Source: Prochlorococcus sp. AG-363-G03 | GTDB taxonomy: Bacteria > Cyanobacteriota > Cyanobacteriia > PCC-6307 > Cyanobiaceae | Length of the DNA stretch: 37,426 nucleotides | Assembly: GCA_003280265.1 (NCBI GenBank) | Contig: QCFJ01000010.1 | Location: 1-37,426, forward strand | Direction of reading: 5' to 3' | Part shown: positions 1 to 37,426 of the stretch, piece after piece | Position numbering within the stretch: the first letter of the stretch is position 1 | How the letters are laid out: each line of letters begins with the position of its first letter | Made by a program: the position numbers and the translations under genes | The notes under the pieces: generated by a model | What the model was told of the DNA's origin: nothing | The model's database searches: none | The model's input: only the letters and a program-made list of their open reading frames with translations

Positions 1-328
1 AAAATAAAGAATGCAATGTAATAGCACCTGTGCCACCAGTTGCGCTATCCATACTGGCTAATGGACCACTTGCATTACCAGTTTCCATGCCCATATAAAG
101 CATGTCTTCACCAGTAAAACTAGATGTCACATCAAGGCCATATGCATATTGCATATAAAGCTCTTCTTCTGTGTCTGTTGTTCCGCCGTCAGAAACAGAA
201 CCAACAGTGAAATAAGCACCACCAGAAAGAGATGTGGTAGATGAGAAAGCAGTATCTGCATTAACTGCAACAGGAGCCATAAGGCCCAATGCCGCAGGAG
301 CTACCAGCAAACGCTGAAAAAACTTCAT
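1..328 (-). CDS. Porin-like outer-membrane protein, N-terminal part (runs off left edge)
   Basis: The gene reads leftward from an ATG at 328 and is cut by the window edge after about 109 codons. The protein opens with a clear Sec signal peptide (MKFFQRLLVAPAALGLMAPV, cleavage likely after VNA at residue 23). A Ser/Thr/Gly-rich segment follows, with alternating residues typical of beta strands. The start resembles picocyanobacterial porins, but the SLH domain those proteins usually carry directly after the signal peptide is not present. It shares the segment TSSFTGEDML with the gene at 23303-24502 (TSFTGQDML), and the later pattern also matches, so the two look like paralogues. The likely role is an outer-membrane channel; the substrate is unknown. 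The rest of the barrel lies outside the window. Confidence 0.7.
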   Translation of the reverse strand, partial: MKFFQRLLVAPAALGLMAPVAVNADTAFSSTTSLSGGAYFTVGSVSDGGTTDTEEELYMQYAYGLDVTSSFTGEDMLYMGMETGNASGPLASMDSATGGTGAITLHSLF

Positions 329-620
329 TGTGTCCTCACACAAATTAAGGTCAATTTATATTCGTTATTAACAATTAAATAAGATGTATTTTAAATTACA
401 TTATTAAAAAATATTTAGTAAAGGCCAATACAATTTTGATCTGTATGATTCTTTGCCCCTTGAACTTAAAATTAATTTATCGAATTCTATTATTGAAATT
501 TTTGAATAATAGAATCTTGCAAGAATCAGAAAATAATTATTAATGGAATATCCATTTTTTTTTTTCGGAGTAGTCTGGCTCAGGAAAAGGTTGAAAAATT
601 AAGCTGCTTGACTCTAATGA
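329..620. other. AT-rich intergenic stretch upstream of the porin-like gene
   Basis: This stretch is almost all A and T, with poly-T tracts near 555-565, and probably holds the promoter of the leftward porin-like gene. I see no convincing ORF, hairpin terminator or RNA gene in it. The separate gap at 801-956 contains a short palindrome (CCCTAAAGGG near 829-838), also with no assignable function. Confidence 0.4.
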
Positions 621-800
621 TTAATCATTATCTATAGAGTAAGCCTCAGGACCTAAAGAAGAAGTAACCCATTGAGATACTACTGAAGAAATACTGGATA
701 ATTTAGTCAGAAAAATTCTCTCTTTTAAAGTAACTGATTGATTACTTTCTATTCTGTTCAGTATGTTTTGAATTCGAATTCTTGTTGTGGTAGAGAGCAT
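621..800 (-). CDS. Small hypothetical protein, 59 aa
   Basis: An ATG-initiated frame on the minus strand encodes a basic-to-neutral peptide starting MLSTTTRIRIQNILNRIESN and ending SLGPEAYSIDND. It has no signal peptide or membrane segment and is probably mostly helical. The segment RIRIQNIL...VTLKERIFLTKLSS resembles small cyanobacterial proteins with an arginine-rich helix and an LKERI motif; that is recalled similarity, not a search. No obvious Shine-Dalgarno sequence precedes the ATG. It stands alone between the porin-like gene and the DUF1830 gene. The function is unknown. Confidence 0.5.
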   Translation of the reverse strand: MLSTTTRIRIQNILNRIESNQSVTLKERIFLTKLSSISSVVSQWVTSSLGPEAYSIDND

Positions 801-956
801 GACTTTTTTACTTTTTTTAGCTAAACGGCCCTAAAGGGGGTAGTTCGTGGCGGACTTTTTTGGAATTATTTTATACTTTAATCTTTGTTTTTGGTATAAA
901 AAAGTACAAATACTTTTTTATTTATTTGTTTTAATTTCGCCGAATAATAGTACGTT

Positions 957-1184
957 ATGATTGATTTCTCATACAAAAATGTCAGCTCTAGTATGGTCAT
1001 ATTGAAATGCATTGGACCAGATAGATTTTTCATGGAAAGAGCTATTTTCCCCCAAGAAATTTTTTCTTCCATGGCACCAGAAGGTTCTCATTTGGAAATT
1101 TGGGGTATAGAGTCTTATGGACCAAATTTAGAGCAACGACTCAGAGTATCTGCTTCTAAAAAAGAAGGTCCAGTTGCAGCTTGA
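957..1184 (+). CDS. DUF1830 family protein
   Basis: This 75-residue protein has the core of the cyanobacterial DUF1830 family: a segment near residue 15 reading ILKCIGPDRFFMERAIFPQE, then an acidic strand (HLEIWG) and a closing GPNLEQRLRV. In the family the pattern is an aromatic-ERxxFP motif in a small, probably all-beta cytosolic protein of unknown function. It is full length for the family. It converges with ureC, whose stop lies about 20 bp away, and no terminator separates them. The family call rests on motif recognition. Confidence 0.75.
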   Translation: MIDFSYKNVSSSMVILKCIGPDRFFMERAIFPQEIFSSMAPEGSHLEIWGIESYGPNLEQRLRVSASKKEGPVAA

Positions 1185-1205
1185 TTTCTGTGAGTATTTA
1201 ATTAT

Positions 1206-2915
1206 TCAAAGCAATAGATATCTTTGCGCAAGTGGTAGCGATTCCGCTGGTTCACAAGTTAAAAGCTCTCCGTTTGCAAACACCTCATATGTTTGAGGGT
1301 CAACTTCGATATTAGGCATTCCATCATTAAGCTTCATTGATTTTTTTGATATTTCTCTTGTATCCGTAACAGCAGCACAACCTTTTTCTAATTTGAGTTT
1401 CTTTGGTACGCCATCGTCTATCGCAAGCTGACTTAAGAAGGTTAGAGATGTAGGATGTATTGCCTTTCCAAAGGAAGAAAACATTGGACGACCATGAACT
1501 GGTTGCGGAGTAGGAATTGATGCATTTGCATCTCCCATTTGAGCCCATGCTATTGCTCCCCCTTTAACAACCAAGTCAGGTTTGATTCCAAAAAAACCTG
1601 GCTTCCAAAGAACTAAGTCGGCTAGTTTCCCAACTTCTATAGAGCCAACATGACTACTAATTCCATGCGCTATTGCAGGGTTAATAGTTACCTTTGATAT
1701 ATATCTTTTCAGTCGATGATTATCATTCCGTTTGTTGTCCTCTGGCAATGCTCCTCTTTGAATTTTCATTTTGTGAGCAGTTTGAAAAGTTCGGCTAATA
1801 ACTTCTCCTACTCTTCCCATGGCCTGGGAGTCACTAGCTATGATAGAAAAGGCTCCTAAATCGTGGAGTATGTCCTCAGCAGCAATAGTTTCACGACGTA
1901 TTCTTGACTCGGCAAATGCGACATCCTCAGGAATTTTAGGATCCAAGTGATGGCAAACCATCAACATGTCTAAATGCTCTTCAAGAGTATTTAGAGTGAA
2001 AGGCCTTGTGGGATTTGTACTGCTGGGGATCACATTGGATTCCCCACAAATTTTGATAATGTCAGGAGCATGACCACCTCCAGCTCCTTCGGTATGGAAA
2101 GTATGAATTGTTCTTCCTTTTATTGCTCGAATTGTATCTTCAACAAAACCAGCTTCGTTTAGGGTATCTGTATGAATACATACTTGTACGTCTAGTTGAT
2201 CTGCAACACTTAGGCATGAATCAATACAAGCTGGTGTCGTTCCCCAGTCTTCATGAAGTTTTAACCCGCAAGCACCTGCTCTTACTTGTTCCTCTAAGGC
2301 TGCTTTGTTAGTTGCATTGCCCTTCCCAAAGAATCCAAGATTAACAGGAAATCCCTCTCCTGATTGAAGCATTCTTGAAATGTGGAATGCTCCTGGCGTA
2401 CATGTTGTTGCATTAGTTCCTGTTGCTGGACCTGTCCCTCCTCCGAGCATTGTGGTTACCCCACTGGCTAAAGCAGTTTCTATTTGTTGTGGACAGATAA
2501 AATGAATATGACTATCAATAGCTCCTGCAGTAATAATGTTTCCTTCTCCTGCGATTGCTTCTGTACTGGCTCCTACAATAATGTTGACACCTTCTTGAGT
2601 ATCAGGGTTTCCAGCTTTCCCGATGCCTGAGATTTTTCCATCTTTAATGCCAATATCAGCTTTAACAATCCCCCACCAATCTAAAATTAGTGCATTTGTG
2701 ATAACTGTATCTACTACGCCATTGTCTCTACTTAGTTGTGATTGTCCCATTCCATCACGAATAACTTTACCTCCACCAAATTTAACTTCGTCTCCATAGT
2801 GAGTATGATCCTCTTCAACCTCAAGGATTAACTCTGTATCGGCAAGTCTAATTCGATCCCCTTTGGTAGGACCATAAGTCTCTGCATAAGCTTGGCGAGA
2901 AATTTTGAAAGGCAT
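1206..2915 (-). CDS. ureC: Urease alpha subunit (catalytic)
   Basis: This 569-residue protein is the large catalytic subunit of urease, the cytosolic nickel enzyme that hydrolyses urea to ammonia and carbamate. All the nickel-centre and catalytic residues are visible: His136 and His138 (HIH), the carbamylated Lys219 in GLKLHEDWG, His221, His248, His274, the flap Cys321-His322 and Asp362. These sit at a constant offset of +2 from Klebsiella UreC. Length and N-terminus ([20 protein letters not shown]) are normal. It is the last gene of a leftward ureD-A-B-C unit, with a 1-bp gap after ureB, so translation is probably coupled. Function as active urease depends on the accessory genes across the divergent promoter. 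Confidence 0.98.
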
Positions 2916-2916
2916 T

Positions 2917-3237
2917 TTATTTTTGAAGTGAATCGTTTATAAGTCCATTGAATCCAAAAACTTTACGTTTTCCTGCATAGGGCACAAGACTAACTTCTCT
3001 TTGGTCACCTGGCTCGAATCTGATAGCAGTCCCAGCGGGGATGTCTAGTCTTTTGCCAAGAGATTGTTGACGATCAAATTCTAAGCCTTTGTTTGATTCA
3101 AAGAAATGATAATGAGAGCCGATTTGAATTGGACGATCAGAAATATTAGCTACTTTTAGAGTCGTGATTTCTCTTCCTTTGTTTAGTTCAATAAAACCAT
3201 CTTCGGGAATAAGTTCTCCAGGAATTAAATAAGACAT
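2917..3237 (-). CDS. ureB: Urease beta subunit
   Basis: This 106-residue structural subunit of urease matches the family through its start ([19 protein letters not shown]), the strand region [20 protein letters not shown] and the conserved [16 protein letters not shown]. It lies between ureA (8-bp gap) and ureC (1-bp gap), in the order usual for bacteria with three-part urease. UreA, UreB and UreC assemble as a trimer of heterotrimers. Length is typical, and nothing is missing or fused. Confidence 0.97.
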
Positions 3238-3245
3238 ACTTGTGG

Positions 3246-3548
3246 TTAGCTAATTGGATTGTGAAGGGTTACCAGCTTCGTCCCGTCTGGGAAAACAGCT
3301 TCAATTTGAACTTCATGGATGAGTTCGGGCACACCTTCCATGACTTGTTCTTTTGTTAACCATGTGGTCCCCTCGTTCATTAAAGCTGAGACACTCTTTC
3401 CATCTCTGGCACCTTCAAGTACTTGAAAGCTAAGCCAAGCAACGGCTTCAGGGTGATTTAATTTTAAACCTCTATCTAATCTTCGCTCTGCTAGAAGAGC
3501 AGCGGTGACTATAAGTAATTTGTCTTTTTCTTGAGGGCTTAAGTACAT
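3246..3548 (-). CDS. ureA: Urease gamma subunit
   Basis: This 100-residue smallest urease subunit starts [20 protein letters not shown], followed by the family segment [19 protein letters not shown] and a conserved C-terminal stretch ([20 protein letters not shown]). The length equals the bacterial norm. It sits between ureD upstream and ureB downstream on the minus strand. Its translation product has no catalytic residues of its own and helps build the enzyme core. Confidence 0.97.
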
Positions 3549-3601
3549 TTTTTAATAGTTAGGTATGAATTTTACAAGTAAAAAAAATGCTTAAAAGTTC
3601 A

Positions 3602-4522
3602 TCATGGACATTTTGTGTCTGTTAATGGGTTTTCTTGCATTGGCCAAATCCTCATGTATTCAGGCATGCTGAATTTTCTTAAAATTCTAGTAAGACTCAA
3701 AATTCTATAAAACCAAAACCGAGCAGATTGTGTTGATGAGCCTGTGTATCTTGCTGATATGCCATTTTCAAGAAGACTACATGTCATAAATCCTTCAAGC
3801 CCAGCTCTTTGTTGACGGCATTTGACTAATAAATCAGATAAATCTTTTTGCTTTATTTCTTTAGGTGTAATCCAAGTTAAAGATCCATATACAGGTTTTT
3901 GCTCTAAGCCATGAATGGATTTCAATGCTTCTCCAGATAGTTCTAAGCGATCACTAAATTCATAATGTTTCCCATTAGTATTCTCCCTAAGGATTTCTAA
4001 AGATGATCTCCATACTCCACTTCCAAGTTTTTCCCCTGCAGCAGTTCGTCCTAAGCGAACTAAATCAACACATAAAAAACTTGATGAAGGATCAAGATTG
4101 ACAGTCATATTTTGTTCGAACAGACCCCCCTGATAGACAATTAGTTCTTGAGGGATCCACTCAAAGTCAGAATTCTGTTCAATATGAAAAAAACATTTTT
4201 GATTTGCCCAGCTCCCTTGTGGATTTAGTTTTGACCTGCCTCTACTTCCATAAACTTTTTGAGCTGCTACTGAAGAACATATAGCCCTGCTTTCTTTTTC
4301 AGCGTTTATACTTATTGTCAGTTGATCACCGCCAACAATCCCTCCGGCACTATGGAGAATTGGTATTTCACATCTTCCATCTTTTTTATCATGGAATACT
4401 TTCATTAATTTCAATGGGGCGGTGCATTTTGCCTGATGAATTGTTTTTAGACTATCGATCTCATTAGGACTTGACTTCTTGAAAAGTCTTAGATCACAAG
4501 TTCCATGCCATTGAGATGTCAT
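3602..4522 (-). CDS. ureD: Urease accessory protein UreD
   Basis: This 306-residue protein is the UreD (UreH) chaperone that binds apo-urease and, with UreF and UreG, guides nickel insertion. Family marks are HSAGGIVGGDQLTISI near residues 97-112, QELIVYQGGLFEQN, and the DLVRLGRTAAGEKL segment. The ATG at 4522 gives the usual beginning for cyanobacterial UreD (MTSQWHGTCDLRLFKK). It is the first gene of the leftward unit, 53 bp ahead of ureA, and is divergent from ureE. Having ureD grouped with the structural genes while ureEFG face the other way is the usual picocyanobacterial arrangement. Confidence 0.95.
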   Translation of the reverse strand: MTSQWHGTCDLRLFKKSSPNEIDSLKTIHQAKCTAPLKLMKVFHDKKDGRCEIPILHSAGGIVGGDQLTISINAEKESRAICSSVAAQKVYGSRGRSKLNPQGSWANQKCFFHIEQNSDFEWIPQELIVYQGGLFEQNMTVNLDPSSSFLCVDLVRLGRTAAGEKLGSGVWRSSLEILRENTNGKHYEFSDRLELSGEALKSIHGLEQKPVYGSLTWITPKEIKQKDLSDLLVKCRQQRAGLEGFMTCSLLENGISARYTGSSTQSARFWFYRILSLTRILRKFSMPEYMRIWPMQENPLTDTKCP

Positions 4523-4581
4523 TGAATAGTTTTATAGATTTTGCTCATTTAGTATTGAGAAAATAATAAATGTCTTATCTG

Positions 4582-4611
4582 GTAGATATAATATTTAAAA
4601 TTTATATCTAC
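4582..4611. promoter_or_regulatory. 30-bp palindrome in the ureD/ureE divergent region
   Basis: Two perfect 10-bp arms (GTAGATATAA and TTATATCTAC) are separated by a 10-bp AT-only spacer. The palindrome lies 13 bp ahead of the ureE start and 59 bp ahead of the ureD start, and contains a TATAAT-like -10 sequence. It could be an operator or part of back-to-back promoters. No exact NtcA box (GTA-N8-TAC) was found in this 102-bp region. Confidence 0.5.
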
Positions 4612-4624
4612 AAAGAATTGAAGC

Positions 4625-5065
4625 TTGTTACACGAATCAATCTATCTCACTGAAAGAATTAGTGCTCGAGGGATAAAAAATTGTCTTTTACTTCCCTTGT
4701 CTGCAAAAGAGAGGACTCAGCTTCGGGGAAAGCGATCAACTTTAGATGGGATCGATGTTATTTTAAATTTGCCTAGAGGAGGAGGTAGGTTAATGCCTGG
4801 AGAGGTATTGAAAAGTGAAAATTCAAAAGTTTTTGTAAGCATCGAGGCTGCTCAAGAAGATGTAATAAGAATTAGTTCAGAAAATAGATTGAAATTGTTA
4901 AAAGCTGCTTATCATTTAGGTAATAGACATGTTGAGATTGAGTTGAATGATAAAGAGTTATATTTACTTAATGATGTAGTGATGAAAGATATGTTAGAGA
5001 GACAAGGTTTTGCAGTAGAAAGTTTAAAAAGACCTTTTTCTCCTGAGATTGGAGCTTATGAGTAG
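4625..5065 (+). CDS. ureE: Urease accessory protein UreE (nickel chaperone)
   Basis: This 146-residue protein is the UreE metallochaperone that delivers nickel to the UreD-UreF-UreG complex. The family centre AAYHLGNRHVEIEL is present, with His102 at the position of the conserved nickel-binding His96 of Klebsiella UreE. The N-terminal RGKRSTLDG and LPRGGGRLMPGE strands are also typical. Unlike many UreE proteins it has no His-rich tail and ends in SPEIGAYE, so nickel storage is probably small. The start is a TTG at 4625, as no suitable ATG is near. It heads the rightward ureE-F-G unit, 20 bp before ureF. Confidence 0.93.
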   Translation: MLHESIYLTERISARGIKNCLLLPLSAKERTQLRGKRSTLDGIDVILNLPRGGGRLMPGEVLKSENSKVFVSIEAAQEDVIRISSENRLKLLKAAYHLGNRHVEIELNDKELYLLNDVVMKDMLERQGFAVESLKRPFSPEIGAYE

Positions 5066-5085
5066 AGGTTGGATTAACTTCATTT

Positions 5086-5757
5086 ATGAAACTTGAATTT
5101 TTACAATTAATAAGCCCATCATTACCAGTTGGAGCTTTTAGTTATTCAGAGGGATTGGAGTGGCTTGTCCAAAATAAAAAAGTACATGATGAAATAAGTC
5201 TTTTCAATTGGCTTGAAAGTGAACTTTCTCGAGGTCAAATAACAATTGAGGCAAGCTCAATTGCGCATATCATGAAAGATTTAGTTGATTGGAGGGATAA
5301 GAAAGATGAGCAATATAAGTCACTTATTGAAGAGTGGAATTCTTGGCTTACTTCGCTAAGAGATTCTCCAGAGATTAGATCTCAACAAACACAAATGGGC
5401 GAATCTCTTTTACAGCTGCTCATTGATCTTGATCACCCTCTTCCTAATAATGAAAAGAAATTTATATGGCCGATAGCTTGGGCTTGGGCAGGAGTTTGCT
5501 GGGATATACCTCAAATTGATTTAGTGGAGGGGTTCTTATATAGTTGGGTAGCTAATCAATTAAGTGCAGCGTTAAGGCTTTTGTCATTAGGGCCAACAAA
5601 AGCTCAACAGCTTCAACAGAAATCTCTAAAATTTATCAAGTCTCAAGCAAGTTACTTGTTGGAACAGCATCCCAAAGAAATTTGGGTTGGCGATGTTGGC
5701 GCTATTATGGCTCAACAGTCGCATGTAGAACTTTATTCAAGATTATTCAGAAGCTAA
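5086..5757 (+). CDS. ureF: Urease accessory protein UreF
   Basis: This 223-residue, mainly helical accessory protein joins UreD and UreG in the urease activation complex. The N-terminus [20 protein letters not shown] is the UreF signature, and the later [22 protein letters not shown] matches the family. The length is normal. Its stop codon shares one base with the ureG start (TAATG), which points to coupled translation of two partner proteins. Confidence 0.95.
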
Positions 5758-6362
5758 TGGAAAGTAAATTAAGGGTTGGAATAGCTGGTCCAGTAGGATC
5801 TGGTAAAACGGCTATTATTCAGAGATTATGTGAAAATCTTAAAGATCAATTAGAGATCGCCGTAGTAACAAATGATATCTATACACAAGAAGATGCAAGA
5901 TTTTTGACTAATTCAAAGGCTTTAGAACCCGAACGTATTAAAGGAGTTGAGACTGGAGGATGCCCACATACAGCGATAAGAGAAGATTGTTCTATAAATC
6001 GCATTGCTGTTGAAGAGCTAGAACAGAGATTTGCAACTCTAGATTTAGTATTTGTTGAAAGTGGTGGTGATAATCTTGCTGCAAGCTTTAGTCCTGAGTT
6101 AGTAGATTTGTGTATTTATATAATTGACGTTGCAGCTGGAGATAAGATTCCAAGGAAAGGAGGCCCTGGTATAACACGCTCAGATTTATTAGTGATCAAT
6201 AAGATTGATCTTGCTGAAATGGTAGGTGCAAGTTTGAAAGTGATGGAGAGAGACACCATTTTGATGAGGGGAGATCTTCCATGGTGCTTTACAAATACCA
6301 AGACAGGGGAGGGACTTAACATCATCGAAGCTTTTTTGTGTAATCAAATACAAAACTATTGA
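5757..6362 (+). CDS. ureG: Urease accessory GTPase UreG
   Basis: This 201-residue SIMIBI-class GTPase supplies GTP hydrolysis for nickel insertion into urease. Visible motifs are the P-loop GPVGSGKT (11-18), the metal-binding Cys-Pro-His at 69-71 within [14 protein letters not shown], the ESGGDNLAA switch region and the NKID guanine-specificity motif (148-151). I chose the ATG at 5757 because it gives the normal UreG start ([18 protein letters not shown]) and overlaps the ureF stop. A longer frame is open upstream to 5682 but lies inside ureF. No N-terminal His-rich extension is present. urtA follows after 145 bp. Confidence 0.97.
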
Positions 6363-6368
6363 TGAAGT

Positions 6369-6382
6369 GTATTTGACGATAC
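6369..6382 (+). promoter_or_regulatory. NtcA binding site upstream of urtA
   Basis: The sequence GTATTTGACGATAC fits the NtcA consensus GTA-N8-TAC exactly. It lies 126 bp before the urtA ATG, with an AT-rich -10-like region (AATAGT, about 6406-6411) at the 22-24 bp spacing usual for NtcA-activated promoters. A looser copy (GTT-N8-TAC) lies at 6419-6432. NtcA is the global nitrogen regulator of cyanobacteria, so the transporter is probably switched on when ammonium is short. Confidence 0.85.
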
Positions 6383-6507
6383 AAAAAATCATTTTCGTTT
6401 GCTGAAATAGTAAAAAAGGTTACATTGGCTACAAAAAATTGGGTGTTCAGTTGGATACCTTCCGTTGACCCCCAAGGTGGGCAATCAATTAACTTAGTTT
6501 GTCATTC

Positions 6508-7785
6508 ATGAAGCTTTCAAAGCGTATTTTTGCAAGTTTAGCTACTGCCTCATTGGCTGTAACTGTTACTGCTTGTGGTGGATCAGATTCCTCGGGTAAC
6601 TTTGATGACACCGTCACTGTTGGAATACTCCATTCTCTATCAGGCACAATGGCAATCTCTGAATCAACTCTTGTTGATACAGAGAAAATGGCCATTGAGG
6701 AGATCAATGCAGCTGGTGGTATAACAGTCGACGGTAAAAGCTATAAAATTGAGTACATAGTTGAAGATGGTGCCTCAGACTGGCCTACCTTTGCTGAGAA
6801 GTCTAAGAAGTTAATTGACCAGGATGGAGTACCAGTTGTTTTTGGTGGCTGGACATCTGCAAGTCGTAAGGCAATGCTTCCGGTTTATGAATCTAAAGAT
6901 GCATTCCTTTACTACCCAATTCAATACGAAGCTCAAGAGTGCTCTAATAATATTTTCTACACCGGAGCGACTCCTAATCAGCAATCCGAGCCAGCTACAG
7001 ATTTCATGTATAAGCGCTCACCAGCTGCTGGAGGAGATTTCTTCTTGGTTGGCTCAGATTATGTCTTCCCAAGAACTTCTAATACAATTACTAAGGCTCA
7101 AGTTAAGCAACTTGGCGGTAAAGTTGTTGGCGAAGATTACCTCCCTTTGGGTAACACAGAGGTAGCTCCTATTATCTCCAAGATAAAAGTTGCTCTTCCT
7201 GATGGCGGAATAATTATTAATACCTTAAATGGTGATCAAAACGTTGCTTTCTTCAAGCAAATCCAGGACGCAGGAATTACTCCTTCTAATGGTTACTACG
7301 TAATGAACTACTCCATTGCAGAAGAAGAGATTAGTACGATTGGACCTGAGTTCCTTGAGGGCCATTATGGTGCTTGGAACTACATGATGTCTATTGATAC
7401 ACCAGCTTCTAAGAAGTTTGCCAAGAGCTTTAAGAAGAGATGGGGTAGCGATCGCGTTGTGGCTGATCCTCAAGAATCTGCTTATAACATGGTTTATCTA
7501 TGGAAGCAGGCAGTTGAAGATGCCGGCACATTTGATGACAATGCTGTTAGAGAAGCTTTAGTTGGTCAGACATTTGATGCTCCACAAGGGCCTGTAGAAG
7601 TTATGCCTAATCATCATCTATCTCAAACAGTTAGAATCGGTGAAATCAACTCAGAAGGTGGATTTACAATTCTTGAAGAAACAGGAGTAGTGGAACCACA
7701 AGCATGGAACCAAAAACATCCAAGTTCAAAGGGTTACGCTTGTGATTGGACTGATCCTAAGAAAGGTGAAAAATACAGATTATAA
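6508..7785 (+). CDS. urtA: Urea ABC transporter, substrate-binding lipoprotein
   Basis: This 425-residue protein is the extracytoplasmic urea receptor of the UrtABCDE transporter, a member of the branched-chain amino-acid/amide (HAAT) binding-protein group. It has a lipoprotein signal peptide with lipobox VTAC (Cys23). The mature part begins with a DTVTVGILHSLSGTMAIS strand, the standard first strand of this fold. EDGASDWPTF, the VVFGGWTSASRKAML region and NTLNGDQNVAFF are typical of UrtA rather than amino-acid receptors. I chose the ATG at 6508 because it gives a compact signal peptide; a TTG nine bases upstream is in frame. An NtcA box lies upstream and a hairpin follows the gene. Confidence 0.95.
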   Translation: MKLSKRIFASLATASLAVTVTACGGSDSSGNFDDTVTVGILHSLSGTMAISESTLVDTEKMAIEEINAAGGITVDGKSYKIEYIVEDGASDWPTFAEKSKKLIDQDGVPVVFGGWTSASRKAMLPVYESKDAFLYYPIQYEAQECSNNIFYTGATPNQQSEPATDFMYKRSPAAGGDFFLVGSDYVFPRTSNTITKAQVKQLGGKVVGEDYLPLGNTEVAPIISKIKVALPDGGIIINTLNGDQNVAFFKQIQDAGITPSNGYYVMNYSIAEEEISTIGPEFLEGHYGAWNYMMSIDTPASKKFAKSFKKRWGSDRVVADPQESAYNMVYLWKQAVEDAGTFDDNAVREALVGQTFDAPQGPVEVMPNHHLSQTVRIGEINSEGGFTILEETGVVEPQAWNQKHPSSKGYACDWTDPKKGEKYRL

Positions 7786-7812
7786 TTCTTTACTGACTTA
7801 TAAATAGATTCT

Positions 7813-7837
7813 AATAAGGGGCCCTCGGCTCCTTATT
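7813..7837 (+). terminator. Hairpin between urtA and urtB (attenuator or processing site)
   Basis: An 11-bp stem (AATAAGGGGCC with GGCTCCTTATT, one G-U pair) closes a 3-base loop and is followed by TCTTT. It lies 28 bp after urtA and 24 bp before urtB. It would let urtA be made in excess over the membrane and ATPase subunits, as is common for binding proteins; the short T run suggests partial rather than full termination. Confidence 0.65.
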
Positions 7838-7860
7838 TCTTTAAAACATAAACTAAGCTA

Positions 7861-9018
7861 GTGCAACTTATTCTTGAAAGCCTATTTAATGGGGTTGCTA
7901 TTGGCTCAGTTTTGCTCGTTGCAGCACTGGGACTAGCAATTGTCTTTGGATTAATGGGTGTCATCAATCTTGCTCATGGTGAATTGATGATGCTGGGAGC
8001 ATATTCAACATACATAACCCAATTAATTTTTAAACAAGTTTCTTTTTTAAAACCTTTTTATGATTCGTACGTCATTGTTGCTCTTGGAATTGCTTTTTTA
8101 GTTAGTGGAACAATTGGCATTCTTTTAGAACGAACAGTTTTAAGACGTCTCTATGGAAGTCCTCTCGAAACACTTTTAGCAACATGGGGAGTGAGCCTAA
8201 TACTTCAACAATTTGTCAGAAGTGTTCCCCTAGCTTATGGAAGTGGACTGGTAATAGCAATCTTCTTTGGACTATTTTCACCACTTTTTATTTCGGATGA
8301 CTTACTTCATGGTGCAAGAGGTAAATTAATAAGAGCATCTACTTGGGGCTTCTCAGCATTATTAGGTGTAGCAACAGGAGGTGTCTTATCGTCTTTAGTA
8401 AGCAAACTTAGTCGTGCTAGTGCAAGGAATGTTGATGTTACAGCTCCTTCTTGGATGAGAGGTGGAATTGATTTTCTTGGAATTACTTTTCCTAAAACTC
8501 GTCTTTTAATAATCCTCATTACATTAATATCTGTTTTAGTGGTGATTTTCTTTCTTGATAAAACAGCTTGGGGAATGAGAATTAGAGCAGTCACTCAAAA
8601 TCGACCTATGAGTGATTGTTTAGGTATATCAACAGAAACAGTAGATATTATTACTTTTGGAATAGGTTCTGGTTTGGCTGGTGTTGCAGGAGTTGCAGTT
8701 TCACTACTTGGCTCAGTCGGGCCAAATGTTGGTGGAAATTACATTGTTGGATGTTTTATGGTTGTTGTTCTTGGTGGAGTGGGCAATTTATTAGGAACAA
8801 TTCTTGCTTCTTTCTCTATTGGAATAATGACCGATTTGATAGGAGCAGGAAGACTACTTACCATTTGGCCAGATATGCCATCCCCTCTCTATTCAACAAT
8901 AGATTTTTTTGCGACAACAAGTATGGCTAGAGTAATGATATTCGCTCTGATAGTAATATTCCTTCAATTTAGACCAACTGGGATGTTCCCACAAAAAGGA
9001 AGAATGGTGGAGTCTTGA
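7861..9018 (+). CDS. urtB: Urea ABC transporter permease UrtB
   Basis: This 385-residue inner-membrane permease belongs to the LivH-type family. It opens with hydrophobic helices around VAIGSVLLVAALGLAIVFGL and the conserved GVINLAHGELMMLGAYSTY motif. A polar loop of about 60 residues (about 145-205) between helices is characteristic of UrtB compared with LivH. The late GLAGVAGVAVSLLGSVGPNVG and VVLGGVGNLLGTI segments carry the permease contact motif for the ATPases. The start is a GTG at 7861. It pairs with UrtC to form the urea channel. Confidence 0.93.
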   Translation: MQLILESLFNGVAIGSVLLVAALGLAIVFGLMGVINLAHGELMMLGAYSTYITQLIFKQVSFLKPFYDSYVIVALGIAFLVSGTIGILLERTVLRRLYGSPLETLLATWGVSLILQQFVRSVPLAYGSGLVIAIFFGLFSPLFISDDLLHGARGKLIRASTWGFSALLGVATGGVLSSLVSKLSRASARNVDVTAPSWMRGGIDFLGITFPKTRLLIILITLISVLVVIFFLDKTAWGMRIRAVTQNRPMSDCLGISTETVDIITFGIGSGLAGVAGVAVSLLGSVGPNVGGNYIVGCFMVVVLGGVGNLLGTILASFSIGIMTDLIGAGRLLTIWPDMPSPLYSTIDFFATTSMARVMIFALIVIFLQFRPTGMFPQKGRMVES

Positions 9019-9021
9019 TTG

Positions 9022-10149
9022 ATGAGTATTTTTTCTACAAAAAAAAGTTGGATTAACTTAACTATTTGGGTTTTAATTATTGCCCTAATTATTTCTGCTC
9101 CCTCAGTGCTTCCTGTTTTTAGATTAAATCTTTTAGGAAGATATTTATCACTTGCAATAGTGGCTCTTGGAGTTGATTTGATTTGGGGATATACAGGAAT
9201 GTTGAGTTTAGGTCAAGGAATTTTCTTTGCACTTGGTGGATATTGTGCTGCGATGTTTCTGCAATTGAATAGTGCAGGAGAATTCCCAAATGGTATCCCC
9301 GAGTTTTTTGGTTTATATGGAGTTGAAAAACTTCCATTTTTCTGGGAACCTTTTAAAAGTTCAATTTTTACTCTTATTTCCATTTGGTTGTTACCGGCAA
9401 TAATTGCTGGTCTTCTTGGGTATTTAGTTTTTAGAAATAGAATTAAAGGTGTTTATTTTTCAATTCTTACACAAGCTGCACTTTTAGTTTTTTTTAATTT
9501 CTTTAATGGTCAACAGAAATTGATTAATGGAACAAATGGTTTAAAAACAGACGTAACTCAACTTTTTGGACAAATGGTAGGTTCAGAAATAATGCAAAGA
9601 TGGTTTTTTTGGATATCAGCTGTTTTGGTAATACTTGCATGGTTTTTTGCGCGTTGGATTGTTCGAGATAGATTTGGGAATATCCTTATTGGAATCAGAG
9701 ACGATGAAGCTCGAGTTCGTTTCACTGGATATAATCCAGTAATTTTTAAAACAATAATTTTTTCAATAGCAGGAGGATTAGCTGGTATTTCGGGGGCTTT
9801 ATATACAGTTCAATCTGGAATAGTTTCTCCTCAGTTTATGACTGTCCCTTTCTCTATAGAAATGGTTATTTGGGTTGCCGTGGGTGGTAGAGGAACTTTA
9901 CTAGGAGCAATTCTTGGAGCTGTTTTTATTAATTATGCTAAAAGTCTGGTGAGTGAAGCCTTGCCTGCAAGTTGGATGTTTATTCAAGGTGGATTATTTA
10001 TTCTTGTTGTAACAGCGCTCCCAGAAGGTGTTTTAGGCTGGATTAGAAAAGACGGTTTGAGGAAATTACTTTTCTTGATTGGGATTAATAAAAAACTAGA
10101 GACTTATCCAAGTCTTGAAGTTAATGAACAAGGTGAGGTAAAAGGATGA
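9022..10149 (+). CDS. urtC: Urea ABC transporter permease UrtC
   Basis: This 375-residue LivM-type permease is the second channel subunit. Its marks are LSLAIVALGVDLIWGYTGML followed by LGQGIFFALGGYCAAM, the FFNGQQKLINGTNGL loop, and the AGGLAGISGALYTVQSGIVSP region. The ATG at 9022 directly follows an in-frame TTG, which itself follows the urtB stop; I prefer the ATG. The gene overlaps urtD by 4 bp (ATGA), so the permease and ATPase are probably made in step. The N-terminus is hydrophobic, as expected of an inner-membrane protein. Confidence 0.93.
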   Translation: MSIFSTKKSWINLTIWVLIIALIISAPSVLPVFRLNLLGRYLSLAIVALGVDLIWGYTGMLSLGQGIFFALGGYCAAMFLQLNSAGEFPNGIPEFFGLYGVEKLPFFWEPFKSSIFTLISIWLLPAIIAGLLGYLVFRNRIKGVYFSILTQAALLVFFNFFNGQQKLINGTNGLKTDVTQLFGQMVGSEIMQRWFFWISAVLVILAWFFARWIVRDRFGNILIGIRDDEARVRFTGYNPVIFKTIIFSIAGGLAGISGALYTVQSGIVSPQFMTVPFSIEMVIWVAVGGRGTLLGAILGAVFINYAKSLVSEALPASWMFIQGGLFILVVTALPEGVLGWIRKDGLRKLLFLIGINKKLETYPSLEVNEQGEVKG

Positions 10150-10898
10150 CTGTTCCATTATTAGAGCTGAAAAAAATTTCAGTTAGCTTTGAAGGTTTTC
10201 TTGCTCTTAGAGACCTTGATCTGGTTTTGAATCAAGGTGATCTCAGAGCAGTTATTGGGCCAAATGGTGCAGGTAAAACTACATTTTTAGATGTAATTAC
10301 TGGGAAAGTAGCACCTACAAAAGGTGATGTAATTTTTAAAGAAAAATCTTTGATTGGTCAAAAAGAGTTTCGTATAGCGCGTAAAGGTGTTGGAAGAAAG
10401 TTTCAAAGTCCAAGGATTTTTGAAAATTTATCTGTACAAGAAAACCTAGCCCTAGCAGTGAGTAGACCTAAAACTCCTTTGTCGTTGTTAATGAATAGTT
10501 TAAAGGTTAAAAATTTAGACGAAATTCAACGCTTAATGAGTATTGTCAACCTTCAATCAAAAGCCAATATCAGGGCTGGATCTCTTTCTCATGGTCAAAA
10601 ACAATGGCTTGAGATTGCTATGCTAGTTGGACAAGACCCTGATCTTTTACTTGTTGATGAACCCGTAGCTGGTTTGACTGATGAAGAAACAGATTTAACT
10701 GCTGATCTTCTTAAATCTTTAGCGGGTGATCATACAGTTTTAGTCATTGATCATGATATGGAATTTATTCGTAGACTTGATTGTCCTGTTAGTGTTTTAC
10801 ACCAAGGTCATGTATTAAAAGAGGGTTCGATGAGCGATATACAAAAAGATCCTTTAGTGATTGAGGTTTATCTAGGAAAATCTGAGGACGAAGAATAA
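10146..10898 (+). CDS. urtD: Urea ABC transporter ATPase UrtD
   Basis: This 250-residue ATPase of the LivG type carries Walker A GPNGAGKTT (38-46), the signature SLSHGQKQWLEIAML, Walker B LLLVDEPVAGL and the switch histidine in VLVIDHDMEFI. The degenerate signature (SHGQ rather than SGGQ) is typical of UrtD. It overlaps urtC by four bases and urtE by one. With UrtE it powers urea import at the inner membrane. Confidence 0.94.
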   Translation: MTVPLLELKKISVSFEGFLALRDLDLVLNQGDLRAVIGPNGAGKTTFLDVITGKVAPTKGDVIFKEKSLIGQKEFRIARKGVGRKFQSPRIFENLSVQENLALAVSRPKTPLSLLMNSLKVKNLDEIQRLMSIVNLQSKANIRAGSLSHGQKQWLEIAMLVGQDPDLLLVDEPVAGLTDEETDLTADLLKSLAGDHTVLVIDHDMEFIRRLDCPVSVLHQGHVLKEGSMSDIQKDPLVIEVYLGKSEDEE

Positions 10899-11605
10899 TG
10901 ACTATGCTTCAGATAAAAGGCTTGAATACCTACTATGGCGAAAGTCATATTCTTCGAGATGTTGATATGAATATCAATCAGGGTGAGATGATTTGTCTGA
11001 TAGGTCGAAATGGAGTAGGTAAAACAACTTTGCTTAAATCTTTAATAGGTTTATTAGCTCCACGGCGTGGAGAGATTATTTTTAATGGAGATTTGGTAAA
11101 TAGAAAGCCACCTCATCAAAGGGCTCGTTCCGGAATTGCGTATGTTCCGCAAGGAAGAGAAATAATACCTTACTTGACTGTCGAGGAGAATCTTCAACTT
11201 GGATTGGAAGCTTTGCCTGGAGGTTTAGCAAAGCATAAAAAGATCGATGAATTGGTCTATGAACTTTTTCCTGTTTTAAAACAATTTTTAGCTCGTAAAG
11301 GAGGTGACTTAAGCGGAGGACAACAGCAACAACTTGCAATCGCACGAGCATTACTTGGAAAACCAAAGTTGCTTTTACTTGATGAACCAACAGAAGGGAT
11401 ACAACCGAATATCGTTCAAGATATTGAGTATGCAGTTAAAAGGATTATTAGAGAGACTGGTGTTGGAGTTTTATTGGTAGAGCAACATCTGCATTTTGTG
11501 AGGCAAGCAGACCGTTATTATGCAATGCAACGAGGAGGCATAGTAGCAAATGGACCAACTAGTGAATTAAGTAAAGCTGTAGTAGAGAAATTCCTTAGTG
11601 TTTAA
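10898..11605 (+). CDS. urtE: Urea ABC transporter ATPase UrtE
   Basis: This 235-residue ATPase of the LivF type has Walker A GRNGVGKTT (36-44), the signature LSGGQQQQLAIARALL, Walker B LLLLDEPTEGI and the His-loop in VLLVEQHLHFV. The start used overlaps the urtD stop by one base; a second in-frame ATG two codons later (MLQIKGLNTYYGESHIL) matches the family N-terminus better and may be the real start. It ends the urea cluster and converges with a small minus-strand gene 2 bp away. Confidence 0.94.
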   Translation: MTMLQIKGLNTYYGESHILRDVDMNINQGEMICLIGRNGVGKTTLLKSLIGLLAPRRGEIIFNGDLVNRKPPHQRARSGIAYVPQGREIIPYLTVEENLQLGLEALPGGLAKHKKIDELVYELFPVLKQFLARKGGDLSGGQQQQLAIARALLGKPKLLLLDEPTEGIQPNIVQDIEYAVKRIIRETGVGVLLVEQHLHFVRQADRYYAMQRGGIVANGPTSELSKAVVEKFLSV

Positions 11606-11607
11606 GA

Positions 11608-11751
11608 TTATTTTGTTTGAGTAGAAGCAGTTTCTTTTTCTATTTTGTCTTGGCAAGTAGAGCAAAGAATATGACCTTTCTTTTTCCAAAAAGTCTTAGT
11701 TGACCTTTCGATATTTTGTCCACAGCCAAGACATTTAAAGAGTGGACTCAT
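11608..11751 (-). CDS. Small zinc-ribbon-like protein, 47 aa
   Basis: A 47-residue basic frame starts MSPLFKCLGCGQNIERSTKT and carries two CxxC pairs (Cys7/Cys10 and Cys30/Cys33) spaced like a zinc knuckle or rubredoxin-type ribbon. A FWKKKGHILC strand leads into the second pair. It lies 22 bp downstream of the cupin-like gene on the same strand and may be co-transcribed with it. The cysteine pattern is clear; the function is unknown. Confidence 0.65.
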   Translation of the reverse strand: MSPLFKCLGCGQNIERSTKTFWKKKGHILCSTCQDKIEKETASTQTK

Positions 11752-11773
11752 TTGTTACTGGATTTATTCCTAT

Positions 11774-12283
11774 TTAAGCTACTTTCATAAATAGAGAATT
11801 TTTTATTTTCTTAATTTCTTCATCTTTCCACAACCAGATAATAGGCTCTGTAGATATTGCTTTTTGTAGATCAATTCTATTTTCAATACTTATAGGAGTA
11901 AATTCTCTACTCGCTTCAAATTGTTCATCTCTAATTGCTTGATTGATAACAATGCTTCCATTTTTTCCAGATATTGATCTATGAAATGTACCGATAGGGA
12001 TTTGTAGTGCGCCCATGAATCTGTGAAGATAAACTATGTGATGAGGTTCATCCCAAAGAGGGTTTAATAGTGTGAAAGTTCTATCTCCCTCAAGCACAAG
12101 ATTATTATCTATTTGATGATGGTGTACATAATATTGCTCAAAGCCATTGAAATCTGGTGGCGAAGTTGCTCCTCCTCTGTGAGTAACAACATCACTACCA
12201 TTTGAATCTTTAACACTGGCATCTAAAAAAGTTACTTCAGGTGTCTCTCGGAAAATATTAATTGGTACAAAATTTAGTTCCAT
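11774..12283 (-). CDS. Cupin-like hypothetical protein
   Basis: This 169-residue cytosolic protein looks like a single-domain cupin (RmlC-like barrel). A central YYVHHHQIDNN segment (His54-56) is followed by a Glu at 65. A second motif IPIGTFHRSISGKNGS (His101) resembles the P-x(3)-H second cupin motif. Hydrophobic strands alternate with turns throughout, and there is no signal peptide. The first motif does not fit the classical HxH(x3-4)E spacing, so metal binding is uncertain. It could be a sugar-epimerase-like or small-molecule-binding cupin; I do not recognise a specific family. Confidence 0.6.
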   Translation of the reverse strand: MELNFVPINIFRETPEVTFLDASVKDSNGSDVVTHRGGATSPPDFNGFEQYYVHHHQIDNNLVLEGDRTFTLLNPLWDEPHHIVYLHRFMGALQIPIGTFHRSISGKNGSIVINQAIRDEQFEASREFTPISIENRIDLQKAISTEPIIWLWKDEEIKKIKNSLFMKVA

Positions 12284-12506
12284 TAAAAATTTTATTTATC
12301 TAAAATATTAATATAATATGTATATCTAACTGTATTAATTAATTCATTTTTAGAGAATAATATGCATTTAGTACGAGATTATGGTATTAAAATATACTGA
12401 AAAGTATGGATGTTTTTTTTGTTCTATTTGGCTGACAAAGCAATTTACGCTACATAAGATTATGAAAAATATTACTAAATTGTGAAATAGATAATATTAT
12501 TTATTC

Positions 12507-12617
12507 ATGACTAAATCAAGCATTGCGAATAAAAAACTTTTGGTTGATGAAATGGTTAAAGCTTTTAAATCTATCCCTGCATCAGCTATAACTTTTTCGA
12601 AAATAAAAAAAAATTAA
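12507..12617 (+). CDS. Possible micro-protein, 36 aa
   Basis: A short ATG-initiated frame encodes a lysine-rich peptide (MTKSSIANKKLLVDEMVKAF and 16 more residues). It has plausible amphipathic helix character and lies 22 bp ahead of the next rightward gene. No Shine-Dalgarno sequence is visible and the length is near chance for AT-rich DNA. The call rests on composition and position only. The remaining gap upstream (12284-12506) shows nothing else. Confidence 0.3.
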   Translation: MTKSSIANKKLLVDEMVKAFKSIPASAITFSKIKKN

Positions 12618-12639
12618 ACTCATAAATTATGATACGTTT

Positions 12640-12846
12640 TTGAGATACTTTGCTAGTGGATTATTTTTATTATCTCATGGCCTTTTGGTTTTAGATCATC
12701 TTAGTATTGGTGCGGCTCTTCATGGAATCGGAGAGATCTTTTTTGCCCCATGGGCTATCAAGCAGAAAGCATGGGACTTGGTTTTTATAGCTTTTTTATT
12801 TGCTGCCTTTGATCTTTGGGGTACTTTAAAATTAGGATTTAATTAG
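12640..12846 (+). CDS. Small integral membrane protein, 68 aa
   Basis: This 68-residue hydrophobic protein has two or three predicted membrane segments: residues 4-18 (FASGLFLLSHGLLVL), the ALHGIGEIFFAPWAI stretch, and DLVFIAFLFAAFDLWG. The best start is a TTG at 12640, as the nearby ATG is out of frame. The charged residues (HGLLVLDHL, KQKAWD) look evolved rather than random. No family is recognised. A double hairpin element follows about 45 bp after the stop. Confidence 0.6.
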   Translation: MRYFASGLFLLSHGLLVLDHLSIGAALHGIGEIFFAPWAIKQKAWDLVFIAFLFAAFDLWGTLKLGFN

Positions 12847-12890
12847 TAGTTTATGAGTTTAAATATTATTTTTAGTTCTATATTTGGGAG

Positions 12891-12953
12891 GGAGGTCACA
12901 ACCCTTCCCAGTAGTTGTGACCTCCTTACAGAAAACTTTGGAACGGGTTTTCT
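12891..12953 (+). ncRNA. Twin-hairpin element, candidate small RNA or terminator
   Basis: A perfect 12-bp stem (GGAGGTCACAAC, 12891-12902, with GTTGTGACCTCC, 12914-12925) closes an 11-base C-rich loop (CCTTCCCAGTA). Four bases later comes a second 7-bp stem (AGAAAAC at 12930-12936 with GTTTTCT at 12947-12953). No T run follows, which argues against a simple intrinsic terminator. A TATATT sequence just upstream (12881-12886) could be a -10 element. Such twin stems with an exposed pyrimidine-rich loop resemble cyanobacterial Yfr-type small RNAs, but I cannot confirm a family. The strand is chosen from the upstream promoter-like sequence. Confidence 0.45.
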
Positions 12954-13045
12954 GAGATAACAATTATAGTTAATTTGGTTAAAAGGTTAAGACTTAATTG
13001 ATACAAAATGAAAAAACTAATCAAAGTTCACTTGAAATTATGAAT

Positions 13046-13255
13046 TTATGTAATTAGTTCTTGATTAGACAGGATTTTTTTTCTTTTAACTTTTTTCAAT
13101 TCATGCATACCTTCTATTTGTTGATAGATAGCTTGAAGTTGGTCGCAAATATGCTCAGTATTTTCTACTTTGTTTAATCTAAGTAGCATTTTTTCTATTT
13201 GCTCTTTGCATTCTAAAAAGACATGACAATCGATTGTCCCTGGCTCATATTGCAT
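13046..13255 (-). CDS. Small hypothetical protein, 69 aa
   Basis: This 69-residue frame begins MQYEPGTIDCHVFLECKEQI and continues as a charged, probably helical hairpin (KMLLRLNKVENTEHICDQLQ, then QQIEGMHELKKVKRKK). It has a coiled-coil-like heptad pattern of Leu and Ile, three cysteines, and no signal peptide. No family is recognised. It is flanked by gaps of about 160-200 bp, so it is probably its own transcription unit. Confidence 0.5.
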   Translation of the reverse strand: MQYEPGTIDCHVFLECKEQIEKMLLRLNKVENTEHICDQLQAIYQQIEGMHELKKVKRKKILSNQELIT

Positions 13256-13412
13256 GTTGAAAATGAAAAGATTACATCTAAAGGAATTAACAGACTAAAA
13301 CTGTATTTATTGATTCTAAATAACCTAATTATTTATTTTATAAATTAAAATCCTTTAATTTATAATTAAAGATTATATCTTGCAAAGGTAAGCAAGTTTT
13401 TTAACTTATTAT

Positions 13413-13553
13413 CTAGCCCATTTCGGCTTTCATGGCTTCATGGATTCTCTTGCTCATAATTTCATGACCACAATATTGCAAGTGTAATTCTTGTGTTCCC
13501 TTGGTGGACTTAGTTTGTGTGTACTTAAGACCTCTGTAAGTTAGCTCAGCCAT
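13413..13553 (-). CDS. DUF4278-type small protein, 46 aa
   Basis: A 46-residue frame starts MAELTYRGLKYTQTKSTKGT and continues with LHLQYCGHEI and a short C-terminal helix. The LTYRGxxY opening is the mark of the DUF4278 family of small cyanobacterial proteins of unknown role. The peptide is cytosolic and basic. The 181-bp gap to its right (13554-13734) shows no other gene. Confidence 0.6.
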   Translation of the reverse strand: MAELTYRGLKYTQTKSTKGTQELHLQYCGHEIMSKRIHEAMKAEMG

Positions 13554-13734
13554 TGAATTGATGATCATTGTTCAAGTCCCCGTTCCATGGCTTGAATCTA
13601 ACTGCGACTCAAATTAAGTCGAACGTTGTTGAATGATACACAATACATTCCCCATCTGTTGAAGCTTCTTTAAAAATTATTATCAATTTAGATCTAAGCT
13701 CGTGATGAATTAAACGAATCAAATAAGTAATTTG

Positions 13735-14364
13735 CTAACTAGCCAGTCTAGAAATGTATGAATCTCTTGAGCCGGCATTGATCCATCCTGTGGCAATGGT
13801 TTTTGGATGGGTCTTATTGACACGGCCTCTATGAATATGTGTTAGCCCAGCGGGAAAAATAACTAGTTTTCCTCGTTCAGCTTTCTCATGATATTCCTGC
13901 CAATGAAACTCTGTCCCTCCTGAATCGACATCATTACAATACAAAATCCATGCTAAGACTCTGTGAACTGGTTCGGTCGCTTCTTCGCTTATAGTCCAGT
14001 CGCAGTGCCATTTCTTAAAACCTTCCCCAGGAGCATAACGTTGTAAGTTGAAAATGGGATTAACAAAGAGAGATTTTTCCGGGGCACATTCGTTAAAAAG
14101 TGGTCGTTCTTGAAGGTATTTTTGAAGACCAGCATTGACTCCTCTTATTATTACTTCAGACAAAGCAAATGATTCCGGATCAGTTCGATCTATTGCTACC
14201 AAGCTGATATCAGTAGAAATCTTTGCAGGATCTGAATAATTGTTGGCCCCATTACTGAAGGCGATTCCATCACGATGCAAGTCTGTGCGACGATCGAAAA
14301 ACGACATCACACCATCTGCAACAGATTCAAAACCTTTATTTCTATAACTAGCTATTAAATTCAT
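13735..14364 (-). CDS. 2-oxoglutarate/Fe(II)-dependent oxygenase (prolyl-4-hydroxylase-like)
   Basis: This 209-residue protein has the 2OG-Fe(II) dioxygenase core. The iron-binding HxD motif is His120-Cys-Asp122 in KKWHCDWT, the distal His is probably His178 in THIHRGRV, and the closing strand is KTIATGWINAG. The preceding LQRYAPGEGF (108-116) matches the YxxGxxF lead-in of prolyl-4-hydroxylase-like enzymes. Such enzymes use oxygen and 2-oxoglutarate to hydroxylate a protein or small molecule; the substrate cannot be told. There is no signal peptide, so it acts in the cytosol. It stands alone, and the 149 bp upstream include a weak GGGAT/ATCCC hairpin. Confidence 0.82.
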   Translation of the reverse strand: MNLIASYRNKGFESVADGVMSFFDRRTDLHRDGIAFSNGANNYSDPAKISTDISLVAIDRTDPESFALSEVIIRGVNAGLQKYLQERPLFNECAPEKSLFVNPIFNLQRYAPGEGFKKWHCDWTISEEATEPVHRVLAWILYCNDVDSGGTEFHWQEYHEKAERGKLVIFPAGLTHIHRGRVNKTHPKTIATGWINAGSRDSYISRLAS

Positions 14365-14513
14365 TCGATTTTTTTCAAGGTTTTTTGATCTTGGGATAAT
14401 TTAAATCCCTTGAAAGTACCAATTTAATAAAAATTTGAGATGGAATTTGCCCCTCGTGATTGGCGGGCAGTGAGTTTATTTAGTTGAATTGATTTTAGTA
14501 AAAAGGATATAAA

Positions 14514-14669
14514 TTAAGCCGCAGTCTTGTCTTTGAGAGATCTTAAGTATCTCTTTCTCTGACCGCTACCTTCTACTTCAAAATGCCAAGTGGGTTTTTT
14601 GTTGTCAGTTTTTTTTAAGTTAACGCCAGGATTGCTAGTGCTTAACTTCTTCTTAATCGGTGTATTCAT
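14514..14669 (-). CDS. Small basic hypothetical protein, 51 aa
   Basis: A 51-residue frame starts MNTPIKKKLSTSNPGVNLKK and then reads KPTWHFEVEGSGQRKRYLRS, ending LKDKTAA. It is lysine/arginine-rich with one aromatic strand, and could bind nucleic acid or a partner protein by charge. No known family. The composition (Trp, balanced charge) is unlike random AT-rich sequence. Confidence 0.5.
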   Translation of the reverse strand: MNTPIKKKLSTSNPGVNLKKTDNKKPTWHFEVEGSGQRKRYLRSLKDKTAA

Positions 14670-14745
14670 GATAATATTAAAGCACATTCTCTAATTGTTT
14701 ATAGTTCGGTCTTTACTTATTCTTCTGGTAGATAGGGAATAAAAA

Positions 14746-14765
14746 AGAGGTCCACTTGGACCTCT
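14746..14765 (-). terminator. Intrinsic terminator of the 47-aa gene
   Basis: An 8-bp perfect stem (AGAGGTCC with GGACCTCT) with a 4-base loop is followed on the minus strand by a run of U residues (AAAAAA on the plus strand at 14741-14746). It lies 30 bp past the stop of the leftward small gene at 14795-14938. This is a textbook Rho-independent terminator. Confidence 0.85.
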
Positions 14766-14794
14766 CTTCGAAATTAAAAAAATTAGACCTTGCC

Positions 14795-14938
14795 TTACGC
14801 AATTCCTCGGTTTTTATATGGGTCATCTCTGAAGGGCTGTGCTTCAAAACTTGGAGGTGAGTTATCTTTATAAGGATGAAATAGAGCATTACCCATTGAA
14901 ATGAGTAATTCTTGAAGCCAAAGAATTGTTTTTTTCAT
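14795..14938 (-). CDS. Small hypothetical protein, 47 aa
   Basis: The 47-residue product has a hydrophobic first half (MKKTILWLQELLISMGNALF) and a polar tail with the segment HPYKDNSPPSFEAQPFRDDP. I chose the ATG at 14938 because GAGGA lies five to nine bases upstream on the minus strand; an in-frame ATG six codons earlier has no such signal. The first half may be an amphipathic or membrane-attached helix. A strong terminator follows the gene, supporting an independent transcript. The function is unknown. Confidence 0.6.
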   Translation of the reverse strand: MKKTILWLQELLISMGNALFHPYKDNSPPSFEAQPFRDDPYKNRGIA

Positions 14939-15081
14939 TGAGTCCTCTAATGGCATATAACCATATATAAGTTATGTGGAATATTTATACATCAGTAAAA
15001 ACTCCTCTTGTTGAATTTTTAATTTTCTAGCCAATAGCAATCTAGGAGCTCCCGAGGATCTATTGGAAATAAGAAATTTCC

Positions 15082-16155
15082 CTATCCGAATCCTTGAGGT
15101 ACCGTTTTTGTCCGAACCTTAAAATCCCAAACCGTAACTCCTCCGTTTGCATTTATTGCAGCCAAGGCTGTGTCATCAGGATGCCAAGCGATTTGGCTTA
15201 CAAGGTCACCTGCAAATGCACCACCAACTGGATCACCCTGACCATCTTTTTGGAGAAACCAAGAAAAAACTGAACCATCGCGCGCGCCAGAAGCTAAAAG
15301 CATTCCGCTATGTGAGAAAGCCAGGCATGAAATGGGTTCAGTATGAAGCATTAATTCTCCTGGAACAGTGCCCTCAGGGCCATCGCCTTGAAAACTCCAA
15401 ACTGTCACTCGATCACTACCTCCGGTAGCAAGAACTGTGCCAGTTTGATCAAAAGCTAGGTGACTTGGTTTGCCTGGATAGCCTGTCATCTCTGAATCTT
15501 GATCAGTTGAACGACGCCAGAAATGAACAGAATTATCCTGACTACCGCATGCCACTATGTCTCCATTTGGACTAAGCACCATTGATACAAGTGAACCTCG
15601 CCATTCCAATTTTTGATTGATCTTGTCGCTAACTACATCAAAAAAAGTTACCTGGCCATAGCATGCTGTTGCTAATTCATTTGAATTAGACCAAGCAATC
15701 GCGCTGACAGTGCTGGGATGTGCTTTTGATCTCCAGCGCTCTTTACCTTTTTTATCAAAAATATAGACGTATTTAGTAAAAACTACTGCTAAAAATTTTC
15801 CGTCTGGGGACCACTTGATGTGCTCAACCCATCCTTTCCCAAGTTCCAAATCGTTAGTTGACTTACCCTCATGACTTTCCCATAAATACACATGTCCATC
15901 CTGGCCTGCAGTAGCAAAAGCATTTCCATCTGGATGAATAGACATTGCTAGTAAGCCACCTTTATGCGTGTTTCTTGTTTGCCAAATGAGCTTTCCAGAT
16001 TTTCCCTCAAATGCGTAAAGCCCACCAGCGACATCACCTACTAAAAAGGTTTTACCTTGTAGTGCCCAGCCACAGGCAATCGCGTAGTCTTCAGCTTGAG
16101 CAGACCAACCTTCATGAAGCATTCCCTTGGGACTAAATGCTTCTATACCAGACAT
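15082..16155 (-). CDS. WD40-repeat protein linked to the COG0523 GTPase
   Basis: This 357-residue protein consists of about seven WD40 repeats predicting one beta-propeller. Repeat cores include GGLLAMSIHPDGNAFATAGQ (DGHVYLWE), VEHIKWSPDGKFLAVVF, VSAIAWSNSNELATACYG, LVSMVLSPNGDIVACGSQ, PSHLAFDQTGTVLATGGS, ISCLAFSHSGMLLASGARDG and VSQIAWHPDDTALAAINANG. There is no signal peptide, so it is probably a cytosolic scaffold. Its ATG lies inside the end of the GTPase gene (13-bp overlap), implying coupled translation. Position after znuA and the GTPase suggests it works with low-zinc metal handling; the binding partner is unknown. Confidence 0.85.
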   Translation of the reverse strand: MSGIEAFSPKGMLHEGWSAQAEDYAIACGWALQGKTFLVGDVAGGLYAFEGKSGKLIWQTRNTHKGGLLAMSIHPDGNAFATAGQDGHVYLWESHEGKSTNDLELGKGWVEHIKWSPDGKFLAVVFTKYVYIFDKKGKERWRSKAHPSTVSAIAWSNSNELATACYGQVTFFDVVSDKINQKLEWRGSLVSMVLSPNGDIVACGSQDNSVHFWRRSTDQDSEMTGYPGKPSHLAFDQTGTVLATGGSDRVTVWSFQGDGPEGTVPGELMLHTEPISCLAFSHSGMLLASGARDGSVFSWFLQKDGQGDPVGGAFAGDLVSQIAWHPDDTALAAINANGGVTVWDFKVRTKTVPQGFG

Positions 16156-17513
16156 TTGTCAAACTCCCTGCTCATTTCTGCTTCATCAAGATTTCTACCA
16201 ATGAATACGAGTTGGTTGTGGCGAGGTTCATTGCCCCATTCTTTATCAGGTTGAGCTGTGAATAGCATGTGTACTCCTTGAAAAACTATTCGCCTCGATT
16301 CACCCGCATAACTAATAAATCCTTTCGTGCGAAATATATCCACACCTTTCTCTGATAGGAGTCGACTTAGCCACCTATTGAGTTTCTCCGGATCTACATC
16401 ACCTACTCGCTCGATAGCGAATGAACCTACTTCGTCATCGTGTTCGTGTTCTGCCACCCAAACCCTCTCAGCGATTGGAGGGATTGTGGAAACGTTTTGA
16501 TCATCAGCATTTGAGGCTTTTACCTTAGTTATTTTTAAATTGAATTCCTCGGCTGTATGTTGGGTGAATAGACCTATATCTCTTGCCTTGTCAACGTCTA
16601 TGAGGAATGACTTAGTACCTTCGGATTGAAGTTGAAGGCTTACATGCTTGCCCACAGGGACTATGTCACCTGGGTTAATGGGTTGCTCTTTTTCGGCGTA
16701 AAGTCTCACGCATGATTCAGCACCAGTGTTGAGAGCTGTCTCATCTTTACCTTGGTTTGATAATAGGACGAGAGACATCGTAGGGTCGGGTCCCTCTTCT
16801 AGGGAAAGTTCATAGCGACCTTTTTCAAGCGAATACACACCTGTCCATTCAAATGGATACTCTGGTTCAAGAAAAGTAGGTCGACGCTTAAGTACTTGAT
16901 CTAGATCAAAAGCACTTAAGTTAAGCACCGTATCAATAGAGACATCTGCTTGTTTACTGCGAATGAAACGAGCCATACGATTCATATCGCGTAGCCGTGA
17001 CTCCAAATTATCAAGTGATTCATCTGTAACTAAGTCAGTTTTATTTAGAACAAGAACGTCAGCGAAGGCAACTTGCTCAGAGCTCTCATCACTTCGACCA
17101 AGTTGTTGTTCTATATGGGCAGCATCAACAAGTGTGACTATGCCATCAAGTGAAAACTCTTCACGAATTTCATCATCCATAAAGAATGTCTGGGCGACAG
17201 GACCAGGGTCAGCAAGCCCAGTAGTTTCAACTAACACATAGTCAAATTTGTCTCTCCTCTTCATGAGATTTCCAAGTACACGAATAAGATCTCCCCGAAC
17301 GGTGCAGCAGATACAACCATTAGACATTTCGAAGACTTCTTCATCCGCATTGATTACTAATCCTTGATCAATACCGACTTCACCATATTCATTTTCAATA
17401 ACAGCTATTTTTTTACCGTGCTCCTCGCTCAGAATTCGATTAAGTAGAGTTGTTTTGCCAGACCCTAGAAAACCAGTCAAAATTGTAACCGGTACTTTTT
17501 GCTTGTTACTCAT
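16143..17513 (-). CDS. COG0523 (CobW/G3E) GTPase with an extra ZnuA-like insert, putative zinc metallochaperone
   Basis: This 456-residue G3E GTPase has P-loop GFLGSGKTT (14-22), the COG0523 metal motif CICC (Cys67-Cys70), ETTGLADPGP (96-105), NKTD (157-160) and a normal CobW C-terminal domain (about 365-445). Between these lies an insert, residues 220-328, containing FEWTGVYSLEKGRYELSLEE and LFTQHTAEEFNLKI. The insert matches a segment of the ZnuA product upstream and is absent from ordinary CobW proteins. A short acidic/His stretch (AEHEHDDE) follows it. I chose the ATG at 17513, preceded by AAGGA; the frame is open further upstream, but that runs into the preceding gene. The operon position indicates a low-zinc chaperone of the ZagA/ZigA kind. 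Confidence 0.9.
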   Translation of the reverse strand: MSNKQKVPVTILTGFLGSGKTTLLNRILSEEHGKKIAVIENEYGEVGIDQGLVINADEEVFEMSNGCICCTVRGDLIRVLGNLMKRRDKFDYVLVETTGLADPGPVAQTFFMDDEIREEFSLDGIVTLVDAAHIEQQLGRSDESSEQVAFADVLVLNKTDLVTDESLDNLESRLRDMNRMARFIRSKQADVSIDTVLNLSAFDLDQVLKRRPTFLEPEYPFEWTGVYSLEKGRYELSLEEGPDPTMSLVLLSNQGKDETALNTGAESCVRLYAEKEQPINPGDIVPVGKHVSLQLQSEGTKSFLIDVDKARDIGLFTQHTAEEFNLKITKVKASNADDQNVSTIPPIAERVWVAEHEHDDEVGSFAIERVGDVDPEKLNRWLSRLLSEKGVDIFRTKGFISYAGESRRIVFQGVHMLFTAQPDKEWGNEPRHNQLVFIGRNLDEAEMSREFDKCLV

Positions 17514-17523
17514 TTCCTTTTTT

Positions 17524-17883
17524 TTAATGATGTGAACAAAGAGTCTTATCAAGAGAAATATCAGTAATCCAATTCTCTTGTATACCAAGTAATTCTAGTG
17601 ATTTTGATTGAAAGTCATCCAGCTCATTATAGTTGTATGGAATCTTTACTCTTAATATATTTATTCCTTTCTCTTTTTTAAGCGAATGATCTGAAAATTG
17701 AAGTTCTTTTAGATTGTCGATGTAATCAGATGAAATTATAAGTTTTAAGATTTTATCTTTATCCCACGGTGGCTTATCCATAAAACTTGCTTGATCTTCC
17801 CAGTGTTGTTTGTAAAATTTATATCCTTTAGGTGGAGACATTTTGAAATAAACAAACATTTCTAGTTTATTCAAATTAGACAT
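17524..17883 (-). CDS. Hypothetical protein in the znuA-GTPase operon, 119 aa
   Basis: This protein of about 119 residues lies between znuA (18-bp gap) and the GTPase gene (10-bp gap), all on one strand, so it is almost certainly co-transcribed. It starts MSNLNKLEMFVYFKMSPPKG, has an aromatic-rich segment (GYKFYKQHWEDQ) and a charged middle, and ends in a Cys-Ser-His-His tail that could bind metal. An in-frame TTG at 17898 is an alternative start. There is no signal peptide or membrane segment. No family is recognised. Confidence 0.7.
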   Translation of the reverse strand: MSNLNKLEMFVYFKMSPPKGYKFYKQHWEDQASFMDKPPWDKDKILKLIISSDYIDNLKELQFSDHSLKKEKGINILRVKIPYNYNELDDFQSKSLELLGIQENWITDISLDKTLCSHH

Positions 17884-17901
17884 GCATTGTTGTTTCAAAA
17901 G

Positions 17902-19395
17902 TTAAGGGTTACTTAAGGAACTCCATTCGTTCTCGAGCTTTTCCCCCTCTATCTGATCACATTCGCCGCCAAGTGAATTAACAATTGTGCATGTGTTATG
18001 TACAGCGACTGAAACAGTATTGCCTTTTAACATTAGTCCATCAACATAGATTTGATTTTTTGAGATTGGAGTTGAAGTTTGTCTACTTAAGTTTTTTAAC
18101 AGCTTGGAAGGAGGCTTTTGTTCAGCGAATAAAACTTTTACATTTTCTTCTTTGAGCTCGGATATTACTTTTGAAATGGTTTCTGGTCTAAGGCTGGATG
18201 AATCACCAACAAAATCTAATAGACTTAATGTTTTCAAGCCAAATGCCTCTCCATAATATTCCATTGCTTTGTGCTTAGAAACGATTGTCCTTTGATCGGC
18301 AGGAATCGTGGCAACTTGCTGTTGAGTCCACAAGTCTAAATCTTCCAATATAGAATTCACAGATTGAGTTCTCTCTTTTAAAACTTTTTTAGTTTCTCTA
18401 TCAAAGAAGGAAATTTTCTTATTGATATTTTTAGAAATGACATTTCCCATCTTGATGATGTTATGTGGATCATGCCAGATATGAGGATCTAAACCACCAT
18501 GATCATGGTGATGATGATGATCACCTTCATCTGGTACTTGAGCTATAGGTTCAACATCGTCGCCTGAAATATCTTTGAAGAAATGTTCTTCAGCTTCAAA
18601 CTCAAAAGGCATATGCTCCGTAAAGAAGGAATATTTACCAGCTTTTTTGATATTGACTGTAAATGTTGTGACGTCTTTTTTATCGTTAAATGTAAGAACA
18701 TATGCTTTTTCCTGAGCAATAAGCTTGTCATTATTGCGTTTAACTTCTGAATCTTTGGATACTAATAATTCTTTAGCAAGCTCTTCTGATGCTTCAATAT
18801 CACCAGATTTAAGAATAACCATTTTCATGGCAGGATCCGCATAGTCTCCATCGACTTTGGCAAGCGACCATTTGTATGTCCCTGCTGAAAGATCAAAAAC
18901 ACCAGCCCATTCAAAAGCTCCATCTCCATGGGAATCGCCATGATCATCATGGTCATCGTGATCGTCATGTTTAGCAGCTGAATGATCGCCATGATCATCG
19001 TGGTCATCGTGATGGTCGTCTATATCTATTGCGCTTACGCCAACAACAACAGTTAAGGGATTATCCAACCATTTTTTGATTGCAGGAGTCATCTCTGAAC
19101 CAAGAGTAAATACTTGATTCGCACTTCTTAGGGTTTGAGCTTGTCTTGGAGTGATCTTGACATCATGAACATCTTGTTTTCTGTCAATTAAGCAGGTTAC
19201 GGGTATTGAGGGTGGCGCAATTGCAGAAACGACATCGCAGACTAATGGCTCTACAGCAACAATTGATTTTGAAGTTGCCTGTGCACTCTGATTAATTCCC
19301 GAAAATAAAAATGCTCCAGCAAGAAAAGAGCTTTTGAGAATTGTGTTGTTGAATATTGATTTGCTCTTGATAGGTTGATTGGACAATTTTGACAT
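17902..19395 (-). CDS. znuA: Zinc ABC transporter, substrate-binding protein with inserted extra domain
   Basis: This 497-residue periplasmic zinc receptor belongs to the cluster A-I family (ZnuA). A signal peptide covers about 1-40 (cleavage likely after AQA). Zinc-site candidates are His77 in DVHDVKITP, His305/His308 in LDPHIWHDP, His375 in VSKHKAMEYYGEAFGL and Glu425. The normal family length is about 300-350; the excess lies in residues 124-300. That region holds a His/Asp-rich stretch (124-158), an extra domain (160-272) with FEWAGVFDLSAGTYKWSLAK and YSFFTEHMPFEFE, and a second His-rich stretch (290-300). The extra domain matches the insert in the GTPase two genes downstream. A Zur-like box lies 28 bp upstream. 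Confidence 0.93.
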   Translation of the reverse strand: MSKLSNQPIKSKSIFNNTILKSSFLAGAFLFSGINQSAQATSKSIVAVEPLVCDVVSAIAPPSIPVTCLIDRKQDVHDVKITPRQAQTLRSANQVFTLGSEMTPAIKKWLDNPLTVVVGVSAIDIDDHHDDHDDHGDHSAAKHDDHDDHDDHGDSHGDGAFEWAGVFDLSAGTYKWSLAKVDGDYADPAMKMVILKSGDIEASEELAKELLVSKDSEVKRNNDKLIAQEKAYVLTFNDKKDVTTFTVNIKKAGKYSFFTEHMPFEFEAEEHFFKDISGDDVEPIAQVPDEGDHHHHHDHGGLDPHIWHDPHNIIKMGNVISKNINKKISFFDRETKKVLKERTQSVNSILEDLDLWTQQQVATIPADQRTIVSKHKAMEYYGEAFGLKTLSLLDFVGDSSSLRPETISKVISELKEENVKVLFAEQKPPSKLLKNLSRQTSTPISKNQIYVDGLMLKGNTVSVAVHNTCTIVNSLGGECDQIEGEKLENEWSSLSNP

Positions 19396-19407
19396 TTAAT
19401 CAAAAAC

Positions 19408-19475
19408 TTGCTGACCATGAAACGATAATCATTTTCATTTGAGATTTGCAAGTATATTATGTTTCATGTCAGCAA
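19408..19475. promoter_or_regulatory. Inverted duplication spanning the znuA/znuC divergent promoters
   Basis: The left arm (19408-19429) and right arm (19456-19475) are reverse complements over 20 bases, with two single-base gaps. The shared core reads GTTTCATG and TCAGCAA on the outer strands. The left arm reaches into half of the Zur-like box; the right arm overlaps the likely -10 sequences of both genes (TATATTATG, 19453-19461). It could give paired operator half-sites or a cruciform. Confidence 0.7.
19423..19437. promoter_or_regulatory. Zur-like operator between znuA and znuC
   Basis: CGATAATCATTTTCA matches the TGATAATnATTATCA palindrome known for Zur-regulated genes at all but two positions. 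It lies 28 bp from the znuA ATG and 50 bp from the znuC ATG. There it would overlap the -35 region for znuC and sit just downstream of a likely znuA start site, so zinc-bound Zur could block both directions. The nearby zur gene supports the call. Confidence 0.75.
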
Positions 19476-19487
19476 ATCCTCTAATTG

Positions 19488-20183
19488 ATGCCTAGTTTGA
19501 TTGCTGAAAATGTGACATATGCCTATTCCAGTAAATTGAAACCTGCTTTAAGTAAGGTTTCTCTTAAGCTTGAGCCAGGTACCTTGACTGCTCTTGTTGG
19601 TCCCAATGGTGCTGGAAAGTCCACATTATTAAGTTTGCTTCAAGGGAACAGCAAACCAGATAAAGGAGAAATCACTGTTGGAGGTAAACCATTAATTAAT
19701 AATCGATCTCAAGTTGCTTTAATGCCTCAACGAGGAAAGTTGAATTGGAATTTTCCTATCACTGTTCAAGGATTAGTTTCATTAGGTCGAGTAAATCATT
19801 CGAAATCAACGTGTTGTGAGTTAGAGGCTGCTCTTCAACGTGTTGGAATATCTCATTTAGCAAAAAGGAGACTTGATGCTTTGTCTGGTGGACAGCAACA
19901 AAGGGCATTACTTGCAAAAACTTTAATGAATCCAGCCAAAATTTTTCTTCTTGATGAACCCTGTTCTGCATTTGATCCCCCCGCAAAAGAAGATTTTCTA
20001 TTAATCATTCGTCAGTTAGCTGATTCTGGATTGACTGTTTTTGTTAGCAGTCACGATTGGGGTACATCTTTAAATTCTTATGACAAAGTTGTTGTTCTAG
20101 ATAAGATAATTTTGGCCTCTGGCAATCCTCAAGAGGTTCAGGAAAAACTTAGTTCAATTAATTATTTGAGGTGGAAGTTATAG
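19488..20183 (+). CDS. znuC: Zinc ABC transporter ATPase
   Basis: This 231-residue ATPase has Walker A GPNGAGKST (38-46), signature LSGGQQQRALLAKTL, Walker B IFLLDEPCSAFDP and the switch His in VFVSSHDWG. Sequence style (MPQRGKLNWNFPITVQGLVSLGR) matches metal-importer ATPases of the ZnuC/MntA kind. I use the ATG at 19488, directly after an in-frame TTG. It is transcribed divergently from znuA through the Zur-like box. Zinc specificity comes from that box, from zur and from the His-rich receptor. It converges with zur, whose stop is 23 bp away. Confidence 0.93.
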   Translation: MPSLIAENVTYAYSSKLKPALSKVSLKLEPGTLTALVGPNGAGKSTLLSLLQGNSKPDKGEITVGGKPLINNRSQVALMPQRGKLNWNFPITVQGLVSLGRVNHSKSTCCELEAALQRVGISHLAKRRLDALSGGQQQRALLAKTLMNPAKIFLLDEPCSAFDPPAKEDFLLIIRQLADSGLTVFVSSHDWGTSLNSYDKVVVLDKIILASGNPQEVQEKLSSINYLRWKL

Positions 20184-20206
20184 TCGTGATTGATAATTAT
20201 CTATGT

Positions 20207-20611
20207 TTATCCAGCGTTCAATTCTTGAGAACAATTTTGACATAGGCCAAAGTATTCAAGGGTATGAAACAAAAGTTCAAATTTTTGAGAAGCTTTTTTG
20301 GGCATTTCCATTGTTTTTACAGGACATCCTTGCAATTGAGTAGTTTCTCCGCAGCTGACACAAGTTAAATGATGTATATCTCTTTCCACTGGTGCATAAA
20401 GCACCTCACCATTAGGCAAATGTCTCGAGCGGATCAAACCTTGCTTTACTAGTTGTTGCAGGTTTCGATACACAGTCGTAAGCCCCATTGCTTTTTCACC
20501 GTTATGAAGTTGCCTATGGAGTTCTTGACCGCTCAATTCATCAGTACATCTCTTGAGTTCATCGAGCAGTTGTTGTTGACGCTTAGTGATTTCAGGTTTA
20601 CTTGTACTCAT
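20207..20611 (-). CDS. zur: Fur-family regulator, probably zinc-responsive Zur
   Basis: This Fur-family repressor (134 residues from the ATG at 20611; an in-frame ATG at 20647 adds 12) has a winged helix with the recognition segment MGLTTVYRNLQQLVKQGLI, then the metal-binding dimerisation half with HHLTCVSCG (first CxxC) and FGLCQNCSQ (second CxxC). Both CxxC pairs form the structural zinc site. Placement between znuC and znuB, and the Zur-like box nearby, make Zur far likelier than Fur or PerR. The intergenic DNA to znuB is at most 53 bp, with a TATCAA...TTTGAT dyad that may serve both genes. The start is uncertain, as neither ATG has a clear Shine-Dalgarno sequence. Confidence 0.88.
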   Translation of the reverse strand: MSTSKPEITKRQQQLLDELKRCTDELSGQELHRQLHNGEKAMGLTTVYRNLQQLVKQGLIRSRHLPNGEVLYAPVERDIHHLTCVSCGETTQLQGCPVKTMEMPKKASQKFELLFHTLEYFGLCQNCSQELNAG

Positions 20612-20664
20612 TATCAAGATCTGAGTTTGATCTCTTTTACTGACCATACTGAATCATTGGCTTA

Positions 20665-21450
20665 ATGTCTTTTATCAACACAAATTGGTGGATAATTCCT
20701 CTCTTAATGACTTCCTTCACAGGTGTGCTTTGTCCTGCTATGGGAACTGTGTTGATCACTCATAAAAGGCTTCTTCAAGTTAATTTGATTTCGCATTGTG
20801 TTCTGCCTGGGCTTGCATTGGCTATGTCGCTTGGTATGGATCCTTCTATTGGTGGGGTCATCAGCGGCTTAGTGGGAGCAATTGCAGCAGAAGGTTTGAC
20901 AAATAAAAAAAATCAAAATTACCAAGCTGTGATGAATACAATTCTTGCTGGTTCAATGGGACTTGGCGTTCTACTAATCCCTTTACTTGGAATCAGAATT
21001 GATTTGGAAGCTGTTTTATTTGGAGATTTATTAACTGCAAATTTTAGTGATCTATTAAGAACTTTGATTGCTTTCTCTGCTTTTCTCTGCTTATTGCTTT
21101 TGGGCTATGACAAGCTTGTGCATATTGGCCTGGATCCAGAAGGTGCAGCTTCAAGTGGAATTAATGTCTCTTTTTTAAATTTAGCTCTTGGTTTTACGAC
21201 TGCACTTGTCATTGTGAGCTCAATGTCAGCAGTGGGAATTATTCTTGTTATTGCTTTACTTTCAACTCCAACTTTGTTAGGGCTTCAGAAAGCTAGTTCT
21301 CTGTGGATTGCTATGGTTCGATCGTCAATATTTGGATTAGTTGTATCACTCATAGGTTTTTTGCTCGCTATTGTTTTAAATTTGCCTCCTGGACCTTTAA
21401 TTAGTGTTCTTTGTGTGGTGTCATTAATTTTGTTACCAAACAATACATAG
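20665..21450 (+). CDS. znuB: Zinc ABC transporter permease
   Basis: This 261-residue inner-membrane protein of the ABC-3 (ZnuB) family has about eight membrane helices. It opens near MTSFTGVLCPAMGTVLITHK and has the conserved LISHCVLPGLALAMSLG segment, the coupling-loop region after it, and a late IVSSMSAVGIILVIALLSTP helix. It forms the zinc channel with ZnuC. It starts on an ATG 17 bp past the longer zur start and reads away from zur, so it is separated from znuC by the regulator gene. Confidence 0.92.
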   Translation: MSFINTNWWIIPLLMTSFTGVLCPAMGTVLITHKRLLQVNLISHCVLPGLALAMSLGMDPSIGGVISGLVGAIAAEGLTNKKNQNYQAVMNTILAGSMGLGVLLIPLLGIRIDLEAVLFGDLLTANFSDLLRTLIAFSAFLCLLLLGYDKLVHIGLDPEGAASSGINVSFLNLALGFTTALVIVSSMSAVGIILVIALLSTPTLLGLQKASSLWIAMVRSSIFGLVVSLIGFLLAIVLNLPPGPLISVLCVVSLILLPNNT

Positions 21451-21608
21451 ATTTATTTTTTAATCTTCTTTTTCTAAAAGGTACTCTCCAAGAAAGTTAT
21501 AAGTGATTGATTTGATCAAGAAATCTGAAAATACTAACGATATTGTTTTGAATTTAATAAAATAAATTAATTGGCTTAGTACCTTTCCACCCTCTAATTG
21601 ATTTAGTC

Positions 21609-22226
21609 ATGAAGAGAACACAACTCAATGTAAGTATTGACCCAAAACTTCTGGAGAAGATTAAAGAGAGTGCCAGGGTCTCTGGAAAGTCATTAGTTGG
21701 TTTTGTTTCTGATTGTTTTGTTAATCAAATTGAGAATCTCCCTGTTGAATCCTTAGATTCTCGATTCCAAATGATTGAGCAAAGGCTTCAAGCTATAGAA
21801 AAAAATATTCAATTGCTAAACCCTCAAACTCAAAAACCCCCATCATTTACATCTAAAGAGATGAAAAATTTTAATGAATTTATCAAAGCTGTTTTTAAAA
21901 AAGAGACGAAAAGGAAAGGATACAAATCAATAAAAGAAGCATGGAATGATTTTATCAATCACATAAATTGTTTTGAACAATGGGATGAGAAATGTTCTTT
22001 TAGGCTTAAAGAATCTCTTTTTTTTGAACATGGTGACCCATTAACAAGCGATGAAATTAATCATCTCAAAGAGGGAGATATATGTCCTCAACCAATAAGA
22101 ACAGGAATAATTAATTGGATAAATAATTCATCTAGAGGTCAGTGTTGCTGCTCAGTTAAAGATTTTCCCTCACAGCAACAAATTTGCGAAAAGGGTCAAA
22201 TTCTTGTCCAAGAGATATATTCCTAA
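21609..22226 (+). CDS. Hypothetical protein with ribbon-helix-helix-like N-terminus
   Basis: The 205-residue product begins TQLNVSIDPKLLEKIKESAR and continues SGKSLVGFVSDCF. This strand-helix-helix pattern is that of ribbon-helix-helix DNA-binding proteins. A short coiled coil follows (RFQMIEQRLQAIEKNIQLL, about 57-75), then a charged, mostly helical region, and a C-terminus with clustered cysteines (GQCCCS and CEK). There is no signal peptide. It may be a DNA-binding regulator of nearby metal genes; that is inference from position. The 158-bp gap after znuB holds no other gene. Confidence 0.65.
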   Translation: MKRTQLNVSIDPKLLEKIKESARVSGKSLVGFVSDCFVNQIENLPVESLDSRFQMIEQRLQAIEKNIQLLNPQTQKPPSFTSKEMKNFNEFIKAVFKKETKRKGYKSIKEAWNDFINHINCFEQWDEKCSFRLKESLFFEHGDPLTSDEINHLKEGDICPQPIRTGIINWINNSSRGQCCCSVKDFPSQQQICEKGQILVQEIYS

Positions 22227-22299
22227 GTGAAATTTTGTCGTTTTTTGAACAAAAACAAAACCTAAAGCTCTGAAAGTTCCAGATTTAATAGTCTGAACA

Positions 22300-22740
22300 T
22301 TAGTCAGGATTGATGTGGGTTGCACATGGCATCCATAAATTACCCATTTTATGAACACCTATACAACCAAGCTTCTTAGCTTCTTGTATTGCTTTCTTTT
22401 TAGATGGGTAAGCATAAATATTGTTTGAAGGCAAAGAACTTTCTCTATTGATTGTTACAACTGATGGACCTGTTGGACTCCATACCTTTAAGCCCATGGT
22501 TGTTATGCCAGCAGAGAATATTCCCATACCTACAATTGAAGCATTGATCACCCCCATAGCCACTACACCAATAGAGACAACACCCATTGGGACGATTCCA
22601 ATGGTGACAATCCCCATGGGAACAATACCAATCGAGATATAACCAAGTGGTGCTATTCCAATCGCAATTTTTTTGGGTTTACTTCCACAATGAGAAGGGC
22701 CTTCTGATGCTTTCTGCTTAGAAGTATTTGAAGTTGTCAT
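22300..22740 (-). CDS. Protein with Gly-Ile/Val repeats and a C-terminal DUF3721 motif
   Basis: This 146-residue protein has three parts. First comes a polar N-terminus. Then about 60 residues of a near-regular 10-residue repeat (IGIVPMGIVT, IGIVPMGVVS, IGVVAMGVIN and variants) run from about 27 to 84. Last is a DUF3721-like C-terminus with GCIGVHKMGNLWMPC. The repeat is hydrophobic with Gly at fixed spacing, so it may pack as a beta-solenoid or insert in a membrane. The same WMPC motif occurs in the adjacent lipoprotein, so the pair probably arose by duplication or domain shuffling. The function is unknown. Confidence 0.7.
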   Translation of the reverse strand: MTTSNTSKQKASEGPSHCGSKPKKIAIGIAPLGYISIGIVPMGIVTIGIVPMGVVSIGVVAMGVINASIVGMGIFSAGITTMGLKVWSPTGPSVVTINRESSLPSNNIYAYPSKKKAIQEAKKLGCIGVHKMGNLWMPCATHINPD

Positions 22741-22752
22741 TGCTTAAACTTT

Positions 22753-23001
22753 TTAGTGATGATGGTGATGTCCATCATGTTTTGCTCCTTTTTCATGAGC
22801 ATCATGACTCTTGCAAGGCATCCATTTATCACCCATTTTATGAGCACCCTTACAATTGAAACCCTTTGCAGCTTTTTCAGCTTCTTTTCTAGTATCAAAG
22901 AGGGCACGAGTACTGCTTGTTTCTGAGTTGCTTGAGCAGCCTGTTAGTGAGAATGATAGTGACATAACCAAAACAGAAAAAATAGGCTTAAGGTTTTTCA
23001 T
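22753..23001 (-). CDS. DUF3721 lipoprotein with poly-His tail
   Basis: This 82-residue protein has a lipoprotein signal peptide (lipobox LTGC, Cys22), then a DUF3721 domain with CKGAHKMGDKWMPCKSH (about residues 49-65), and ends in a His-rich tail (HDGHHHHH). It should be anchored in the envelope facing the periplasm. The tail and the Cys/His-rich domain suggest metal binding, fitting the nearby zinc genes, but no metal can be assigned. It shares its DUF3721 motif with the downstream gene, 12 bp away on the same strand, so the two are probably one operon. Confidence 0.8.
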   Translation of the reverse strand: MKNLKPIFSVLVMSLSFSLTGCSSNSETSSTRALFDTRKEAEKAAKGFNCKGAHKMGDKWMPCKSHDAHEKGAKHDGHHHHH

Positions 23002-23302
23002 CCTTTTTGGTCTTACTAGCTTTTCTAGTATTTAGATTAATTAGATTCTTATTGTTGTCACTGAGTTCCTTCGGATTGCTTCAAAATAATTGAAAGAATG
23101 AAAGAAGCCTCTCTTCTCCTCAGTTCTTGCAATCACTAAGACGTAGGTGCGTATTAGCTCTTCTTCCACTTGCTAAAACAAAAATGATTTTCTAATTTGT
23201 ATCGATAGTCACATATAAAAGAGGCATATAACCAATAGTCATAGGAAAAATAAAACCTAAATTATTTGAATTAGTAAAACTAGTAAAACTAGTCAAAAAA
23301 AC
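23002..23302. other. Divergent intergenic region, lipoprotein / porin-like gene
   Basis: This AT-rich 301-bp region lies between the leftward DUF3721 lipoprotein and the rightward porin-like gene and must hold both promoters. CATATAAAAG (near 23212) and CATATAAC (near 23225) are -10 candidates for the rightward gene. AAAAATGATTTTC (23180-23192) loosely resembles one strand of the Zur-like box but has several mismatches. Near the porin start the unit TAGTAAAAC occurs twice in tandem (about 23272-23289). Confidence 0.4.
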
Positions 23303-24502
23303 TTGAAAAAACTAGGTAAAATTCTTCTATTCCCTGTTGCGATAAGTCTTCTTGTTCCATTGACTGCCAATGCTGGTGGCGATGATCATAAAGGTCATCA
23401 TGATCACCATAGTGGTCATATGAATATGGGAGATTCATTCCCATCAACAATGTTTATGGGAAAAACGACTTTTGTTGTTGGTGGAGTAGATGGAGTTAGT
23501 GATTCTGGAATGGGTGGAATGGGTGGAATGGGTGGAATGGGTGGAATGTCTACTTCTGAGGAAAAGGATGGGACAGTTTTTCATTACGATACAAAGCTGA
23601 TGTTTATGACCAGTTTTACTGGCCAAGACATGCTTAAGACTGCTGTTCGCGTAGGTAATTTTGGGATGATGGAGCCCTTCGGAATGATGGGTGAGGCAAG
23701 ATTAGATACTGCTTTTAGTAGTAGTGATTCGTTGGAACTTCATAAGGCTTATTATCAGTTCCCTGTTGGAGATGGTATTCAAGTAACTTTTGGTCCGAAG
23801 CTTCGCCAAGATGATTTACTTGGTGTGTGGCCTAGCACTTACCCAAGTGATGGAGTTTTATTTGTATTGAATCAAGCAGGTGCGAATGATACTTATTCCA
23901 AAAAGATGGGTGCGGGCGCTGGAATTACTTGGTCCCATGACAAATTAGTTGCTTCTGCACTCTTCGTTTCAGAAGACGCAGCAAATTCTTCGATTGGCTT
24001 CTTAGCTGATGAAGGCAAAGATCACATAACGACTCAGTTGGCATGGGTTGATGAGAAATTTACTCTTGCAGCGGCCTATACCCAATCGGATAACGGGAAT
24101 ACTGATAATTCTCCTGATGTGAATGATTACTCTTCTTATGGAATTAGTGGTAGCTATCAATTCGGAGATGACTATAGCTTGAGTGCAGGAATGGGATGGA
24201 AAAATCCTGATAATGAGGATAGTACTGATACTGCAATGAATAAGGTGGAGAATGGCAATACATGGTCTGTTGGATTCTTATGGCATGATGCGTTCGTTGA
24301 GGGAAATAAGCTTGGCTTTGGTATTGGAACAGCCGAAACTCATAGAGATGACATTGGTTATGACGATCCTATGGCTTGGGAGGCTTTTTATGACTTCAGA
24401 GTGAACGATAGCGTGGTAGTTACTCCAGCTGTCTTTGTTATTGAGAAAGATGGTAAAGAGGACGTTAATGGGGCTTTGGTTAAAACTACTTTCAAGTTTT
24501 AG
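23303..24502 (+). CDS. Porin-like outer-membrane protein with His- and Met-rich N-terminus
   Basis: This 399-residue protein has a signal peptide (MKKLGKILLFPVAISLLVPL, cleavage after NAG or nearby), a His-rich segment (HKGHHDHHSGHMNMGD) and a Gly-Met repeat. The rest has alternating polar/hydrophobic strands typical of a beta-barrel, ending in a terminal strand with final Phe (LVKTTFKF), the outer-membrane sorting signature. The TTG at 23303 is the only reasonable start. It has no SLH domain, and shares TSFTGxDML and following features with the left-edge gene. The role is probably transport across the outer membrane; the His/Met N-terminus suggests a metal link, as inference. Confidence 0.78.
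   Translation: MKKLGKILLFPVAISLLVPLTANAGGDDHKGHHDHHSGHMNMGDSFPSTMFMGKTTFVVGGVDGVSDSGMGGMGGMGGMGGMSTSEEKDGTVFHYDTKLMFMTSFTGQDMLKTAVRVGNFGMMEPFGMMGEARLDTAFSSSDSLELHKAYYQFPVGDGIQVTFGPKLRQDDLLGVWPSTYPSDGVLFVLNQAGANDTYSKKMGAGAGITWSHDKLVASALFVSEDAANSSIGFLADEGKDHITTQLAWVDEKFTLAAAYTQSDNGNTDNSPDVNDYSSYGISGSYQFGDDYSLSAGMGWKNPDNEDSTDTAMNKVENGNTWSVGFLWHDAFVEGNKLGFGIGTAETHRDDIGYDDPMAWEAFYDFRVNDSVVVTPAVFVIEKDGKEDVNGALVKTTFKF
23510..23545 (+). repeat. Tandem 9-bp repeat inside the porin-like gene
   Basis: Four perfect copies of ATGGGTGGA encode a Met-Gly-Gly repeat, residues about 70-82 of the porin-like protein. The unit is a multiple of three, so copy number can change without a frameshift. This is a simple microsatellite-type coding repeat. 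Confidence 0.9.
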
Positions 24503-24579
24503 TCTTTGCCTTTCTGAATTTTTTCTTGGCTCTCTATCTAGATAAGGCGGATTTTTACTCTAATTACCTTGATTTTTAA

Positions 24580-24651
24580 TGCCGATGAGTGGAATTGAAC
24601 CACCGACCTACTGGTTACGAATCAGTTGCTCTACCCCTGAGCTACACCGGC
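24580..24651 (-). tRNA. tRNA-Thr (anticodon CGT)
   Basis: The minus strand folds as a complete cloverleaf of 72 nt: acceptor GCCGGTG with CATCGGC (one G-U), D arm GCTC/GAGC, anticodon loop TTCGTAA with anticodon CGT at 24619-24617, and T arm GGTGG/CCACT around TTCAATT. The top base pair of the anticodon stem (A-C) is unpaired. CCA is not encoded. It reads the threonine codon ACG. Confidence 0.92.
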
Positions 24652-24684
24652 ACTAGAATAAAGCTATCATTATTAAATTTATTT

Positions 24685-24951
24685 TTGAGCAATTCTAATA
24701 AACCTGAATCTAATTTGGATCCAAATTTAAGAGCTCGACTGTTGAAGGAGACAAAAAATCCTTATCGCGGCTTAAGAAGAGCTGTTTGGATAGCGCTTTT
24801 CGGGTCAGCTGCTCTTGGCTTTTTGATTATGATTACCAACATCATCGCAGGAGATACTGTCTCTCTCAATGATCTAGTTATCCAAAGTTCAGCATTGCTA
24901 CTTCTCGGCTTTCTGTTGTTTAAAGATAGGAGTAAAGAAGACGAAAATTAG
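24685..24951 (+). CDS. DUF3493 family membrane protein
   Basis: This 88-residue protein has the family opening (DPNLRARLLKETKNPYRGLR), then two membrane segments (IALFGSAALGFLIMITNI and VIQSSALLLLGFLLF) and a charged tail. DUF3493 proteins occur in cyanobacteria and chloroplasts, where a plant member (LPA3) helps photosystem II assembly; that role is inferred here. The start is taken as the TTG at 24685. An in-frame ATG at 24589 lies inside the antisense of the tRNA and is not believable. Confidence 0.75.
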   Translation: MSNSNKPESNLDPNLRARLLKETKNPYRGLRRAVWIALFGSAALGFLIMITNIIAGDTVSLNDLVIQSSALLLLGFLLFKDRSKEDEN

Positions 24952-25009
24952 TTATCTTGCTTTTCTTAATTATATTTTTTCAGATTTTGAGTCCAACTAA
25001 TTTGCGAAG

Positions 25010-28000
25010 TTAATTGGTCAATTTTCTTCTTTGCGTTACAAGCTTGAAGGCTTCTATTTGATCTCCTTCTTCCCAGTTTGCAAAGCGATCACAACCTATC
25101 CCGCATTCGAACCCTGTTGAAACGTCTTTTACGTCATCTTTATTTCTTTTTAGTGAATCTAGATCGCCTTCAAAAACGATTTGCTTCCCTCGTTTTACTC
25201 TGGCCCGGCAATTCCGTTGTATTTTTCCATTGGTTACGTAGCAGCCAGCAACGGCACTTTTACCAATAGAGAATATTGCTCTAACCTCAGCGATACCCAA
25301 AGCTTCTTCTATCATTTCTGGCTCCAAAAGACCTTCCATTGCTAATTGAATATCTTCTAAAAGTTTATAAATAACCTCGTAATCTCTTACATCAACACCA
25401 TTCGCATCAGCTGCGCGCTTGGCGCCCGATGCCATTGAAGTGTTGAATCCAACTATAACTGCGCCCGATGCTGCTGCTAAGTCAACATCAGTCTCAGTAA
25501 TTTCACCTGGAGCTGATAGCAATACTCTTACTTGGACTTCGTCTTTAGGAAGTTGCTCTAGAGAACCAAGTATTGCTTCTAAACTTCCTTGAACGTCAGC
25601 TTTGAGGATAATATTTAATTCTTTAAGTTCGCCCTCACTTGCTTGTCCAGACATCGACGAAAGTGAAACTCGTCTGGAAGCCATTTGCTGCGCAAGTCTT
25701 GCGGCCCTAGCGTCTGTGGCGCGTTCTCCAACCACTGATCTTGCGGCCTTCTCGTCTGGATAAACCTCGAACTCATCACCAGCTGTTGGTACTTCACTGA
25801 ATCCAAGAGCTTCGACTGGACAAGATGGACCTGCTTTTTTAATCCTGGATCCATTTTCATCTACCATTGCTCTAACTTTTCCAAGCACTGGACCAGCAGC
25901 GACTACATCTCCTGATTTAAGGGTGCCGTTTTGAACTAGTAATGTTGCAACAGGCCCTTTCGCTTTGTCTAAATGAGCTTCAATCACAGTACCTTTTGCC
26001 AATCTGTCTGGATTTGCTTGTAAATCTTCTACCTCAGTTACGAGCAAAACCATCTCTAAAAGTTTGTCTATGTTTTCGCCTTTGATTGCACTGACGGGAA
26101 CCATTACTACGTCTCCTCCCCATTCTTCTGACAATAAATCCTGCTCTGAAAGCTCTTGTTTTACACGGTCGGGAGAAGATCCTTCTTTATCAATTTTGTT
26201 AATTGCTACGACAATTGGCACTTTTGCTGCTCTTGCATGGCTAATAGCTTCAAGGGTTTGAGGCCTAACGCCGTCATCAGCAGCAACAACTAAAATCGCT
26301 ACATCTGTAACCCTGGTTCCTCTGGCTCTCATTGCAGTAAAAGCTTCATGTCCAGGTGTGTCAAGGAAGGTTAGTTTCTTCGTAGATCCATCATGTTGAG
26401 TTTCGATTTGATAAGCACCAATGTGTTGAGTTATCCCCCCAGCTTCTCCTGCTGCAACTCTCGCTTTTCTTATGGCATCTAGCAAAGATGTTTTTCCATG
26501 ATCAACGTGACCCATCACAGTAACGACGGGAGGTCTTCTTATTAAATGTTTTAAATCGCCTTCCTCAATCATTTCAACTGTTTTCTTTGCAGCCTCTTCA
26601 ACATCATCTTGAAGAACCGGTACCCCGAATTCCTCGGCAACTGTTTCGATTGTTGCCAGGTCAAGTGATTGAGTGACGGTTGCAGTAATCCCTTTGAAAA
26701 ATAATGATTTAATGATTTCAGAACTTTCAACACTCAGCATGTCAGCAAGTTCTTGAACTGTGAGATTGTCCTCTGGGACAACAATCATTTCAGGTCTTAC
26801 AAGCTTTGCCTCTCTAGCGGCTCTTAGTTCCATTGCACGTCTTCTTTGCCTTTGACGAGTTGTTTCTTTTTTACGTTTTTTAAGAGCAGTTAAAGGCTTG
26901 CCATTATTTCTCTTGCTAGATTTCGGCTTCGATGGTCTAGCCAAGCTTGCTGAAAGAACGACTGCTTGTTGCTCTCCTGCAAATCCACTTGTCTCAGCAG
27001 TTAGAGCATCATCATTTTCTCCAATAATGTGGACTTTCTGGCGCTGTTTTTGAGGCGATTTATTTCTTAAAGCATCCAACTTTGCGCTGTCATCCCAATC
27101 AGGCCTGCCTGTCCTTCTGGGAGGAGCAGCGGTGTTACCTGGCCTATGAGCGGGCTTCTTAGGAGCGGATGGGGTTGGCCTATTAACTGGTGGCCTGGCT
27201 CCAGTTTGGTTCTCTCGTTTGGGTTTAGGACTGGTTGAAGTATCAGATTTTCTTTGAGGAGCACTTGGCCTGGCTTGAGGCTTTTGCAGCTGCATTAACT
27301 CACTTGGTGCAACTGGCTTTCTCATCCCAGGTCGAACACCTGGACGATTGTTAGAACGGTTTGAAACATTACCTGCCCTGCTAGGAACTCCAGGTCTATT
27401 TTGCAGACCGCCTCGATTTGGAGATTCAGAACGGAGTGGTCCTCCAGATCGATTATTAGATCCTGGACGATTTTGACCTTGCATAGGTCGATTTGCTACT
27501 CCACCTCGATTAGGACTTTGCCTATTTTGTGAACCAGGCCGACTTGGTCCTCCTACACCTGCTCTGTTATTAGAAACAGCTCGATTTGATAATCCTTGAC
27601 GATTTAAAGAGACTGGTGGTTTTGGAGATCCAGGTCTTGATGGAATTATTGGTTTAGTCCTTGCCTCGTTAGTCTGAGATTTATTTATAGGTTTTTCTCT
27701 TCGTATGGGGGCTCCTACAAGTTCAAGAGTATTTCTTTTATTTGGAGGCTCTGGCTTTATCAAGGGCGAAGCCTGTTTGTTTTGGCCTTTGATTCTTTGT
27801 AATTTTTCTGGGGAAACTTTCTGAGGAGAAATATCGCCTTGATCGCGTCTGGCTTTTGTGTTGTTTTTGTTAGGTTCTAATTGTTTTTTATCTTGAATAT
27901 TTATCTTTGGTCTGCTTGGTGCTATGGGCCTCTTAGGTTCCTGACTGTAAGTTTGTTTTGATTGGATAATTGGCTTTTTAGCTGATTCAGGTCTTTTTGA

Positions 28001-28567
28001 TTGATTTACGTTTTTGTTGTCTTTCTTTAGTTCATTAAGGGGAATTTCCCTTTCGGCTTGAGTTAAGGGCTTAGAAATAGTTTGTTTAATTTCTTGTCTT
28101 GGCCTAGGAGGTAGTGGTTTATTTGGTTTAGAAGGTGCTGTTGTTTTCTGTTGTTGATCGGGAAATTTATTTTTTAAATTTTTTGAATTATCGGATTTAG
28201 TCAATTCTTGAGTTTTTACTGAAGGTTGACTTGGCTTTAAAGGTACATTTAACTTTGTTTCTGAACTAACTAATGGTTCAGGAGAATTTTTCTTAAGTTC
28301 AGGCTTCTGATTCTTTTGAGTTTTGACAGGACTTTTTTTAACGGAAAGAATTTCTTTTCCTAATTTTTTACTAGGTTCAATAATTATTTTTTCTCTATTG
28401 CCTTTTTTTATAAAATCTTTGATTTGATTTGCTTCAACACTGCTTATAGAACTGCTATGGCTCTTAGCTGCTATGCCAAGTTTACGAGCTGCGTCCAGCA
28501 CATCTTTATTGTCAAGGCTTAAGTCCTTGGACAATTCATAAATTCTGATTTTGCCGCTGCTGGTCAT
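25010..28567 (-). CDS. infB: Translation initiation factor IF-2
   Basis: This 1185-residue GTPase brings initiator tRNA to the 30S ribosome. An IF2-N helical domain lies at about 1-50 and a second one at about 605-655. The GTPase G domain has G1 GHVDHGKTS (686-694), [15 protein letters not shown] and NKID. Domains II-IV follow (for example [17 protein letters not shown]). Between the two N domains is a linker of roughly 500 residues very rich in Pro, Arg, Asn, Gln and Lys, with repeats such as [11 protein letters not shown]. This makes the protein long even for cyanobacteria. It ends the leftward rimP-nusA-ylxR-infB unit. Confidence 0.98.
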
Positions 28568-28627
28568 TAATGTTGTGCTTGAACTTTAGATTTGGTTTTT
28601 GAGTTGACTGAGTTCTCTTAATGAACA

Positions 28628-28903
28628 TCATGCCTCAGTATCTGAATCAATGCAGGTATTAAGTTGTTTTTGGAGCATATTGAAAACGCTTGAGTGGATA
28701 TCACATCTCAAAGCTTTTTGTAATCGTTTACGCTTCAAAGCTTCTTCAAAACATGACTCAGATCGACAGAGATAGGCTGATCTTCCCATCCCGTCTGAGA
28801 GAACTACTCCATTCTGAAAATCTCTGGTAACTTTTAAAAGAAACTTGCGATCAAGGATTTTTTTGCAAGCTACACACCTACGCAGAATGGGGCTTTGACT
28901 CAC
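28628..28903 (-). CDS. ylxR: YlxR/RnpM-type RNA-binding protein
   Basis: This 91-residue small basic protein is the YlxR (DUF448) family member that sits between nusA and infB in most bacteria. Its opening RRCVACKKILDRKFLLKVTR and the segment GMGRSAYLCRSESC are diagnostic. It overlaps the nusA stop by 4 bp (ATGA). In Bacillus subtilis the protein binds RNase P RNA (RnpM); the same role here is inference from the family. Confidence 0.92.
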   Translation of the reverse strand: MSQSPILRRCVACKKILDRKFLLKVTRDFQNGVVLSDGMGRSAYLCRSESCFEEALKRKRLQKALRCDIHSSVFNMLQKQLNTCIDSDTEA

Positions 28904-30387
28904 CGGGTTCCTTCCTCTTCTGAAATCATTTTATCTTCGTCTGTAACCGCCTCTTCGTTTGTTTTTTCAATATCACTTTCATCATTCTCAGTTTCTGAGC
29001 TATCAGAATCGATGCTTGAATTAGTTTCAGAGGATTCTGCTTCAGCTTCATTGCTATCAATAACTGATAATTGGTTATCTTGAAAGTCTTGTTCGTCTTC
29101 TGGAAGAGGGTAAAGCTCTCTTAATCGTGCATCTTCCTCTGCTCTTGCTGCTTGCTCTGCCTCTAATCTCTGCTCAGCTTCTCTCTGTAAAGATTCTTCT
29201 TCTTCTCTTTGAGAAATTAATTCTGCAACCTCGGAATCTTCAGTGGCTTGATCATATTCTTGTGAATTTTTGATATCAATTTTCCATCCTGTAAGCCTTG
29301 CAGCAAGTCTTACATTTTGCCCTTCTCTTCCGATTGCGAGGCTAAGTTGATCTGGAGGAACAAGGACATGGGCATGCTGACCTTCTGGATCCACAAGCCT
29401 TACCACTTCAACTCTTGCAGGACTTAATGAATTACAGATGTATTGAACAGGGTCCGAAGACCAACGAATTACATCTATTTTTTCTCCACGAAGTTCATTA
29501 ACTACTTGTTGAATTCGAGACCCTCTAGCACCAATACATGCTCCAACAGGATCTACCTCTCTTTCAATACTGTCAACAGCTACTTTTGTTCTTGGACCTA
29601 CTGCTCTTGAAGGTGGATTTGCTTCACGGGCAACAGCAACAATTCGTACTGAACCCTCTTGAATTTCAGGAACTTCGTTCTCAAATAAATATACGACCAA
29701 GCCAGCATTGGATCTGCTCACAAAAAGTTGAGGCCCTCTTCTGGGTATTTCACTAACTTCTTTTAGAAATACTTTAAATGTTGCGTTTGCTCGATAATTA
29801 TCATTTGGCAATTGATCTCTTCTTGGAAGCTCTGCTTCTACTTCTGGCCTGCCTAAACCAGAGCTAACTGCCATGATTACTGACTGCCTCTCAAATCTAA
29901 TGACTCTTGCAGTTAGTACTGGATCTTCTAGGTCAGCAAATTCCTCTTGAATCATTCTTCTTTGCTGATCTCTTAATTTTTGGGCTAAGACTTGCTTGGT
30001 AGTGGCTGCAGCCATCCTTCCAAAATCTTCTTTTTCTGGAGTCACATCTAGGACAACGGTGTCCCCAACTTGGGCATCATCAGCAACTTGCATAACCTCA
30101 GCTATTGCTATTTGATGATCATCACTCTCAACATCTTCAACTATTATCTTACTTGCTAAAACTCGATAACCTTCATCATCTAGGTCTAAACCAACATCAA
30201 AGTTACTAAAATAGTCTTCCTCAAAAGGATCTTCGCTGATACCCAAATAAAGAGTTTTTCGATATCGCTCATAACCTTTTAGAAGTGCTTCTCTCAAAGC
30301 AGCTTCGACAACTTGTGAGGGAAGTTTTTTTTCCTCACTAATGTCTTCAATTAAGTTGTTTAGGCCTGGGAGTAGAACAAGAGCCAT
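28900..30387 (-). CDS. nusA: Transcription termination/antitermination factor NusA
   Basis: This 495-residue protein has the NusA order: N-terminal RNA-polymerase-binding domain (1-125, start MALVLLPGLNNLIEDIS), S1 domain (about 130-200), KH1 with GACIGARG (282-289) and KH2 with AIGREGQN (351-358). The C-terminal 110 residues lack the helical AR2 repeats of E. coli and are instead strongly acidic (QREEEESLQREAEQ and similar), predicted helical then disordered. It works with RNA polymerase on pausing and termination. It is the second gene of the unit, 55 bp after rimP. Confidence 0.97.
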   Translation of the reverse strand: MALVLLPGLNNLIEDISEEKKLPSQVVEAALREALLKGYERYRKTLYLGISEDPFEEDYFSNFDVGLDLDDEGYRVLASKIIVEDVESDDHQIAIAEVMQVADDAQVGDTVVLDVTPEKEDFGRMAAATTKQVLAQKLRDQQRRMIQEEFADLEDPVLTARVIRFERQSVIMAVSSGLGRPEVEAELPRRDQLPNDNYRANATFKVFLKEVSEIPRRGPQLFVSRSNAGLVVYLFENEVPEIQEGSVRIVAVAREANPPSRAVGPRTKVAVDSIEREVDPVGACIGARGSRIQQVVNELRGEKIDVIRWSSDPVQYICNSLSPARVEVVRLVDPEGQHAHVLVPPDQLSLAIGREGQNVRLAARLTGWKIDIKNSQEYDQATEDSEVAELISQREEEESLQREAEQRLEAEQAARAEEDARLRELYPLPEDEQDFQDNQLSVIDSNEAEAESSETNSSIDSDSSETENDESDIEKTNEEAVTDEDKMISEEEGTR

Positions 30388-30442
30388 CGATGATGGGATA
30401 TAAAGATGAGAAAGATTGGATTAGATAATTGATATCTAGATT

Positions 30443-30913
30443 TTAACCAGAGGGTGTTGTGAGTCGGACTTGGATAACGTCTTCGACTGGGATTCTGTGA
30501 GTTTTCCCCTTTTGATTTAGTTGTAAATCATTATCTGTCCTTTTTAGAAGCAAACCATTTGTTTGTTGCTCAATTTTTTTTAAATCCTGATAAGTAACTT
30601 CAATTGGGAACCCTTTGAAAACCTGAAAATCTTTTTCCTTGGTCAAGATTTCACCAACTCCCTCGCTACTGATTTCAAGAGTGAAAGGTTGATTAAGGAT
30701 TGCAGAACCATGAATAGCTTCATCAATATGTTGATTAAGGTTTGAACAGTCATCAATAGTGACTTTCTTGTCAGGATTTTTGTGTCGGATACTTATTTGA
30801 ATTGACAAGGGATTTAGATGAGTGAACATCTTGAAATCGGTTACATCAAAGCCATAATTAGTTGCTGACTTTGTTGTAAGAACTTTCAATTCTGTAACGG
30901 TTTGATTAGACAA
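30443..30913 (-). CDS. rimP: Ribosome maturation factor RimP
   Basis: This small protein helps 30S subunit assembly. The core has the family marks VTIDDCSNLNQHIDEAI and LEISSEGVGEILTKEKDF, followed by a C-terminal SH3-like part. I use the TTG at 30913, giving 156 residues with a normal RimP start (SNQTVTELKVL). The frame stays open to an ATG at 30994, adding 27 residues (LNRGGSKLKPLGLPARSRRC) that do not look like RimP. The added stretch also contains a GGGC/GCCC hairpin that may be leader structure. It heads the operon and is divergent from htrA. Confidence 0.9.
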   Translation of the reverse strand: MSNQTVTELKVLTTKSATNYGFDVTDFKMFTHLNPLSIQISIRHKNPDKKVTIDDCSNLNQHIDEAIHGSAILNQPFTLEISSEGVGEILTKEKDFQVFKGFPIEVTYQDLKKIEQQTNGLLLKRTDNDLQLNQKGKTHRIPVEDVIQVRLTTPSG

Positions 30914-31086
30914 AAGGCAGCGTCGAGATCGGGCAGGAAGCCCGAGCGGTTTAAGTTTTGACCCGCCTCTATTTAAAGAGGTACCGTCAGGCATTTAAAT
31001 ATTACTAGATAAAGGTTTCGGTTACCTCTAAAATCAACTTATTCTTATTTTGCATTGATCTATTTTATTATATCTAAATATAATGA

Positions 31087-32238
<1,152 letters not shown>

Positions 32239-32272
32239 AAATTTGCTACTGTCTTCGAAAAGCTATTACTAA

Positions 32273-32983
32273 ATGGATCTTCAAAATCAGATGAAGCTAG
32301 CAGTTGCAAAAGCTGCAGTAGATCAAATTCAAGACGGTATGATTCTCGGTCTAGGCTCTGGCTCTACAGCAGCTTTAATGATTGAAGCACTTGCTCATAA
32401 AATAAAATCGAGAGAAATCAAAGATATCGTAGGTGTGACTACCTCCTTTCAGGGCGAGGTTCTTGCCTCCGAATTAGGAATACCGCTTAAATCTCTTTCT
32501 TCAGTCTCAGAAATTGATCTTGCAATTGATGGCGCCGATGAAGTTGATCCCAAATTTCAACTGATTAAAGGAGGAGGAGCTTGTCATGTGCAGGAAAAAC
32601 TTGTGGCTGCTTTGGCTAGAAAATTCATTGTGGTTGTTGATTCCACAAAACTAGTCAAAAAATTGAACCTTGATTTCAAATTACCAGTAGAGGTTCTTCC
32701 ATCTGCCTGGAAACAAGTACAAAAAACATTAATAAATCTTGGAGGAGAAGGGAGTCTAAGGATGGCTCAGAAAAAGGCTGGACCCATAGTTACTGATCAG
32801 GGAAACTTAATACTTGATTTCAAGTTTAGTAATGGTATTGACGAACCAGAACTATTGGAGAGTCAAATTAATAATATTCCTGGTGTTCTTGAAAACGGAC
32901 TTTTTGTAAACCTGACAGATGAAGTACTAGTAGGAAAAGTAGAAAATGAGTTAGTGGGTGTTGAATCGCTTAAGAGAATTTAG
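32273..32983 (+). CDS. rpiA: Ribose-5-phosphate isomerase A
   Basis: This 236-residue enzyme interconverts ribose-5-phosphate and ribulose-5-phosphate in the pentose phosphate and Calvin cycles. The phosphate loop GLGSGST (26-32), acid motif DGADEVD (86-92) and [11 protein letters not shown] (99-109) with the catalytic Glu108 are present. The length is normal. It starts 34 bp after the protease gene and overlaps the hisD end by 14 bp in convergent orientation. Confidence 0.95.
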
Positions 32984-34319
32984 AATTTCTAATTTTTATT
33001 GATTCTGCGTGACTATGTAATCCCTCACTATTGGCTAAATGCACAACTGCATTTTTATTCTTATTAAAGGCTTCTTTTGAAAAATCTATAAGTGAAGTAT
33101 TTTTCATAAAAGTTTCAACTCCAAGAGCGCCAGCAAATCTTGCTGTCCCCGAAGTGGGCAGAGTGTGATTAGGTCCTCCGAGATAATCTCCAATAGCCTC
33201 TGGGCTCCATGGCCCCATAAATATGGCCCCAGCATTTTTAATGCTTTTAGATAATTCCTTTGGCTCCTCTACAAGCAATTCAAGGTGTTCTGGGGCAAAA
33301 GTATCACTTAACTTTGCACAAGTTTCTAAATTATCGCAAAGGACGATTAACCCCCATTTTGTTATTGATTCTTGGCATATTTTTAATCTTGGATGATTAA
33401 TTAATTGACGTTCAATTTCTGCTGGTAATTTGTCAGCTAATGTTTTATTAGTAGTTATTAGTATCGCTGAAGCCAAAGGATCATGTTCTGATTGAGCTAA
33501 CATATCTGATGCAACGTGTTCCAACTTTGCTGATTTATCGGCAATAATTAAGATCTCACTTGGGCCAGCTAAAGAATCAATTCCTACCTTTCCGTAAACT
33601 TTTTTCTTTGCCAAAGTTACATAAATATTTCCTGGTCCAGTTATTACATCTACTTTTGGAATTGATTCAGTTCCAAAAGCAAGCGCACCAATAGCTTGAG
33701 CGCCTCCAACACGAAATACTTGGTTGATACCTGTAATATGGGCTGCAGCAAGTACGGTTTGGTTTAACTCCCCTTTAGAGTTAGCAGGAGAAACCATTAT
33801 GGTTTGATTGACTCCTGCAACATATGCAGGAATAGCATTCATCAACACTGTGCTTGGATAGGCTGCTCTCCCTCCAGGCACATATATTCCTGCTTTTTCA
33901 ACAGGGCTCCATCTTCGTCCTAGTGACTCTCCATGGGGACCTATATAACTGATATTTTTTGGAATCTGAAGACTATGAAATTTTTCAATTCTTTTTTTTG
34001 CCAATAAAAGTGAATCTTGTAATTCCCTTGGAGTCTCTTCCCAAGCTTTAAGTATTAAATCTGATGAAACTTGAAATTTTTCCGCGAAAAATCCATCAAA
34101 GCGAGAAGTGTATTCTTTAAGAGCCTCGTCACCCCTTTTACTAACGTTTTCAAGAATATCGTCAACTACCTTTATAGCTTTTTCTTGAGCGGATCCAGAT
34201 GTTCTTTCAGTAATTGCCTTGAGTTCAAGCTGAGCCTGATCAAGATTAATAGCTGTTTTTATGGTCAATTTTTTTGAAGGGGTTTTTTGTACCTCTTCTT
34301 TATTAATTATTTGCGTCAT
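32970..34319 (-). CDS. hisD: Histidinol dehydrogenase
   Basis: This 449-residue zinc enzyme makes the last two oxidations of histidine synthesis. Zinc ligands Gln276 and His279 (AQSEHD), Asp378 and His437 are seen, as are the catalytic pair Glu344-His345 (FAPEHLELL). The segment [18 protein letters not shown] is diagnostic. The N-terminal 20 residues are an extra lysine-rich lead, common in Prochlorococcus. It is a monocistronic gene, converging with rpiA and divergent from rpsT. Confidence 0.96.
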
Positions 34320-34431
34320 GAACTTTTGGCTATTGGTTCAATTTGATTATCTTATGCCTTAATTTTGATTTATGTAGATCTTCTTCATGGTCTTGAGGTA
34401 GTGTGGAATAACATTAAGACTAAAACACTAA

Positions 34432-34734
<303 letters not shown>

Positions 34735-34783
34735 GAATAAATAATCTAAGATTTAATATTAAAAGAAGAGTTTATTTTGCATC

Positions 34784-35575
34784 TTGAGCGATTCTAAAAG
34801 TTCAATAATTGATAGTCACTGCCATATAGCTTTTTCTAATTTTAATGAAGATAGAGAAAAAGTTGCAGAGAGATGGAGATTACAGGGTGTTAAAGCTTTA
34901 TTACATGCTTGCGTAGAACCCTCTGAAATCCCTGCAATTAAATCAATAGCAGATCAATTTCAGGAGATTAGATATTCAGTAGGAGTACACCCATTGGATG
35001 TGCATCATTGGGGCCCTAAAACTTTAAGCATTTTAAAAAAAGCAGCTCTTGATGACAGTCGAGTGGTCGCTATTGGAGAATTAGGACTTGATCTTTTTAA
35101 AGCAGAGAACTTGAGTGAGCAGCTTTCAATTTTAATGCCGCAATTAAACTTGGCCTTTGAATTGAATTTGCCAGTAATTGTTCATTGCAGAGATGCCGCG
35201 AAAGAAATGTTAGAAGTTTTTTCTAAGCTTTCTGAGAATGGTCACTGTCCAAAAGGAGTTATGCATTGCTGGAGTGGCAATGCAAATGAGATGAGAGGGT
35301 TTCTTGATCTAGGCTTTTACATAAGCTTCAGTGGAAATGTCACTTTCAAAAATGCGATTGATATCCATGAATGCGCCAAAAAAGTTCCCGAAAGTAGATT
35401 TCTAGTAGAAACCGATAGTCCTTTCTTATCACCCGTTCCTCATAGAGGAAAAAGAAATGAACCTTCTTATGTAAAGCACGTTGTAGATAAAATTTCAGAA
35501 ATTAGAGGTGAAAGCTTCGCAGAAATTGCTGAAAAAACCACTCAAAATGCAAGGGAATTGTTTGCGTTGCCTTAA
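34784..35575 (+). CDS. tatD: TatD family metal-dependent DNase
   Basis: This 263-residue protein is a TIM-barrel hydrolase of the TatD family. It has His12/His14 (SHCHIAF), Glu99 in GELGLD, His134 (VHCRDA), His161 (MHCWSG) and Asp211 (ETDSPFL) as metal ligands. These proteins act as 3'-5' exonucleases or DNases in DNA quality control. The start is a TTG at 34784, after rpsT. The gap to rpoB (252 bp) holds a weak terminator and the rpoB promoter region. Confidence 0.93.
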   Translation: MSDSKSSIIDSHCHIAFSNFNEDREKVAERWRLQGVKALLHACVEPSEIPAIKSIADQFQEIRYSVGVHPLDVHHWGPKTLSILKKAALDDSRVVAIGELGLDLFKAENLSEQLSILMPQLNLAFELNLPVIVHCRDAAKEMLEVFSKLSENGHCPKGVMHCWSGNANEMRGFLDLGFYISFSGNVTFKNAIDIHECAKKVPESRFLVETDSPFLSPVPHRGKRNEPSYVKHVVDKISEIRGESFAEIAEKTTQNARELFALP

Positions 35576-35718
35576 ATATGATCATTCCCTCTAGTTAATT
35601 CTCAGATTTGAGTGTAGAGTTATTTATTGTCTTGCTTAGGCGTAGTATCTGCGCTTAAACCTTTAAGGGATCTTCCTTTTTGAGTCAGTTTGTTCGTTAA
35701 TTAACTAAATTCAATTTC

Positions 35719-35755
35719 AAATCTCAGTCTTATTGGGGATTGTTTTTTTTTTTTT
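35719..35755 (+). terminator. Probable terminator of tatD, upstream of rpoB
   Basis: A short stem (AATCTC with GGGATT, one G-U pair) about 140 bp past tatD is followed by 13 T residues (35743-35755). The stem is weak, but the long T run fits an intrinsic terminator. The sequence from about 35756 to 35827 then leads into rpoB. Confidence 0.45.
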
Positions 35756-35827
35756 AGTAAAGATCATTTTTCGAACTCTAGGACAAGACATCAACCCCGT
35801 CCTCTACATATAAACGCAGGTTCTCGA

Positions 35828-37426
35828 ATGAGCAGAAGCGCGATTCAGGTAGCCAAAGCAGCTACATATCTGCCTGATCTGGTTGAGGTGCAAAGATCAA
35901 GTTTTAAGTGGTTTTTGGATAAAGGATTAATAGAAGAATTAGACAATTTCTCTCCCATTACTGACTATACTGGTAAGCTTGAACTTCATTTTATAGGATC
36001 AGAATATAAGCTTAAGCGTCCTAGACATGATGTAGAAGAGGCAAAAAGAAGAGATGCAACGTTTGCTTCTCAAATGTATGTTACTTGTCGTCTAGTTAAT
36101 AAAGAAACAGGAGAAATTAAAGAACAAGAAGTTTTTATCGGTGAATTACCTTTAATGACTGAGCGTGGAACTTTTATAATTAATGGCGCTGAAAGAGTAA
36201 TAGTCAATCAAATCGTTCGAAGTCCAGGAGTTTATTTCAAAGATGAGCAAGATAAAAATGGTAGAAGAACTTACAATGCAAGCGTTATACCTAATCGCGG
36301 AGCATGGTTAAAGTTTGAAACTGATAAAAACGATTTGCTGCATGTACGTGTAGATAAAACACGAAAAATTAATGCTCATGTCTTAATGAGGGCAATGGGT
36401 TTATCAGATAATGATGTGATAGATAAATTACGACATCCTGAGTTTTATAAGAAGTCAATTGATGCGGCAAACGAAGAAGGCATAAGTTCAGAAGACCAAG
36501 CTTTATTAGAGCTTTATAAAAAGTTAAGGCCAGGTGAGCCTCCCTCTGTAAGTGGAGGTCAACAGCTACTCCAAACAAGATTTTTTGATCCAAAACGATA
36601 TGACTTAGGAAGAGTTGGTAGATATAAAATAAATAAGAAATTACGCTTAACTATTCCTGATAATGTAAGAACACTTACAAACGAAGATGTTCTCTCTACT
36701 TTAGATTATTTAATCAATTTAGAATTAGATGTTGGTGGAGCAACTCTTGATGATATTGATCATTTAGGTAATAGGAGAGTAAGGTCAGTCGGTGAACTTT
36801 TACAAAATCAAGTTCGAGTTGGATTGAATAGACTTGAAAGAATAATCAAGGAGAGAATGACAGTTGGGGAAACAGACTCACTTACTCCAGCGCAACTCGT
36901 AAATCCAAAACCTTTAGTTGCAGCCATAAAAGAATTTTTTGGTTCAAGTCAACTAAGTCAATTTATGGATCAAACCAATCCATTAGCTGAATTAACTCAT
37001 AAAAGACGTATATCTGCTTTAGGGCCTGGAGGTTTAACACGTGAAAGAGCTGGTTTTGCAGTGAGGGATATTCATCCCTCTCACTATGGAAGACTTTGTC
37101 CTATTGAAACTCCTGAAGGGCCCAATGCAGGTCTTATTAATTCTTTGGCAACGCACGCTCGCGTTAATGAATATGGATTTATTGAGACACCATTTTGGAA
37201 GGTGGAAAATGGACGATTAATTAAACAAGGAGATCCTATTTATTTGTCTGCAGATTTAGAAGATGAGTGTAGGGTCGCTCCTGGTGATGTAGCCACAGAC
37301 GAAGAAGGAAAAATATTGGCAGAACTTGTTCCCGTTAGATACAGACAAGATTTTGAAACAGTTTCTCCTGAACAAGTTGATTATGTACAACTATCGCCAG
37401 TTCAGGTGATTTCTGTGGCTGCATCG
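35828..37426 (+). CDS. rpoB: RNA polymerase beta subunit, N-terminal part (runs off right edge)
   Basis: The frame opens at the ATG at 35828 ([20 protein letters not shown]) and remains open to the window end, giving 533 codons. Diagnostic segments are [14 protein letters not shown], the [20 protein letters not shown] region, [14 protein letters not shown], the rifampicin-pocket stretch [20 protein letters not shown] with GPGGL, and [14 protein letters not shown]. It is the catalytic-core subunit of RNA polymerase. The split rpoC1/rpoC2 of cyanobacteria would be expected next, outside the window. Confidence 0.98.

Follow-up and report, generated by a model that had tools for sequence, protein, structure and literature searches.

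The substrate-binding protein ZnuA and the neighboring COG0523 GTPase encoded in the window, which is the whole stretch of 37,426 nucleotides analyzed from Prochlorococcus sp. AG-363-G03 (contig QCFJ01000010.1), contain homologous segments, residues 161-286 of the former and 221-331 of the latter. These are almost certainly copies of one unnamed domain of approximately 110-126 residues. The explanation that we consider probable, taken as a whole, is that of a homologous domain which accompanies His-rich tracts in metal-uptake and chaperone proteins, has spread sideways in its ZnuA type, and plays a metal-handling role.

The features of the locus are collected in Table 1. ZnuA matches PF01297 (cluster A-I metal substrate-binding proteins) on both sides of the insert with 164.4 bits against a curated cut-off of 29, and its substrate is presumably zinc, given the His-rich loop and the FUR and znuBC neighbors. 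The assignment of the second protein to the COG0523/G3E GTPases is based on 207 bits for PF02492, 88.6 bits for PF07683, and a GCICC motif in the translation; its open reading frame (16143-17588, minus strand) opens at TTG, and the in-frame ATG at 17513 was chosen as the start by inspection. The naming of the FUR-family regulator as probable Zur follows from its neighboring genes. The FUR-box-like pattern was picked after the sequence had been read, and the window contains three matches to it at one mismatch or fewer, where 0.64 are expected.

Table 1. Genes and sequence features around znuA and the COG0523 GTPase gene (window coordinates).
Feature	Coordinates	Strand	Remarks
WD40-repeat protein	15082..16155	-	PF00400; overlaps end of GTPase gene
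COG0523/CobW-type GTPase	16143..17513	-	456 aa from ATG at 17513; PF02492 (E 1.8e-61) and PF07683 (E 2.5e-25) flank insert
EHEHDDE motif after GTPase insert	16431..16451	-	residues 355-361
GTPase copy of shared domain	16521..16853	-	residues 221-331, between G domain and CobW_C
znuA, zinc ABC-transporter substrate-binding protein	17902..19395	-	497 aa with inserted domain; PF01297 (E 4.6e-48) in two stretches flanking insert
His-rich arm of ZnuA loop after domain	18493..18522	-	DHHHHHDHGG, residues 292-301; from translation
ZnuA copy of shared domain	18538..18915	-	residues 161-286
His-rich arm of ZnuA loop before domain	18916..19017	-	about residues 127-160; from translation
FUR-box-like sequence	19424..19437	+	znuA-znuC intergenic region; exact match to GATAATNATTNTCA
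znuC-like ABC ATPase	19485..20183	+	PF00005; divergent from znuA
FUR-family regulator, probably Zur	20207..20647	-	PF01475 (E 6.8e-18)
znuB-like ABC permease	20665..21450	+	PF00950 (E 3.8e-41)

That ZnuA and the neighboring GTPase share one extra domain had been proposed in the initial annotation and is borne out by three comparisons. Whole-protein blastp of one against the other gave E = 8e-9, with an alignment that continues past the domain; Smith-Waterman alignment scored 94, where 5000 shuffles gave a mean of 27.3 (sd 4.8) and a maximum of 63; and hhalign, which the annotation had named as a check, returned a significant match between 6 ZnuA-type and 10 GTPase-type copies (98.2% probability, E = 3.5e-14, 102 columns). 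At 27% identity, the ZnuA and GTPase copies are distant paralogues. The ranges originally given (ZnuA 160-272, GTPase 220-328) start correctly within a few residues, but the ZnuA copy ends some 14 residues later. A chance or compositional likeness of two unrelated segments is rejected at the sequence level by these values and has a negligible probability; nothing was found in its support, and haloarchaeal and Alicyclobacillus intermediates, which match both the ZnuA and the GTPase types, also speak against it.

In line with the claim that the domain is absent from standard ZnuA and CobW proteins, in the same genome (57% complete), which possesses a second ZnuA-family gene (contig C1) and CobW_C matches at four places, the domain profile matches at two places only, namely the two copies on this contig. 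No Pfam-A or NCBIfam model covers the domain, the overlapping matches being only partial and sub-threshold. PDB sequence searches produced no convincing chain (nothing in one search and partial matches with E of at least 0.08 in the other), and no relative was found among the viral contigs and phages searched. The literature listings searched, together with the abstracts, passages, and single sections consulted, yielded no description of it.

A close relative has a ZnuA without the insert, and comparison with it reveals that the ZnuA copy sits within the single His-rich loop of ZnuA. The suggestion of a periplasmic copy between two His-rich loops therefore needs amendment: a signal sequence points to a periplasmic location, but there is only one loop, which the domain splits. 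The other copy does lie, as suggested, inside a cytosolic putative chaperone, its carrier being a GTPase of the cytosolic type. It directly precedes a His-containing linker, which in two insert-free paralogues from the same genome is a long plain His tract, and an HxH motif follows the insert within 60 residues in 92 of 92 distinct GTPases. Across 112 carrier ORFs, many of them near-identical, the median number of His is 8 (6-11) in the 40 residues that follow the ZnuA insert and 10 (0-14) in those before it. Carriers beyond the window likewise have the domain beside His-rich tracts, and the stand-alone haloarchaeal copies have His on both sides. Nineteen Prochlorococcus ZnuAs carry tandem copies of the domain. 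Genome G223 also has a ZnuA frame of 873 aa with two copies, but this case was rejected, as the frame contains an assembly gap (N in the middle).

The domain is also found in the ZnuAs of SAR11, gammaproteobacteria, a rhizobial MAG, Nitrosopumilus MAGs, and haloarchaea, and outside ZnuA in stand-alone haloarchaeal proteins and a Bacillota membrane protein (relatives kept: the closest 80 of 381). No Pfam family matches the Alicyclobacillus carrier as a whole, its C-terminal piece giving only Mntp, below the cut-off; this carrier may be of the nickel/cobalt (NicO-like) type. Genome tallies refer to samples, in which a loose first screen may overlook distant copies: 50 of the 201 picocyanobacterial genomes searched were positive, 40 with both copies, 10 with the GTPase copy only, and none with the ZnuA copy only; the domain was present in 8 of 147 SAR11-order genomes (one place each, all ZnuA-like, one being a truncated frame), 2 of 398 Pseudomonadota genomes, and 1 of 199 Rhizobiales-order genomes. 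Each of the source genomes (one rhizobial, two gammaproteobacterial, and that of SAR11) gave a single match, in ZnuA. Four of the ten genomes with the GTPase copy only are at least 99% complete; the other six may merely miss the ZnuA copy, since they are 65-90% complete. In a near relative, G219, the ZnuA insert was lost or never present, and is therefore dispensable. Most contexts seen have a metal-related neighborhood around the domain genes, and WD40 genes adjoin the insert-bearing GTPases of cyanobacteria, a Paraburkholderia plasmid, and Nitrosopumilus MAGs. The proposal that one module serves both sides of the membrane within one operon is only partly supported: one copy is in a protein with a signal sequence and one in a cytosolic-type protein, but many carriers possess one copy only. 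The domain is not special to the znuA/GTPase operon, and there is no need for its two copies to act together.

The insert is conserved better across phyla than any other part of ZnuA. In a comparison over 11 ZnuA carriers, the window domain shares 67.5-73.8% identity with its counterparts in SAR11 (L072), two gammaproteobacteria (L075, L077), a rhizobial MAG (L100), and a Nitrosopumilus MAG (L107), whereas the two backbone parts are only 17.3-29.7% identical; for three Prochlorococcus ZnuAs the values are 68.3-70.6% and 58.0-64.4%, respectively. The ZnuA type forms one clade in the domain tree (support 100/99); a backbone tree of 36 ZnuAs (15 with and 21 without the insert) shows six state changes, at least five of them forced by starred branches. 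Within SAR11, L072 and the insert-free L232 have backbones that are 94.2% identical, the indel lying inside an Asp/Glu-His repeat tract, and two pairs with the same backbone identity (78.6%) have domains 98.4% identical in one case and 73.8% in the other. The G+C content of the domain is 39.4% against 52.5% for the rest of the gene in L075 and 39.9% against 49.6% in L077; L100 exhibits no such contrast. Domain and backbone distances are partly coupled (Spearman 0.44 for 55 pairs without haloarchaea), and monophyly of the SAR11 domains was not rejected by an AU test (p 0.079).

By these identities and trees, the ZnuA-type domain is demonstrably decoupled from its carriers, and very likely it has spread sideways, which would have involved several entries into resident ZnuA genes at Asp/Glu-His repeat tracts. 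Vertical descent from an old ZnuA ancestor, with loss in nearly all lineages and constraint holding distant copies at about 70% identity, would account for the rather level identities among ZnuA-type copies (about 61-78%), as expected of saturation under constraint, for the single clade of Prochlorococcus copies (89/86), and for at least one loss-like case, G219 being nested among carriers. We regard it as improbable in view of the rarity of the domain, including among the SAR11-order genomes, 115 of 147 of which possess a ZnuA-family gene, the placement of carriers in different ZnuA subfamilies, the SAR11 pair with 98.4% domain identity, and the G+C contrast in two carriers.

The GTPase copies constitute a separate group, more diverged than the ZnuA type. 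Here the insert is the least conserved part of the protein in 36 of 36 pairs, so that the ZnuA and GTPase copies have opposite histories.

Some known systems offer parallels. In AdcA of streptococci a ZnuA-like lobe is fused to a C-terminal ZinT domain; this too is a zinc substrate-binding protein with an additional zinc-related domain, but the insert described here lies in the His-rich loop, and no ZinT family appears among the Pfam matches of the window ZnuA to E = 1 (the HMMER filters drop most weak matches). The ZrgA profile scored 15.2 bits (cut-off 27.4) over residues 121-158, which are the His tract. Synechocystis ZnuA, of the same family, has a His-rich loop which is said to raise the zinc concentration near the cleft; section 11 of that source (PMC8786288) describes no loop domain, whereas the window protein has 126 residues inserted there. 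According to passages of Haas et al. 2009 (PMC2770081), COG0523 subfamily 5 GTPases have WD40 and znuABC neighbors, a likeness to the window of gene neighborhood alone; those passages describe no inserted domain such as the window GTPase possesses. ZepA, a secreted cyanobacterial zinc-uptake protein, shares with the window a Zur setting and COG0523 and ZnuA neighbors, but it is a PEP-CTERM exoprotein (PMC10957091).

What the domain does can be approached through its conserved residues. Five positions (E2, G12, D27, H101, and E105) do not vary at all among 200 distinct copies, an invariance which is partly built in, as the genome scan patterns contained H-x3-E and D-P motifs, and which leaves out, through a length filter, a decayed Pantoea soli copy without E2 and D27. 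The chance of at least four of five invariant positions being D, E, or H is about 0.004-0.007. One invariant His and three carboxylates do not constitute a classical zinc site, and could also form a structural network. Sensing, docking, and metal binding are each possible. The invariance of acidic and His residues favors a metal-handling module, with E2, D27, H101, and E105 as candidate ligands, and we would give about even chances to metal handling being the main function. Its role in ZnuA would be to keep zinc that the His arms have collected close to the opening of the binding cleft and then hand it over; its role in the GTPase would be to load the linker that joins the G domain to CobW_C, or to present metal from that linker.

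A docking module, offering a protein-interaction surface with no metal binding of its own (for ZnuA, toward the outer-membrane or permease side; for the GTPase, toward a client or WD40 partner), is a rather unlikely alternative. The strong divergence of the GTPase copy is what a partner-specific surface would lead one to expect, WD40 genes are at hand, and the domain lacks a classical His/Cys site; but a host-specific partner is unlikely, because the ZnuA type works across very different hosts and backbones, and neither the stand-alone copies with His tails nor the invariant residues fit. Still less likely is a structural spacer that merely splits the His tract and keeps its halves apart, with no chemistry of its own. 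The location in repeat tracts of freely varying length and the tandem copies would suit such a role, yet a spacer should drift, and between phyla no part of ZnuA is better conserved than this one.

Going further, we tentatively envisage, at slightly less than even chances, that the ZnuA-type domain is a mobile cassette, a metal-handling module which spreads as part of a gene among marine bacteria and archaea by recombining into resident ZnuA genes at the Asp/Glu-His codon repeats of the His-rich loop and which aids the capture of scarce zinc, with other members of the family serving in COG0523 metallochaperones of the cytosol, in exported stand-alone proteins, and in a transporter-like membrane protein. 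Open-ocean zinc is in short supply, and Prochlorococcus, SAR11, and Nitrosopumilus, all of them major marine groups, are among the carriers. If the domain moves between bacterial and archaeal zinc-uptake proteins, it would represent a transferable zinc-scavenging part, and its mobility would explain differences in presence and absence between near-identical strains. The GTPase copy provides a handle on how COG0523 proteins get their metal. Natural pairs of ZnuAs with and without the insert make its function simple to test, and the domain, whose apparent movement on its own suggests a metal-handling module not yet described, would, if mobile, offer a direct test of the role of the long-debated His-rich loop of ZnuA.

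The window is contig C10 of a genome of 57% completeness, which its relatives assign to the Prochlorococcus-like marine picocyanobacteria. The ZnuA protein and the neighbouring COG0523 GTPase that it encodes possess homologous segments, spanning residues 161-286 and 221-331, respectively. Blastp of the whole proteins gave 8e-9; the Smith-Waterman score was 94, where the highest of 5000 shuffles reached 63; and hhalign of six ZnuA-type against ten GTPase-type copies returned 98.2% (E 3.5e-14). These values bear out the proposal in the initial annotation that both proteins carry the same extra domain. Neither Pfam-A nor NCBIfam has a model that covers this segment, whether in the window proteins or in the relatives scanned.

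The operon is of the type reported for COG0523 subfamily 5, the genes of which adjoin those for WD40 proteins and znuABC (Haas et al. 2009, PMC2770081, in the portion available). The 124-residue ORF between znuA and the GTPase gene has no Pfam match; tblastn revealed many relatives with 53-87% identity among the 40 matches listed, four of which are the window itself. The znuA-GTPase gap is too short for this ORF in genomes G163 and G219.

Features of the zinc cluster and of related loci
Feature	Position	Strand	Remarks
2OG-Fe(II) oxygenase-like protein	window 13735-14364	-	close to the zinc cluster
COG0523 GTPase	window 16143-17513	-	counted from ATG
124-residue ORF	window 17524-17898	-	between znuA and GTPase gene
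znuA	window 17902-19395	-	
WD40 gene	window		with znuA and GTPase gene
FUR-box-like GATAATCATTTTCA	window 19424-19437		between znuA and znuC; search pattern picked only after the sequence had been read
znuC, FUR-family gene, znuB	window		across a short divergent promoter from znuA
Two adjoining DUF3721 proteins	window 22300-22740 and 22753-23001	-	GLTT repeats in one; lipoprotein-like start and His-rich tail in the other
DUF1826 gene, SAR11	L072 5949-6593		adjoins znuA; Pfam match
DUF1826-like gene, SAR11	L212 3405-4052		next to znuA; resembles the L072 gene by eye
Disrupted insert-bearing GTPase gene, Pantoea soli plasmid	L129 ~4001-4700		stops and frame changes; neighbours: WD40-like, nickel-transporter and FUR-type genes, zigA
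ZnuA paralogue, Nitrosopumilus MAG	L210 617-1960 (G296, contig C4)		a different insertion of ~90 residues, helical-looking, in the His-rich loop

The two proteins show opposite patterns of conservation. Of the three parts compared among nine GTPases, the insert ranks lowest in conservation in all 36 pairs; between the window and Nitrosopumilus (L127) it is 24.5% identical, against 62.6% for the G domain. In ZnuA it is the domain that exceeds the backbone. Compared with ZnuAs from SAR11 (L072), gammaproteobacteria (L075, L077), a rhizobial MAG (L100), and a Nitrosopumilus MAG (L107), the window domain is 67.5-73.8% identical, the N-terminal part 20.4-29.7%, and the C-terminal lobe 17.3-26.4%. 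For three Prochlorococcus ZnuAs the values are 68.3-70.6% (domain) and 58.0-64.4% (backbone). Haloarchaeal substrate-binding proteins (SBPs) are more distant (34-36%).

A backbone tree of 36 ZnuAs (15 with and 21 without the insert) requires six changes of insert state, at least five of them forced by starred branches, and places a paralogue without the domain as sister to the Nitrosopumilus carriers (100/100). The domain tree groups the ZnuA type into a single clade (100/99) and the GTPase type into a separate one (90/90, not starred). The domain path from the window to Halothiobacillaceae has a length of 0.39; the backbone path, at 7.35, is not to be taken literally since the backbone tree has long branches, flagged by the program. 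The two sets of distances remain correlated (Spearman 0.44, 55 pairs). The SAR11 tree, with 27 ingroup rows (seven with the insert; the other 20 loci drawn from 115 genomes with a family match) and two outgroup rows, needs four changes, all forced by starred branches. SAR11 loci L072 (with the domain) and L232 (without) share 94.2% backbone identity. Two pairs of loci have a backbone identity of 78.6%, with domain identities of 98.4% (L171 and L173) and 73.8% (L072 and L212). Monophyly of the SAR11 domains is not rejected by an AU test (p 0.079), and those of Prochlorococcus group together (89/86); hence, the simplest reading within Prochlorococcus is a single acquisition followed by descent, tandem duplication, and loss. 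Two copies in tandem occur in 19 Prochlorococcus ZnuA loci (L110, L079, L080-L086, part of L088-L096, and L103), with 68-91% identity between the copies and a 14-residue linker connecting them (EPDMGGHSEHGAEG or a close variant).

A DNA alignment of L072 with L232 shows 89.2% identity across 1083 ungapped positions and places the indel within Asp/Glu-His codon repeats. Such repeated codons, flanking the domain on both sides, would be the sites of recombination. The G+C content of the domain is 39.4% in L075 (rest of gene, 52.5%) and 39.9% in L077 (49.6%), as would be expected had it been imported from an A+T-rich donor; no such contrast is seen in L100.

The initial annotation envisaged one operon using a shared module on either side of the membrane; the domain is not private to one operon. 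Searching with the GTPase copy located it in 23 of 292 cyanobacterial genomes, and searching with a mixed profile located it in 50/201 genomes of the window's family, 2/398 Pseudomonadota, 8/147 of the SAR11 order, 2/151 and 3/151 from the phylum and family, respectively, of a Nitrosopumilus MAG, 1/199 from the order of the rhizobial MAG, and 2/2 from that of a gammaproteobacterial MAG; tallies include the genomes that served as centres. The genome-contig scan gave 381 relatives, the best 80 being retained. Plasmid records add haloarchaeal SBPs, three stand-alone haloarchaeal proteins (one adjoining urease genes), Paraburkholderia and Pantoea GTPases, and an Alicyclobacillus multi-pass membrane protein in which two His-containing stretches flank the domain. 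The phages and viral contigs searched lack it. Insert-bearing GTPases occur in Nitrosopumilus-family genomes (L126, L127, L136, L209), three of them adjoining a WD40 gene; the L209 genome (G1062) encodes a ZnuA with a long EEHSGEEEHSGE repeat in place of the domain.

In ZnuA the domain lies within the His-rich loop. In 112 carrier ORFs, of which many are near-identical, the median His count is 10 (0-14) for the 40 residues preceding the domain and 8 (6-11) for the 40 following it; the zero values are carriers with a His-free front arm, such as Prochlorococcus L079 and L110, and this arm is almost without His in Nitrosopumilus ZnuAs. Genome G219, a near relative, possesses this operon with a domain-free ZnuA, whose loop is a continuous His/Asp tract. 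The different insertion in the L210 loop suggests that this loop may accept insertions in general. The GTPase insert separates the G domain from CobW_C, and an HxH motif occurs no more than 60 residues beyond it in each of the 92 distinct insert-bearing GTPases. Two insert-free GTPase paralogues of one genome carry long His tracts at the same place, so the motif is the GTPase's own.

Residues E2, G12, D27, H101, and E105 are fully invariant in 200 distinct copies (104 ZnuA, 89 GTPase, and seven other; 39 clusters at 80%), although the patterns seeding the genome scan themselves contain D-P and H-x3-E. Copies spanning 100 or fewer model positions were excluded, which removed the decayed copy of Pantoea soli, where E2 and D27 are missing. 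Given composition, D, E, or H at four of five invariant positions has a chance of ~0.004-0.007. Together with the constant His tracts and metal-related genes, these residues make metal handling our best guess. The His arms would gather metal, which the domain would hold and then pass on, outside to the ZnuA cleft and inside to the GTPase.

In principle, zinc SBPs bearing an additional domain have a precedent in AdcA with ZinT. A 2016 survey found znuA patchily distributed in SAR11 (50% of genomes) and remarked on its frequency in surface strains (PMC4771312, available portion); the available portions of that paper and of PMC2770081 do not mention the domain. The novelties, as far as our searches reach, are the domain family itself, its occurrence in both an SBP and a metallochaperone, and its probable movement from one ZnuA backbone to another. 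The original interpretation is thus half right: the shared domain is undescribed and likely functions in metal handling, but it is not exclusive to a single operon, and the greater surprise is its spread across marine zinc-uptake proteins.
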